From assembly GCA_030604825.1 (NCBI GenBank), contig JAUVVB010000007.1, positions 1 to 64,000 on the forward strand: DNA of 64,000 nt, in the 5' to 3' direction. Under the pieces are notes generated by a model. The model was not told the origin of the DNA. It searched no databases and saw only the letters and a list, made by a program, of their open reading frames with translations. Position 1 is the first letter of the stretch; every line of letters starts with the position of its first letter. This DNA comes from Chloroflexota bacterium. Its GTDB lineage: Bacteria > Chloroflexota > Dehalococcoidia > E44-bin15. Of this stretch, positions 1 to 64,000 are shown one piece after another. The translations under genes were made by a program, and so were the position numbers.

Positions 1-1
1 C

Positions 2-1486
2 ACAAAGCTTCCTCTAGGCAGCATAATCGTGAACCTCTTCGAAGGGGTTAAGCGCCCCAGCGGTGACACCGGGGCGGTGGACCAAGCCCTGGGCGGGCTG
101 ATCTCCCAGCTCATCGCTGAGGGGGAGATCAAGGGAAAGCTCAACGAACTTACCATGATCCATAGCATGGGAAAGATAGAGCCGGCAAGGGTGCTGGTGG
201 TTGGGTTGGGTAAAGAAGAGGAACTCAGCCTGACCAGGATTCGCGGGGTTAGTGCCGAGGCATGCCGCCTGCTCAAAAAGGTGGGGGTGGAGCGGGGGGG
301 CACCATTGCCCATGGGGCCGGCTTTGGTGGAATCGATGCGGAGAAGGCAGCTCAGGCGGTCACCGAGGGCGCCATCTTGGGTCTTTATGCCTTCCGCAGG
401 CACCAGACAAAGGAGCCAGAGCATAAAGAGCTAGAGGAGCTCCTCATCGTGGAAAGGGATGAGGGCAAGCTTCCCCAGATGGAGCGGGGATGTGCCCGGG
501 GCAGGATCATGGCCCAGGCCACAAATCTGGCCCGAGACATGGCCAACGAGCCCGCCAACTACATGACCCCCTCCCAGATGGCAGAGGTGGCAAGAAAGTT
601 GGCCCAGGACTATGGGCTTGAGTTTCAGGTGCTGGAGGAGGAGGAGATGGAAAGGCTGGGGATGGGGGCCCTGCTGGGGGTGGCTCGGGGAAGCCGGCAG
701 CCGCCAAAGCTCATCATCCTGGGCTATAAAGGAGGTGACCCCCAAAAGCCCTCTTTGGGCCTGGTGGGCAAGGGGATAACCTTCGATTCCGGTGGCATCT
801 CCATCAAGCCCTCCGAGGGAATGGGCGATCAGAAGGGGGATATGGCCGGGGGGGCTGCGGTGATCGCGGCCATGGCCGCCATTGCCCAGCTTAAGCCCAC
901 CATCAACGTCACCGCGGTAATCCCGGCAGCGGAGAACCTGCCCAGCGGCACTGCCCTCAAGCCGGGGGACATCCTGCGGGCGATGAATGGCAAGACCATC
1001 GAGGTGGTGACCACCGATGCCGAGGGGCGGCTCATCCTGGCCGATGCCCTAAGCTATGCTCGCCAGCTTAAGCTCTCCCCCCTGGTGGATGTGGCCACCC
1101 TCACCGGAGCCTGTCACATCGCCCTGGGCGATTTTTGCAGCGGAGCCTTTGGCAACGATGAGGGGCTGGTGGAGAAGGTGATCAGGGCCGGCGAGGAGGC
1201 CGGGGAGCGAATCTGGCAGATGCCCATGTATGAGGAGTATAAGGAGCAGAACAAGAGCGACGTCGCCGACATCAAGAACTCGGGGGGAAGATGGGGAGGT
1301 GCCATCACCGGAGCTCAGTTCCTTGCCGAATTCGTGGGGGACACCCCCTGGGTTCATCTCGATATCGCCGGCACCTCCCGCTCGGAAAAGGAGCGAGCCT
1401 TCTTGGTCAAGGGGGCTACCGGTGTTGGGGTGAGAACCCTGGTCAACCTGGCCCTGGCCGAATCGGGAGGGGAAATTGAAGGTTAA
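2..1486 (+). CDS. pepA: leucyl aminopeptidase (M17 family), 5' end cut by window edge
   Basis: Frame is open to the window start (..LGSIIVNLFEGVKRPSGDTGAVD); motifs GKGITFDSGGISIKP and NTDAEGRL-like VTTDAEGRLILADAL typical of M17 peptidases. Confidence 0.93.
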   Translation, partial: TKLPLGSIIVNLFEGVKRPSGDTGAVDQALGGLISQLIAEGEIKGKLNELTMIHSMGKIEPARVLVVGLGKEEELSLTRIRGVSAEACRLLKKVGVERGGTIAHGAGFGGIDAEKAAQAVTEGAILGLYAFRRHQTKEPEHKELEELLIVERDEGKLPQMERGCARGRIMAQATNLARDMANEPANYMTPSQMAEVARKLAQDYGLEFQVLEEEEMERLGMGALLGVARGSRQPPKLIILGYKGGDPQKPSLGLVGKGITFDSGGISIKPSEGMGDQKGDMAGGAAVIAAMAAIAQLKPTINVTAVIPAAENLPSGTALKPGDILRAMNGKTIEVVTTDAEGRLILADALSYARQLKLSPLVDVATLTGACHIALGDFCSGAFGNDEGLVEKVIRAGEEAGERIWQMPMYEEYKEQNKSDVADIKNSGGRWGGAITGAQFLAEFVGDTPWVHLDIAGTSRSEKERAFLVKGATGVGVRTLVNLALAESGGEIEG

Positions 1487-2126
1487 ATGGCTTGGCGTTT
1501 CATGCTTTGTTATCACCTCAGCGGAGGGAACTAAGATCATCACCGACCCCTATAAGTCAGGGCTGCTCATCAGGTACCGGAGGATCGAGGAGACCGCCCA
1601 TGTGGTGACGGTGAGCCACGAGCACTTCGACCATAACAACGTGGCCGCCATCGGGGGAAATCCTCAGGTGCTACGAGGCGCGGGAAGCTTTGAGGTCGCC
1701 GGGATAACGGTTAGGGGGATAGCCTCCCGTCATTACAGCAGTTCCATCGGGAGATGGAGGGGGCCAAATACCATCTTCTGCTTAACCGTGGATGGGATAG
1801 GGGTTTGCCATCTGGGCGACCTGGGCCACCAGCTCAGCGAGGAGCAGGCTTCCCAAATCGGCGAGGTGGATATCCTCATGCTTCCGGTGGGGGGTCGGGC
1901 CACCATCGATGCCAGGGGGGCGAGCCTGGTCTGCGACCAGCTAAAGCCCAGGGTTGCCATCCCCATGCATTACAAGACGGCCAAGCTGTTGTTGCCCTTT
2001 GCTGGGGTCGATCCATTCCTGGAGGGGAAACCCGATATCAGGCGGCTGGATGCCTCGGAGGTGGAGTTCAAAAAGGATGAGCTCCCCTCCCCTACCCAGA
2101 TCGTGGTGCTAAAACCCGCAGGGTGA
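1476..2126 (+). CDS. MBL-fold metal-dependent hydrolase (copy 1)
   Basis: MKVKWLGVSCFVITS..., VTVSHEHFDHNN metal-binding motif, HLGDLGHQLS. Confidence 0.88.
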   Translation: MKVKWLGVSCFVITSAEGTKIITDPYKSGLLIRYRRIEETAHVVTVSHEHFDHNNVAAIGGNPQVLRGAGSFEVAGITVRGIASRHYSSSIGRWRGPNTIFCLTVDGIGVCHLGDLGHQLSEEQASQIGEVDILMLPVGGRATIDARGASLVCDQLKPRVAIPMHYKTAKLLLPFAGVDPFLEGKPDIRRLDASEVEFKKDELPSPTQIVVLKPAG

Positions 2127-2244
2127 CCCTACACGAGGAACGTTTTGAAAAAGGGAATAAAGAGGAAAGCTAAGAGACGGGCAGCAAAAGCGTAGACACC
2201 TATCGACCTGGCTGAGCCAATAATTCGAAAAAAGGAGGTCTTAC

Positions 2245-2892
2245 ATGAAGATCAAATGGCTGGGACATGCATCCTTCCTCATCACCTCGGAGGGGGGAAC
2301 CAGGATCATCACCGACCCATACGCCACGGGGATGGGGATCAGCTACGACCCCATAACGGAGGCTGCCGACATCGTGGTGGTGAGCCATGATCACCCTGAC
2401 CATGGCAACGTTTCCTCAGTGGCAGGAAGCCCGGAGGTGGTAAAGGGCGTTGGCACCAAGGAGGCTAAGGGGATAGGCTTTGGGGGAATCGCTTCCTTCC
2501 ATGATGATGCCGGTGGCGGCCAGAGGGGGCCAAATACCATCTTCTGCTTAACCGTGGATGGGATAAGGGTTTGCCATCTCGGCGACCTGGGCCATCAGCT
2601 CAGTGAGCAGCAGGTCGCCGATATTGGGGGGGTGGATATCCTCCTCGTTCCCGTTGGCGGCTTCTTCACCATCGACCCCGCAGGGGCAAGCAGGGTGGTG
2701 GAGGCGCTAAAGCCCAGGGTTGCCATCCCCATGCATTACAAGACGGAGAAATGCGCCTACCCCATAGCCGAGGTGGATAGCTTCCTTGAGGGGAAGGCCA
2801 ATGTGAGGCGGATGGATGCCTCAGAGGTGGAGTTCAAAAAGGAGGAGCTCCCCTCCCCCACCGAGATCGTGGTGCTAAAGCACGCTCTATAG
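2245..2892 (+). CDS. MBL-fold metal-dependent hydrolase (copy 2, tandem paralog)
   Basis: Same length and layout as preceding ORF; VVSHDHPDHGNV; AGGAGG-like site before ATG. Confidence 0.88.
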   Translation: MKIKWLGHASFLITSEGGTRIITDPYATGMGISYDPITEAADIVVVSHDHPDHGNVSSVAGSPEVVKGVGTKEAKGIGFGGIASFHDDAGGGQRGPNTIFCLTVDGIRVCHLGDLGHQLSEQQVADIGGVDILLVPVGGFFTIDPAGASRVVEALKPRVAIPMHYKTEKCAYPIAEVDSFLEGKANVRRMDASEVEFKKEELPSPTEIVVLKHAL

Positions 2893-2974
2893 GGGTTGCT
2901 ACAACAATATGGATACACAAGCCAAGGGACAACCCTTCGTACACAGCGATTAGTTCGAAAAAGGAGGCTGAGAA

Positions 2975-3778
2975 ATGACCTATACCTATCAGGATGCCAT
3001 TTTCGAGAAGGAGGACGGGATTGCCACGCTGACCCTGAACCTGCCGGAGAGGCTTAATGCCCTTAGCGTGGGGATAAGGGAGGCATTGCTCAGGGCGGTG
3101 GATGATGTGGCTCAGGACGACGATACCCGGGTGCTGATAATCACCGGTGCTGGTCGCGCCTTCTGTTCTGGGGCCGATGTTCGGGGCCTGGCGGGGGAGG
3201 CTGAGATCCGCTCCGGGGAGGTGGGGCGCAAGGGCATCATGGGGCCATTAAGCCTGCCTGTGCTCAGGATTACCAGGCTGGAGAAGCCGGTCATCGCAGC
3301 GGTGAATGGCGTTGCCGCCGGCGGTGGCTTTGGCCTAGCTATGGCCTGTGACATCAGGATCGCCTCGGAGAATGCCAGGTTCATCTCCGTGTTTGTGAGA
3401 AGGGCACTCCCCGTGGAGTGGGGCCTGTCCTACTTCCTGCCCCGGGCGGTGGGGCTTTCCAAGGCCCTGGAGATCATGTGGACCGGCGATGCCATCGATG
3501 CCAGGGAGGCGGAACGAATAGGCCTGGTGAGCAAGGTGGTGCCCGCCGATGACCTGATGAAGGAGACCAGGGCGCTGGCTGCCAAACTGGCAAAGGGGCC
3601 TCCAATAGCCATCGAGTTGATCAAGCGGGCCACATATGTAGGGCTTGATAGCAATAATCTGGCGTCACAGCTGGGATATGAAACCTACGTTGCTGGCGTC
3701 TGTATCCGCACCGAGGACTTCCGGGAGGGGGTAAAGTCCTTCCTGGAAAAGAGGGAGGCTGAGTTCAAGGGGAGATAG
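2975..3778 (+). CDS. enoyl-CoA hydratase/isomerase family protein
   Basis: Crotonase fold motifs GAGRAFCSGADVRGL and AAVNGVAAGGGFGLAMACDIRIA. Confidence 0.92.
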   Translation: MTYTYQDAIFEKEDGIATLTLNLPERLNALSVGIREALLRAVDDVAQDDDTRVLIITGAGRAFCSGADVRGLAGEAEIRSGEVGRKGIMGPLSLPVLRITRLEKPVIAAVNGVAAGGGFGLAMACDIRIASENARFISVFVRRALPVEWGLSYFLPRAVGLSKALEIMWTGDAIDAREAERIGLVSKVVPADDLMKETRALAAKLAKGPPIAIELIKRATYVGLDSNNLASQLGYETYVAGVCIRTEDFREGVKSFLEKREAEFKGR

Positions 3779-3801
3779 GCCCTCCCTGAGAAGGGGATGC
3801 C

Positions 3802-4782
3802 ATGCCGGCGAACCTGCCACCGGAATATTTCCAGGCTGAGAAGCGCTACCGACAGGCGAAAAGCCCCGAGGAGAAGGTGGAGGCCCTGGAGGCCATGCTC
3901 TCCATCATGCCCAAGCATAAGGGCACCGATAAGCTTCGCGCCGAGCTGAGGACCAAGATCGCCAAATTCACCCGCGAAGCGGCGCGGAAGCTGGCCACCG
4001 ACAGAAGGGGAGCTGGCTACCATATCAAGAGGGAGGGCGCAGGTCAGGCGATACTGGTGGGGCTTCCCAATGTGGGAAAGTCCCAGTTGATATCCGCCCT
4101 CACCGAGGCATCCTCCGCGGTGGCCGATTACCCCTTTACCACCAAAGCCCCAATACCGGGGATGATGGTTTTCCACAACATTCAAATCCAGTTGCTGGAT
4201 ATGCCCCCGATAACGGATCGCGATGCCCGTCCCTGGTTAACTAACCTCCTCCGCGGCGCTGACCTGCTCTTGCTGATGGTGGATCTGGGCCAAGACCCCA
4301 TAGCCCAGGTGGAAGCCATATTTGGGGAACTGGAAAAGCTGAGGATAAAGCCGGTGGGCAGGGAAATGGAAGGGGTGCAGTGGCTAGATCAGAAGAAGGC
4401 CTTGATGGTGGGGAGCAAGGATGATGTGGCGGGGGCAGAGGAAAATCGCCGCAGTCTTCAGGCGCGGTATGGTGGGGAGTTTCCGCTGGTCTCCATCTCC
4501 GCCCAGAGGGGGACTGGCCTTGAGGGGCTGAAGGTGGAGATCTACCGAGGCTTGGAGATCATTCGAGTACATACCAAGGCACCAGGAAGCAAGGCCGACC
4601 TGGAGGAGCCGATAGTGCTGAAAAAGGGGAGCACCGTTGAGGATTTTGCCCAATCCATTCACAAGGACTTTCGCCAGAGGCTGAGGTATGCCCAGATCTG
4701 GGGCTCGGGGAAATTCGATGGCCAGAAGGTTAAGCGGGAACACATCCTCCAGGATGGCGACATAGTGGAGCTTCATGCCTAG
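3802..4782 (+). CDS. Obg/DRG-like GTPase with C-terminal TGS domain
   Basis: Walker A GLPNVGKSQLI, G3-like LLDMPP, C-terminal TGS-like KGSTVEDFAQSIHKDF...ILQDGDIVELHA. Confidence 0.85.
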   Translation: MPANLPPEYFQAEKRYRQAKSPEEKVEALEAMLSIMPKHKGTDKLRAELRTKIAKFTREAARKLATDRRGAGYHIKREGAGQAILVGLPNVGKSQLISALTEASSAVADYPFTTKAPIPGMMVFHNIQIQLLDMPPITDRDARPWLTNLLRGADLLLLMVDLGQDPIAQVEAIFGELEKLRIKPVGREMEGVQWLDQKKALMVGSKDDVAGAEENRRSLQARYGGEFPLVSISAQRGTGLEGLKVEIYRGLEIIRVHTKAPGSKADLEEPIVLKKGSTVEDFAQSIHKDFRQRLRYAQIWGSGKFDGQKVKREHILQDGDIVELHA

Positions 4783-5712
4783 TCACGGGATTTCCGTCTT
4801 CACCTGCCACAGCTTTTCCGCCAGTTCCTCTATGTATTCCCTGTTCTCCAGCCTTTGCTTCCATGTTTCGGGGATAGCCTCGATTCCAAGGTAGGCGCCG
4901 CAGATGGCGCCGGTCATCGCCGCTATGGTATCGGTGTCCCCGCCCAGGCTTATGGCATAGAGGACAGCCTGCTCGAAGGACTGGGGGTGGCTCAAGAAGG
5001 AGTAGATGGCGGTGGGCACCGAATTAAAGGCCTCGATGCCATTTCCCAGTGCCCTGACCACCTTCACCCGATCCCCTTCCCCAATTAGCTCTCTTATCCT
5101 GCTCAGCTTTTCCCTATAGACCTGGTGCTCTATGAAATCCTCCAGCTTTCTGAGGAAGTCATCCCGCTCAAAGGGCGAGGATGGATCCTCATTCGTAGCC
5201 AGAGCAACGGCATAGGCCTGGAGGGCGGCGCCCTGCTTTCCCAGCTCATGGGCATGGGTGATGCTGCTTGAGCGGCGGGCCACCTCCTTAAGTTGAGCGG
5301 GGTCATCGTGGTAGAAGACGCCGATGGGGGCAATCCTCATCGCCGAGCCATTTCCATAGGAGCCGCCGCCATAGAGCTTCTCCGCCGCCCCATGCCATGG
5401 CTCGCCGCCCTTTATCATCCTGAAGATGCGGGGTGGCCCCGGGCCGTAGCCGCGGTAGGGCTCGAGGTCGTAGTTCTTGATGAAGGTCTTGGTCATGTGC
5501 TCGCCATCAAAGCCCCCCTTCTCTATCAGCGACTGTGCCACCCCGATGGCCATGTGGGTGTCGTCGGTGTAGCGGAGGAGGCTTTCGCCCCGGCCAAGGG
5601 CCTGAACCTCATCCCGATGGACCATTTGCCATCCCTCCAGCGATGCCCCCAGTGCATCCCCCACCGCAGTCCCGATCAGGGAGCCCAGAAACTTCGATCT
5701 CTTTTCTCCCAT
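4783..5712 (-). CDS. ADP-ribosylglycohydrolase family protein
   Basis: GSLIGTAVGDALGASLEGW, YTDDTHMAIG, AISLGGDTDTIAAMTGAICGAYLG. Confidence 0.92.
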   Translation of the reverse strand: MGEKRSKFLGSLIGTAVGDALGASLEGWQMVHRDEVQALGRGESLLRYTDDTHMAIGVAQSLIEKGGFDGEHMTKTFIKNYDLEPYRGYGPGPPRIFRMIKGGEPWHGAAEKLYGGGSYGNGSAMRIAPIGVFYHDDPAQLKEVARRSSSITHAHELGKQGAALQAYAVALATNEDPSSPFERDDFLRKLEDFIEHQVYREKLSRIRELIGEGDRVKVVRALGNGIEAFNSVPTAIYSFLSHPQSFEQAVLYAISLGGDTDTIAAMTGAICGAYLGIEAIPETWKQRLENREYIEELAEKLWQVKTEIP

Positions 5713-5715
5713 ACT

Positions 5716-6300
5716 CTAAGCTATCCCCTCTATCTCCCTCTTGTATTGCTCCAAAAGCGCCCGGTATTGGGAATCGAGCTGGGTCAGCATCATGCGCCAC
5801 TGCTGCTGGAATTGGGGTTGGCCCTCTACATTTATGTCAACTTCCCTCACGCCCCGCCTCATCGCTTCCTGCCTGAGCCTTTGCTCAAAATCGTTTTTCA
5901 GCCTGTGGTAGGCCTGGCTCCTCTGCTCTGCACCCTCCTCCTCATAGTGCTTGAAAAGGTGCCTCAGCTTGGTATATGCGTTTTCCACGCCCCCCTTATC
6001 CTGTTTCAGGCTCTTCAGCCCTTCCATTGCCCGGCGATTAATCCTTTTCGCCTGATCGTTTCTGGGGAGGTCTATGCTCCTGAGCAGAACCTCCATTGCC
6101 CCCCGGGCCACATAATCCCTTGCCTCCTCATCATACTTGCTGAGCTCTGCTATCAAGTTGCCCTCCCCCTTGAGGTAGCGGGCAGCCAGTTCCTCCCCCT
6201 GGGGAAGGAGATCCCTTCTCTTGGTCTCCTCCGGGGGCGCCTTTCCCAGCCTTTCCGCCTTCTCCATGGCGATGTCAAAGGCGCTTTTAAGCTCTCCCAT
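5716..6300 (-). CDS. hypothetical helical/charged protein
   Basis: Continuous ORF, overlaps the upstream ATPase gene end and lies a few nt from the ARH gene start; E/K/R-rich, helical-looking sequence. Confidence 0.75.
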   Translation of the reverse strand: MGELKSAFDIAMEKAERLGKAPPEETKRRDLLPQGEELAARYLKGEGNLIAELSKYDEEARDYVARGAMEVLLRSIDLPRNDQAKRINRRAMEGLKSLKQDKGGVENAYTKLRHLFKHYEEEGAEQRSQAYHRLKNDFEQRLRQEAMRRGVREVDINVEGQPQFQQQWRMMLTQLDSQYRALLEQYKREIEGIA

Positions 6301-8032
6301 GCTCACCTCCTCTCACCACCTCCAGGCTGCGCAATCGGTTGAGGGCAGCGGCCACCTCCTGAGGCCGGGGCAGGGCGTAGTCGCCGGGATGCTGACCGTA
6401 AAAGGGGGAGATGACGTCGAGCCCCTTATCGCTTATGTCCTGAAATAGCCTTTCCAGGATCTGCCTCAGGCTTGTCTTGGCGTCGATGTAGCCCCGGCGC
6501 AGGGCATAGACGAGCATGTCCCCGATAGCCCTTGTCTGGCTGGTGTCCACCAGCTGCTCCACGCACCCCAGGTCGATGACCTGATAGCCAAACTGGATGG
6601 AGTGAAGGCCCTTGGCGGCGGCCTTCACCTTGGAGCCGCGAAGGGGATTGATGCTCTGGGGGAGGGGAATGCGAAGGCCGATATCGCCAAAGCCGCCTCC
6701 GCTCTCGTCCATCCGAAGGGCGGGCTGCTGCCTTGCGATGTGGCGTGCCTGACTGGTAACCACCTGGGGCAGGTAATGGTCCATGGCAATGATCGTGTCT
6801 GCCACATCGAAATAGTCGCTGCACCCTCCCATGACGATGATGGTGGAAACGCCATGTTCGCTATAGAGGTGGCGCACCTGGTCAAGAAAGGGGGTGATGG
6901 GCTCCCTCTCCTTGGGCACCAGTTGCTGCATGCGGCCATCGCGGATCATGAAGTTGGTGGCGCAGGTATCCTCGTCCATGAGCAGCAGGCTGGTGCCATA
7001 TTCCAGGGCCTCCACGATGTTTGCTGCCTGGGAGGTGCTGCCGCTGGCATTATCGGTGTGGAAGGCGCGGGTATCCTGGCCGAAGGGGAGGTTGGAGATG
7101 AAGGGGCTGATATTTACCTTTTCGATGCGGCGGCCATCCTCGGCACGGATCTTCACCGTGTCGGGGCGGGACACCACGTATTCCCTGCCATCCCCGGGCA
7201 CGTGATTATACACCCCCCGCTCCACTGCCACGAGCAGGGTGGACTTTCCATGATAGCCGCCACCCACAATTATGGTCACCCCCTCCGGGATTCCCATCCC
7301 CCTCACCCTGTCCCTATTTGGGGCGCTGAACTCCACCTCAAGCTCCGGGGGCGAGGTGAAGGCGACCACATCCCTTCCCCGCAGTGGTCGGTCGCTTACC
7401 CCGCTTGCCCGGGGCAGCACCGAGTCATTGGCGATGAAGGCCACCAGCCGATGCTCCGCCAGCTGATGGCGCAGCGCTTTCTGGTCCTCAGCGGTGTAAA
7501 CATGGCCCGCCACCACCCCGGGGTCGTAGGAGGCATAAAGCAGCGAAGCCTCCACCAGATGGGGGATCTCATCGAAGAAGATGGCCAGTGCCTCCCGCCC
7601 CAGGCATCTCCGCCCCGCGGCAGGAAGCCCAACGGAGAACCTGATCTCCACGAATTCCTCATTTACCAGGCAGCTGGTGCGCTCCAGGATCTCCTGTCCC
7701 CCCACATCCACCAGCACCACCCCCGACCTCCCCGTGCCCCGGCTGCCCTTGACATACCTCCTTATGGAGTTGGCAAAGCCCCTGGTGATAAGGTCGGCCA
7801 GGGCTATGGTTCTGATGCGGTTTGCATAGAGGGATGCGGGGAAGCGTGCCCTGCTCTGGGCTACCCTTGCCCTGAGGCGGGAGGGAGGGGCGAAGGGGTC
7901 GCTCTGAACATGGTCGATGAAAAGGCGGAAGGTGCCGAAATCGTAATCCCCCTGGATCGCCTGATAGGACTTATAGCCTCTGCCCGCTATGTGGCGCAGC
8001 CTGCTTTCCAACAAAGAACTCGGCGGTGCCAA
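6287..8032 (-). CDS. predicted ATPase of the ABC class (COG3044-like)
   Basis: Long ORF; P-loop GGGYHGKSTLLVAVERGVYNHVPGDGRE; Walker B-like LLLMDEDTCATNFMIRD. Confidence 0.88.
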   Translation of the reverse strand: MAPPSSLLESRLRHIAGRGYKSYQAIQGDYDFGTFRLFIDHVQSDPFAPPSRLRARVAQSRARFPASLYANRIRTIALADLITRGFANSIRRYVKGSRGTGRSGVVLVDVGGQEILERTSCLVNEEFVEIRFSVGLPAAGRRCLGREALAIFFDEIPHLVEASLLYASYDPGVVAGHVYTAEDQKALRHQLAEHRLVAFIANDSVLPRASGVSDRPLRGRDVVAFTSPPELEVEFSAPNRDRVRGMGIPEGVTIIVGGGYHGKSTLLVAVERGVYNHVPGDGREYVVSRPDTVKIRAEDGRRIEKVNISPFISNLPFGQDTRAFHTDNASGSTSQAANIVEALEYGTSLLLMDEDTCATNFMIRDGRMQQLVPKEREPITPFLDQVRHLYSEHGVSTIIVMGGCSDYFDVADTIIAMDHYLPQVVTSQARHIARQQPALRMDESGGGFGDIGLRIPLPQSINPLRGSKVKAAAKGLHSIQFGYQVIDLGCVEQLVDTSQTRAIGDMLVYALRRGYIDAKTSLRQILERLFQDISDKGLDVISPFYGQHPGDYALPRPQEVAAALNRLRSLEVVRGGEHGRA

Positions 8033-8271
8033 CAGATCCCCCTATCTTCGCCTCTCCATGTTAGCGCATTGGGGTGCCGCTGGCAACCTTGGCGTTGCTA
8101 GCGGCACTGGCCGGATTCTCAGCGGGCGTATTTGCTTTTCCTCGATCTTTCTCACCCGTGGATTCGCTCAGGGCTTGCGCTGAGGGGGCAAACCCCATAA
8201 AATATGGTAGCCAAAGGGCTTTGGCCAAACCATTCTATTCGAGGCAAAAATTTTGACGGAGGGAAGATGAC

Positions 8272-9057
8272 ATGGAGTTTGAGGACATCATCTACAAGAA
8301 GGAAGAGGGTGTTGCCAAGATCATCATAAACCGGCCGGACAGGATGAACGCCTTCCGCATGCTGACCATGGACGAGATAGCGGAGGCGCTTCAGGATGCC
8401 TGGATGGATCGGGAGGTTGGCGTGGTGGTGCTCACCGGGGCGGGCGACCGGGCGTTCTGTGCTGGGGGCGATGTGAAGGAGAGGGCGGCCACGGGAACCT
8501 ATGGAACTCGCCGCTCAGTGGCCAATGTCCACCAGTTGATAAGGGATATTCCCAAGCCAGTGATCGCCGCCGTCAATGGCTTTGCCATCGGGGGCGGTCA
8601 TGTGCTCCACGTGGTCTGCGACCTGAGCATCGCCTCCGAGACGGCGCGCTTCGGGCAGGTGGGGCCCAGGGTGGGGAGCGTTGACCCCGGCTTTGGCACC
8701 GCCTATCTGGCCCGATTGGTGGGGGAGAAGAAGGCCAGGGAGATCTGGTATCTCTGCCGCCAATACAGCGCCCAGGAAGCCCTGGAGATGGGCCTGGTCA
8801 ACAAGGTGGTTCCGCCCGATAAGCTGGAGGAGGAGGTCGATGCCTGGTGCAAGGAGATACTGTCGATGAGCCCCACCGCCATCAGGATCGCCAAGTCATC
8901 CTTCAATTGTGACACCGACCATATGTATGGCATTGAGACCCTGGGGCGGAACGCCCTCATGCTCTACTACATGACGGATGAAGCCAAGGAGGGCGCCATA
9001 GCCTGGGCTGAGAAGAGGCCGGTGGATTTCTCCCGCTACAGGATTGGTGGTTTCTGA
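8272..9057 (+). CDS. enoyl-CoA hydratase/isomerase family protein
   Basis: GAGDRAFCAGGDVKE, AAVNGFAIGGGHVLHVVCDLSIA; SD ggagggaag before ATG. Confidence 0.92.
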   Translation: MEFEDIIYKKEEGVAKIIINRPDRMNAFRMLTMDEIAEALQDAWMDREVGVVVLTGAGDRAFCAGGDVKERAATGTYGTRRSVANVHQLIRDIPKPVIAAVNGFAIGGGHVLHVVCDLSIASETARFGQVGPRVGSVDPGFGTAYLARLVGEKKAREIWYLCRQYSAQEALEMGLVNKVVPPDKLEEEVDAWCKEILSMSPTAIRIAKSSFNCDTDHMYGIETLGRNALMLYYMTDEAKEGAIAWAEKRPVDFSRYRIGGF

Positions 9058-9071
9058 GATAGCCTAATCGG

Positions 9072-11027
9072 CTAATACGATAGGCGGGGCCAGAGCCATA
9101 CTATCACCAGTACGATGAGCCCCAGCCCTATGACGATGGGCACTATGTGCCACCAGACGGTCCACCACTCCAGGCTGAAGAAGCCGTCGCCGCCAAGGCG
9201 GGCCAGGATGGTGAAGTGGCTGAGGTGACTTACCTGGGCACAGGCGGTTTGTGTTGCCCGATTTACCTCGGTGGACAGTGACTCCCACTGGTTCGTGGTA
9301 TCATTGTAGACTGCCAGCCTCAGCCTGCCGGGGTCGCCATCTGCGGCATCCAGGTCTTCATCGGTGTATTTGACGCAAACCTCAATGGACTTTTGCAGCT
9401 CCCTCGTTGCCGTCATGGTGAAACAGGTTCCGCCCAGCTCGAAGCCCTCTGGAGCTGCGGGGCAGGCTGTCTGGCCCTGAATGCTCACCACGGCAGTGGC
9501 GTTGAAGGCCCCTTCAGGGAAGGTAACGGTAACCCTTCCATCATCGGTCTCCACCGTACCCCCTGCTGTGGTCACCTCATCTGTTATCGGCGAGATGACT
9601 ACGGAAGGCGGATTTACGGTGAGGGTCACTGGAACTGTTCGGGGGGTGTTGGCTGCGCCTATGGCCCTGATGGTAATGATAGCGCTGTAGCTGCCGTCAG
9701 CGAGCCCATCGATGTCCACTGACACGGTCACATTGTCCGTCTCCCCTGTAGAGGTTCCGCTTACGGGGCTGAAGGTTAGCCAGTCGGCATTGTCGACCAC
9801 GGACCAGCTTAAGGTCCCGATACCGGAGTTGCTTATCCCCAGCGTTTTGCTTGATGGGTTGGCTCCCCCTTCAGTGGCAGTGAAGCTAAGGCTTGTTGGG
9901 GTACATTGTATTTCGGGACCTGTAGGTGTAGGCGTGGGGGTTAGTGTGGGCGTAGGAGTTGGTGTAGGGGTGGGAGTAGGGGTGGTCGGTGCACTTATGG
10001 TGAGGGTCACTGGCACTGTCTGTGGCGTGTTGGTGGCCCCCGTAGCCGAAATGGTAATGGTGGCGTTGTAAGTGGCGGCGCTCATACCAGAGATGCTCAC
10101 TGAGGCCGTCACGTTGTCCGTCTCCCCCGTGGAGGTTCCGCTTGTGGGGCTGAGGGTGAGCCAGGCGGCGTTGTCGCTCACCGACCAGTTCAATGTCCCA
10201 CCGCCGGAATTCCTTATGCCCAGCGTTTGGTTTGATGGATTAGCTCCCCCTTGGGTGGCGCTGAAGGTCAGGCTTGTTGGGTTGTAGGCTATGGTAGGCG
10301 GATTGATGCTGAGGGTCACCCCCACCTCCACCGGAGTAAGGCTGTCCCCCGTTATGGTGATGGTAGCACCATAGCTGCCAGCCGGCAGCCCAGAGATATC
10401 CACGGACACGGTCACACTGTCCTGCTCGCCAGTGGAGGACCCGGTGGTGGGGTTCAGGCTAAGCCAGATGGCATCGTCGCTCACAGACCAGCTCAAGCTC
10501 CCTCCCCCAGCGTTCCATATGCTCAAGGTTTGGGATGTTGGGTTGACCCCTTCGGTGGTAGTGAAGGTGAAGCTCACAGGGCTATACGCTATTTCGGGAG
10601 GTGTTGGCTCTATGGTCAAGGTCACTATCACCGTCCATGTTTGGGAGGTCCCCACCTCCGAGATAGTGATAGTGGCATTATAAGGAGAGCCAGCAGCGCT
10701 CAGCCCAGAGATATCCACCGACACCGTAACCTCGTCCTCCTCCACCGTACACTCCCCGCTCGTGGGGTTCAACATGAGCCACTCAGCGTCGTCAGTCAGG
10801 GACCAGTAAAGGATCTCATCCCCGGCATTCCATATCCTCAAGGTCTGGGATGATGGGTTCGCTCCCCCTTCGGCGGCGGTGAAGGTGAATTCACTAGGGT
10901 CACAGGCTATGACCGGGTCAACCTTTGCCCTTGTAGGCGGTGACACTTGGGCAACGAGGGCGCCGATAACGGAAAGTAGTGTGATGACTACCAACAGTAT
11001 GACCAGAACTTTCGCCCTTTTCTTCAC
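9072..11027 (-). CDS. secreted/surface protein with four BACON-like repeats, Pro-Thr linker and C-terminal TM helix
   Basis: N-terminal signal/TM helix; four ~90-aa repeats (TLxIxNxGxGxLxWSVxDxAxWLxLxPxSGxSTGExDxVTVSVDISGL); TPTPTPTP linker; hydrophobic C-terminus IVPIVIGLGLIVLVIVWLW. Confidence 0.85.
   Translation of the reverse strand: MKKRAKVLVILLVVITLLSVIGALVAQVSPPTRAKVDPVIACDPSEFTFTAAEGGANPSSQTLRIWNAGDEILYWSLTDDAEWLMLNPTSGECTVEEDEVTVSVDISGLSAAGSPYNATITISEVGTSQTWTVIVTLTIEPTPPEIAYSPVSFTFTTTEGVNPTSQTLSIWNAGGGSLSWSVSDDAIWLSLNPTTGSSTGEQDSVTVSVDISGLPAGSYGATITITGDSLTPVEVGVTLSINPPTIAYNPTSLTFSATQGGANPSNQTLGIRNSGGGTLNWSVSDNAAWLTLSPTSGTSTGETDNVTASVSISGMSAATYNATITISATGATNTPQTVPVTLTISAPTTPTPTPTPTPTPTLTPTPTPTGPEIQCTPTSLSFTATEGGANPSSKTLGISNSGIGTLSWSVVDNADWLTFSPVSGTSTGETDNVTVSVDIDGLADGSYSAIITIRAIGAANTPRTVPVTLTVNPPSVVISPITDEVTTAGGTVETDDGRVTVTFPEGAFNATAVVSIQGQTACPAAPEGFELGGTCFTMTATRELQKSIEVCVKYTDEDLDAADGDPGRLRLAVYNDTTNQWESLSTEVNRATQTACAQVSHLSHFTILARLGGDGFFSLEWWTVWWHIVPIVIGLGLIVLVIVWLWPRLSY
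9921..9990. repeat. low-complexity Pro-Thr codon repeat inside the BACON-like gene
   Basis: Purine/T-rich ggtgtaggcgtggggg-type degenerate repeat encoding TPTPTPTP on the minus strand. Confidence 0.85.
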
Positions 11028-11066
11028 GCCATTTCCTCAAAATGAGAAGAAGGAAACCTCCCTTCC

Positions 11067-11111
11067 CCCCAATATTGGGGTAATATATCAGAGTTGATAG
11101 CTAATAGTCAA
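11067..11111 (-). promoter_or_regulatory. putative sigma70-like promoter with a 14-bp palindrome upstream of the BACON-like gene
   Basis: Minus strand: TTGACT - 18 nt - TATATT followed immediately by CCCCAATATTGGGG (perfect palindrome, 11067-11080). Confidence 0.5.
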
Positions 11112-11302
11112 CCCCTATCGCAGGCGGCAGCAGCCGGGCTGTCAGCAGGATAAAGGCGCCATCCCTCTAATGGCTTGATTTGTCGTTGATAGGGGCTTCA
11201 GGCGCGTATTTCTTAACTCTTGACCGGCAGCAAGGTCATGCTTTATGCTACACCTAGATTTCCTATCTGTTAGCGACGAATGCACTTGGGAGCATTGGCG
11301 TA

Positions 11303-11926
11303 GTGGAAGCATTTTATCCTGCATTATTAGCCGTGTCCGCTTTTTGCCTAGGTGCCTGTCCCTTTTCGGTGTGGATTGGGCGGTGGTTCTTGGGCAAAGA
11401 CATAAGAGATTACGGAGACGGTAACCCCGGGGCAGCCAATGTCTTCCGAGCTGGAGGTCGTAAGTCAGGTTGCCTTGCTGTAATTTTGGACACGGCCAAA
11501 GGTGTACCTTTCGTAGCCCTAGCACATTTCTTCTTTGGATTGCCTGAAGTGGTGGTTATGGCAGTGGCACTGAGTGCCATATTGGGACACGCCTTTTCCC
11601 CCCTGCTTCGACTGAGAGGCGGAAAGTCCATAGCCGTTACCTTTGGCGTCCTCCTGGCTCTGCCTCAACATGAGATGCTTCTGGCCTTCGCTGTCTTTCT
11701 GATCTTGGGCTTCCTCTTCATAGAGATTGACGCTTGGATTGTCATGCTCGCGCCGGTAGGCTCATTGATCTACCTGGTAACTACCGGGAAGAGCTCGTGG
11801 GAATTGCTATTTATGTTTTGTGTCCTCGCTATCCTGGCCATAAAACATTTTGACGACCTGCGAACTATTCCAAGAGGTAAAGGAAGACTCATAGGTTGGC
11901 TTCAATCGAGGAGACGGGCAACATGA
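11303..11926 (+). CDS. plsY: PlsY-like glycerol-3-phosphate acyltransferase
   Basis: DIRDYGDGNPGAANVFRAGG, GHAFSPLLRLRGGKSIAVTFGVLL, multiple TM helices. Confidence 0.85.
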   Translation: MEAFYPALLAVSAFCLGACPFSVWIGRWFLGKDIRDYGDGNPGAANVFRAGGRKSGCLAVILDTAKGVPFVALAHFFFGLPEVVVMAVALSAILGHAFSPLLRLRGGKSIAVTFGVLLALPQHEMLLAFAVFLILGFLFIEIDAWIVMLAPVGSLIYLVTTGKSSWELLFMFCVLAILAIKHFDDLRTIPRGKGRLIGWLQSRRRAT

Positions 11927-11950
11927 GTCGGCAGCAACAGGATTGAGAGC

Positions 11951-13099
11951 ATGTTATATCAGCTAGTGGTAGCCGCTGGCCTTCTTAGCTTTATCCTTAA
12001 TCTCATCCTCAATCTGAGAACCCTCAAGACGCCACGTAGTGATAGTAAGGTACCCGAGCCAGCACCTCTTATCTCTGTCCTTATTCCCGCCAGGGATGAA
12101 GAGGCAAATATAGGGGCCTGCTTAGAGTCTCTACAGAAACAGGATTACCCCAATTTTGAGATCGTAGTGCTGGATGACAGCTCCACCGATAACACAGCTA
12201 ACATTGCGGATAGGATAGCGGCTACAGATAAGCGTATCAGATTGATTAGAGGTGAGCCCTTACCCGAAGGCTGGGCGGGTAAGCCCTTTGCCTGCTATCA
12301 GCTTGCCAAGGAGGCCAGAGGTTCCTGGCTACTGTTTGTTGATGCTGATACTATACATGCCCCTCATATGTTACGCAGTACGCTTGCCCTGGCTTCTGAG
12401 CTCAGAGCCTCCCTGCTCTCCGGAGTCCCTCGCCAGCTTGCCACTTCCTTAGCCCAGAAGGTAGCAATCCCAGTACTGTACTTTGTTATCCTGAGCTGGC
12501 TACCACTGTGGTGGCTCCAGCGCTCCAAACAACCGAAGCCGTCCCTCGCCATCGGTCAGTTCCTCCTCTTTCCAAGAGAGGAATACTGGCGGATTGGTGG
12601 ACACAAGGCAGTGAAGTCTAGAATACTGGAAGATGTCTGGCTAGGGGTTGAGGTGATCCGGTGTGGTGGCCGACAGGTAGCGGTTGATTTATCACCTGTG
12701 GTTTCGTGTCATATGTACCAGAGCCTAGGGGCGATGTGGGAGGGGTTTGTCAAGTGGATATACTCCGTGGCAGCATTATCCCCAGCAGCACTCGTTGGGC
12801 TGATAATAGCTGGCTATGTTTTCTTTCTGGCGCCATTCTACTGGCTTTGGAATGACTTATTTGTGGCGGCTACTCCCAGTAGTTGGCGAGCCATTGTTAT
12901 TTTCCAGGTAGCTATGATACTGGTTATGCGCTGGCTGGTAGATAATCATTTCAAGCAGCCTGTTGTTTCCACTCTCCTTCACCCGGTTGGGTTCTCATTC
13001 CTTTTTCTAATCGGTTTGTATGCTGGTTCGCGGCGTGTAGTTGGCAGTGGTGTCCGCTGGAAGAACCGGCTGTATGGCAGGGAATCGGGTGTGGAGTAG
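11951..13099 (+). CDS. family 2 glycosyltransferase, membrane-associated
   Basis: LISVLIPARDEEANIGACLESLQKQDYPNFEIVVLDDSSTDNT; LFVDADT; C-terminal TM helices. Confidence 0.9.
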   Translation: MLYQLVVAAGLLSFILNLILNLRTLKTPRSDSKVPEPAPLISVLIPARDEEANIGACLESLQKQDYPNFEIVVLDDSSTDNTANIADRIAATDKRIRLIRGEPLPEGWAGKPFACYQLAKEARGSWLLFVDADTIHAPHMLRSTLALASELRASLLSGVPRQLATSLAQKVAIPVLYFVILSWLPLWWLQRSKQPKPSLAIGQFLLFPREEYWRIGGHKAVKSRILEDVWLGVEVIRCGGRQVAVDLSPVVSCHMYQSLGAMWEGFVKWIYSVAALSPAALVGLIIAGYVFFLAPFYWLWNDLFVAATPSSWRAIVIFQVAMILVMRWLVDNHFKQPVVSTLLHPVGFSFLFLIGLYAGSRRVVGSGVRWKNRLYGRESGVE

Positions 13100-13316
13100 A
13101 TATAATCTGAGACGCTTGGCTGATGGTGGCACTAAGACCATAGGTCTAAGAAAACTGGGAATTCCTTCTTGCTTGCAAATCCTCCCATTTTCCTGTATAC
13201 TTGCGATAGTGGTTATGATCTAGGTTACCGATCCACTGTGAAATAGACCTCAGGTTTACTTACAGGCATTGGATGACCAAAATCTAGCCGACTACCAAAG
13301 GAAAGGAGGTCATCCA

Positions 13317-13622
13317 ATGAGCTTTGTGGAAAAGTCGCTACAGTGCTCTAGTTGTGGGAGTGCCTTCACCTTCAGCGCCGAAGAACAGGAATTCTTTGCC
13401 GCTAAAGGGTACACCAATGAGCCTAAGCGCTGCCTATCATGCCGTGAAGCAAGGAAAGCGGAACGGTCTGGGTATGGTAGCTACAGGCCCAGGCGTGAGA
13501 TGTATCCCGCAGTGTGTGCTGAGTGCGGTCGAGAAACACAAGTGCCCTTCGAGCCGCGCGAAGGCAGACCGGTGTATTGCAGCGATTGCTACAACAAGGT
13601 AAAATTGAGCCAGCAGCGCTAA
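13317..13622 (+). CDS. zinc-ribbon protein with CxxC motifs (zf_trcl-like)
   Basis: CSSCGSAFTFSAEEQEFFAAKGY...CLSCREARK...CAECGRETQVPF...YCSDCYNK; SD aaaggaggtcatcc. Confidence 0.85.
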   Translation: MSFVEKSLQCSSCGSAFTFSAEEQEFFAAKGYTNEPKRCLSCREARKAERSGYGSYRPRREMYPAVCAECGRETQVPFEPREGRPVYCSDCYNKVKLSQQR

Positions 13623-13642
13623 TTTTGCCATGACCAGGCAAA

Positions 13643-13670
13643 AGGAGGCCGGGGCTAAGCCCGGCCTCCT
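13643..13670 (+). terminator. strong hairpin between zinc-ribbon and RRM genes
   Basis: AGGAGGCCGGG-GCTAAG-CCCGGCCTCCT, 11-bp GC-rich stem; no clear T tract. Confidence 0.5.
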
Positions 13671-13697
13671 CTACCTCTAAAATGATGGAGGGTGGTT

Positions 13698-14045
13698 ATG
13701 AATATCTATGTGGGCAATCTATCGCGCGAGATCACAGAGGGGGAATTGCGGGAGGCATTTGAGGCTTTCGGGCAGGTCACAGCCGCCAGAATCATCACGG
13801 ACCAATTCGGCGGCGCATCGAGAGGATTTGGATTCGTGGAGATGTCTGACAAAGCTGAAGCCCAAGCCGCGATCACCAGCCTGAACGGCAAGGAGTTGAA
13901 AGGACGAACGCTTATCGTCAATGAGGCTCGACCTCGCTCCGAAGGCGGTCGAGGTGGCGGAAGGCCAGGTGGAGGCTATGGAGGTGGTGGAGGCTATGGG
14001 GGTGGTGGAAGGCCAGGTGGAGGTGGTAGGCGGCGTTCCTGGTAA
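13698..14045 (+). CDS. RNA-binding protein, RRM domain with glycine-rich tail
   Basis: MNIYVGNLSREITEGELREAF (RNP2), GASRGFGFVEM (RNP1), C-terminal GGGGYGGGG; SD gatggagggtgg. Confidence 0.92.
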   Translation: MNIYVGNLSREITEGELREAFEAFGQVTAARIITDQFGGASRGFGFVEMSDKAEAQAAITSLNGKELKGRTLIVNEARPRSEGGRGGGRPGGGYGGGGGYGGGGRPGGGGRRRSW

Positions 14046-14082
14046 GCGGCGATCAGACATAACAAATTCACGATAGAACTTC

Positions 14083-14164
14083 GCCTAACAACGTGTAAAA
14101 GACTACGCATCGCCCACTCCAAATTCGGCTTCGCTGAACTTCTTTTACACCGATACCGTTAGCC
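14083..14164 (+). repeat. attC-like imperfect inverted repeat downstream of RRM gene
   Basis: GCCTAAC-AAC-GTGTAAAAGA-(38 nt)-TCTTTTACAC-CGATACC-GTTAGCC. Confidence 0.45.
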
Positions 14165-14264
14165 GATAGCTCACTTTAGGTTTAGCACTCCGTGAAGGAA
14201 AGCCTCTTTCGAAGGCGCTCGCAGGTAACAATTGTCCATTTCGTGCAGCCACGAGCAAACAAAA

Positions 14265-14294
14265 AGGGGAAGCGGATTCGAATCCGCTTCCCCT
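14265..14294 (-). terminator. Rho-independent terminator (minus strand)
   Basis: Perfect 30-bp palindrome AGGGGAAGCGGATTCGAATCCGCTTCCCCT; followed on the minus strand by TTTTTGTTTG. Confidence 0.75.
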
Positions 14295-14810
14295 CCATAG
14301 TCGGGAGTTAGAGCTCCAGCCCCCATTGCTTCGGGGCTCTAGCCGCAGCCTTCGCCCCCATGGTAGAGGTCTATGGCCTCCCTGATCGCCTGCCTCAATT
14401 CCTCTTTACCTTTACCCATCTCACCCCTTTTCTGGGCATGGTTCGGGGACCGGATCCCCCAGCTCGGAGAGGGTTCCCCCTTCCCCACATTCGGGGCACA
14501 CCCTGCGCCGCTCAGTGCCAAGGGCGAGCTGCCTCTCCCGCTCCTGCCACCACCACACGCTCTCACCCCTTCGAGGATAGTGGTGGCCACTGTCAGTGTC
14601 AACCCTTCCTAGCTTGTTATGGAGTTTTGTCAAATCTACAGCCAATACTTTCTAGGTTCGCCTAGCTTTAACCTATGTGTCTGCGAGGAGGAGCGGTCAC
14701 AAAATGCTAAAGGGTATTAGCCCTGGGGAGTGGGGGTGCTTTAGTAGCTTGTGACCAGAGATTTGGTGTGCTATCATGCCCAAAGGGCAATTCTTTATTG
14801 AGGAGGAACC

Positions 14811-15617
14811 ATGAACTATCAAAATCTGGAGTTCGAGAGCCGCAATGGCATCGGCGTTCTCACCCTCAACCGTCCGGAGCGGCTCAACGCCCTGTCGCTG
14901 CCGCTGGTCGAGGAGCTCGGTCAATTCTTCGCCGACGTGAAAGAGGATCGGGATACTCGTGTTATCATCGTGAGGGGCGCGGGGCGCGCCTTCTGTGCCG
15001 GTGCCGATCTCAAAGAGATGCAGGGGCGCGCCCAAGAAGAGGATTTCACTCGCCTGCAGGCCAGGTACAGGGTGCAGCAGATGTTTGGCAACATCGTGGT
15101 GAGGATGCGTGATGCCCCCCAGCCGCTCATTGCAGCCATCCGTGGCGCCGCTGTTGGCGGGGGTTTAAGCATCTGTCTGGCCTGCGACGCCCGCATCGCA
15201 GGGGAGTCGGCACGTTTCAGTGCCGCCTTCATCCGGATAGGGCTCTCTGCCGGTGATATGGGGACATCCTATTTCCTGCCCCGACTGGTGGGGCTATCGC
15301 GGGCCGCTGAGATCCTCTATACCGGGCGCTTCATAGATGCGGCCACTGCAGAGCGCATCGGCCTCGTATCACGCGTTGTCCCTGATGAAAAGGTGGATGA
15401 GGAAGCCCTCGAGCTGGCCGGTGAGATGGTGCGAAACTCGCCCTTCGGATTGCGGATGACGAAAGAGCTCCTGAACCAGAACGTCGACGCTCCCAGCCTG
15501 GCCACCGCTATCCATCTCGAGAATCGCACCCAGACCCTTTGTGTTCTAACCGAGGACTTCATGGAGGGGGTGCTTGCATTCCTGCAGAAGAGGGAGGCGC
15601 AGTACCGCGATCGCTGA
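14811..15617 (+). CDS. enoyl-CoA hydratase/isomerase family protein
   Basis: GAGRAFCAGADLKEMQ, AAIRGAAVGGGLSICLACDARIA; SD gaggaggaacc. Confidence 0.92.
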   Translation: MNYQNLEFESRNGIGVLTLNRPERLNALSLPLVEELGQFFADVKEDRDTRVIIVRGAGRAFCAGADLKEMQGRAQEEDFTRLQARYRVQQMFGNIVVRMRDAPQPLIAAIRGAAVGGGLSICLACDARIAGESARFSAAFIRIGLSAGDMGTSYFLPRLVGLSRAAEILYTGRFIDAATAERIGLVSRVVPDEKVDEEALELAGEMVRNSPFGLRMTKELLNQNVDAPSLATAIHLENRTQTLCVLTEDFMEGVLAFLQKREAQYRDR

Positions 15618-15869
15618 GCTGAGGTGCCTATAAACTGCCCATGCCCGGCGGGCTCACTCGTAGACCTTCTCCTCGACTGCCTCCACCTCGGTGAGGGCAC
15701 AGCAACTCGCAATTTGACAGCTCTATGGGGAAATAGTACATTAGAACCGCGCATAGCATTGGGACAGGGTGGATATGAAGGGTCGAAAGGCCGCTCGAAC
15801 CCGCGTTTATTCGGAGAGGAGGCCAAGAAGCTTTTCTGGCCATGATGCGGCCATGAAGGGAGGCGAAAG

Positions 15870-16964
15870 ATGATAAGGACGAAACTTTGTGATCTGGTGG
15901 GAATAAAACACCCCATAATCCAGGCGGGCATGGGACCGTGGAAAACGGAAAAACTGGCCATAGCGGCAGCCAATGCTGGGATATTGGGGATCATCAGCAC
16001 CAGCGGCATAATTGCCGAGGCAATGGGAATGGCCGTGGTGGGCGAGCCAGACAGGCCTGGGGAGGGTGAAAGGACACCATATGAGATGACAAAGCAGCTT
16101 ATCCTTAGGGTTAAGGAGGCTACCCGGGAGGCAAAGGGCATCTTCGGCATCAACTGTATGGTGTCGGCAGAGCTAGTTCAAGGAGCTAGGGACATTATTA
16201 GCGGGACGCTTGATGCCAGGGAGGAAGATCCGGAGGTTAAGGAAAGATTGAGGGTGATAATCACCTCAGCTGGCGATCCTCTACCCTGGGCCGAGGTAAT
16301 AAAGCCTTCAGGGGCAAAGTGGTTTCATGTTGTTCCCTCGGTGCGCCATGCCCAGCGGTGCGAACGAGCCGGGGTAGATGCAATAATTGCCTCAGGGCAT
16401 GAGGCTGGTGGACATACCGCTTGGGAACCAGTTCACAGCATGGTCCTGTTACCGGCAGTGGCCAAAGCAGTGAATACCCCAGTTGTTGGAGCGGGTGGAT
16501 TTTGTGATGGGGCCAGCCTGGTAGCTGCCTTAGCCCTGGGGGCTTGCGGTGTTCAGATGGGCACCAGATTCATAGCTACTCAGGAGAGCGATTTTGTGCC
16601 GCTATGGAAGAACCGGGTACTGAAAAGTGGGGAGAGAGACACCTTAGCGGCCAGGGGATTCGTTGGGCCGCTAAGGTATTTAAAGAATAGGGCCTCCATC
16701 GAGCTTACCGAGCTTACCTTGAAGAAGACCCCCCGCCTGTATTTAGGGGAGCCAGATGTAGCCCTTGACCCCGATATCTGGAGTGTAGAATCGCAGGGCA
16801 TGGCAAACCTGATGGGAGACGATGATGAGAAAGCGCTTTTCTACGGGGGCGAGGTAGCCGGTAGGTTCGAAGACCTCCCCACCGTAAAAGAGCTGGTAGA
16901 GAGGATAGTGAAGGAGGCTGAAGAAATCATCTCCTCTCTGCCAGGATTTATTAAACCCAAATAG
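15870..16964 (+). CDS. nitronate monooxygenase (2-nitropropane dioxygenase family)
   Basis: PIIQAGMGP, IIASGHEAGGHTAW, GAGGFCDGASLVAALALGACGVQMGTRF. Confidence 0.92.
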   Translation: MIRTKLCDLVGIKHPIIQAGMGPWKTEKLAIAAANAGILGIISTSGIIAEAMGMAVVGEPDRPGEGERTPYEMTKQLILRVKEATREAKGIFGINCMVSAELVQGARDIISGTLDAREEDPEVKERLRVIITSAGDPLPWAEVIKPSGAKWFHVVPSVRHAQRCERAGVDAIIASGHEAGGHTAWEPVHSMVLLPAVAKAVNTPVVGAGGFCDGASLVAALALGACGVQMGTRFIATQESDFVPLWKNRVLKSGERDTLAARGFVGPLRYLKNRASIELTELTLKKTPRLYLGEPDVALDPDIWSVESQGMANLMGDDDEKALFYGGEVAGRFEDLPTVKELVERIVKEAEEIISSLPGFIKPK

Positions 16965-17044
16965 CCCCTTAGCCGTCGGGAGGCGGTTTCCTAGCTTTCG
17001 TCTCGGAGGAAGGCCAAATTCACCCGGATTGAAGCGGGCCTCAA

Positions 17045-17554
17045 CTATAGTTGCAGAATATGCGCCCGGGCTTCGCCTGAGTCAATATTGAGTATGCCAA
17101 CCGTCCCCAGGCCACGGCGATAGTGGAGAAATGTGGGACTACCAGGGTTTACGAAAAGAACACTGCCATGGCGTTGCATCACCGTGGTGTGTTCGTGACC
17201 GAAGACAACGATGTCAGGGGCATCAGGGTCATTTTGCCCCAGGGAGTTCCTTGCTCGCCATGATGCGACCATGTAGGAGTAGGGCCTTTCATGGATGAGC
17301 CAAAGTGTTTGGCCCTCCAGCTTCAGTAGGTGTTTGCTCTTTAGACGCCTGTCTTTTTGGATATCTCCATAGTCGTCGTCACCCCTCGCTGCCACCACTG
17401 GCGCGATACGCTCCAGCTCGTCCAGCACGGAGGGGATGTAGATGTCGCCGGCGTGTAGGATAAGGTCGACCCCGCGGAAAGCTTGCACTATTTGAGGAGG
17501 CAGTGCTTGCGCCACTTCGGGAATATGTGTATCTGATAACAGCCCAATGCGCAT
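17045..17554 (-). CDS. YfcE/MJ0936-like metallophosphoesterase
   Basis: MRIGLLSDTHIPE, DLILHAGDIY, VFGHEHTTV, LFVNPGSPT. Confidence 0.9.
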   Translation of the reverse strand: MRIGLLSDTHIPEVAQALPPQIVQAFRGVDLILHAGDIYIPSVLDELERIAPVVAARGDDDYGDIQKDRRLKSKHLLKLEGQTLWLIHERPYSYMVASWRARNSLGQNDPDAPDIVVFGHEHTTVMQRHGSVLFVNPGSPTFLHYRRGLGTVGILNIDSGEARAHILQL

Positions 17555-17765
17555 CCGACATAGCATTATGAGCGGCCTAACCCCCCTTGTCAAGAAAGGC
17601 CGAGGTAGGCATGTTGCGTAGGACGGTTCCGATTCGTCCTGAGACCCGGGCTTCGCTTAAACAATCCATCGCAGTGTGATCCAACAATTCGCCCAATTGC
17701 TAAATCATTGTGGCCTAGGGGAGAATGAGCGGCTACAAGTGTAAGCCAGGCCCCGCTTTCCAGGC

Positions 17766-17993
17766 TTAGGGCCAGAAGAGCTTCTGAGCTTCTTTCCTCA
17801 GTTCAGCCCGGAAATCGGGGTGGGCAACGGCAATAAGCTTCTCCGCCCGCCTCCGCTGCGACTTACCCATCAGGCTGGCAATCCCGTACTCGGTGACGAT
17901 GAAGTCGGCGTAGGTGCGGGGCATGCTGACCATGACGCCTTCCTCCATCAAGGGCACTCCATTGCTATGGGCGAGTGCTATCTGCGACTGCAA
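17766..17993 (-). pseudogene. C-terminal remnant of acetyl-CoA hydrolase/transferase
   Basis: Only the C-terminal ~75 aa present: TYADFIVTEYGIASLMGKSQRRRAEKLIAVAHPDFRAELRKEAQKLFWP; no N-terminal part upstream, where tRNA genes begin. Confidence 0.7.
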
Positions 17994-18028
17994 CCTTGGT
18001 GCTAGCTGAAGGGTGGTCTACAGGATTG

Positions 18029-18101
18029 CTCCCCGGGCAGGACTCGAACCTGCGACTTGGCGGTTAACAGCCGCCCGCTCTACCAACTGAGCTACCGGGG
18101 A
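18029..18101 (-). tRNA. tRNA-Asn (GTT)
   Basis: Reverse complement TCCCCGGTAGCTCAGTTGGTAGAGCGGGCGGCTGTTAACCGCC...GGTTCGAGTCC..CCGGGGAG folds as cloverleaf. Confidence 0.95.
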
Positions 18102-18120
18102 ATTTTTGTGGTCGAAAAAG

Positions 18121-18191
18121 CTGCCGAGCCTGGATTCGAACCAGGGCTTAGGGATCCAAAGTCCCCCGTGCTACCGCTACACAACTCGGCA
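18121..18191 (-). tRNA. tRNA-Gln (TTG)
   Basis: TGCCGAGTTGTGTAGCGGTAGCACGGGGGACTTTGGATCCC..GGTTCGAATCC..CTCGGCAG. Confidence 0.93.
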
Positions 18192-18242
18192 TCTTTTCAC
18201 CCCAACCAAAGAAAACCCTGGCTAAGCTAATGCTCGAAAAAG

Positions 18243-18328
18243 TGCCGAAGGCCGGGATCGAACCGACACGGGGGTCACCCCCCAACGGTTTTTGAGACCG
18301 TCGCGTCTACCTATTCCGCCACTTCGGC
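18243..18328 (-). tRNA. tRNA-Leu (CAA)
   Basis: GCCGAAGTGGCGGAATAGGTAGACGCGACGGTCTCAAAAACCGT.. long variable arm ..CTTCGGCA. Confidence 0.93.
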
Positions 18329-18602
18329 TTTTCCCCTTTAGGTTACCAGATAGCATAGCATACCGCCAGGTTCTCAGTCAAGGACGATTTCGCATCTGCG
18401 GTGCCATGCGGTGACAGGGATCCCCAGATAGAAGAAACTCTGAATGTGGCGCTTGGTAATAAGGCGAGGATCGATTACTTGGGCCCTGTTTTGTGCCATG
18501 CCATTTTGGGGAGCCCGCCCGGTACAGGTTGTTTAGCCTAGCTTTAACCTCTATCTATTTGCCCGGCTCATGCAGGTTGTCATGAGCTGAGTCTGCCTAT
18601 CT

Positions 18603-18681
<79 letters not shown>

Positions 18682-18780
18682 ACCATGGGCTATTTTACCA
18701 CCGAGGCTTGGCTTTGGCAATAGAAGGCGGTCTTGCCTCAGAAAGCCATTAGGGGTAAAATCGTATTTCAGAGGTAAGCA

Positions 18781-19035
18781 ATGCCCGTATATGAATATGA
18801 ATGCAGCGCCTGCCACTTCCACTTTGAAAGGAGACAGCACTTCAACGCGGAGCCGGTAGCCATCTGCCCCAAATGTCAGGGCAAGGCTCGCCGCGTCCTC
18901 CATTCGGTGCCCATCTTCTTCAGGGGAAGCGGCTTCTACTCCACGGACTACAGCAGGGGGGGTCAAAGCTCCTCATCCAAGAAAGAGAAGAAGCCCGCCG
19001 AGAAGGAGGGTAAAGATAACGCCTCCCAGGAGTAG
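18781..19035 (+). CDS. FmdB-family zinc-ribbon protein
   Basis: MPVYEYECSACHFHFERRQHF...CPKCQGKARRVL, low-complexity K/E tail. Confidence 0.88.
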   Translation: MPVYEYECSACHFHFERRQHFNAEPVAICPKCQGKARRVLHSVPIFFRGSGFYSTDYSRGGQSSSSKKEKKPAEKEGKDNASQE

Positions 19036-19040
19036 GGACC

Positions 19041-19208
19041 GTGCCTATCTATAAATACGAATGCAGCGCCTGCCGCTTCCGCTTTGAGGTAAAGGAGGGG
19101 TTTGACCAAGAACCGGTGGCTGCCTGCCCCAAGTGTAAGGGGAAGGCATACCGCCTGTTCACCCTGCCAGAGATCAGGGTAAAGGATAAATGGAAGAGCA
19201 GGGAGTAG
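19041..19208 (+). CDS. second, short FmdB-family zinc-ribbon protein (55 aa, GTG start; absent from ORF track)
   Basis: GTG start; PIYKYECSACRFRFEVKEGFDQEPVAACPKCKGKAYRLFTLPEIRVKDKWKSRE; tandem paralog of preceding ORF. Confidence 0.8.
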   Translation: MPIYKYECSACRFRFEVKEGFDQEPVAACPKCKGKAYRLFTLPEIRVKDKWKSRE

Positions 19209-19209
19209 G

Positions 19210-19659
19210 GTGAAGGCGCTACTGCAAAGGGTGAGCAAGGCTTCGGTGACCGTCGCCGATGAGGTTGTGGGCCAGATTGGCGGCGGTCTGGTGGTCTTCG
19301 TGGGCATATGCAGGGAGGATACGGAAAGGGATGCCCAATATCTGGCGGATAAAACGCTCAACCTGCGCATCTTCCCCGACAGCGAAGGCAGATTCAACCT
19401 CTCCGCATTGGAGACCCAGGCGGCACTGCTGGTGGTGAGCCAGTTCACCCTCCTCGCCGACACCCGAAAGGGGAGGCGCCCCAGCTTCACCGAGGCAGCA
19501 CCACCACAGCAGGCGGAAGCCCTCTTTGAGCAATTCCTGGAGTTCCTGCGCCAAAGCGGGCTGAGGGTGGAGAGCGGTCGCTTCCAGGAGCATATGCACG
19601 TGGAAATCCATAACGATGGACCGGTGACCATCCTCTTGGACAGCAGGGATAAATTTTGA
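19210..19659 (+). CDS. dtd: D-aminoacyl-tRNA deacylase
   Basis: MKALLQRVSKASVTV, LLVVSQFTLLADTRKGRRPSF, MHVEIHNDGPVTILLDS. Confidence 0.95.
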   Translation: MKALLQRVSKASVTVADEVVGQIGGGLVVFVGICREDTERDAQYLADKTLNLRIFPDSEGRFNLSALETQAALLVVSQFTLLADTRKGRRPSFTEAAPPQQAEALFEQFLEFLRQSGLRVESGRFQEHMHVEIHNDGPVTILLDSRDKF

Positions 19660-19666
19660 CCGCGCT

Positions 19667-19688
19667 TTATTGCAAAGGGTTGCAACAA
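19667..19688. promoter_or_regulatory. putative Fur-family operator upstream of the regulator gene
   Basis: TTATTGCAA-AGGG-TTGCAACAA, near-palindromic; core repeated upstream of cbiM. Confidence 0.55.
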
Positions 19689-19726
19689 TCAAAGCCGTGT
19701 GATATGATTTAAACAGGGCCGAGAGA

Positions 19727-20137
19727 ATGTCTTGTGTTCAAACCTTGCGGGAACTAGGTTATCGCATGACTCCCCAGCGTCAAGCGATCTTGGAGGCCGT
19801 TCATACCCATGATGACCACTTCAGCACGGAGGAGGTCCACGAGGAGGTGCGGGCCCGGTATCCCCAGGTTAATATCTCCACCGTCTACCGCACCCTAGAG
19901 CTGCTCAAGGAGCTGGGGCTGGTTACCCAAACCGATCTGGGCGAGGGAATACTTCGCTATCACCATATCGACAAAGGCCACCATCATCACCTCATCTGCG
20001 AGAATTGTGGTGCCATCATAGATGTGGATGAATCCGTGTTTTCGCCCCTGAAGAGGGAGTTGCTCCAGGATTACCAGTTCAAGGCCAACATGAGCCATTT
20101 TGCCATCTTCGGGCGCTGCGCCAAATGTCAAAGATGA
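19727..20137 (+). CDS. Fur-family transcriptional regulator
   Basis: LRELGYRMTPQRQAILEAV, NISTVYRTLELLKELGLV, KGHHHHLICENCGAIIDV, CAKCQ. Confidence 0.93.
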   Translation: MSCVQTLRELGYRMTPQRQAILEAVHTHDDHFSTEEVHEEVRARYPQVNISTVYRTLELLKELGLVTQTDLGEGILRYHHIDKGHHHHLICENCGAIIDVDESVFSPLKRELLQDYQFKANMSHFAIFGRCAKCQR

Positions 20138-20151
20138 TTTTTTTAACGGGG

Positions 20152-20173
20152 TTATTGCAATTAGTTGCATTTC
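20152..20173. promoter_or_regulatory. putative Fur-family operator upstream of cbiM
   Basis: TTATTGCAA-TTAG-TTGCATTTC; shares TTATTGCAA-N4-TTGCA with 19667-19688. Confidence 0.55.
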
Positions 20174-20201
20174 TGCCAGCTTTAAGGGGAGGGAGGCCTA
20201 G

Positions 20202-20840
20202 ATGCACATCCCAGATGGCTTTCTGAACATCGCCACGGTCGGAACCACTTACGCTGTCTCCGCTGGCGGCGTTGGCTATGGGCTCAGGAAGGCGAGGAGC
20301 AAGCTGATGGAAAAGCAGGTGCCCATGATGGGCATAATGGCGGCCTTTATCTTCGCCGCCCAGATGCTCAACTTCCCCATAATTGGGGGCACCTCAGGGC
20401 ACCTCATTGGCGCTGCCCTGGCGGCGATACTGCTAGGACCGGGGTCCGCGGTGCTGATAATGGCCTGCATCCTCATTGCCCAGTGCTTGATCTTTCAGGA
20501 TGGTGGGCTGCTCGCCCTGGGCGCCAATGTGCTAAACATGGGCATCATTGCCAGCTTCGCTGGCTATTATCTCTACCTGGGCACCACCAGAATTTTGGGA
20601 GAGGAAAGGCGAGGAAGGCTTTTTGGTGGCTTTATCGCTGCCTGGGGTTCCGTTTTCCTGGCCTCCATCGCCTGCGCTATAGAGCTGGCAGTCTCAGGCA
20701 CGGTGCCCATCCGAGTAGCGCTACCGGCGATGGCCGGCTGGCACGCCCTCATTGGCATCGGCGAAGGGGCGATCACGGTGGCGGTGCTCAGCTTCGTGAT
20801 GGCCACCAGAAGCGACCTGCTGGAGCTTAGGAAAGTTTGA
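20202..20840 (+). CDS. cbiM: CbiM-like energy-coupling-factor transport component
   Basis: MHIPDGFLN start, PMMGIMAAFIFAAQMLNFPI, GTSGHLIGAALAAILLGP. Confidence 0.93.
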   Translation: MHIPDGFLNIATVGTTYAVSAGGVGYGLRKARSKLMEKQVPMMGIMAAFIFAAQMLNFPIIGGTSGHLIGAALAAILLGPGSAVLIMACILIAQCLIFQDGGLLALGANVLNMGIIASFAGYYLYLGTTRILGEERRGRLFGGFIAAWGSVFLASIACAIELAVSGTVPIRVALPAMAGWHALIGIGEGAITVAVLSFVMATRSDLLELRKV

Positions 20841-20850
20841 GGAGGAAAGA

Positions 20851-21141
20851 ATGAGGCTCAAGTGGTGGCATATTGGCCTGCTTCTGTGTTTAGGGGTGGC
20901 TCTCATCTCCCCGCTGGCCTCCGGCTTCCCCGATGGGCTGGAGAAGGTTGCCGAAGATAAGGGCTTTATCGAAACGGCCCTGGAGGCCCCCTATCAGCTT
21001 ATTGCCGACTATGTCTTCCCCGGCATAGGGAGCGAAGCGCTGGCGACAATAATAGCTGGGATAATTGGCACCCTTGTGCTCTTCGGCGTGGCATATGGCA
21101 TAGCCCGATTGCTCACGCTGCGGAGGCGAGAGGTAGACTGA
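20851..21141 (+). CDS. PDGLE-domain protein (CbiN-like)
   Basis: ISPLASGFPDGLEKVAEDKGF with TM helices, between cbiM and cbiQ. Confidence 0.88.
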   Translation: MRLKWWHIGLLLCLGVALISPLASGFPDGLEKVAEDKGFIETALEAPYQLIADYVFPGIGSEALATIIAGIIGTLVLFGVAYGIARLLTLRRREVD

Positions 21142-21151
21142 CAGGAGTGCA

Positions 21152-21937
21152 GTGAAACACGGCTTTCTTGACCAGTATAGCGACCTGGATAGCCTCATTC
21201 ATAGGCTTGATCCGCGGACCAAGGCCATCACCACCCTGGCCTTCATCCTGGCGTTGGTGCTCACCCCACCCACCAGATGGTATGCCTTTGCCCTATATTT
21301 CGCCCTCATCGCCCTGGTGGTCCTCCTCTCCAGGCTTCCACCGCTCTATGTTTTGAAGCGGTCTTTGGTGGTGGTGCCCTTCGTTTTAGTGATCGCCATC
21401 TTCATCCCCTTCTTCAAGCAGGGTGAGGTGGCTGGCAGCTACAATATCTGGCTGTGGCAGGTGAACGTCACCTATAGTGGCTTGATCGTCCTGTGGAACG
21501 TCACCATCAAGGCCTGGCTCTCGGTGATGAGCATGATCGTACTCTCGTCAACGACGAAATTCTCCGAGCTTCTCAAGGGGCTGGAAAGGCTGCGCCTGCC
21601 CCTGGTGATGGTGATGATCCTGTCTTTCATGTACCGCTATATGTTCGTTGTGGTTGATGAGGCATTGCGAATGAAGCGGGCACGGGACAGCCGTAACTTC
21701 GGCGGCAAGCACATCTGGCAGTTAAAGACCGTGGGCAACATGATCGGCGCCCTTTTCCTGCGCAGTTACGAGCGGGGGGAAAGGGTCTATGCCGCCATGG
21801 TGGCGCGAGGCTTTGATGGCAATCCCCGGACGCTTTCCCACCTCCGCTTCCAAATGCTGGATCTGTATTTCACCGCCTGCTTCCTCACCAGCTTGGCCAT
21901 GATCGGCACCACCATTCTTTTAGGCTGGGGGGCGTAA
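21152..21937 (+). CDS. cbiQ: CbiQ/EcfT transmembrane component
   Basis: LDPRTKAITTLAFILAL, MVARGFDGNPRTLSH, TM helices. Confidence 0.92.
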   Translation: MKHGFLDQYSDLDSLIHRLDPRTKAITTLAFILALVLTPPTRWYAFALYFALIALVVLLSRLPPLYVLKRSLVVVPFVLVIAIFIPFFKQGEVAGSYNIWLWQVNVTYSGLIVLWNVTIKAWLSVMSMIVLSSTTKFSELLKGLERLRLPLVMVMILSFMYRYMFVVVDEALRMKRARDSRNFGGKHIWQLKTVGNMIGALFLRSYERGERVYAAMVARGFDGNPRTLSHLRFQMLDLYFTACFLTSLAMIGTTILLGWGA

Positions 21938-21938
21938 T

Positions 21939-22676
21939 TTGGAAAAGGCCATACAGATCGAAAACCTATCCTATAGCTACCCCGATGGCCAGCAGGCGTT
22001 GAAGGATATAAACCTCTCCATAGAGGTCGGTGAGACGGTGGCGCTGGTTGGACCCAACGGGGCGGGAAAGTCCACCCTGCTGCTTCACCTTAACGGCATC
22101 CTGAGGAGCGATGGAACGGTGACGGTGCTGGGCGTCCCCCTGGATAATAAGAGCCTCAAGTGGGTGAGGAGCAAGGTAGGTCTGATATTCCAGGACCCCG
22201 AGGACCAGCTCTTTTCCCCCACCGTTTTTGACGATGTTGCCTTCGGTCCCATCAACATGGGATGTTCCCAGGATGAGGTGAGAAGGCGGGTAAGCGAGGC
22301 CCTGGAGGGGGTGGGAATGGAGGGCTATGAGAAGCGTTCCCCCCACCACCTCAGCATTGGGGAGAAGAAGCGCATCGCCATCGCCACCATCCTCTCCATG
22401 GAGCCGGAAATACTGGTCATCGATGAGCCCACCGCCAACCTCGACCCCCGCGCCAAAGGGGAACTCATCGAGCTGCTTCAGCAGCTTCCCATGACCAAGA
22501 TAGTTGCCTCCCACGACCTGGAGGCGGTTAAGGCCCTCTGCCAGCGCACTGTCATCCTCGATGAGGGACAGGTGGTAGCTGACGATTCCACTCAGAGCAT
22601 TATGTCAAATAATCCCCTGCTGGAGGGGCACGGACTGGCCCCAAGAAGTGGATCAAGCCTCAAGCTCAAGGCTTAG
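21939..22676 (+). CDS. cbiO: CbiO-like ABC transporter ATPase
   Basis: Walker [47 protein letters not shown] start. Confidence 0.94.
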
Positions 22677-23510
22677 ATCCAGGGACCTTGCCGAATGGGT
22701 GAGCGCTCCCACGGAGATGAGGTCAACCCCCGTCTCGGCCACCTGACGCACATTGCCCAAGGTGATGCCGCCGGAGGCCTCGATCAAGGCACGCCCCTTG
22801 GCTATCTCAACCACCTGGCGCATATCCTCGAGGGACATGTTGTCCAGAAGAAGGGCGTCAGCACCGGCCTCCAGGGCCTCTTCGGCCTCACTAACGCTAC
22901 CCACTTCGACCTCTACCTTAAGGGTGGAACTCTGGCGTGCCCTCTGGATCGCATCCTTAACCCCCAGGCCGAAAAAACGAAGCGCCGCCAGATGATTGTC
23001 CTTGATCAGGATGCCATCGCCGAGGTGCTGGCGATGGCTTTTGCCCCCTCCCACCCGCACCGCATACTTCTCCAGAAGCCGTATCCCCGGGGTTGTCTTT
23101 CGGGTATCGGTGATGAAGGCTTTTAGCCCCTTTACCGCCTCCACGTAGCGCGCCGTCTCCGAGGCGATGCCGCTGAGCCGGCCCAAAAAGTTGAGGGCCA
23201 CTCGCTCCCCCTTCAGCATGCTCGCCACCTTGCCCTCAATGACAGCCACCACATCCTCTTTTCGAACTTTAGCGCCATCTTGAATCAGAGCTTCAAACCG
23301 TATCGAGGGGTCAACATGTAGAAAGACTTCTTTGGCCACCTCCACCCCACACACCACCCCCTGCTCGCTGGCGATGATGGATGCCCTGCCCTGCTGCTCA
23401 GTGGGGATGAGCGCCTCGGTGGTGGCATCGCCGAAGGAGAGGTCCTCGGCCAGGGCCTTTTCGATGACCTGCTCAACCTTTTTCCAAGAATTAGCTAAGA
23501 TTTCATCCAT
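22653..23510 (-). CDS. nadC: nicotinate-nucleotide pyrophosphorylase (carboxylating)
   Basis: LNFLGRLSGIASETARYV, DTRKTTPGIRLLEKYAVRVGGGKSHR, LLDNMS. Confidence 0.95.
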   Translation of the reverse strand: MDEILANSWKKVEQVIEKALAEDLSFGDATTEALIPTEQQGRASIIASEQGVVCGVEVAKEVFLHVDPSIRFEALIQDGAKVRKEDVVAVIEGKVASMLKGERVALNFLGRLSGIASETARYVEAVKGLKAFITDTRKTTPGIRLLEKYAVRVGGGKSHRQHLGDGILIKDNHLAALRFFGLGVKDAIQRARQSSTLKVEVEVGSVSEAEEALEAGADALLLDNMSLEDMRQVVEIAKGRALIEASGGITLGNVRQVAETGVDLISVGALTHSARSLDLSLELEA

Positions 23511-23531
23511 AGGCCTACACTCTCAAACGGC

Positions 23532-23981
23532 TCAATCAAGGTCAAGCGGACTCTGACAGTTGCGGCACCTTCTTACCCCCCTGAATACCGCATAACCACA
23601 GTGAGGGCAGTGATAGCGTTTTTCCTCTTCTTCCATCCACCTCTCAGTTCCAAGTTCCCTCCAAGTTGGTATAGCACGTAGTATCACCTTCTTCCCAACA
23701 GGAAGCGGGAAATCCTCAACGAATTTGCAGGGAAAATCATCGCATTTATGGCACCCTTCGATACCTTTCTCAATTGTGCAAGACCTGACGGGACAGGTCT
23801 GACAGTATACGAATAGTTCATCGGAGAGACATCCCTGACACTTAATCTCGTCTACAGTTACACCGTAGACGCCGGTTAATCTCTCTTTAAACTTGGTGTT
23901 GTTATCCCTGTGGGCAATAAGAACAGCACAAACACCGCAGTATAGACCACAAGGTGCCGCCAGTTTCTTCTTATTTTCCAT
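23532..23981 (-). CDS. DUF3795-like Cys-rich protein with C-terminal zinc ribbon
   Basis: CGLYCGVCAVL..CQGCLSD..CQTCPVRSCTIEKGIEGCHKCDDFPC..CPHCGYAVFRGVRRCRNC. Confidence 0.8.
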   Translation of the reverse strand: MENKKKLAAPCGLYCGVCAVLIAHRDNNTKFKERLTGVYGVTVDEIKCQGCLSDELFVYCQTCPVRSCTIEKGIEGCHKCDDFPCKFVEDFPLPVGKKVILRAIPTWRELGTERWMEEEEKRYHCPHCGYAVFRGVRRCRNCQSPLDLD

Positions 23982-23998
23982 TCTCTCCTCACCGGATC

Positions 23999-24160
23999 TT
24001 AACGAACCGCCTTCCTGAAAACGATGTGGCGCTGCCAGGCAGGGGATGGCTCGGGGAAATCGGAGCGAAAGTGAGCGCCGCGGCTCTCCTCCCGGATGAG
24101 CGCCGCCTCCGCCATCAACAGCGCTCTTGGATTACGTTCTATAATCGTTCTCCAATTTCG
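23999..24160 (-). pseudogene. truncated duplicate of nadB 3' end
   Basis: LLMAEAALIREESRGAHFRSDFPEPSPAWQRHIVFRKAVR*; 24040-24119 identical to 24755-24834 inside intact nadB. Confidence 0.8.
24040..24119. repeat. 80-bp direct repeat copy 1 (nadB 3' region)
   Basis: Identical by eye to 24755-24834 (offset 715 bp). Confidence 0.92.
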
Positions 24161-24172
24161 TGGTGTTGATAC

Positions 24173-24634
24173 CTAACGGCGTTTGAGCTCCTTGATAACC
24201 TGGCCGCTGACCTTCCTGGCTGTCGCTTTTGCGCAAATCTCTAAAAGTTCCTCACTTCTGCCACCGAAGATCGCCCAGCGTTGACTCGCCTTCGCATAGA
24301 GATCAGTCATCTTGTTACTGCCTTGCAAAAGTTCCCCCTGAACTTCGACGGTGGCCTTACCTGCCAAAAAGGTTAGCATATATCGCAATAATCTACTGCC
24401 TTCGTCTATCTGCCTAAACTGACCTCGAATCACCAGGTCTTCTGGCCCTATGCTTACACCCGCTGGCTGAATAGATAGACCCTCCTTGGCCAAATATTTG
24501 GAAAGTCCTTCTTGGAAGGCGGTTGTGACGAAAGTGGTGTCAAAGCTGGCCTTAATCTCGGCTGCTGCCGTGGAAAACGGTTCAACGATGCACCTTTTGC
24601 CCTTGATCTCCATCACTTTCGCTCCTTCCTGCAT
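24173..24634 (-). CDS. hypothetical protein (DUF4410-like)
   Basis: Complete ORF between nadB and the nadB remnant; beta-rich-looking protein. Confidence 0.6.
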   Translation of the reverse strand: MQEGAKVMEIKGKRCIVEPFSTAAAEIKASFDTTFVTTAFQEGLSKYLAKEGLSIQPAGVSIGPEDLVIRGQFRQIDEGSRLLRYMLTFLAGKATVEVQGELLQGSNKMTDLYAKASQRWAIFGGRSEELLEICAKATARKVSGQVIKELKRR

Positions 24635-24716
24635 TTTGCCATAATGGCATACAGCTATTCACATACGGCGAACTTGGTACATACCCCTAAAACTATAGGC
24701 TCAAACCTTGCGAGCG

Positions 24717-26264
24717 TCAACCCGTCTTCCTGAAGACGACGTGCTTGAGCCAATCAGGGGATGGCTCGGGGAAATCGGAGCGAAAGTGAGCGCCGCGGCT
24801 CTCCTCCCGGATGAGCGCCGCCTCCGCCATCAACCGACCCGTCAGAATCATGTTATCAAGCTCATAGGAGGGGCGATCGGAGGGCTTGTCTGCGCTCTTC
24901 TGCCATGAGGCGAGGATGGATGCCGCCTTCTCCAGCCCCTCACCAGAGCGCACCATCCCCACCTCGTCCCACATCAGGGATTGCAGTGCCAGCAGGCTTA
25001 ACGGAGGGACAGACCCAGAAGATTCCCTTTCGGGGAGCGAAAAGTAGTCCCCCGCGCTTGGCTGGCGCGCCAGCTCGCTGGGCTTAACCCCTTCCCCGGT
25101 TCTCTGGAGGATCCTCTTGGCAAAGACCACCACCTCCAGAAGGGAATTGGAGGCCAATCGATTTGCACCGTGCACCCCGGTGCACGCCGTCTCCCCAGCA
25201 GCGAACAGCCCGGCGATGTTGCTCTCCCCCCAGGCATTGGTCTTCACCCCGCCCATCATGTAGTGGGCGGCAGGCGCTACCGGGATGAGGGCCTTGGTGA
25301 TATTAAGCCCGTGATCCAGGCAGAATCGGTATATCTGGGGGAAGCGGGCGGATATTTTATGGCGGGGGAGGTGGGTGGCATCGAGGAAAACGCGGTCGCT
25401 CCCCGCCTTCCTCATCTCGGCAAGTATGCTGCGGGCAACGATGTCCCGAGACGCCAGGTCGCCCTCGGGTGAATAGTCAAACATGAACTTATGCCCATCC
25501 ACATTGCGCAGTATCGCCCCTTCACCCCTTACCGCCTCTGAGATGAGGAATGGGATGACTCCGGGGAGACGCAGCGCCGTGGGATGAAACTGGAAGAACT
25601 CCATATCGGTGATCTCCGCCCCAGCACGGTAGGCCAGGGCGATGCCATCGCCGGTGGCTATATCGGGGTTGGTGGTGGACTTGAAAAGGCGTCCCGAACC
25701 ACCGGTGGCCAGGATGACGAATTTGCAGCCAAACTCCTCCAGGCTGCCGGTGGCGCAGTCCAGCGCCCTCACCCCTTTCACCACGCCATCCTCAACGATG
25801 ATCTCGGTTGCCAGGAAGTGCTCCAGGATGGCAATCTTGGCCAGGCTCGCCATCCGGCTCAGGGTAACCTCGATGTGCTCGCCGGTAGCATCGCCCCCGG
25901 CGTGCAGGATGCGGGGACCGCTATGGGCTGCCTCCCTGGTGAGGGCCACCTCGCCATTGAGGGTATCAAAGGGGACCCCGAAATTGACCAGATCGGTGAT
26001 GCGGTCGGGAGCCTCCTCAACCAGGATGCGCACCGCCTCAGGATCACAAAGGCCAGCCCCAGCGGCTATGGTGTCCCGGTAATGCAGCTCGGCGGAATCC
26101 CCCACCCCTATGGCGGCGGCAATCCCTCCCTGGGCATACTTGGTGTTGCATTCGTCGATGCTCCCCTTGGTCAGGATGAGCACGCTCCCCTGCTCCCGCG
26201 CCAGAAGGGAGGTATAAAGCCCGGCGATGCCGCTGCCAACTATGATGTAGTCATACTGGTTCAT
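24717..26264 (-). CDS. nadB: L-aspartate oxidase
   Basis: VGSGIAGLYTSLLAREQG, KYAQGGIAAAIG, ESRGAHFRSDFPEPSPDW. Confidence 0.95.
   Translation of the reverse strand: MNQYDYIIVGSGIAGLYTSLLAREQGSVLILTKGSIDECNTKYAQGGIAAAIGVGDSAELHYRDTIAAGAGLCDPEAVRILVEEAPDRITDLVNFGVPFDTLNGEVALTREAAHSGPRILHAGGDATGEHIEVTLSRMASLAKIAILEHFLATEIIVEDGVVKGVRALDCATGSLEEFGCKFVILATGGSGRLFKSTTNPDIATGDGIALAYRAGAEITDMEFFQFHPTALRLPGVIPFLISEAVRGEGAILRNVDGHKFMFDYSPEGDLASRDIVARSILAEMRKAGSDRVFLDATHLPRHKISARFPQIYRFCLDHGLNITKALIPVAPAAHYMMGGVKTNAWGESNIAGLFAAGETACTGVHGANRLASNSLLEVVVFAKRILQRTGEGVKPSELARQPSAGDYFSLPERESSGSVPPLSLLALQSLMWDEVGMVRSGEGLEKAASILASWQKSADKPSDRPSYELDNMILTGRLMAEAALIREESRGAHFRSDFPEPSPDWLKHVVFRKTG
24755..24834. repeat. 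80-bp direct repeat copy 2 (inside nadB)
   Basis: Identical to 24040-24119. Confidence 0.92.
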
Positions 26265-26272
26265 CTCGATAC

Positions 26273-27181
26273 CTAGCTTACCCCGATCATGCCATCGAGG
26301 GCAAGCTTTGCCCTGACCCTTACTTCCTCAGCCACCTGAACCACGTTTCGCCGCTCCTCCATGGTCTTCAGCACGCTCTCGAGCGTGGTCTTCTTCATAT
26401 CATGACAGATCAGGCTGCTGGAGAGCAGATGAAAGCCCTTCTCCGCATTCTCCAGGCGCATGCGATGAAGGATTCCCCCCTCGGTGCCTACCAGGAAGCC
26501 CTGGGCATTGTTTGCTTTGACATAGCGAATCATCTGCGAGGTGCTAAGGGCGGCGTCCGCCCCGGCGATGACCTCAGCGGTGCACTCAGGGTGAACGATG
26601 ACCGAGGCATCAGGGTGGAGCTCCTTGCCAAGCTTGATATGCTGCGGCTTAAGGCGCCGGTGAACATAGCAAAAGCCGGGATAGAGGATGATTCGCTTTT
26701 CGGTTTTGGTGGACACATAGTGCCCCAGATGGTGGTCGGGGATGAACAGGATTTCATCCTGTGGCAGGGACTCCACCACCTGGAGGGCATTGGCTGAGGT
26801 GCAGCAGACATCGCTCTGGGCCTTCACCGTCGCCGTGGAGTTCACATAGCACACCACGGCGGCCCGGGAATACCTTTCCTTCCACTCCCTGAGGTCATCG
26901 GCATCGATCATGTCCGCCAGAGGGCAGCCCGCCTCCTCGGCGAGGAGCACGGTGCGCTCCGGGTTGAGGATAGCGGCGCTCTCCGCCATGAAGCGGACGC
27001 CACAGAAGACGATGACATCGGCATCCACCTCGGTGCACTGGCGGGCCAGCTCCAGGGAATCGCCCACGAAGTCGGCGATGTCCTGCACCTCGGGGCGCTG
27101 GTAGTTGTGGGCCACGATCACCGCATTGAGCGAATTTTTGAGCTCGAGGATCCTTTCTTTAAGTTCATCCGCCGTTTTCAT
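26273..27181 (-). CDS. nadA: quinolinate synthase A
   Basis: VIVAHNYQRPEVQDIADFVGDSLELA, YVNSTATVKAQSDVCCTSANA, VHPECTAEV. Confidence 0.96.
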   Translation of the reverse strand: MKTADELKERILELKNSLNAVIVAHNYQRPEVQDIADFVGDSLELARQCTEVDADVIVFCGVRFMAESAAILNPERTVLLAEEAGCPLADMIDADDLREWKERYSRAAVVCYVNSTATVKAQSDVCCTSANALQVVESLPQDEILFIPDHHLGHYVSTKTEKRIILYPGFCYVHRRLKPQHIKLGKELHPDASVIVHPECTAEVIAGADAALSTSQMIRYVKANNAQGFLVGTEGGILHRMRLENAEKGFHLLSSSLICHDMKKTTLESVLKTMEERRNVVQVAEEVRVRAKLALDGMIGVS

Positions 27182-28445
27182 GGGCCAAACTCCCCTGAAG
27201 CGCCCAGGGGCTCGTTTTTTCCACCCTTATATTCACCAGCTTTCCCAAGGGGTCACCGTCATCGGCGAAGAAGACCAGCTTATTCGTTCGGGTGCGCCCC
27301 TGCCACTTCCCCTTTTTTCGACCCTCTACCAATACCTCAACTGTTTGGTTCAGGAGCTGGCTATTTATCTCGGTGGCAATTCCCTCCTGGAGCTCCTCGA
27401 TCTTCTCCCGGCGTCTCGTCTTCTCCTCAGCGCTGACATCGTCCACCAGCTTCCTTGCAGCGATAGTCCCCGGTCGGGGCGAATAGCAGGCAGCGTGAAC
27501 GGTGTCGAACCTGAGCTGGCACAGCATATCGAAGGTCCTCTCAAACTGCCTCTCCGTCTCACCGGGGAAGCCCACGATGACATCGGTACTCAGGCCCACA
27601 CCGGGGATAGCGTAGCGAATGCGCTCCACCAGCTCACGATACTGCTCCGCGGTGTAGCCCCTTCTCATCGCCCTCAAAATATCATCGTCCCCCGCTTGAA
27701 GGGGGAGGCTGAGGTGCTCGCAGACCTTATCCAGGCGTGCCACCGCCTCGATCAGCCTGTCGCTCATATCCCGGGGGTGAGAGGTCAGAAAGCGAATCCG
27801 CGCCAGCCCATCCACCTGGTTTAATTGGTCTAAAAGGTAGGCCAGGTCCGGCTTTTGAGGCAGGTCGTGCCCATAGGCGTTGACATTCTGGCCCAAAAGG
27901 GTGACCTCCTTCGCCCCCCGCTCCACCAGCCATCTCACCTGGCAAAGGATCTCCTCCACAGGGCGGCTCCTCTCCCTCCCCCGCCGGTAGGGAACGATGC
28001 AGTAGGAGCAAAACCTATCGCAACCCTGAATGATGGGCACGAAGGCGCTGGGCGCTGGCTTGAGGGGCAAGAGCAGGTCGGGCTTGAGTTCCCCAGGGGC
28101 GAGCTCCCTTTCCACCAGAAATTGCCAAAACTCCAAAAAGGCCTGAGGCTTGAAGAAGATGTCCACATGGGGGAAGCGATGCCTGAGGCCATCGACCCTG
28201 GAGTTCACCATGCAGCCGGTGAGGGCCAGGATTTTCCCCCTCTTTATCGAGCTGAGGGCGTTGAGCTTGTTTCTCACCCGATCCTCCGCGCTCTGGCGCA
28301 CCACGCAGCTATTGAGCACGATGATCTCCGCCTGCTCAACCCTGGGGGCGGCCTCATAGCCTATCCTCTCCAGATAGCCGGCGATGCGCTCCGAGTCGGC
28401 CTTATTCATCTGACAACCGATAGTCCAGATATGGTAGTAAGGCAT
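27165..28445 (-). CDS. miaB: tRNA-2-methylthio-N6-dimethylallyladenosine synthase (MiaB)
   Basis: TIGCQMNKADSERI, radical SAM CDRFCSYCIVPYRRGRERSR, LSTDVIVGFPGET, TRAM domain. Confidence 0.93.
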   Translation of the reverse strand: MPYYHIWTIGCQMNKADSERIAGYLERIGYEAAPRVEQAEIIVLNSCVVRQSAEDRVRNKLNALSSIKRGKILALTGCMVNSRVDGLRHRFPHVDIFFKPQAFLEFWQFLVERELAPGELKPDLLLPLKPAPSAFVPIIQGCDRFCSYCIVPYRRGRERSRPVEEILCQVRWLVERGAKEVTLLGQNVNAYGHDLPQKPDLAYLLDQLNQVDGLARIRFLTSHPRDMSDRLIEAVARLDKVCEHLSLPLQAGDDDILRAMRRGYTAEQYRELVERIRYAIPGVGLSTDVIVGFPGETERQFERTFDMLCQLRFDTVHAACYSPRPGTIAARKLVDDVSAEEKTRRREKIEELQEGIATEINSQLLNQTVEVLVEGRKKGKWQGRTRTNKLVFFADDGDPLGKLVNIRVEKTSPWALQGSLAHENGG

Positions 28446-28508
28446 AAAGCCCCTCTGGTTTAAAAAATATACCCCCTTGAGCCCAGGGGTATCATCTTCC
28501 TTTCATGG

Positions 28509-28597
28509 CGGAGGGAGTGGGATTCGAACCCACGACAGAGGTTTCCCCCTGTAGCCGCTTAGCAGGCGGCCGCACTAGACCACTATGCGATCCCTCC
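28509..28597 (-). tRNA. tRNA-Ser (GCT)
   Basis: GGAGGGATCGCATAGTGGTCTAGTGCGGCCGCCTGCTAAGCGGC..long variable arm..GGTTCGAATCC..TCCCTCCG. Confidence 0.94.
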
Positions 28598-28717
28598 ATA
28601 AGCCAATATAGCACAAGGAAGGCGATTTTTCAACAAACCCACAGTTGCCTCGCCTCCCCACCTATGCTATACTCTCAGGGAAAACCAAGTTAAAGGGGGG
28701 CGCTTAGCCAAGAGGGT

Positions 28718-29533
28718 ATGGAAGAGGAAAGGGTCGAAACCGAGGAGATAGTCTCCATAAAGCTGCTGCTGGAATCAGGGGCCCACTTTGGTCACCAGAC
28801 CAGCCGCTGGCACCCCAGGATGAAGAAATACATCTTCACCGAGCGAAACGGCATCCACATCATCGACCTACAGCAGACGGTGGAGATGCTGAATAAGGCC
28901 TATCAGTTTGTCCGCGACACGTTGGCCAACGGCGGGGACATCATCCTTGTGGGCACCAAGAAGCAGGCCAAGGAAACGGTTGAGGCTGAGGCGCAGCGCT
29001 GCGGCGCCTTCTATGTAAATCAGCGCTGGCTGGGGGGGATGCTCACCAACTTCACCACCATCCAGGCAAGGATCGACCATCTGGTTCGCCTTGAGGATAG
29101 AAAGGCGAGGGGGGAATTTGGTTACCTTCCCAAGAAGGAGGCCTTAAAACTGGAGGAGGAGATCGCCCGCCTTAACCGCCAGATGGGAGGCTTCAAGGAG
29201 ATGACCAAGTTCCCCGGAGCCCTTTTCATCATCGACCCTACCAAGGAGAAGATCGCCGTAGCCGAGGCAAAGCGCAGCAGGGTACCCATCGTAGCCATCG
29301 TGGATACCAACTGCGATCCCGATGAGATCGACCATCCCATCCCTGCCAACGACGATGCGGTGAGGGCGATAAAGCTGATAACCAACAAGATAGCGGACGC
29401 CGTTCTCGAGGGGAAGCATATCCGCGAACTGGCGGAGGCGGCAGCAGAGATGGTGCCCGAGGAGGTTGAGCTGCCCCAGATCATGGAGCCGCTGACCTTC
29501 ACCCCCGAAACCGAGGCAGAGGAAAAGGAATAG
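28718..29533 (+). CDS. rpsB: 30S ribosomal protein S2
   Basis: [56 protein letters not shown]. Confidence 0.97.
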
Positions 29534-29534
29534 C

Positions 29535-30741
<1,207 letters not shown>

Positions 30742-30755
30742 ACAGTGGAGGGGAA

Positions 30756-31313
30756 ATGATCGACGATGTCCTCTCAGCGGCAAAAAGCAGGATGGAGAAG
30801 AGCATTGAGGCGCTGAGGAGGGAACTGGCCGCCATCCGCACCGGGAGGGCTACTCCAGCCCTGGTCTACCACGTTAAGGTGGATTACCACGGTGTTCCCA
30901 CCCCGTTGAGCCAGCTGGCCGCCATCTCGGCGCCGGAGGCAAGGCTGCTGCTGATCCAGCCCTGGGATAGAACTGCCCTGGGCAGCATCGAGAAGGCCAT
31001 CCTGAAGTCGGACCTGGGGATCAACCCCGCAAGCGATGGAAACGTGATTCGACTGAGAATCCCCCCGCTCACCGAGGAGCGAAGGAGGGAACTGGTCAAG
31101 GTGGTGCGGAGGAGAACTGAGGAGGGCAGGGTAGCCCTTAGAAACATAAGAAGAGATGCCCTGGAAGAGCTCAGGGAGCTGGAGCGGAAGAAGGAGATCT
31201 CCCAGGACGAGCAAAAGCGGGCTCAGGAACGACTCCAGCAGCTTACCGATAGCTTCATGGCAGAGGTGGAGCAGGCAGCAAGGGATAAAGAGGCAGAGCT
31301 ACTGGAGGTTTAA
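30756..31313 (+). CDS. frr: ribosome recycling factor
   Basis: [44 protein letters not shown]. Confidence 0.97.
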
Positions 31314-31340
31314 GGAAGCATATCTCCCCTTTGAAGAGCC

Positions 31341-32057
31341 GTGACCAAGATAAAGCACATCCCCAATCATGTAGCCATAATTATGGATGGCAACGGCCGT
31401 TGGGCGGCGAAACGGAAATTGCCCCGGCTTGCCGGTCACCGCGCCGGAACGGAGAACATCCGCCGCGTGGTTGAATACTTTGCCCAATATCAGGTGAAGT
31501 ACCTCACCCTTTTTGCCTTCTCCACGGAGAACTGGAACCGCCCCCGGGGGGAGGTGAGGGGGCTGCTCACCATCCTTGGGGAGGTCATCGGCGAGGAGGC
31601 CAAAAACCTTCACAAGAAGGGGGTCAAGCTCCGCCATCTGGGTCGCCTCGATAGGCTCCCCCAAAGGCTTCAGCAGGCGATTCAACGCGCCACAGAGCTG
31701 ACCAAGGATAACACCCGAATGACCCTGAGCATCGCCTTTGACTATGGCAGCCGGGCTGAGATCGTGGATGCGGTACAGCGCATGTTTGGCGACGGCATCC
31801 CCCCAGAGAGGGTAAACGAGTCGCTGCTCAGCAGCTATCTGTACACCGCTGACCTTCCTGACCCGGACCTGATCATTCGCACCGGCGGGGAGATGAGGCT
31901 TTCCAATTTCCTGCTCTGGCAGGCAGCCTACAGCGAATACTACTCCACGCCCACCTTCTGGCCGGATTTCGGCCCTGAAGAGACCGAGAGGGCGCTCATC
32001 GCCTATAGTCAGCGGGAAAGGCGTTTTGGGGGAATCAGACCCAAAGCGAAGCGGTGA
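31341..32057 (+). CDS. uppS: isoprenyl (undecaprenyl) diphosphate synthase
   Basis: HVAIIMDGNGRWAAKRKLPRLAGHRAG, TLFAFSTENWNRP, DLIIRTGGEMRLSNFLLWQ; GTG start. Confidence 0.96.
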   Translation: MTKIKHIPNHVAIIMDGNGRWAAKRKLPRLAGHRAGTENIRRVVEYFAQYQVKYLTLFAFSTENWNRPRGEVRGLLTILGEVIGEEAKNLHKKGVKLRHLGRLDRLPQRLQQAIQRATELTKDNTRMTLSIAFDYGSRAEIVDAVQRMFGDGIPPERVNESLLSSYLYTADLPDPDLIIRTGGEMRLSNFLLWQAAYSEYYSTPTFWPDFGPEETERALIAYSQRERRFGGIRPKAKR

Positions 32058-32059
32058 GG

Positions 32060-32890
32060 ATGACCAAAGAGCGGGTGCTCAGCGCGCTGGTTTTAGTACC
32101 CATCATCTTCGTTGTCATCTGGTTCGGCGAACCCTATACCTGGCATTTCTACTTCTATTCCATCTTGGTGGCCGCTGTCGCTGCCCTGGGGGCGCTGGAG
32201 TTCAATGGGATGTTAGGCCTCTCCCCCAGGCACCCCCTCACCCTTTTGGGGCTTATCTCAGTGCTCCTTTTCGTCCTAGTTGCCCATTTTAGGGGAGGCT
32301 ACGAGGCACCGCTACCTTATACTGCGCCCCTGCTGACCTTTGCTGTGGTCTTTTCCTTGATCTGGCTTATCTTCCGCTCCCCTGGGGGGAACGCCGCCAT
32401 GAACTGGGCCTGGACCTTGGCCGGCATCCTCTATCTGGGGTGGATGCTGAGCCACTTCATCCCGCTGAGGGGGCTGGATGGGGGTAGGGACTGGGTCCTT
32501 TTTGCCGTTTTTGCCACCTTTGCCGCCGATACCGCTGCCTTCTTCGTGGGCAGGGCGTGGGGAAGGCACTCCCTGGCCTCGGCCACAAGCCCGGGGAAGA
32601 CCTGGGAGGGGACGATGGGTGGCTTCCTGGGGGCTATCGCCGCCTCCCTGATCCTGGCAGCCATCCTGCCTGGCATCTCCATCCCCTATTGGCAGGTTGC
32701 TATTCTGGGAGCCCTCATTGGCATCTTCGCCCTGTTAGGCGACCTAGGGGAATCGATGCTCAAGCGAAGCGCTAAGGTGAAGGACTCAGGCAAGCTCATC
32801 CCCGGACACGGCGGCCTCCTCGACCGGCTGGATAGCATTGTGTTCACCGTAGTTGTAGTATACTATTATGTAATATGGTTGGTGGCGTGA
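32060..32890 (+). CDS. cdsA: phosphatidate cytidylyltransferase
   Basis: SPGKTWEGTMGGFLGA, DLGESMLKRSAKVKDSGKLIPGHGGLLDRLDSIV. Confidence 0.95.
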   Translation: MTKERVLSALVLVPIIFVVIWFGEPYTWHFYFYSILVAAVAALGALEFNGMLGLSPRHPLTLLGLISVLLFVLVAHFRGGYEAPLPYTAPLLTFAVVFSLIWLIFRSPGGNAAMNWAWTLAGILYLGWMLSHFIPLRGLDGGRDWVLFAVFATFAADTAAFFVGRAWGRHSLASATSPGKTWEGTMGGFLGAIAASLILAAILPGISIPYWQVAILGALIGIFALLGDLGESMLKRSAKVKDSGKLIPGHGGLLDRLDSIVFTVVVVYYYVIWLVA

Positions 32891-32932
32891 AGCAAATTGC
32901 CCTTCTGGGCTCAACGGGCTCCATCGGCCAGC
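32834..32932. repeat. direct repeat (left copy): cdsA 3' end plus dxr 5' end
   Basis: About 95/99 identical to 37475-37573 (four mismatches seen). Confidence 0.93.
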
Positions 32933-33040
32933 GGCGCCTGGACGCCTACTTGACGGTAGAGAAAGCCTGTGCTAGGCTTCTGGTACAGGATTTTCGCATC
33001 GAAGCCTGCGTGCAGATGTTTTCTGTGCGGTCTTCTTAAA
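32873..33040 (+). pseudogene. truncated 5' fragment of dxr
   Basis: MVGGVKQIALLGSTGSIGQRRLDAYLTVEKACARLL...* ; homology to dxr stops after SIGQ, then diverges and terminates. Confidence 0.8.
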
Positions 33041-33083
33041 CCGTTCCCCATTGGGGACCCTCGTGCCGGGTTCTTGACCCGCC

Positions 33084-33734
33084 TTGATTCGTAAGCATCG
33101 GAAATGTCGGCTGGCCCAATGGCTAGCGACCCAATTAACGGAGGTACGGCTGAACACCTTGCTGGCCTTTCTCAGGACTGTTGTCACGCCAGCTATCGCG
33201 GTTGTCATAACCACTTTGGTCATAATGGGCCTGACTTTGAGCGCCTGCGGACCAGAGAAAGGAGGTCAAGCGATGCCTTTTGAACTGACTAGCACTGCCT
33301 TTGCCGCCGGGGAACGGATTCCCGGCAAGTACACCTGCGACGGCGAGGACATTTCACCGCCGCTGCAGTGGAGCAATGCACCCGGGGATACTCGAAGTTT
33401 TGCTCTCATAGCCGATGACCCCGACGCACCGATAGGTACCTGGGTCCACTGGGTACTCTACAACCTGCCGGGAGAAACCCGTGCCTTGCCCCAGGCAGTC
33501 CCGCCGGATGCTGACATGCCCGACGGCAGCCGGCACGGCAAGAGCAGTTGGGGACGGCTGAGCTATGGTGGCCCGTGTCCACCCGGCGGCACCCACCGCT
33601 ACTTCTTCAAACTGTACGCCTTGGACACAGTGCTCGACCTGCCCGCTGGCGCCAGCAAGGAGCAGTTGCTCCAGGCAATGGAGGGACACATCCTGGCCCA
33701 GACAGAATTGATGGGGTTATACAGCAGGCAGTAG
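33084..33734 (+). CDS. YbhB/YbcL (PEBP, Raf-kinase-inhibitor-like) family protein, probable lipoprotein
   Basis: FTSTAFAAGERIPGKYTCDGEDISPPLQW, DDPDAPIGTWVHWVLYNLP; lipobox-like LTLSAC; true start likely internal. Confidence 0.85.
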   Translation: MIRKHRKCRLAQWLATQLTEVRLNTLLAFLRTVVTPAIAVVITTLVIMGLTLSACGPEKGGQAMPFELTSTAFAAGERIPGKYTCDGEDISPPLQWSNAPGDTRSFALIADDPDAPIGTWVHWVLYNLPGETRALPQAVPPDADMPDGSRHGKSSWGRLSYGGPCPPGGTHRYFFKLYALDTVLDLPAGASKEQLLQAMEGHILAQTELMGLYSRQ

Positions 33735-33792
33735 CGGGTTGCGTCTAAATGCTGCGGCTACCGATTCGATGGGGATTGGGCGTGCGAATATC

Positions 33793-33841
33793 GGCTAACA
33801 CGGCGCAGGCTGCACTTCGCCAAGTGCCCGGTAGTTGAGCC
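33793..33841 (+). repeat. attC-like imperfect inverted repeat downstream of ybhB-like gene
   Basis: TATCGGCTAAC ... GCACTT-CGCC-AAGTGC ... GTTGAGCCGATA with one unpaired base in the outer stem. Confidence 0.4.
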
Positions 33842-33896
33842 GATAGACGAACAAAGGAGGGCTTGCACTCCGCTTCCATAGGAGGAGGGGATAACC

Positions 33897-35330
33897 ATGG
33901 CGAAATTGGACGACTTCGCCTTCCTCGATGCCACCGCCCAAGCCGAGCTGGTGCGGCGTAGGGAGGTCAAGGCGATCGAGCTGGTGGACGCGGCCATCGA
34001 GCGGATCGAGCGTCTGAACCCCACCCTCAACGCGGTAGTCACGCCAATGTATGAACAGGCGCGCACCGCGGCCACCGGCGAACTGCCCGATGGACCCTTT
34101 GCCGGCGTGCCCTTCCTGCTCAAGGACCTTCTGGCATCCTATGGCGGGGTGCGGATGACGTCGGGGTCGAGCTTCCTGCGGGACTTCGTGCCCGATCACG
34201 ACAGTGAACTGGTGACACGGCTGAAGCGCAGCGGGCTGATCATCATTGGCAAGACCAACGCACCGGAGTTCGGCCTACTCCCGACCACCGAGCCCCGTCT
34301 GTTCGGACCCTGCCGCAACCCCTGGGACACAGGCCGGACGACGGGCGGCTCCAGCGGGGGCTCGGCCGCCGCCGTGGCCGCAGGATTAGTCCCCATGGCG
34401 CATGGCAATGACGGCGGCGGATCGATCCGGATTCCGGCCTCGTGCTGTGGGCTCTTCGGCCTCAAGCCTACCCGGGCGCGCAACCCCCTCGGCCCTGATT
34501 ACGGCGACCTCTTCAGCGGGCTAGTGGTCGACCACGCCCTCACCCGCTCGGTACGGGACAGCGCTGCCCTGCTCGATGCCACCTCGGGCCCCGACGTGGG
34601 CGACCCATACTGGGCACCGCCCCCGGTGCGCCCATTCCTCCAAGAAGTGGGCGCCGATCCCGGGCGGCTCCGCATCGCCTTTACCACCGCGGCGGCCACC
34701 GATGTCGCAGTGCACGCCGACTGCGTCAGCGCGGTGCACGATGCAGTGGCGCTTTGCGCCGACCTGGGCCATGAGGTGGTGGAGGCAGCCCCGGCGGTGC
34801 CCGGTGAGCTGGTGGTCCAGGCGTTCATCACCCTGTGGTCGGCGGGGTGCACCTGGGCCATAGACGGCATGGCCCTTCTAACCGGTCGGACCCCCACCCC
34901 GGACCAGTTCGAACCGCTCACCTGGGCACTCTATGAGATGGGGCGCCAGCAAAGCGCATCGGCCTACCTGCTCGCCCTGACGGCGCTGCAGGGGATGTCC
35001 CGTGAAATCGCCCGTTTCTTAGTGGACTGCGATGTGTGGCTCACCCCCACCCTCGCCGAGCCGCCCGTGCCCCTCGGCACCTTCGACTCTCCCCCGGAGA
35101 ACCCGCTGCAGGGGCTGTTCCGTGCGGCGACGTTCCTGCCCTTCACGCCAGTTTGCAACTTCACCGGGCAGCCCGCCATGTCGGTGCCGCTCTTCTGGAA
35201 CTCAGAAGGCCTGCCAGTGGGCACCCATTTCATCGGGCGCTTCGGCGACGAGGCGACCCTCTTCCGCCTCGCGGCACAGCTTGAGGCGGCGCGACCATGG
35301 GCCGGCCGCCGTCCACCGGTATCGGCCTGA
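33897..35330 (+). CDS. amidase (amidase signature family)
   Basis: [57 protein letters not shown]. Confidence 0.94.
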
Positions 35331-35547
35331 GCGGACCGATGCCGGGCGTGCATAGGGTAGCGATGAGGAAGGACAGCAGTTATATGCCAGATGGCATGGA
35401 GAGAAATGACAGGAGCTTCTCCAGAAGAAGTCGCTCGATTCTGAATTTGCTGCTTGAAATTCTGAGGCTAACCTTCGATGTGGCTGTTCCTAGGAGCCAT
35501 AATCGTGCCGCCAACTTGTTTTCCGTGTCCTCTGGGGCAGCCACTGT

Positions 35548-36963
35548 CTATACGGGCTTCTTGCTATCCACCACAGTCAACGCCAACTCCAGGTAATCCC
35601 TGAGTAGCCTGGGTATAAGGTAATTCCTTCTCACTGATTCTCGCCCGGCGTCACCTATCCTTCTTGCCAGCGCCCGGTCTTTGAGGAGAGTCACAATTCT
35701 GCTGGCACACGACGAGGCATCGGCGACCAGAAAGCCGGTCTTGCCATCACAGATTTGGAGCCTGATTCCTCCGCAATCACCTCCGACCACAGGTGTCCCC
35801 TTCCACATTGCTTCGGCCACGGTAAGGCCGAAGCCCTCCCGGGTAGACTTCTGGACGATGACATCAGACCCTGACTGGAAGGCACTCACCTCCAGGTCGC
35901 CAATGACCAGTGGATTAGAGAAGAGGTGTACATCAGGGTCGCTCCCCGCATACTGCTGAACACTTGTGAACACCTCCAGGGCGTCAGAGTCATCTTTGGC
36001 TGTCATGGCTCCAACCAGGGCCAGCTGTAACCCGGGTATCTCCTCCTTGGCTAGCCGATAGGCATCGATCACCCCCCAGGGATCCTTCCAGCGGTCGAAC
36101 CGGGAGACCTGGCTCACTAGAGGTCTCGCCGGGTCGATACCACGGCTCGCCAGCAATTGCCGTGCTCGGTGACCAGGCAAAGGCACATTCTTGGCTGATC
36201 GCGGATCTATGGCTGGTGGAAATATCGATACCCTAGCCGGGTCGAGACCATCCAGATGGTACTGGGGCATACTGACCACTACCCTTCGGTACTCGTTAAT
36301 GTAGGAGAGCAGCACCTCACTGGCCAGCTCATTAGGTTCAGTGGTATCGATGTGGCACACCCAGACACCGGGAGAAGTGGTTCCAAGGTAATGAAGCAGA
36401 GGCAGTACTTGGACATCGTGGGCCATCCAAAGGTCTGCGGTTACCCCCATCGTGACCAGAGCACCTGCTGCCCTCTCGTTATGCGCCAGGTAAAGCTCTA
36501 TCTGGTCACGGCCTAGGTCGGTGCTGCCACCCTGGAGGCAATGGTGCAGCGCCTTGGCCACCCGAAAGAACGAGTCGTCGGGCTCGATAGCATACCACTC
36601 GGCATTTACTCCTACGCTGCGCATCAGTGGCACCAGGGATTTCAGGATTTCAGCCACGCCCCCACCATATGGTGTAGCGCTAACATGCACAACACGTAAC
36701 CCCGTAAGCCTTTCGGCGGCTCGGGTTGCCTCTGCCAAAAGGCCATCGGAGACAATACCGGTGTAGTCTTCAAGTTTGACTTCTTTTGTCAAAACCCTCT
36801 GCATAGCCATCAGATTCCTGCTCCGCATACTCCGGGCAGCATTTTCGACCTGTAGAGCCCCCGCTGCCTTCCCTGTTGGGAATCTTCGTGATTTTGAGTT
36901 TAATCGCTCTTCGGTAGAATTGAGGTTAGAGAAAGGATAGAATCTGATTAGAATCTTGAACAA
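35548..36963 (-). CDS. trehalose synthase-like (TreT) GT4 glycosyltransferase
   Basis: VVHVSATPYGGGVAEILKSLVPLMRSVGVNAEWYAI, SQVSRFDRWKDPWGVIDAY, STREGFGLTVAEAMWKGTPVVGG. Confidence 0.87.
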   Translation of the reverse strand: MFKILIRFYPFSNLNSTEERLNSKSRRFPTGKAAGALQVENAARSMRSRNLMAMQRVLTKEVKLEDYTGIVSDGLLAEATRAAERLTGLRVVHVSATPYGGGVAEILKSLVPLMRSVGVNAEWYAIEPDDSFFRVAKALHHCLQGGSTDLGRDQIELYLAHNERAAGALVTMGVTADLWMAHDVQVLPLLHYLGTTSPGVWVCHIDTTEPNELASEVLLSYINEYRRVVVSMPQYHLDGLDPARVSIFPPAIDPRSAKNVPLPGHRARQLLASRGIDPARPLVSQVSRFDRWKDPWGVIDAYRLAKEEIPGLQLALVGAMTAKDDSDALEVFTSVQQYAGSDPDVHLFSNPLVIGDLEVSAFQSGSDVIVQKSTREGFGLTVAEAMWKGTPVVGGDCGGIRLQICDGKTGFLVADASSCASRIVTLLKDRALARRIGDAGRESVRRNYLIPRLLRDYLELALTVVDSKKPV

Positions 36964-36990
36964 GCGAAGTTTTCATTGGCAAGCCCAATC

Positions 36991-37206
36991 CTAGCCCTTG
37001 TCGGTTCTGGCAGAACGCGGCTCCTTTGCAGGGCGTCGAGAGAGGGGGAAACCATCCGACAGGGCATGGCGATAGAAAACGGCACCACATTGCAAGCAGA
37101 CCATGTCGCCAGACTTACTGTCGGCGTCTGGATAGAGGTCACCGCGGCAGCGTGGACACGATTCTAACCTCCACTTCATCGAACTCCCCTCCTTTTGGCA
37201 ATTCAT
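36991..37206 (-). CDS. small zinc-ribbon-like protein
   Basis: ESCPRCRGDLYPDADSKSGDMVCLQCGAVFYR; SD-like aaaaggaggg. Confidence 0.6.
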   Translation of the reverse strand: MNCQKEGSSMKWRLESCPRCRGDLYPDADSKSGDMVCLQCGAVFYRHALSDGFPLSRRPAKEPRSARTDKG

Positions 37207-37474
37207 GCCGGTAGAGGCGCGCTAAGACCTGCTATAGCTAAGCGCTGCGAAGGCGCGAGAGCATCTGGCGCGCCGCCTGGTACCACAAACAACTGGTCTA
37301 ATTTTATTTAATTTAGTGTATTTTAGCATTATTTTAGCAAGAAGGTATGCGACCTCAGAAGTATTTTCCATCCTACTAATTTCCTAGGCCCTCTGGCGGG
37401 CAAACATATGTCGCTGTCATCTTCCTCGTCCTTTGCTTCTTTCGTAGCTATGTGCTAAAGTAGTCAAAGCCGAC

Positions 37475-37573
37475 AGCATTGTGTTTACCATAGTTGTAGT
37501 ATACTATTATGTAATATGGTTGGTGGCGTGAAGCGAATTGCCCTGCTGGGCTCAACGGGCTCCATCGGCCAGC
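37475..37573. repeat. direct repeat (right copy): cdsA 3' fragment plus start of intact dxr
   Basis: About 95/99 identical to 32834-32932. Confidence 0.93.
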
Positions 37574-38655
37574 AGACGCTGGATGTGGTGCGCTCCTTCC
37601 CCGGCCGATTCCAGGTGGTCGGCCTGGGGGCGGGGGGAAATCTCCAGCTTCTGCAGAATCAGATACGGGAATTTGAGTCAAAGCTGGTCTCCATAGCGGA
37701 AGAGGGCCTCACCGAGAGACTTCGGAGCCCAAAATATGAGCTGCTCTCCCCTGAGGAGATGGCGTCCCATCCTGATGTTGACCTGGTGGTGGTCGCCATC
37801 TCGGGGAAGGCAGGGCTCAGCCCCACCCTGTCAGCCATCGAGGCAGGAAAGAGGATTGCGCTTGCCACCAAAGAGGTGCTGGTGATGGCGGGGGAGGTGG
37901 TAACCGCTGCAGCAAAGAGGTGCGGCACCCAGCTCTTGCCCATCGACAGCGAGCCCAGCGCCATATGGCAGTGCCTCCAGGGCGAGGAGAGGGCAGTGGC
38001 CCGGCTCATCCTCACCGCCTCAGGGGGCCCCTTCCTCAGGCTCACCCCAGAGGAGCTTGCCCCGGTGACCCCTGAGCAGGCGCTAAGGCATCCCACCTGG
38101 AAGATGGGCAACAAGGTCACCATCGACTCCGCCACCATGATGAACAAGGGCTTTGAGGTCATCGAGGCCCACTGGCTGTTTGATGTCCCCCTGGAGAGGA
38201 TCGAGGTGGTGATTCATCCCCAGAGCATCGTGCACTCCATGGTTGAATTTGTCGATGGCTCCATCAAGGCACAGCTGAGCCTGCCCGATATGCGACTGCC
38301 CATACAATATGCCCTTTTTTATCCTGAGCGACTGCCCAATAAGCTATCCCGGCTCGATTTTGCCCATATAGGCCCCCTTACCTTTGAAGCCCCTGACCTG
38401 GAAAATTTCCCCTGTCTGAAGCTGGCGCTGGAGGCAGGGCGAAAGGGGGGAACTTATCCCGCAGTGCTCTCCGCCGCTGACGAGGTGGCGGTGGAGCTTT
38501 TCCTCAACGGGGACATTGGCTTTTTGGACATTGCCAGGCTGGTGGCGGAGGTCCTGGAGGAGCACCGGGGCATTTCCCATCCCTCGCCACAGGAGGTCCT
38601 CACCGCCGATGCCTGGGCCAGGGAAAGGGTCATAAGGATAGGGACCCGAAGATGA
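37516..38655 (+). CDS. dxr: 1-deoxy-D-xylulose 5-phosphate reductoisomerase
   Basis: RIALLGSTGSIGQQTLDVV, LATKEVLVMAGE, PIDSEPSAIWQ, ATMMNKGFEVIEAHWLF. Confidence 0.97.
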   Translation: MVGGVKRIALLGSTGSIGQQTLDVVRSFPGRFQVVGLGAGGNLQLLQNQIREFESKLVSIAEEGLTERLRSPKYELLSPEEMASHPDVDLVVVAISGKAGLSPTLSAIEAGKRIALATKEVLVMAGEVVTAAAKRCGTQLLPIDSEPSAIWQCLQGEERAVARLILTASGGPFLRLTPEELAPVTPEQALRHPTWKMGNKVTIDSATMMNKGFEVIEAHWLFDVPLERIEVVIHPQSIVHSMVEFVDGSIKAQLSLPDMRLPIQYALFYPERLPNKLSRLDFAHIGPLTFEAPDLENFPCLKLALEAGRKGGTYPAVLSAADEVAVELFLNGDIGFLDIARLVAEVLEEHRGISHPSPQEVLTADAWARERVIRIGTRR

Positions 38656-39713
38656 GCATTTTTATCACCCTAGTAGCCTTTCTGGCCATCCTCGTCGTGG
38701 TCATCCTGGTCCATGAGATAGGGCATTTCGTCACCGCGAAGCTTTCCCGGGTCAGGGTGGATGAGTTTGGCCTTGGCTTTCCCCCCCGCGTCATCGGCTT
38801 CAAGAGGGGGGAGACGGTCTATTCGCTGAACCTCATCCCATTGGGCGGCTTCGTCAGGATGGCGGGAGAGGAGGACCCCAGCGTGCCCCGGAGCCTGGCC
38901 AGCAAGAGCATCAAGACCAGGCTCCTCGTCCTCAGCTCCGGCTCCATCATGAACGCCCTCCTCCCCATACTCCTTTTCTGCCTGGTCTTCATGATCCCCA
39001 CCTCGCTATTGGTAGGGGATGTGGTGGTGACCGAGGTGGCGCCAGACTCCCCTGCGGAAAGGGCGGGAATCCTCCCCGGGGACGGCATCCTGGAGGTGAA
39101 CGGTCACACCGTCAGAAACATCCGCGACCTTTCCTATAACCTCCATCTCAACCTAGGCCGTGATGTGGATATGCTCGTCGCCAGGGACGGGGGCGAGGAG
39201 CTGGTATCGGTGCTGGCTCGATGGGACCCGCCAGAGGGTCAGGGGGCAACAGGAATAGTGGTGGAGCTGGCCAATGCCACCACGATACAGGAGTCCTATC
39301 CCTTCTGGCGGGCGATCCCCATGGGAACGGTCTATAGCGTAGAGACCCTGATCCTGTTCAAGAACGAGGTGATGAGCTGGTTTATCGCCCAAAAGGCGCC
39401 CCAGGTTGCGGGGCCAGTTGGCATCGCCCAGCTCACCGGCCAGGTAGCAAAAGGGGGCATCGGTCCCCTTATGGAGTTTACCGCCTTCATCAGCATGAAC
39501 CTGGCGATAATTAATCTACTGCCAATCCCTGGCCTGGATGGTGGCCGAATCCTTTTTGTGGCCATCGAAGGGGTTCGCCGCGGGAAGAGGATTTCCCCCA
39601 AAAGGGAGGGGCTGGTCCATCTTATCGGCTTTGCCATATTGATCCTGATAATGGTCGTGGTGACATACCAGGATATCATTCGCCTGATTAGCGGAGAGTC
39701 CCTGATCCCATGA
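38652..39713 (+). CDS. rseP: RIP (site-2) metalloprotease
   Basis: VVILVHEIGHFVTAKL, PDZ domain, NLLPIPGLDGGRI. Confidence 0.95.
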   Translation: MSIFITLVAFLAILVVVILVHEIGHFVTAKLSRVRVDEFGLGFPPRVIGFKRGETVYSLNLIPLGGFVRMAGEEDPSVPRSLASKSIKTRLLVLSSGSIMNALLPILLFCLVFMIPTSLLVGDVVVTEVAPDSPAERAGILPGDGILEVNGHTVRNIRDLSYNLHLNLGRDVDMLVARDGGEELVSVLARWDPPEGQGATGIVVELANATTIQESYPFWRAIPMGTVYSVETLILFKNEVMSWFIAQKAPQVAGPVGIAQLTGQVAKGGIGPLMEFTAFISMNLAIINLLPIPGLDGGRILFVAIEGVRRGKRISPKREGLVHLIGFAILILIMVVVTYQDIIRLISGESLIP

Positions 39714-40756
39714 TGAAGCGCAGAGCCTCAAGAGCCATCAAAATAGGAGATGTGACCGTTGGCGGCGGTGCCCCCATCGTTGTCCAGTCCATGACCAAGA
39801 CCGACACCCGAGACATCAGGGCAACCACCGACCAGATAAGGGGGCTTGAGGAGTGCGGCTGCCGCTTGGTGAGAGTTGCCGTTCCCGACAAGGAGGCCGC
39901 CCAGGCCCTCTCCTCCATAAAGCGGGGTATCCAAATCCCCCTCATCGCCGACATCCACTTCGACTATCGCCTCGCCCTCCTCGCCCTGGAAGCAGATGCT
40001 GATGGCTTGCGCCTCAATCCGGGAAATATCCGCGACCCAGAGCACATCAAGAAGATAGTTCTCGCCGCCAGGGAGCGAGAAATTCCCATGCGCATCGGGG
40101 TCAACGCTGGAAGTCTGCCAAAGGCAAGCAAGCAGAAATCGATAGTAGACCAAATGGTCAGTGCCGCCCTAGAGCACATCCAACTGTTCGAAAGCCTGGA
40201 TTTCGAGCTGATCAAGGTTTCGCTCAAGGCCTTCGATGTGCCCACCACCATTGAAGCCAATAAGGCCATCGCCCAGAAGATGCCCTATCCCCTCCATCTG
40301 GGGATTACCGAGGCTGGCACCCCGAAAAGGGGAGTAATTCGAAGCGCGCTGGGCATTGGCGCCCTGCTCTACATGGGGATCGGGGATACCATTCGCGTCT
40401 CCCTCACCGGCGACCCCAGAGAGGAGGTCTTCGCCGGCTATGAAATCCTGAAATCCCTCGATCTGGAGGAGCGCGGCCCCATCCTGATAAGCTGCCCTTC
40501 CTGCGGTCGTGCTGAGGTTGATATAATAGGCCTGGCCGAGGCGGTGGAGGAGCGCCTCCAGAAGATGGACAAGCCGATAAAGGTGGCGGTGATGGGCTGC
40601 GTGGTGAACGGCCCCGGCGAGGCCAGGGATGCCGATGTGGGCATCGCCTGCGGCAAAGGGCGGGGGGCCATCTTCCGCAAGGGCAAGCAGGTGCGCACCG
40701 TGGAGGAGAAGGACTTTCTGGAGGCATTGATGGCGGAGGTGGGGAGGGTGCAATAA
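39710..40756 (+). CDS. ispG: 4-hydroxy-3-methylbut-2-en-1-yl diphosphate synthase
   Basis: VQSMTKTDTRDIRATTDQI, PLIADIHFDYRLAL, ISCPSCGRAEVD, VMGCVVNGPGEA. Confidence 0.97.
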   Translation: MMKRRASRAIKIGDVTVGGGAPIVVQSMTKTDTRDIRATTDQIRGLEECGCRLVRVAVPDKEAAQALSSIKRGIQIPLIADIHFDYRLALLALEADADGLRLNPGNIRDPEHIKKIVLAAREREIPMRIGVNAGSLPKASKQKSIVDQMVSAALEHIQLFESLDFELIKVSLKAFDVPTTIEANKAIAQKMPYPLHLGITEAGTPKRGVIRSALGIGALLYMGIGDTIRVSLTGDPREEVFAGYEILKSLDLEERGPILISCPSCGRAEVDIIGLAEAVEERLQKMDKPIKVAVMGCVVNGPGEARDADVGIACGKGRGAIFRKGKQVRTVEEKDFLEALMAEVGRVQ

Positions 40757-41751
40757 TGGCAGAGAGGAAACGCATCGATTCTCGAGACGATCTGCTCAAG
40801 CTGATAGAGGAAAATGGGGGGAAAGCCGAAGGGCTTGACTTATCTCGAGCAATATTCAAGGAAGGGATAGACCTTTCGGAAATGGATATAACGGGGATTA
40901 TTTTGCAAGGCGCAAACTTGAATTTCGTTCTTTTTAACGGTTGTGATCTTAGTAGGGCTGATCTTCGCCATGCTAACCTTCAGTATGCTAAGTGTAACTC
41001 GCGTAATTCCAAGCCTGCGAGCCTCGTGAACACCGATCTGCGAGGTGCCAGTCTAGGCTACGCCGAGTTCAGAGACGCTGACCTTACTTGCGCAAAGTTT
41101 GGAGGACCAGAAGAGCAATCACATATGAAGGCACACCTAGATAATACTGACCTTCGGGATGCTAAGCTTTTCCTAGCTGATTTCACTGGATGTTTTCTCT
41201 ACGGCACTAAGCTCCAAGGCGCACTTATTCGTGGCGCCGACCTCATAGGGAAGGCTAATCTGGTGGAAGCTGATTGGGGGAACCATATTATAGGGGAAGA
41301 GCAAAAGGGTGATTTTGGAGATGCTGAAAGACAGTATAGGCATCTAAGGAAGTACTATGCCAGTGAAGGCATGTATGGCGTGGCAGGTAAGTTTTACTTT
41401 CGAGAGATGGAGGTAAGGAGGAAAGCAGCAAAGAGAGCAAGACGGCTTAAAGATTGGTCTTGGCTCACGCTATATGGCGTGCTATGTGGTCATGGAGAAA
41501 AGCCATTATGGGTAGTTGCATGGGCGGTGGTCGTTGTATTCGGCATGGCGCTGGGCATTTACGCAGCCAGCGCACTAGCATTCCTAAGTAGCCTTTATCA
41601 CAGCGCCGTCTCCTTCACCGCATTGGGATATGGCTTTGGTGTCTCTACCGCGGATGGCTGGGTTAAAGCGGTAGGGGCAGCGGAAGCATTTATTGGCGTT
41701 TTCATGATGGCACTGTTCTTGATAACCTTCGTCAGGAAGATGACAAGATAA
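40756..41751 (+). CDS. pentapeptide-repeat protein with C-terminal two-TM ion-channel-like domain
   Basis: Repeats A(D/N)LxxA (GANLNFVLFNGCDLSRADLRHANL...); TM, VSFTALGYGFGV filter-like segment, TM. Confidence 0.82.
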   Translation: MAERKRIDSRDDLLKLIEENGGKAEGLDLSRAIFKEGIDLSEMDITGIILQGANLNFVLFNGCDLSRADLRHANLQYAKCNSRNSKPASLVNTDLRGASLGYAEFRDADLTCAKFGGPEEQSHMKAHLDNTDLRDAKLFLADFTGCFLYGTKLQGALIRGADLIGKANLVEADWGNHIIGEEQKGDFGDAERQYRHLRKYYASEGMYGVAGKFYFREMEVRRKAAKRARRLKDWSWLTLYGVLCGHGEKPLWVVAWAVVVVFGMALGIYAASALAFLSSLYHSAVSFTALGYGFGVSTADGWVKAVGAAEAFIGVFMMALFLITFVRKMTR

Positions 41752-41763
41752 AAAGGACGAAAA

Positions 41764-43461
41764 ATGCGCCTATCCAAATTGTTCGGTAAGACGTTGCGCC
41801 AGACGCCAGCGGAGGCGGAGAATATCAGCCATCAACTCCTCTTGAAGGCGGGCATGATCCACCAGCTGGCGGCGGGAATCTATAGCTATCTGCCCCTGGG
41901 GTGGCGGGCGCTACGGAAGATCGAGAACATCATCCGCCAGGAGATGGACGCCATCGGCGGGCAGGAGCTGATGATGCCCGTGCTCCAGCCTCTTGAGATA
42001 TGGACTGAGACGGAGCGAGACCTCGCCTTCGGCAAGAGCTTGTTCACCCTGAGCGACCGCAGGGATAGAAGGCTGGTGCTGGCCCCCACCCATGAGGAGG
42101 TGATCACCGAGCTGGTTCGGCGCAACGTGCAGAGCTATCGAGACCTCCCCCTCCTCCTCTACCAGATCCAGGTTAAGTTTCGGGATGAACCCCGCCCCCG
42201 CGGCGGCCTGTTGCGGGTTCGAGAGTTCGGCATGAAGGACCTCTATAGCTTCGATGCCGATGAAGAGGCGCTGGATGTTACCTATAGAAAGGTGATCCAG
42301 GCTTATCAGCGAATCTACGAGCGCTGCGGGCTGCCTTCCATGGTGGTGGAGGCCGATAGCGGCGCCATCGGGGGCAAGGAGTCCCACGAGTTCATGGTGG
42401 TCACCGAAAGCGGCGAGGACCAGGTGATCTACTGCTCCAAGTGCGATTACTCGGCGAATGTGGAGAAGGCCGAGAGCGTAAAGCTGCCCGGCGAGGAGGA
42501 GGAGCCCCTTCCCATGGAGGAGGTGGCCACCCCAGGAATGAAGACCATCGAAGAGGTGGCAGGCTTTCTGGGCATCCCCAAGCAGAAGACCGTAAAGGCA
42601 GTTTTCTACGTCGCCGATGGGGAGATGGTGTTTGTGGCCATCAGGGGTGACCTTGAGGTAAATGAGGTGAAGCTGAAAAACGCCCTCCAGTGCCATGAGC
42701 TTCGCCTGGCCAGCGATGAGGAGGTAAAGGAGGCGGGGCTGGTGGCCGGCTCAGCCTCTCCAATAGGAATTAAGGGGATGAAGAGGGTTGCCGACCCGTC
42801 GATAACCCTGGGGACAAACCTGGTTGCCGGGGCCAATAAGCCTGATGCTCACTTCAAGAATGTCAACTATCCCCGGGATTTCGAGGTTGACCTTCTGGCG
42901 GATATCGCCATCGCCCAGGCTGGAGAGGGATGCCCCAGGTGCGGCTCAACGCTCCTCTCCGCCAGGGGGATCGAGGTGGGGCATGTATTCAAGCTGGGCA
43001 CCTTCTTCAGCGAGAAGCTGGGGGCCACTTATGTCAATCAGAGTGGGGTGGAGCGCCCCATATACATGGGCTGCTATGGCATCGGCATCGGGCGTATGCT
43101 CGCCGCAGCCATCGAGCAGAACCACGATGAAAAGGGCATCATCTGGCCCATCCCCATCGCCCCCTACCAGGTTCACCTCTGCCCCCTGTCCATGGATAAC
43201 CAGGAGGTGGCATCCAATGCGGAAACGCTCTATCTCCGATTACAGGAAGAGGGGCTGGAGGTTCTCTTCGATGACCGCCCCGAATCGCCCGGGGTTAAGC
43301 TCAATGATGCCGACCTGTTGGGAATGCCGCTGAGGGTGGTCATCAGCCCCAGAACCCTCAGCACCAGCAGCGTGGAGCTAAAGGGGCGCCGGGATAAAGA
43401 GGCAACCCTTGCCCCCCTGGAAGGGGTGGAAAAAAGGCTAAAATCCCTTTTCGCCCCCTAG
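41764..43461 (+). CDS. proS: prolyl-tRNA synthetase
   Basis: AGIYSYLPLGWRALRKIENIIRQEMD, FRDEPRPRGGLLRVREFGMKDLYSFD. Confidence 0.97.
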   Translation: MRLSKLFGKTLRQTPAEAENISHQLLLKAGMIHQLAAGIYSYLPLGWRALRKIENIIRQEMDAIGGQELMMPVLQPLEIWTETERDLAFGKSLFTLSDRRDRRLVLAPTHEEVITELVRRNVQSYRDLPLLLYQIQVKFRDEPRPRGGLLRVREFGMKDLYSFDADEEALDVTYRKVIQAYQRIYERCGLPSMVVEADSGAIGGKESHEFMVVTESGEDQVIYCSKCDYSANVEKAESVKLPGEEEEPLPMEEVATPGMKTIEEVAGFLGIPKQKTVKAVFYVADGEMVFVAIRGDLEVNEVKLKNALQCHELRLASDEEVKEAGLVAGSASPIGIKGMKRVADPSITLGTNLVAGANKPDAHFKNVNYPRDFEVDLLADIAIAQAGEGCPRCGSTLLSARGIEVGHVFKLGTFFSEKLGATYVNQSGVERPIYMGCYGIGIGRMLAAAIEQNHDEKGIIWPIPIAPYQVHLCPLSMDNQEVASNAETLYLRLQEEGLEVLFDDRPESPGVKLNDADLLGMPLRVVISPRTLSTSSVELKGRRDKEATLAPLEGVEKRLKSLFAP

Positions 43462-43489
43462 CTTTGGAGGGGGTTGCATCCTCGCCCCC

Positions 43490-43510
43490 GTTGTGATATA
43501 CTATCACAAC
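43490..43510. promoter_or_regulatory. inverted repeat upstream of nusA
   Basis: GTTGTGATA-TAC-TATCACAAC, perfect 9-bp arms. Confidence 0.55.
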
Positions 43511-43532
43511 AAGAAGAAGCGAATTACTTACT

Positions 43533-43557
43533 AAGTGGGTGTTTTCCCCACTTTTTT
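43533..43557 (+). terminator. intrinsic terminator/attenuator between proS and nusA
   Basis: AAGTGGG-TGTTTTC-CCCACTT followed by TTTT. Confidence 0.7.
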
Positions 43558-43585
43558 ATTAGATTGGGGGGAGGCTTTGGGCAAG

Positions 43586-45007
43586 ATGAAGACCGAATTC
43601 ATGCTGGCCATTACCCAGCTTGCCGCCGAGAAGAAGCTGCCTCAGGAAGTGGTGCTGGAGGCGGTAGAGGCGGCGCTGGCTTCCGCCTTCAGGAAGAATA
43701 ACTTCGCCGCCAATCAGAACATCGAGGTGAAGCTCGATCCCAACACCGGTGAGGTAACCGTATTTGCCGAAAAGGTGGTGGTAGAAACGGTAACCGATCC
43801 CCGCCTCGAGTTCTCTTTGGAGGAGGCCAAAAGGATAAAAAGGGATATCGAGCTTGGTGAAACCATCGAAGTTGAGGCCACCCCCAAAGATGCCGGCCGA
43901 ATCGCCGCTCAGACGGCAAAGCAGGTGGTGCTGCAACGCCTCCGCGAGGCGGAGAGGGAGCTTGTTTTCGAGGAGTTCTCCGATCGGGAGAGCGACATCA
44001 TCACCGGGATTGTGCAGCGAATAGAGCCCAGGCAGATCACCATGGACCTGGGCAGGACCGAGGGCATCTTGCCTAACTCGGAGCAGGTGCGCACCGAGCG
44101 CTACAGGGTGGGGCAAAGGCTAAAGGTATGCCTCTTGGAGGTACATCGCACCACCAGGGGGCCACAGATCTTCGTATCGCGGACCCACAGGAACCTACTG
44201 CGTCGCCTCCTCGAGCTGGAGGTCCCCGAGATCCACAGTGGCACTGTGGAGCTAAAGGCCATTGCCCGCGAGGCTGGCTATCGGAGCAAGGTTGCGGTGG
44301 CGGCACGCCAACCGGGAATCGATCCCGTGGGCTCGTGCGTCGGGCTGCGCGGCATCAGGATCCAGAACATCGTCAACGAGCTGAACGGGGAGAAGATCGA
44401 TGTCGTGGAGTGGCATGCCGACCCCAAGGCGTTCATTGCCAATGCCCTCAGCCCGGCTGCGGTAACCAGCGTGGAGATGGAAGAGGAGGAGAAGACGGCA
44501 ACCGTGGTGGTCCCCGACCGACAGTTATCCCTAGCCATCGGCAAGGAAGGGCAGAATGCCAGGCTTGCCGCCAAGCTCACCGGGTGGCGAATCGATATCA
44601 AGAGCGTCTCCGCTGCCGAGGCGGAAAGGGCCATCGCTGAGGAAAAGGCCGCCCTTGAAAAACCCGTAGCGGAGGAAGTGGAGGTGCCATCCGTTGCCGA
44701 GATAGAGGAGGCCGTCGCCCCAGAAGAGGAGCATGTTGAGCTTCCGGCTGCTGAGGAGGCTCCCCTGAAAGCGGTGCCCCAGATAACAGAGCCTCCCCCC
44801 CTCCGTGAGCTTCGCTTTGCCGAGGATATCTTCCCTCCCCGGGTGGTTCAGCCGGATAAAAAGGCGAAGGAAGCTAAGGGGAAGAAGAAGAAGGAGCCCG
44901 TAGAGATAGAAAAGAAGGAGGGGGTTATCAGGCCAAAGAAGGCTCGCCGCTCCCCAAGGGTCCATATCGAGGGCGAGGATGAGGAATACCAGGAACTGCT
45001 GAAGTGA
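43586..45007 (+). CDS. nusA: transcription termination/antitermination factor NusA
   Basis: [38 protein letters not shown]1 and KH domains; Glu/Lys-rich C-terminal tail. Confidence 0.96.
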
Positions 45008-45303
45008 TGACCTCTCAAAAGAAGAAGCAGCCTCTTCCAGCAAAGCATATCCCCCAGCGCACCTGCATCGGCTGTCGCCAGGTGAGGCCGAAGCGGGAAC
45101 TGATCCGCATCGTGCGCACCGCCGAGGGTGCGGTGGAGGTGGACCCGACGGGGAAGAGATCAGGGCGCGGCACTTATTTATGTAAAGCAAAGGCCTGCTG
45201 GGAAGCGGGACTGAAAAGGGAGCGTATGGACCACACCTTGAGGGTCAAGATCGACCCCGAAGACCGGAGCAGACTTGCCCACTATGGGGAGACGCTCCCA
45301 TAA
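45004..45303 (+). CDS. YlxR/RnpM family RNA-binding protein
   Basis: RTCIGCRQVRPKRELIRIVRT, GKRSGRGTYLC. Confidence 0.93.
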   Translation: MMTSQKKKQPLPAKHIPQRTCIGCRQVRPKRELIRIVRTAEGAVEVDPTGKRSGRGTYLCKAKACWEAGLKRERMDHTLRVKIDPEDRSRLAHYGETLP

Positions 45304-45317
45304 CCAGGGGAAACCCG

Positions 45318-47144
45318 ATGAGCGCAAGAAGGAAAACCGAAAAAAAGGTTGAGGCAGCCCAGGCAAAGGCTGAGCCAGCATCCAAGTCGGAGGGTGCTAT
45401 CACCATCCCTGCTTCCCTCACCGTGAAGCAGCTTGCCGATCTGATGGGGGTGAGCGCTGTGGAGGTGATCAAAAAGTTGATGAGACAGGGCATAATGGCA
45501 AGCATCAACCAGGTGATCGACTACCAGACGGCAGCCACTATTACCCCCGATTTTGGCTATCAGGCGCTGGCGGAGCAAGGGCCAACCCAAGCGGCCCTCC
45601 TCGCCCAAAGGCGGAAGAGGTTTGTGGAAGACGATACCGGGGCGCAGAAACCCCGCCCCGCTGTGGTCACCATAATGGGGCATGTGGACCACGGCAAGAC
45701 CAAGCTCCTGGATGCCATCCGCGAGACCAACGTGGCCGCCACCGAGGTAGGTGAGATAACCCAGCATATTGGCGCCTACCAGGTAGAGGTTCACGGCCAA
45801 AAGATAACCTTCCTCGATACCCCAGGGCATGAAGCCTTCACCGCGATGCGGGCCAGGGGGGCTCAGGTAACGGATACCGCCATATTGGTGGTGGCCGCTG
45901 ACGACGGGGTAATGCCCCAAACCATAGAGGCCATCGACCACGCTCGCGCCGCCGGGGTTCCCATTGTAGTCGCCATCAACAAGATGGATAAGCCAGAGGC
46001 CAATGCCCAGCGGGTGAAGCAGCAGCTCGCCGACCTGGGGGTGGTTTGCGAGGAGTGGGGGGGCGATGTGGTATGCGTCCCCGTATCTGCCAAGAAGAAG
46101 GAGGGGATCTCCGATCTCCTGGAGAACCTGCTCATCGTTGCCGAGATGGAGGAGCTGAAGGCAAATCCAGAGCGGCGTGCCATTGGCACGGTCATCGAGG
46201 CAAAGCTTGATAAGAGCAAGGGACCCCTGGCCACCGTTCTGGTGCAGATCGGCACCCTGAAGATGGGCGATCCCTTGGTCATAGGCGATACCTGGGGAAA
46301 GGTGAAGGCCATGTTCAACGATAGGGGGAAGCGCCTCAAGAAGGCAGAGCCAGCCACCCCGGTGGAGGTCCTTGGCCTAGGGAGCGTTCCCCAGGCCGGC
46401 GATACCTTTAGGGTGACCGCCACCGAGAGGGAAGCACGCACCCTGGCCCAAAGAGGGCAGGAGGAGAAAAGGCTTGCCACCTTGAGACCGATAAGCCCCC
46501 CCCGCCTCACCGAGCTCTCCTCCCAGATTCGCGAGGGGCAGGTGAAGGAGCTCAACATCATCCTGAAGACCGATGTCCAGGGGAGCATCGAGCCCATAAA
46601 GACCTCCCTGGAGAGGCTGAGCATTGACGAGGTGAAGGTGAACATCCTCCACTCGGGGAGCGGCAGCATCACCGAAGGGGATGTGCTGCTCGCCCTGGCC
46701 TCCAGAGGGATCATCCTGGGCTTTAACACCCGCCCCGAGCCCGGGGCAAAGCAGATGGCAGAGGCCGAGGGGATTGACATCCGATTATACGAGGTGATCT
46801 ATAACCTGGTGGACGATGTGGAAAGGGCAATGAAGGGGATGCTGGAGCCCACCTATGTGGAGGTGGTGGAAGGACACGCCGAGGTACGGGCTATCTTTGC
46901 CGCCTCAAGGCGAGCAAAGGTGGTCGGGGTCTATGTCAGCGATGGCAAGGTGGCCCGTGGCGCCGGGGCACGGATAATCCGCCACGGGGAGGTCGTATTT
47001 GAATCCACCGTGTCAAGCCTGAGGAGGTTCAAGGAAGACGCCAAGGAGGTTGCCACCGGGTTTGAATGCGGCGTGGGCATCGAAGGCTATAACGACTTCG
47101 AAATCGGCGACATCATCGAGCTTTATAGAAGGGAAAGGCAATGA
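45318..47144 (+). CDS. infB: translation initiation factor IF-2
   Basis: VTIMGHVDHGKTKLLDAIRETNVA, FLDTPGHEAFTAMRARGAQVTD, AINKMDKPEAN. Confidence 0.97.
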   Translation: MSARRKTEKKVEAAQAKAEPASKSEGAITIPASLTVKQLADLMGVSAVEVIKKLMRQGIMASINQVIDYQTAATITPDFGYQALAEQGPTQAALLAQRRKRFVEDDTGAQKPRPAVVTIMGHVDHGKTKLLDAIRETNVAATEVGEITQHIGAYQVEVHGQKITFLDTPGHEAFTAMRARGAQVTDTAILVVAADDGVMPQTIEAIDHARAAGVPIVVAINKMDKPEANAQRVKQQLADLGVVCEEWGGDVVCVPVSAKKKEGISDLLENLLIVAEMEELKANPERRAIGTVIEAKLDKSKGPLATVLVQIGTLKMGDPLVIGDTWGKVKAMFNDRGKRLKKAEPATPVEVLGLGSVPQAGDTFRVTATEREARTLAQRGQEEKRLATLRPISPPRLTELSSQIREGQVKELNIILKTDVQGSIEPIKTSLERLSIDEVKVNILHSGSGSITEGDVLLALASRGIILGFNTRPEPGAKQMAEAEGIDIRLYEVIYNLVDDVERAMKGMLEPTYVEVVEGHAEVRAIFAASRRAKVVGVYVSDGKVARGAGARIIRHGEVVFESTVSSLRRFKEDAKEVATGFECGVGIEGYNDFEIGDIIELYRRERQ

Positions 47145-47506
47145 CTAGGCGCACCGAAAGGCTTAACGACCTGATCAGGGAAGAGCTAAGCGAACTGCTC
47201 CAGCGCCAGGTTAAAGACCCAAGGCTCGCCTGCTTCCTAACCATAACCAGGGTAAATACCTCCCCAGACCTGAGGCACGCCAAGGTATTCGTGAGCATCA
47301 TGGGCAGCGAGGGGGAGAAGAAGGAGGCCCTGGAGGGCTTGTCCTCCGCCTCCAGCTTCTTCCAGAGGAAGCTGAGGGGGCGCCTTTCCCTGCGTCGCAT
47401 CCCCCAGCTCAGCTTCCATAAGGACGATTCCATCGAGCGGGCAGCTCATGTGCTCCACCTGATGAAAGAGGTGGCTGCTGAAGAGAGCGGCGAAGTTGAG
47501 CGTTGA
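47141..47506 (+). CDS. rbfA: 30S ribosome-binding factor A
   Basis: RRTERLNDLIREELSELLQRQVKDPRL, FVSIMG. Confidence 0.94.
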   Translation: MTRRTERLNDLIREELSELLQRQVKDPRLACFLTITRVNTSPDLRHAKVFVSIMGSEGEKKEALEGLSSASSFFQRKLRGRLSLRRIPQLSFHKDDSIERAAHVLHLMKEVAAEESGEVER

Positions 47507-48395
47507 TGGAATCCTCAATATCCACAAGCCCGCGGGAAGGACCTCCCTGCACATCGTCAATCTGGTGAGGCGGCTCAGCGGAGAGAGGCCGGTGGGGCAC
47601 GCTGGCACCCTTGACCCCGCGGCAACCGGGGTATTACCCATTTGCCTGGGACAGGCAACCAGGTTGGTGCCCTTTCTGGTAGAAGCCCCCAAGAGCTATC
47701 AGGCCGAGATCGAGCTGGGCATCTCCACCGATACCTATGATGCTGAAGGGAAGGTCACCAACATTGGTGACCCCTCCACCATCACCAGGGAGCAGGTAGA
47801 AGGGGTGCTCCCTTCCTTTCGTGGCGTCATCCCCCAGCAGCCCCCCATGTATAGCGCCCTGAAGCACCGAGGGAGACGCCTCTATGACCTGGCCCGCGCT
47901 GGCATCGAGGTGGAAAGAGGGACCAGAAAAGCCCACATCTTTCGCCTCCAGCTCATCCGCTGGCAGCCTCCCCTTTTCACCATCGAGGTGGAGTGCGGCA
48001 AGGGCACCTACATCCGCTCCCTGGCTCACGACCTGGGCCAGTCCCTGGGCTGCGGCGCATACCTCAGGAAGCTGGTTCGCACCAGGAGCGGGCTTTTTGG
48101 GATCGAAGATAGCCTCACCATCCCCCAGCTTGAGGAAGCCTTCCGCCATGGATACTGGCGAGAGCTGCTCTATCCCATGGATGCGGTCTTGGAACATTGG
48201 AATGCCGTCATTGTGGCAGCGGAGAAGGAGCAGGCCATTGGAAATGGTCGCCCCTTGGCTCTAGACCAGGAAAGGGGCCGGGATAAATCCCGTTGCCGTG
48301 CCTATTCCCGGGATGGGCGCTTCCTAGCTGTGCTGCGCTTTCTTCCAGAAAAGGGGCTTTGGCAGCCAGAAAAGGTATTCTCAGGCCACCAATAG
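47496..48395 (+). CDS. truB: tRNA pseudouridine(55) synthase TruB
   Basis: DGILNIHKPAGRTSLHIVNLVRRLSGERPVGHAGTLDPAATGVLPICLGQATR. Confidence 0.96.
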   Translation: MSVDGILNIHKPAGRTSLHIVNLVRRLSGERPVGHAGTLDPAATGVLPICLGQATRLVPFLVEAPKSYQAEIELGISTDTYDAEGKVTNIGDPSTITREQVEGVLPSFRGVIPQQPPMYSALKHRGRRLYDLARAGIEVERGTRKAHIFRLQLIRWQPPLFTIEVECGKGTYIRSLAHDLGQSLGCGAYLRKLVRTRSGLFGIEDSLTIPQLEEAFRHGYWRELLYPMDAVLEHWNAVIVAAEKEQAIGNGRPLALDQERGRDKSRCRAYSRDGRFLAVLRFLPEKGLWQPEKVFSGHQ

Positions 48396-48429
48396 CAGCC
48401 TCAAAGCTTCACCACAGCTTTAGAGGCAC

Positions 48430-48482
48430 TTGACATCTCAGCCAAAAAGCGTTTATATTCAACGAAGCTGAAAGGAGGTGAT
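48430..48482 (+). promoter_or_regulatory. consensus-like promoter plus extended Shine-Dalgarno
   Basis: TTGACA - 18 nt - TATATT, then AAAGGAGGTGATC just before ATG. Confidence 0.65.
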
Positions 48483-48486
48483 CTAG

Positions 48487-48630
48487 ATGGCCCAAGCCTA
48501 TTGCTTCAAATGCAGGGCAAAACGGGAGATCAGGGATCCCCAAAACGTGACGCTCAAGAACGGAAGGCCGGCAATCAGGGGGACCTGCCCCGTCTGCAGA
48601 ACAAAGGTATTCCGCATTGGCAAGGGATGA
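48487..48630 (+). CDS. small zinc-ribbon protein (DUF5679-like), 47 aa; absent from ORF track
   Basis: MAQAYCFKCRAKREIRDPQNVTLKNGRPAIRGTCPVCRTKVFRIGKG. Confidence 0.88.
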   Translation: MAQAYCFKCRAKREIRDPQNVTLKNGRPAIRGTCPVCRTKVFRIGKG

Positions 48631-48683
48631 TCTGGGCGATTCGGCGCTGACCGAGGACATCCTTCTATCCTTGCTGGGGCAAT

Positions 48684-49337
48684 TTACGGATTAAGCTTTG
48701 CGGATTGATCGTTAGCATTTTGATCCACTTCTTCTTCGTCCAAGCCAGCCCCGCGAGCGATAGCACGGGCAGTGTTGGTGGAAAGAAGCTCGTCTTCGTC
48801 GTGGGCGTCGGAGCTAAGGAGGAGCTTGGCTCCAGCAAGATTCGCTTGCTTATAGATATGCCCATTGCAGAGGGAGTGCCCTCGCCTTGCGCTGATCTCG
48901 AGGAAGACGCCCTGTGCTGCTGCCATTTCGGCCTCTTCAAGGGTCAACAAGCCGGGATGTGCCAGAATATCAACATAGGGGCACTGAAGGGCTGCCTTGT
49001 TGGTGCCTTCGGCCACGGGCTCGGTGAAGGATTCACCGTGAACGATGACCAACCATGCCCCCAATTCCTTGGCCCGCCGAGCCGCCTCGCCTATCGCCCG
49101 GGGAGGAATATGGGTAAGCTCAACGCCGGGGATGGCCAGGATATCCCAGTGTGCCCTGGCCAGGGCGCAATCGGCGGTGATTTCCCCGATCAGGCGCTCA
49201 AGATAGCCAATGCCAACGTGGTCGGTGAGGGCAACAGCCTTATAGCCCTTTGCCGCGGCACGCCTTATTAGCTCGATGGGAGATAGGGAACCATCGCTGA
49301 GCGAGGTGTGGGTATGAAAATCGTAGACCACGATCAC
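48684..49337 (-). CDS. PHP-domain phosphoesterase (histidinol-phosphatase-like)
   Basis: DFHTHTSLSDGSLSPIELIRRAAAKGYKAVALTDH, LLLSSDAHDEDEL. Confidence 0.9.
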   Translation of the reverse strand: MIVVYDFHTHTSLSDGSLSPIELIRRAAAKGYKAVALTDHVGIGYLERLIGEITADCALARAHWDILAIPGVELTHIPPRAIGEAARRAKELGAWLVIVHGESFTEPVAEGTNKAALQCPYVDILAHPGLLTLEEAEMAAAQGVFLEISARRGHSLCNGHIYKQANLAGAKLLLSSDAHDEDELLSTNTARAIARGAGLDEEEVDQNANDQSAKLNP

Positions 49338-49386
49338 CTCCTCGGTGAGATGAGTTTTCCATTATAGCATAAAGGAAGGGGAGAAT

Positions 49387-50463
49387 TTGAGCAAGATAAA
49401 TGTAGCTATCGTAGGCGTGGGAAACTGTGCTTCCTCACTGGTGCAAGGCGTTTACTACTACCGCGATGTGACAGAGGGGGAATCGATCCCGGGGCTGATG
49501 CATGTCAACATCGGGGGCTATCACATTGGCGACATCAACTTCGTCGCCGCCTTCGATATCGACCGCAACAAGGTGGGGAAGGACCTGGCCGAGGCCATCT
49601 ACACCCCACCCAATAATACCTTCAAGTTCTGCCAGGTTCCCGCCACCGGGGTAGTGGTGGAGCGGGGGATGACCCACGATGGTCTGGGAAAGTATCTATC
49701 CCAGATGATCACCAAGGCCCCGGGCGCTACGGCGAACATCGCCGGCATCCTCAAGGAAACGGAGACCCATGTGGTGGTAAACTACCTCCCCGTGGGCAGT
49801 GAAGAGGCCACCAAATGGTATATCGAGCAGGTGCTTGCCGCCGGCTGTGGCTTCATCAACTGCATTCCCGTTTTTATTGCCCGCGAGAAGTACTGGCAGA
49901 ACCGGTTTGCCGAGAGGGGACTTCCCATAATCGGCGACGACCTAAAGTCCCAGGTTGGTGCCACCATCACCCACCGCGTGCTCACCAACCTGTTCACAGA
50001 CCGCGGCGTTAAGCTGGAGCGAACCTATCAGCTGAACTTCGGCGGCAATACCGACTTTTACAACATGCTGGAGCGGGAGAGGCTAGAGTCCAAGAAAATA
50101 TCCAAAACGGAGGCCGTAACCTCACAGCTGGATTATAAGATAGACCCGGATAACATCCATGTTGGACCCAGCGACTACGTTCCCTGGCTTGGCGACCGAA
50201 AGTGGTGCTACATCCGAATGGAGGGGCGCACCTTCGGCGATGTCCCGCTGAACTTGGAGCTGAAGCTGGAGGTATGGGACAGCCCCAACTCCGCTGGGGT
50301 GGTGGTGGATGCCATAAGGTGCTGTAAGCTGGCCCTGGACCGAGGCATCAGCGGTGCCCTGATTGGTCCCTCCGCCTATTTCATGAAAGCCCCTCCCCGT
50401 CAATTTAAGGACGATGAGGCAAGGCGAATGGTGGAGGAGTTCATCGCCGGGAATGAAGGGTGA
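49387..50463 (+). CDS. ino1: inositol-3-phosphate synthase
   Basis: [69 protein letters not shown]. Confidence 0.95.
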
Positions 50464-51280
50464 TCCGCTACTTCTCGGGCAGCAGCCGGAGAAGCAGTTG
50501 GGGGGGAAGCATTTGAGCCTCAGCAGCGAAGGAAAGGATTACGGGAAGGCAGATATCCATATTCATAGCAGCGTGGGCGATGGCATGGCAGCCGTCTCCG
50601 CCATCCTCGACTTCGTGGAGCAAAACACCGAACTCGATGTCATTGCCATTACCGATCACGATAGCATCGAGGGCAGCTATCAGGCCGGGGAGTTGGCCTC
50701 AAAACGGGGTTATCGTTTCCAGGTCGTCCCCGGCATGGAGGTTACCACCGTTGAGGGGCATCTGCTTGCCCTTTACATAGAAAACCCGGTCCCCAGCTTC
50801 AGGCCCCTGGAAGAGACCGTCGAGGCGATCCACGCCCAGGGAGGCCTTTGTATTGTGCCCCACCCCATGAGCTGGCTCACCGATAGCATCAGCAGGCGAA
50901 GCCTGGAGAGAATCCTCAGCAGCGCCGAGCAGAGCCTGTATATCGATGGCATCGAAATCATTAATGCCACGCTGGCAGGGAGCATCTCCAATCGCAGGGC
51001 AAGAAATTTCAACTGCAAGCACCAGCTTGCCGAAACCGGGGGAAGCGATGCCCACTTCCTCGCCGCCGTGGGCAGCGGGCTCACCCTTTTTCCGGGGCGA
51101 AGTGCTGAGGAACTGAGGCAAAGCCTGCTGCAGAGAACCACCCAGGCCATAAATGGCACCAGGTTCAGGCTTAACGATGTGGGGCCCCTCCAGATCGTAA
51201 GGCAGCAGCTTAAGAGCAGGGCGTTTCCCTACATGATTCGCCACATTTGGAGAAACCTTTTCCGGGCGCAGTCTTTATGA
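50453..51280 (+). CDS. PHP-domain protein
   Basis: [58 protein letters not shown]. Confidence 0.9.
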
Positions 51281-52401
51281 AGATCGCTCTGGTCTCCCCG
51301 TATGATCATGCCCATCCCGGTGGGGTTGGGGTTCACATCTCCCACCTCTATGAGCAGCTCACCATGATGGGGCACGAGGTGAAGATCATTGCCCCTTGCT
51401 CCAGCAGGGAGGGGGTCGCCCATGGCGAGGACTTCATCCCCATTGGAAAGCCAATCCCGATTCACCGCAGGGGCACGGTGGCCCGGGTCACCCTCTCCCT
51501 GGGCCTTTCGCGGCGGGTAAAGGAGATCCTCAGAGAGGAGCATTTTGAACTGATCCACCTCCATGAGCCGCTATGCCCCCTGCTTCCACTGGTGGTGCTG
51601 GACCACTCTCAGGGGGTCAATGTGGGCACCTTCCACGCCTATCATCGCCGCGATATGGGCTACCGCTACGGGAGGTTCCTGCTCAGGCGATGGTTTGACA
51701 AGTTGCAGGGGAGGATCGCCGTTTCCAAGCCAGCGCTGGACTTCGTGAGCAGGTACTTCCCCGGCCGCTACGACATAATCCCCAACGGCATCGACCTGGA
51801 ACACTTCGCCACCCCGGTGCCCCCTATCGAGGGGCTCAACGATGGAAAGCTCAACATCCTTTTCGTGGGCAGGCTGGAGAAAAGAAAGGGGCTGAGGCAT
51901 CTGCTCGTTGCCTATAAGGAGGTGAAGAAGGAGATTCCAAACACCCGGCTCATCGTGGTGGGACCAAGGGTGGGGGTGCGTCGGGAATATGAAAGGCTGG
52001 TGGCCAAGGAAAACCTGCAGGATGTGGTGTTCACCGGCTATGTATCCTATGAAGACCTGCCCCGATATTATCATAGCTGCGACCTCTTCTGTGCCCCCGC
52101 CACCGGGGAGGAGAGCTTTGGCATCGTTTTGCTCGAGGCCATGGCAGCGGCAAAGCCCATCGTCGCTTCCCAGATCGAGGGCTATGCCAGTGTGATGAGC
52201 CACGGCATTGAGGGACTCCTGGTTCCCCCCGGGGATGAGCAGGCCCTTGCCCGCTCCCTGATCCATCTGCTGAGCGAGGGAGCGGAGCGCCAACAGATGG
52301 GGGCCAGGGGAAGGCTAAAGGTGGAGGAATACAGCTGGCAGAACATCGCCCAAAGGGTGGCAAGCTACTATAGCCGCCTGTTCCATGGATTTCAATCATA
52401 A
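51277..52401 (+). CDS. GT4 glycosyltransferase (PimA-like)
   Basis: [59 protein letters not shown]. Confidence 0.9.
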   Translation: MKIALVSPYDHAHPGGVGVHISHLYEQLTMMGHEVKIIAPCSSREGVAHGEDFIPIGKPIPIHRRGTVARVTLSLGLSRRVKEILREEHFELIHLHEPLCPLLPLVVLDHSQGVNVGTFHAYHRRDMGYRYGRFLLRRWFDKLQGRIAVSKPALDFVSRYFPGRYDIIPNGIDLEHFATPVPPIEGLNDGKLNILFVGRLEKRKGLRHLLVAYKEVKKEIPNTRLIVVGPRVGVRREYERLVAKENLQDVVFTGYVSYEDLPRYYHSCDLFCAPATGEESFGIVLLEAMAAAKPIVASQIEGYASVMSHGIEGLLVPPGDEQALARSLIHLLSEGAERQQMGARGRLKVEEYSWQNIAQRVASYYSRLFHGFQS

Positions 52402-52455
52402 CCCGCGAAAGGGAGGCCAAAACCCCTGGCAAAGGGCACTGCCCCTGCCAGGGGT

Positions 52456-53082
52456 GTGATGTGTAAAATGTGGCGACCTTCTCATATAAGCGATCGCTTG
52501 CACCACCTTGCCGAGCCTGTGGCCAGGGTGGTTGCCAAGACAAGGCTCACCCCCAACGCCGTAACCATATTTGGCTTCCTGTTTAATGTGGGGATAGCCT
52601 ACATCCTCTCCACCGGACATTTCCTTCTCGGCGGCCTTCTGATCCTCGTTGCCGGAGCCTTCGACCTCCTGGATGGGGCGCTGGCCAGGGTCACGGGGAG
52701 GAGCACCACCTTTGGCGCCCTCCTCGATTCCAGCATCGACCGCTACTCCGAGGCGGTACTCCTCTTCGGGCTTTTGGTCTATTTTGCCCGGCGGCAGGAA
52801 ACCACGGAGATGATCCTCATCTTTGCCACCATAGTAGGATCGATGCTCATTAGCTATGTGAGGGCGAGGGCGGAGGGGCTGGGTCTGGATGCCGAGGTGG
52901 GGCTGATGAGGAGAACGGTGAGGATCTGCACCCTCGCTTTGGGGCTCATCATAAATCAGGTTCTCATTATCCTCTGGATCCTGGCCGTCTTAACCAACCT
53001 GACGGTGGCGCAGCGCCTCATCCATGTGTGGCGGAAGACGAGGAAGGGGCAAAAAGGCCCTCCTCCCCAGGGTGAAAGCTGA
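52456..53082 (+). CDS. CDP-alcohol phosphatidyltransferase
   Basis: CDP-AP motif DLLDGALARVTGRSTTFGALLDSSIDRYSEA, TM helices. Confidence 0.92.
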   Translation: MMCKMWRPSHISDRLHHLAEPVARVVAKTRLTPNAVTIFGFLFNVGIAYILSTGHFLLGGLLILVAGAFDLLDGALARVTGRSTTFGALLDSSIDRYSEAVLLFGLLVYFARRQETTEMILIFATIVGSMLISYVRARAEGLGLDAEVGLMRRTVRICTLALGLIINQVLIILWILAVLTNLTVAQRLIHVWRKTRKGQKGPPPQGES

Positions 53083-53087
53083 AAACC

Positions 53088-54332
53088 CTACCTTCCTCGC
53101 CTCGCCCGGTGAAGGGCAAAGGCCATCGCCGGGAGCAGGAGCAGCGCTCCGAGGAGGATAAGCCCCCTTTCATCGCCTCCCCCGGTTTTCCTGGCTATGC
53201 TACAGGTGAAGAAGCCGCCGGGGGCTTCTGGCGTGGGCTGAGGCCCAAGGCCAAGGCTAGCCCGCCATAGCTCATTGAGGCCATCCATGTCGAAGCCATA
53301 GCCCTCCATCAGGGCATCGTCGTAGCCGCTCCCCCCCTTGAACACATCCAGCAGCTCCAGCATCTTCTCCCTGCCGTATTCGGAAAGTAAGAAAGCCACC
53401 AGGCTATAGCTTTCAGCGTAGCATAGCCTCGCCTGCTCAGGGTCGGTGGGGAAGGAGCTGGCCAGGCTTCGCACCGAGAAAAGCTCATCCTCAGAGATGG
53501 CCTCATTTAACCGCTGCAACAGACCTAGCTGGAGCACTCCTTCGGCGTAAACCGCCAGGCCCTCATCCAGCCACCGGGGGAGATCGCCATAGGGACCAAA
53601 GGTCGCCTGATGGACCACCAGGTGAGCCAGCTCGTGGCGGATGGCACTTTTGCCCCAGGAGAGGTTCTCGGGGGCGATGCCAATGACGATGGTGCCATGA
53701 TCGGCGAAGGCCATCCCTCCAGTCCATTCATAGGGGTAGATCAATGCCCCTCTCAGATCATCAAAGCTGCCATAAACGTAGATCCTCACCACCCTCTCCA
53801 GGGCGACCCCGGTATCCTCGGCCAATCTGCCCAGCGCCTCGTGGGCAGCATCCATCAGCTCCTGGGCAAAGGAGTGATCGCCCCGGTACCAGTAAAGGGT
53901 AATCGGGGCGCTGGTGAGGCTCCTCCAGTCATAGCGAAGGTCATCGAAGCTGACGGTCCGGGGCGGGGTTTCAATCCTCCTCCCCACAGCATCCTCCACT
54001 ATCCACCAGTATTCTATCTCGCTCCCCGGGGGTAACCCCCCCGTCTCCAGCATATTCCAATCCCAGGATGCCTCAACCCTCAGCCCCGGGGTGAAATCGG
54101 CATCCACCCGACAGCTAACCGGAACCAAACTCAGCTTTTCCACCCTGTATTCGATATCGACGTCGGTGATCTGGGCGGAGCTCTCCGCCTCCAGGCTAAA
54201 GGTAATGCGGTGAGGAAAGTAGGGGGCAGCATCGCTGAATGTAACCGCGATCTCATCCTGGGCAACGCCGACCGCGGGAAAGGCAGCAATGAGGACAAGA
54301 GCCAATATTATTAGCAGGCAAAGCCTTTTCAT
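53088..54332 (-). CDS. MA-family zinc metallopeptidase with signal peptide and C-terminal TM
   Basis: IRHELAHLVVHQ (HExxH), PRWLDEGLAVYAEG, terminal TM LILLGALLLLPAMAFAL. Confidence 0.85.
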   Translation of the reverse strand: MKRLCLLIILALVLIAAFPAVGVAQDEIAVTFSDAAPYFPHRITFSLEAESSAQITDVDIEYRVEKLSLVPVSCRVDADFTPGLRVEASWDWNMLETGGLPPGSEIEYWWIVEDAVGRRIETPPRTVSFDDLRYDWRSLTSAPITLYWYRGDHSFAQELMDAAHEALGRLAEDTGVALERVVRIYVYGSFDDLRGALIYPYEWTGGMAFADHGTIVIGIAPENLSWGKSAIRHELAHLVVHQATFGPYGDLPRWLDEGLAVYAEGVLQLGLLQRLNEAISEDELFSVRSLASSFPTDPEQARLCYAESYSLVAFLLSEYGREKMLELLDVFKGGSGYDDALMEGYGFDMDGLNELWRASLGLGPQPTPEAPGGFFTCSIARKTGGGDERGLILLGALLLLPAMAFALHRARRGR

Positions 54333-55436
54333 TCTTTTCCTTCGCCCAGGGCGGACTTGAGGTAGGCGGCGATGAGCTCATCCAGCTCCCCATCGAGCGC
54401 CCGAGCCGGGTCGCTGCTCTCATATCCGGTGCGATGATCCTTCACCATCTTGTAGGGGTGAAGCACATAGCTCCGTATCTGGTTTCCCCACCCCGCCACC
54501 ACATGCTCCCCCTTGAGCCTCGCCTCCTCCTCGGCCTTCTTCGCCAGCTCCATCTCCAGCAGGCGGGAGCGCAGGATCTTGAGCGCCGTCTCCCGATTCT
54601 GAAACTGGGAACGCTCCTTCTGACAGGTGACCACCAAACCCGTGGAGAGATGGGTTATCCTGACCGCGGTGCTGACCTTCTGCACATGCTGACCACCGGG
54701 TCCACTGGCCCGGAAGAAATCGACCTTCAGCTCATCAGGGTCTATCTTCACATCCACATCCCGCTCCGCCTCAGGCATCACCTCCACCAGGGCAAAGGAG
54801 GTGTGGCGCAGGTGGGCAGCATCAAAGGGGGAAAGGCGAACCAGGCGGTGCACCCCCCGCTCTGCCTTGAGGTAACCATAGGCATAGTCCCCCAGCACCT
54901 CGATGTGAGCGCTCTTTATCCCCGCCTCCTCCCCGTAAGAGGTCTCCAGGACGTTCGCCTGATAGCGGCGCCGCTCCGCCCACCGAAGATACATCCTGAG
55001 CAGCATCTGGGCCCAATCCTGGGCCTCGGTTCCCCCGGCGCCAGCATGAACGGCGAGGATGGCGTTCCGCCGGTCATATTCACCACCGAGGAGAAGCTCA
55101 AATTCCCGTGCTTCAACCTGGGACGAAACCTCCTCCACATGGGAGCGGATCTCCTCCTCCAGCGATGTGTCCCTCTCACCGATAGCTATGTCTACGAGCT
55201 CCAGAAGCTCCGCCGCCCTTCCCTCCAGGGAGCGCCAGCCCTCCACCTCAGCCTTGAGCTCGGCTAGATGGCGCATCACGCCCTGCGCCCTCTCCTGATC
55301 CTGCCAGAAATCGGGGCGGGAGGATTCCTCCTCTAATTTGGCGATCTCCCTTTCCTTCTGGGCGAGGTCAAAGACGCACCATGACATGGGAGATGCGTGC
55401 CTTCAACTCCTCAAGCCTTCTCTTATGCTCCTGCAT
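54329..55436 (-). CDS. prfB: peptide chain release factor 2, with programmed +1 frameshift
   Basis: Main ORF has GAGGTEAQDWAQMLLRMYLRW and ASGPGGQHVQKV; upstream ATG (55434-55436) frame reads MQEHKRRLEELKARISHVMVRL then TGA at CTT-TGA-C (55367-55373). Confidence 0.93.
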
Positions 55437-55614
55437 TTTTTCGACCCCCTTTTTCGAACGCCTGCCGGTTTTTTCGCGCGCCTGGCGGTTTCTATTTGCC
55501 TTCTTCCAACGCTGGCCTTCGTTCCGTGATTACGACCCTTACACCGTCACCTTTAGGCACCAACTTGAAGGATGCCCCCACTATCAGTGTCCAATCCATT
55601 TGACCATTTACCTC

Positions 55615-56322
55615 TTAGAGCAGCCTTGCCTGCTCCCCTTCCCCCTTCTCCACGGGGGGCAGTCGACCCGCTGCCGCCAGGTGGGCGAGGCGGGTGGTTT
55701 CGGGGAGGCGATAGCCCCGACAGCACGCCATCACCCAGTGAATTGCGGCATCCAGGTCCACCTTGTGCCCGATGGAAACATAAACCGGACTGGCCCCCTG
55801 TTTTGTCCTCAGCGCAGCACCGATGACCTCGCTGCCATCCAACAGGGGAACATGAGAGCCCGGCTCCTCCCCCAGTTCGCCATGCCTGCCACAAAGGATG
55901 GACTTGGCGCAGCCTATGGTGGGCACATTCAGCAGAAGCCCCAGATGGGAGGCAAGCCCCAGTCTCCGGGGATGGGCAATGCCCTGGGCATCGGCGATGA
56001 TGAGGTCGGGGGCAACGCCAAGCATCTGGCAAGCAGCAAGCAGCAGCGGCGTCTCGCGGAAGGAAAGAAGTCCTGGCACATAGGGGAAGGTGACCCTCTG
56101 CTCTACCATCCTGCTCTCCACTAGCACCAGCTCGGGGAAACGCAGAACCACCACTGCCCCCTTTGCCACCCCCCACCTATTCGGGGCTGAGATGTCCACC
56201 CCGGCAACCAGGCGGGGGGTCTCCACCTCATTCCTCCTCGATACCTGGGAAGCCAGCCGCATCTGAATCTGCTCAGCCTCAGCCACCGTTACCTGCCAGC
56301 GGTGCAAACGGTGAACCTTCAT
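55615..56322 (-). CDS. nfi: endonuclease V
   Basis: RLVAGVDIS, YVPGLLSFRETPLLL, DLIIADAQGIAHPRRLGLASHLGLLL, GCAKS; internal start chosen to avoid overlap with rpsP. Confidence 0.9.
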   Translation of the reverse strand: MKVHRLHRWQVTVAEAEQIQMRLASQVSRRNEVETPRLVAGVDISAPNRWGVAKGAVVVLRFPELVLVESRMVEQRVTFPYVPGLLSFRETPLLLAACQMLGVAPDLIIADAQGIAHPRRLGLASHLGLLLNVPTIGCAKSILCGRHGELGEEPGSHVPLLDGSEVIGAALRTKQGASPVYVSIGHKVDLDAAIHWVMACCRGYRLPETTRLAHLAAAGRLPPVEKGEGEQARLL

Positions 56323-56421
56323 ATAGCCAATTATATCCCCTGTAAAATCCCCTGGCAACCTGATCACAAAACCATTGACAGATAGAGCTTTATCCCCCAT
56401 AATAGCGCAATCGGGTAGGAT

Positions 56422-56682
56422 ATGGTAAGGATCAGATTGCGCCGCATGGGAAAAAAGAAGAAGCCCAGCTATCGGGTGGTGGTCGCCGATTCTCGCTCCC
56501 CCCGCGATGGGGCCTTCATCGAGACCATCGGCCATTACAACCCGCTTACCGATCCGCCAACTATCCTCATCGATGAGGAGAAGGCGCTCAAGTGGCTGCG
56601 TCAGGGCGCCCAGCCCACGGAAAGGGTTTTGGCCCTGCTAAGTAAACTTGGCATCATGGATAAGTTCAAGGCAATATCCTAG
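56422..56682 (+). CDS. rpsP: 30S ribosomal protein S16
   Basis: [42 protein letters not shown]. Confidence 0.97.
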
Positions 56683-56803
56683 GAAGCCTTCTTCAGGTAA
56701 GGCTAGAAAAAGACATCTATGTGGAAGGAGGCAGATCTTGACGCGGTAAAGGGAACATTTCTCAGGGAGCAAAGCCCATATAGTCCACCGTAAGAGGAGA
56801 CCA

Positions 56804-57040
56804 ATGAAGGAACTCATCGAGTACATCGCCAAGTCCATTGCGAATAACCCCGATGCAGTGGTGGTAACCGAGGAGCGAGAGGACGGGGACGACGAAAGGG
56901 TCACCCTCAAGTTACAGGTTGATCCCGAGGATATGGGGAGGGTGATTGGCAAGCAGGGTCGGGTTGCCCAGGCAATGCGCACCCTGCTTAGGGTGAAGGC
57001 AGTAAAGGAGGGCGTCAGAGTAAACCTCGAAATAGGCTAG
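56804..57040 (+). CDS. khpA: KH-domain RNA-binding protein
   Basis: KELIEYIAKSIANNPDAV, VDPEDMGRVIGKQGRVAQAMRTLLR. Confidence 0.95.
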   Translation: MKELIEYIAKSIANNPDAVVVTEEREDGDDERVTLKLQVDPEDMGRVIGKQGRVAQAMRTLLRVKAVKEGVRVNLEIG

Positions 57041-57051
57041 AAGGCAAGGCC

Positions 57052-57555
57052 ATGCCTCAGCATGCCCGGTTCATAGTTGTGGGTCGGGTGGTTGCCCCCT
57101 GGGGTATCAGGGGGGAGGTGAAGGTGGAGGTGATGACCGACTTCCCCGACCGATTCCGACCTCAAGAAAAGGTTCACATCGATGGCTCTTCCCTCACCAT
57201 TGAAAGGTGTCACTGGCATAAGGGGAGGGCCATCCTAAAGTTTGCCCAGGTGGATAGCCGTGAAGCTGCTGAGGGGCTCAGGGGTCGATTCCTGGAGATC
57301 CCGGAATCAGAGCTGCGCCCCCTCCCCCAAGACCAATACTATCAGTTTCAACTGATGGGGCTTGAGGTCTGGACCACCCAGGGGGAGCTGCTGGGGCGCA
57401 TCGCCCAGATATTGCCCACCGGCAGCAACGATGTGTATGTGGTTCACGGTGAGAGGGGAGAGCTGCTTATCCCCGCCACCGAAGAGGTGGTGAAATCGGT
57501 GGAGCCGGGCAAGGGGCGCATCGTTATCCAGCCCATGAAGGGTTTGCTTCCATAG
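57052..57555 (+). CDS. rimM: 16S rRNA processing protein RimM
   Basis: VVGRVVAPWGIRGEVKVEVMTDFPDRF, DQYYQFQLMGLEVWT, NDVYVVHGERGELLIPA. Confidence 0.95.
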   Translation: MPQHARFIVVGRVVAPWGIRGEVKVEVMTDFPDRFRPQEKVHIDGSSLTIERCHWHKGRAILKFAQVDSREAAEGLRGRFLEIPESELRPLPQDQYYQFQLMGLEVWTTQGELLGRIAQILPTGSNDVYVVHGERGELLIPATEEVVKSVEPGKGRIVIQPMKGLLP

Positions 57556-57558
57556 CCG

Positions 57559-58710
57559 TTAGCCCTTTATGCTGACCTCGCCGCGGAGGCCTTCCAGGAT
57601 CCTGATCGCCCCTTCCACGATCTCGTCAAATACCTCTTTGGCGCTCTTAATCTCCTTGATCATCCCCGCGATCTGCCCACCAAAGCCGGTGATATAGTCG
57701 CCCAAACGAGCCTCCATGATTCCCGCCTGGAGTTCCCGAACGAGCAACCCCTGTAGCGGCATGGGTAGGGTGGACATCCCCGACTTCTCCCAGGTTTCGA
57801 TGAGCTTATTGTTGATCTGACGCGCCGTCTTCCCGGTGTAGATTCGGCTTACCCTGGTGTCCTCCTCCGTTGCCTGGAGGATCTTCTGCTTCCAGTTCTC
57901 GTTCGTCCAGTCGGTGAAAACCCCTAACTCGGCGTGCTCGATGCCTGCCTCCTTGGTGGCCACAAAGCGAGTGCCCACCCATATGCCCACCGCCCCCAGG
58001 GCAAGGGCAGCAACCAGCCCCCTGCCGTCCCCGATGCCACCAGCAGCTAAAACGGGGGTGGGAGAGACAGCATCCACTATCTGGGGAACAAGCGCCATGG
58101 TACCGATCCTGCCGGTATGCCCTCCTGCCTCATAGCCCTGGGCCACGATGATATCCACCCCGGCCTCCTTTTGGCGGAGAGCATTCCTCACATTCCCGGC
58201 AAGGCCGATGACCTTTATCCCCTGGGCATGGGCATCGGCTACCACCCAGTCCGGGGCTCCCAGCCCAGAGGCAAAAACGGGCACCTTCTCCTCCAGGATC
58301 ACCTCGACCACCTTCCTCAATTCCCCGGTGCCCAAGGTTGCCTGCTCCACCGCCTTGACATCGGGAACCCCGAGCTCGCGCTTCAACCTGCCGACGAACT
58401 CAACGTGCTCCTTGGGCAAATAGGCCTTTAGATCTTCTTCGGAGGTTATCGAGGAGGTGGACTCAGGGAGCGCAGGAAGGAGCAAGTCAACGCCAAAGGG
58501 CTTATCGGTGAGGCTTCTCGTCCTCCTGATCCAGTCTCGAACCTGCTCTGGAGCCAAGCGGGTCGCCCCCAGCACCCCAAGGCCACCGGCATTGGATACC
58601 GCAGCCACCAGGGAAGGGCCACAGGCCCAAAACATCCCCGCCAGGAGGACGGGGTACTCAATGCCAAGGATATCGCAAATCTTGGTGCGCAGGATCTTCT
58701 TACCTTCCAT
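57559..58710 (-). CDS. nitronate monooxygenase family protein
   Basis: GIEYPVLLAGMFWACGPSLVAAVSNAGGLGVLGA, AQGYEAGGHTGRIGT, LAAGGIGDGRGLVAALALGAVGIWVGTRF. Confidence 0.92.
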   Translation of the reverse strand: MEGKKILRTKICDILGIEYPVLLAGMFWACGPSLVAAVSNAGGLGVLGATRLAPEQVRDWIRRTRSLTDKPFGVDLLLPALPESTSSITSEEDLKAYLPKEHVEFVGRLKRELGVPDVKAVEQATLGTGELRKVVEVILEEKVPVFASGLGAPDWVVADAHAQGIKVIGLAGNVRNALRQKEAGVDIIVAQGYEAGGHTGRIGTMALVPQIVDAVSPTPVLAAGGIGDGRGLVAALALGAVGIWVGTRFVATKEAGIEHAELGVFTDWTNENWKQKILQATEEDTRVSRIYTGKTARQINNKLIETWEKSGMSTLPMPLQGLLVRELQAGIMEARLGDYITGFGGQIAGMIKEIKSAKEVFDEIVEGAIRILEGLRGEVSIKG

Positions 58711-58751
58711 CTATCCTCCTTTGGGTCGCCTGGTAATTCGGGATGAAGTCC

Positions 58752-59180
58752 CTAAGCACCACCTGGGGGAGGCCTTTTCCTCCTCCGCTCAGCAACCTTA
58801 ATCCGAATCAACGCCCGACGCAGCGCTGCATCGGCACGAGCCATGTCGATATCAGCAGGACGAACCCTTAGCATCTCCTCGGCGCGGCGCTTTGCCGCCT
58901 CGGCCCTCTCAATGTCGATCTCCTCAGCCCTCTCCGCAGTATCGGCGAGGATGGTAACCCGGTTCTGCATCACCTCCAAAAAGCCGCCGCTGACGAAGAT
59001 GGAGGTCTCCTCCCCCTCCTTCCTCACCCTGAGCTCGCCCAGCTGAAGCATGGTTAACAGAGGGGCATGGTTGGGCAATATGGCCAGCTCCCCATCAATG
59101 CCGGGGGCGATGACCACATCCACATCATCGGAGTAGATGACCTGCTCCGCAGTGACCATCTCGAACCTGATCTTAGCCAT
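58752..59180 (-). CDS. atpC: F1 ATP synthase epsilon subunit
   Basis: IRFEMVTAEQVIYSDDVDVVIAPGIDGELAILPNHAPLLTML. Confidence 0.95.
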   Translation of the reverse strand: MAKIRFEMVTAEQVIYSDDVDVVIAPGIDGELAILPNHAPLLTMLQLGELRVRKEGEETSIFVSGGFLEVMQNRVTILADTAERAEEIDIERAEAAKRRAEEMLRVRPADIDMARADAALRRALIRIKVAERRRKRPPPGGA

Positions 59181-59202
59181 GCGGTGTCCCTCGGGAGCAC
59201 TC

Positions 59203-59670
59203 TTACATTTTATTCGGGGCCCGTGGCGCCTCACGCGATGCTTGGAAGCTCAAGGCTTCCGAGATCATTATGACCTTGAACCCGTATTTTTCGGGCAGGT
59301 TTAGTTCTTCGAGCTTGCGCCTAAGTTGATCGTGACCGGTCACTAAGATTGCTCCCTTCAGGTCCGCGGCGAGCTTGATTAGCGGACGGTAGTTCTCGTC
59401 GAGCTTACTCTCTTCGTCCGGATGTAACGTCTTCGCGTTCATTGAGGAGCGCATATCATACTTATCCTTGGTGTTGAAGATGTGATTGAGACTCTTCACG
59501 ACCTCCGCCGCTTTCAATTGATTGAGCAGCGACATGTATTCCCCGTATAAGTCTGCGGCTAGGACTATGCTGTCGCACTTGACCTTTATCTGATTCAACA
59601 AGTTTGCCCACATAGACGGCTGCGGGTCCCAATAGGGTAAACAGAGATCAGGCAAGAAGACGGCTTTCAT
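59203..59670 (-). CDS. hypothetical protein, PIN-like fold suspected
   Basis: N-terminal MKAVFLPDLCLPYW, C-terminal LKGAILVTGHDQLRRKLEEL...FKVIMISEAL resembling the last half of PIN domains; starts 4 nt inside the upstream ATPase gene. Confidence 0.6.
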   Translation of the reverse strand: MKAVFLPDLCLPYWDPQPSMWANLLNQIKVKCDSIVLAADLYGEYMSLLNQLKAAEVVKSLNHIFNTKDKYDMRSSMNAKTLHPDEESKLDENYRPLIKLAADLKGAILVTGHDQLRRKLEELNLPEKYGFKVIMISEALSFQASREAPRAPNKM

Positions 59671-60917
59671 TTGCCACCCCTTTGTGCCAACGCCTTGAGC
59701 CGCCTAGTCAGTTCTTCCATGTCTGCCTCGAAGAAACCCCTGAGCCCGCCTTCCAAAGCGCCTTTATCGTCGACCGGTAGCCGCGTGGCCCTAGCCGCGC
59801 CATCTTCCTCCTCGAAGTAATAGATGGCCAGCTCCTTTGGCTTCAGTTTCCCTTCTGCGACGCTAGTGAGCAGGCTCATGAGAATGTGCTCATTGTGACA
59901 GGTAAGTATGAGCTGCTTGTCCTTCTCTTTCACCACCTCCACTAGCACGTTACAGAATTCGGCGTGGGCCCGCGGGTGTAGATGGATCTCCGGCTCCTCT
60001 ATAGCGATCATCGAGCCTGGGGCAGCGCCCGACAATACGGCGAGGGGCCAGATCAGCTGCCTAGTGCCTGCTCCTTCGTTGGCGATGGGCAGCCGCCGCC
60101 TCTGGGCACTCGCTTGCACTATGATCGTTTCCGCAGCCATCTCACATCTTATTCGACGGCCTACTATTCGCTCAAGCCACTCGGACACATCGTCTTGGAG
60201 AACCCACTCATCGGCCAGGTAGTTTATCATCTCCTCCTGCGTGCATAACTCGTTAACTGGTACCCGCTTATCCAGACGCATGTACTCACTACTGGTCAAA
60301 ACGCGGACACGCTCAGCAGGAACTATGTGCACCTTAGAGACGGAGTCAACTATTTTGTGCCGTATCTCCTGCACTTTGTTATGGACCGCCTTATCCACGC
60401 CTTGAACCTTGAACTGGAAAGGCAGGCCGATTAGATAACTGCCATAAAAGGTTACCTTCGGCCGGCCGGGGAGCTCGATGCATTCTGGGTCAATCCTCCA
60501 ATGGCGCGGTTTCTCCGGCGTTGTGAAACTAAGGCTGTCCACGCCGGGCAAGCCGGAAAAGCGAATGCTCACCGCCTGCTCCTTCAGCCCCTCGCCAGCG
60601 AACTTCGCCGTGTAGTCTAGGGTACACTTCTTGGCATGAGAAAGCGGCTCCATCCGGGCCTCCACCGCCAGCTTAAGCCCCACCTCCAGTTCTGGCCCGC
60701 CTCCCCTCCGAAGCAGATCGTTAAAGCTGCCAGCCTGAAAGAAGCGCTCATTCAGTATGAGATTTGGCTGCTCCATTGACTGCTTTAGAAGCGCCAGAGC
60801 ATGTAGGACAGTGGACTTGCCAGCGCCATTAGGGCCTATAAACACTGTGATGAGCCCTGGCCTTAATTCAACCTCTTGGAAAGCCTTAAAATTCCTCAAT
60901 GAGATTTCTTGCCACAT
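59667..60917 (-). CDS. RecF/OLD-like AAA (ABC-type) ATPase
   Basis: [90 protein letters not shown] aggagg at atpD stop. Confidence 0.88.
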   Translation of the reverse strand: MWQEISLRNFKAFQEVELRPGLITVFIGPNGAGKSTVLHALALLKQSMEQPNLILNERFFQAGSFNDLLRRGGGPELEVGLKLAVEARMEPLSHAKKCTLDYTAKFAGEGLKEQAVSIRFSGLPGVDSLSFTTPEKPRHWRIDPECIELPGRPKVTFYGSYLIGLPFQFKVQGVDKAVHNKVQEIRHKIVDSVSKVHIVPAERVRVLTSSEYMRLDKRVPVNELCTQEEMINYLADEWVLQDDVSEWLERIVGRRIRCEMAAETIIVQASAQRRRLPIANEGAGTRQLIWPLAVLSGAAPGSMIAIEEPEIHLHPRAHAEFCNVLVEVVKEKDKQLILTCHNEHILMSLLTSVAEGKLKPKELAIYYFEEEDGAARATRLPVDDKGALEGGLRGFFEADMEELTRRLKALAQRGGK

Positions 60918-60934
60918 TGACATACCTCCTGTAC

Positions 60935-63201
<2,267 letters not shown>

Positions 63202-63270
63202 TCTTTCGACCTTTGCCGGATAGTCTATGTAACCCCTATGAATGCGGTAGCCCCTGCCACAGCCCGCGCC

Positions 63271-64000
63271 TCAGTACGGCACCTTCTCCTTGAACTCCAG
63301 GATCGCTGCTTTGAGCGCCTCCTCGGTCTCTTCACTGAGCTCTTTATCCTGGGCGATGCGCTCACAGATCTCGGGGTGGCTCATCTCCATGAAGCGGTGG
63401 AAGGCATCCTCAAACGCCCTCACCCGCTCTACTGGCACGTCATCGAGGTAGCCATTGATCACCGCATAGAGGATGGCGACCTCTTTCTCCAGGAGCATGG
63501 GTACATACTGGGGCTGCTTCAGCACCTCGGTGATCCTCTGCCCCCGCTCCAGTTGCGCCCTGGTGATCCTGTCCAGCTCAGCAGCGCCAAACTGGGCAAA
63601 GGCGGCCAGCTCCCGATACTGGGCCAGGTCAAGCCTTAGCTTTCCCGCCACCTGCTTCATCGCCTTTGTCTGGGCGGCACCCCCCACCCTGGAGACGGAA
63701 AGCCCCACGTTCAAGGCTGGCCTGATTCCAGCGTTGAACAGGTCGGTCTCCAGGTAAATCTGGCCGTCGGTTATGGAAATGACGTTGGTGGGGATATAGG
63801 CTGATATGTCGTTGGCCTGGGTCTCGATGATGGGAAGGGCGGTAAGGGAGCCACCGCCATATTCGGGGGCCATCTTGGCGGCGCGCTCCAGAAGCCGGCT
63901 GTGCAGATAGAATATGTCACCGGGATAGGCCTCCCGACCCGGAGGGCGGCGCAGCAGCAGGGAGAGCTGGCGATAGGCCCAGGCGTGCTTGGAGAGGTCA
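63271..64000 (-). CDS. atpA: F1 ATP synthase alpha subunit, 5' end beyond window
   Basis: [59 protein letters not shown]; frame open to window end. Confidence 0.97.

Follow-up and report, generated by a model that had tools for sequence, protein, structure and literature searches.

An ABC ATPase and a PIN-fold protein encoded between atpD and atpC in Chloroflexota, a candidate two-gene conflict module

The stretch of Chloroflexota DNA analyzed here (64,000 nucleotides, hereafter the window) comes from a 1.37-Mb assembly of 30 contigs, which its relatives place in Chloroflexota and probably in the class Dehalococcoidia. On its minus strand, the genes are read in the order atpA-atpG-atpD-ATPase-small ORF-atpC, as stated in the initial annotation, and Pfam confirms atpC (Table 1). 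With the small ORF beginning at 59670 and the ATPase gene ending at 59667, the two share the 4-nt overlap (ATGA) described before, and 22 nt separate the stop of the small ORF from atpC. The ATPase frame spans 60938-59667. Its first ATG (60938) does overlap the atpD stop (ATGA), as had been claimed, but the AGGAGG said to share this overlap lies past the stop. Translation yields 423 aa from ATG 60938 and 416 aa from ATG 60917; the latter is the likely start because the ribosome-binding site stands just ahead of it and because it fits the N-terminus of the relatives.

Table 1. Features of the insert between atpD and atpC and of its flanks, in window coordinates
Feature	Position	Strand	Basis
atpD, F1 beta subunit, flank upstream of the insert	60935..62329	-	464-aa ORF; atpD of family members 85-93% identical
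AGGAGG ribosome-binding site, between the atpD stop (4 nt away) and ATG 60917 (7 nt away)	60925..60930	-	sequence
ABC/OLD-like ATPase without TOPRIM domain	59667..60917	-	Pfam, PADLOC, motifs, fold matches
PIN-fold protein, 155 aa, start overlapping the ATPase stop by 4 nt	59203..59670	-	model, Foldseek, profile, residue columns
atpC, F1 epsilon subunit, flank downstream of the insert	58752..59180	-	Pfam ATP-synt_DE_N, 1e-29

The G+C content of the two inserted genes (55.2% and 50.5%) is lower than that of the neighboring atp genes (59-62%), as expected of acquired DNA. A scan of this region found no promoter or terminator above chance, and transcription of the pair is probably supplied by the atp operon. 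A chimeric contig is unlikely, because the same arrangement is present in several independent assemblies.

The ATPase matches the Pfam families AAA_15 (7e-26) and AAA_21 (9e-20), and a 23-row alignment shows little or no variation in its Walker A motif, an EEPE-H-LHP stretch and the H-loop. Its best full-length match in a defense library is the PADLOC model NsnB (6e-46), followed by PDC-M55A. The predicted structure (pLDDT 80, pTM 0.83) matches the head folds of Rad50 and SMC and that of the PtuA protein found in Septu and retrons. Pfam, profile and fold matches thus agree with the earlier reading of a RecF/OLD-like ABC ATPase and describe the protein as OLD/RecF/PtuA-like. Pfam matched no TOPRIM domain in the 423-aa protein. 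The genome of the window also encodes a 570-aa OLD-type ATPase with a TOPRIM domain (L002:781-2493, G000:C7). No relative was found in viral contigs searched with the ATPase or in phage records searched with a sister ATPase.

For the small protein of the window alone, Pfam, NCBIfam, PADLOC and PHROGs returned nothing usable. Its AlphaFold2 model is confident (pLDDT 90.3, pTM 0.84), and the top Foldseek matches in the PDB are PIN domains, namely those of SMG6, Nmd4, VapC4 and minimal RNase P (best E 3.8e-3, probability 1.00). With a PIN profile from which all atp-borne sequences were left out, the ORF is found at E 5e-13, hhalign of the protein against a profile of its relatives gives a probability of 96.7%, and 4 of 21 members of this PIN family match Pfam PIN_3 (best 7.7e-6). 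Model, PDB matches and profile therefore all place the protein in the PIN-domain superfamily. The initial annotation had proposed a PIN-like C-terminal half; the fold is borne out, but in the model the whole length of the protein, and not one half, is a PIN domain. A PDB sequence search also returned HIV protease (best E 4e-4 over 40 residues), which we rejected as spurious because the confident model has a PIN fold and the relatives match PIN_3. Plasmids searched with the PIN sequence held no relative.

The active site of this PIN domain departs from that of its relatives. In the residue columns, the hallmark acid Asp8 is retained, Tyr94 takes the position of an Asp found in 20 of 20 relatives, and His113 that of an Asp or Glu found in the same 20; the other atp-borne PIN copies have their hallmark acids intact. 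With two hallmark acids lost (positions 94 and 113), the PIN of the window is probably dead, impaired or altered as a nuclease effector, and the earlier suggestion that this copy is a nuclease effector becomes doubtful. Asp114 adjoins the altered site 113, and the active site may have shifted via this residue. There is also the possibility that the module is a decaying remnant, dead as an effector in the window's genome and kept by chance. The loss of acids that all 20 relatives possess would be explained in this way, but neither frame is broken, the ATPase keeps its motifs, the start-stop overlap persists, and confidence in the PIN model is high; on balance we consider a remnant kept by chance unlikely.

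Relatives of the ATPase in genome contigs were gathered with an alignment query. The 20 that are near full length (L009-L027 and L035) come from Chloroflexota, Planctomycetota, Acidobacteriota, Thermoplasmata, Nitrososphaerales and Euryarchaeota. A PIN gene lies directly downstream in 18 of these 20, a count whose cases are not fully independent since L011 lies close to L018; the PIN gene of L014 was located by reading downstream frames, and none follows the ATPases of L016 and L035. The gaps between ATPase and PIN genes range from -17 to +24 nt. A search with PIN alone returned PIN genes that again adjoin such ATPases (L231, L216, L217 and L218). The conserved pairing, whose absence the initial annotation had named as a refutation, is thus found. 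Because relatives of both frames occur in the same order elsewhere and a profile free of the window's own sequence finds the small ORF, the pair is more than a chance arrangement. Its distribution is patchy, and elsewhere the pairs adjoin genes that include argS, proS, gyrA, pheT and aroKB and do not lie in recognizable defense islands. In Beggiatoa-like genomes (L028, L029 and L030), the genes of more distant ATPases overlap by 4 nt with that for a different protein of 331-346 aa, which had no Pfam match in the three genomes and is possibly an alternative effector. ATPases of the window's kind therefore seem to swap partners.

Septu consists of the PtuA ATPase and the PtuB HNH nuclease, and PtuAB is also associated with retrons. 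The pair resembles Septu in being a two-gene unit in which a Rad50/SMC-like ABC ATPase with a PtuA-like fold precedes a small nuclease-type protein. It differs in that the partner has a PIN fold whereas PtuB is HNH, and the ATPase sequence is weakly similar (34 bits with the NCBIfam retron Ec78 PtuA model, against a cut-off of 500 bits). With PIN in place of HNH, the pair would work like Septu, yet it is not Septu. OLD, Gabija GajA and PARIS AriA share the AAA_15/AAA_21 ATPase core, but the window's ATPase has no TOPRIM domain and is partnered by a PIN-fold protein; membership in OLD or Gabija was ruled out because the C-terminal TOPRIM domain is missing. VapC and other PIN ribonucleases have the PIN fold in common with the small protein. 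Unlike in VapBC, however, the partner is an ABC ATPase, and VapBC membership was ruled out because the PIN gene adjoins the ATPase gene and atpC with no VapB-like antitoxin. No PADLOC model matched the window's PIN, and those of its relatives gave at most weak matches. Two validated defense systems, DS-3 and DS-5, require PIN catalytic residues (PMC13092281); they too have a PIN fold, but the window's PIN is partnered by an ABC ATPase. The pair is absent as a pair from the defense catalogue searched and is a candidate two-gene system.

We read the atpD-to-atpC junction of 109 genomes from the class of the window and of L010 (110 in total); L010 was included via its ATPase and hence not blindly sampled. 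The median gap is 19 nt, and 20 of the 110 gaps are at least 200 nt. Five junctions hold the ATPase-PIN pair: those of the window, L136 (G027), L157 (G059), L163/L014 (G024), where two further genes precede the pair, and L010 (OY282565.1). The four other operons are all from Chloroflexota. At 5 of 110 junctions, the pair is not a housekeeping gene routinely found in atp operons, and we rejected this reading. A profile without any atp-borne member gave six clear PIN matches (E <1e-12) in 294 genomes of the class, of which four are at the atpD-atpC junction and the remaining two adjoin argS and aroKB. Under random placement among ~1,400 genes, as few as two of the six at a single site would already have a probability of ~8e-6, a figure that ignores shared ancestry.

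The same junction also holds other genes. Within the family of the window, the pair is absent from every other readable atpD-atpC junction. The two closest sister genomes of the window are G150 and G171. The first, of the same family, has a DprA-like gene with a phosphoribosyltransferase gene (L107:3070-4604) that match PADLOC PsyrA (9e-50) and PsyrT (5.5e-13) and are thus PsyrTA/ShosTA-like; the second has a single gene for a 168-aa DUF4760 protein (L108:2523-3029). In two families (L135 and L143), the junction encodes a 73-80-aa protein and a 126-134-aa HEPN/PaREP1 protein, and DUF4258-DUF2283 genes occupy it elsewhere. A protein of ~94-96 aa (PRPFxLHWGSGRIVEEAxYxG) follows atpD in several families (L140, L144, L174, L191, L192, L204 and L208); one member was searched against Pfam and had no match. 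The initial annotation had suggested that placement in the atp operon could be evolutionarily stable. The patchy occurrence of the pair and the other cargo carried by sister genomes contradict this, and the turnover of cargo counts against the position making the module stable.

As a control, the atpG-atpD and atpA-atpG junctions were found to be likewise invaded, with gaps up to 1.8 kb. Their cargo, named by reading the sequences and without family search, is often enzyme-like, e.g., HAD phosphatases and a universal stress protein. In the pair-bearing operon of G024 (L272), an apparent DNA methyltransferase gene and an enoyl-CoA hydratase-like gene occupy the atpA-atpG and atpG-atpD junctions, and in L010 two tandem genes for 124-aa aspartyl-protease-like proteins (DTGAGSSFV) lie between atpG and atpD (L010:1700-2577). 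The atp operon as a whole is permissive to inserts. Since other atp junctions are also invaded, occupancy of the atpD-atpC junction is not special, and we rejected this junction as the sole insertion hotspot. An insert in the atp operon is by itself no sign of defense either, because many other inserts look metabolic. It is about an even call whether the operon is simply a permissive landing pad and the pair ordinary horizontally acquired cargo unrelated to the site, a reading largely compatible with the one we favor below. That genes of several kinds (HAD phosphatase-like, universal stress protein-like, methyltransferase-like and others) often invade the two control junctions fits such a pad. 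Less easily accommodated are the presence of the ATPase-PIN pair at the atpD-atpC junction only, among the three atp junctions examined, and its being far commoner there than at any other single site in the class.

That preference could also reflect a tie to the ATP synthase, in which the pair acts as a regulator of atp mRNA or protects the enzyme, and its repeated arrival at this junction was selected for F1-matched expression or energy sensing. Five pairs at one junction and at no other of the three, four of the six clear PIN matches of the class, and the tight packing against atpD and atpC would be expected from such a tie. It is nevertheless very unlikely, given that no more than 5 of 110 operons carry the pair and the nearest kin lack it, that its relatives adjoin unrelated genes in other phyla, and that unrelated cargo lies at the atpD-atpC junction too.

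On a tree of atpD and atpG, the five pair bearers are scattered, requiring five changes, at least three of which are forced by well-supported branches. In the ATPase tree, L014 and L157 form one clade, and the window, L136 and L009 of Planctomycetota form another. A single clade of atp-borne ATPases is rejected by the AU test (p 0.018; 0.025 without long branches). The pair appears to have entered the atpD-atpC junction in at least three lineages and probably in five. Several ATPase branches are long, which weakens the test and makes repeated insertion at this junction likely rather than proven. A single ancestral insertion, with many subsequent losses and an occasional move to other loci, would suit the two groupings of the ATPase tree, but in view of the AU test and the scattered bearers we regard it as rather improbable.

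With somewhat better than even confidence, we favor as explanation a two-gene conflict module of horizontal origin, a Septu-like ATPase sensor with a PIN ribonuclease effector, that landed repeatedly in atp operons. By analogy with its relatives, the pair is most likely an anti-phage or toxin-type module. After horizontal acquisition, it would have inserted co-directionally into the ATP-synthase operon. The ATPase, of the Rad50/OLD/PtuA kind, would dimerize on ATP and sense an invader or a stress cue. On the model of Septu, OLD and RloC-like systems, the activated ATPase would license or release its PIN partner, which, if it acts as its ribonuclease relatives do, would cut RNA and arrest the cell. 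In the window, where two catalytic acids are gone from the PIN, the module has probably decayed or the PIN-fold protein acts as a non-cleaving partner.

This explanation as a whole is favored by the conservation of the pair, the PIN fold, the PtuA-like ATPase fold, the defense-profile matches and the patchy distribution. The four other pairs at the atpD-atpC junction, their scattered bearers and the AU rejection of one clade argue in the same direction, as do the lower G+C content, the PsyrTA/ShosTA-like pair at a sister junction and a region with no promoter above chance. Against it count the location of pairs outside recognizable defense islands, viral contigs and phage records without an ATPase relative, the window's PIN without two hallmark acids, and the metabolic look of many other atp inserts.

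Few gene clusters are as conserved as ATP-synthase operons, and the pair raises the question of whether transcription of the atp operon matters for an ATPase-PIN module. We think it highly improbable that such pairs were drawn to the atpD-atpC junction by cooperating with, or depending on, ATP-synthase expression or the energy state of the cell; if they were, the ATP-synthase operon would be a functional seat for a defense module as opposed to a chance landing site. The atp operon is a new place to seek defense genes outside defense islands.
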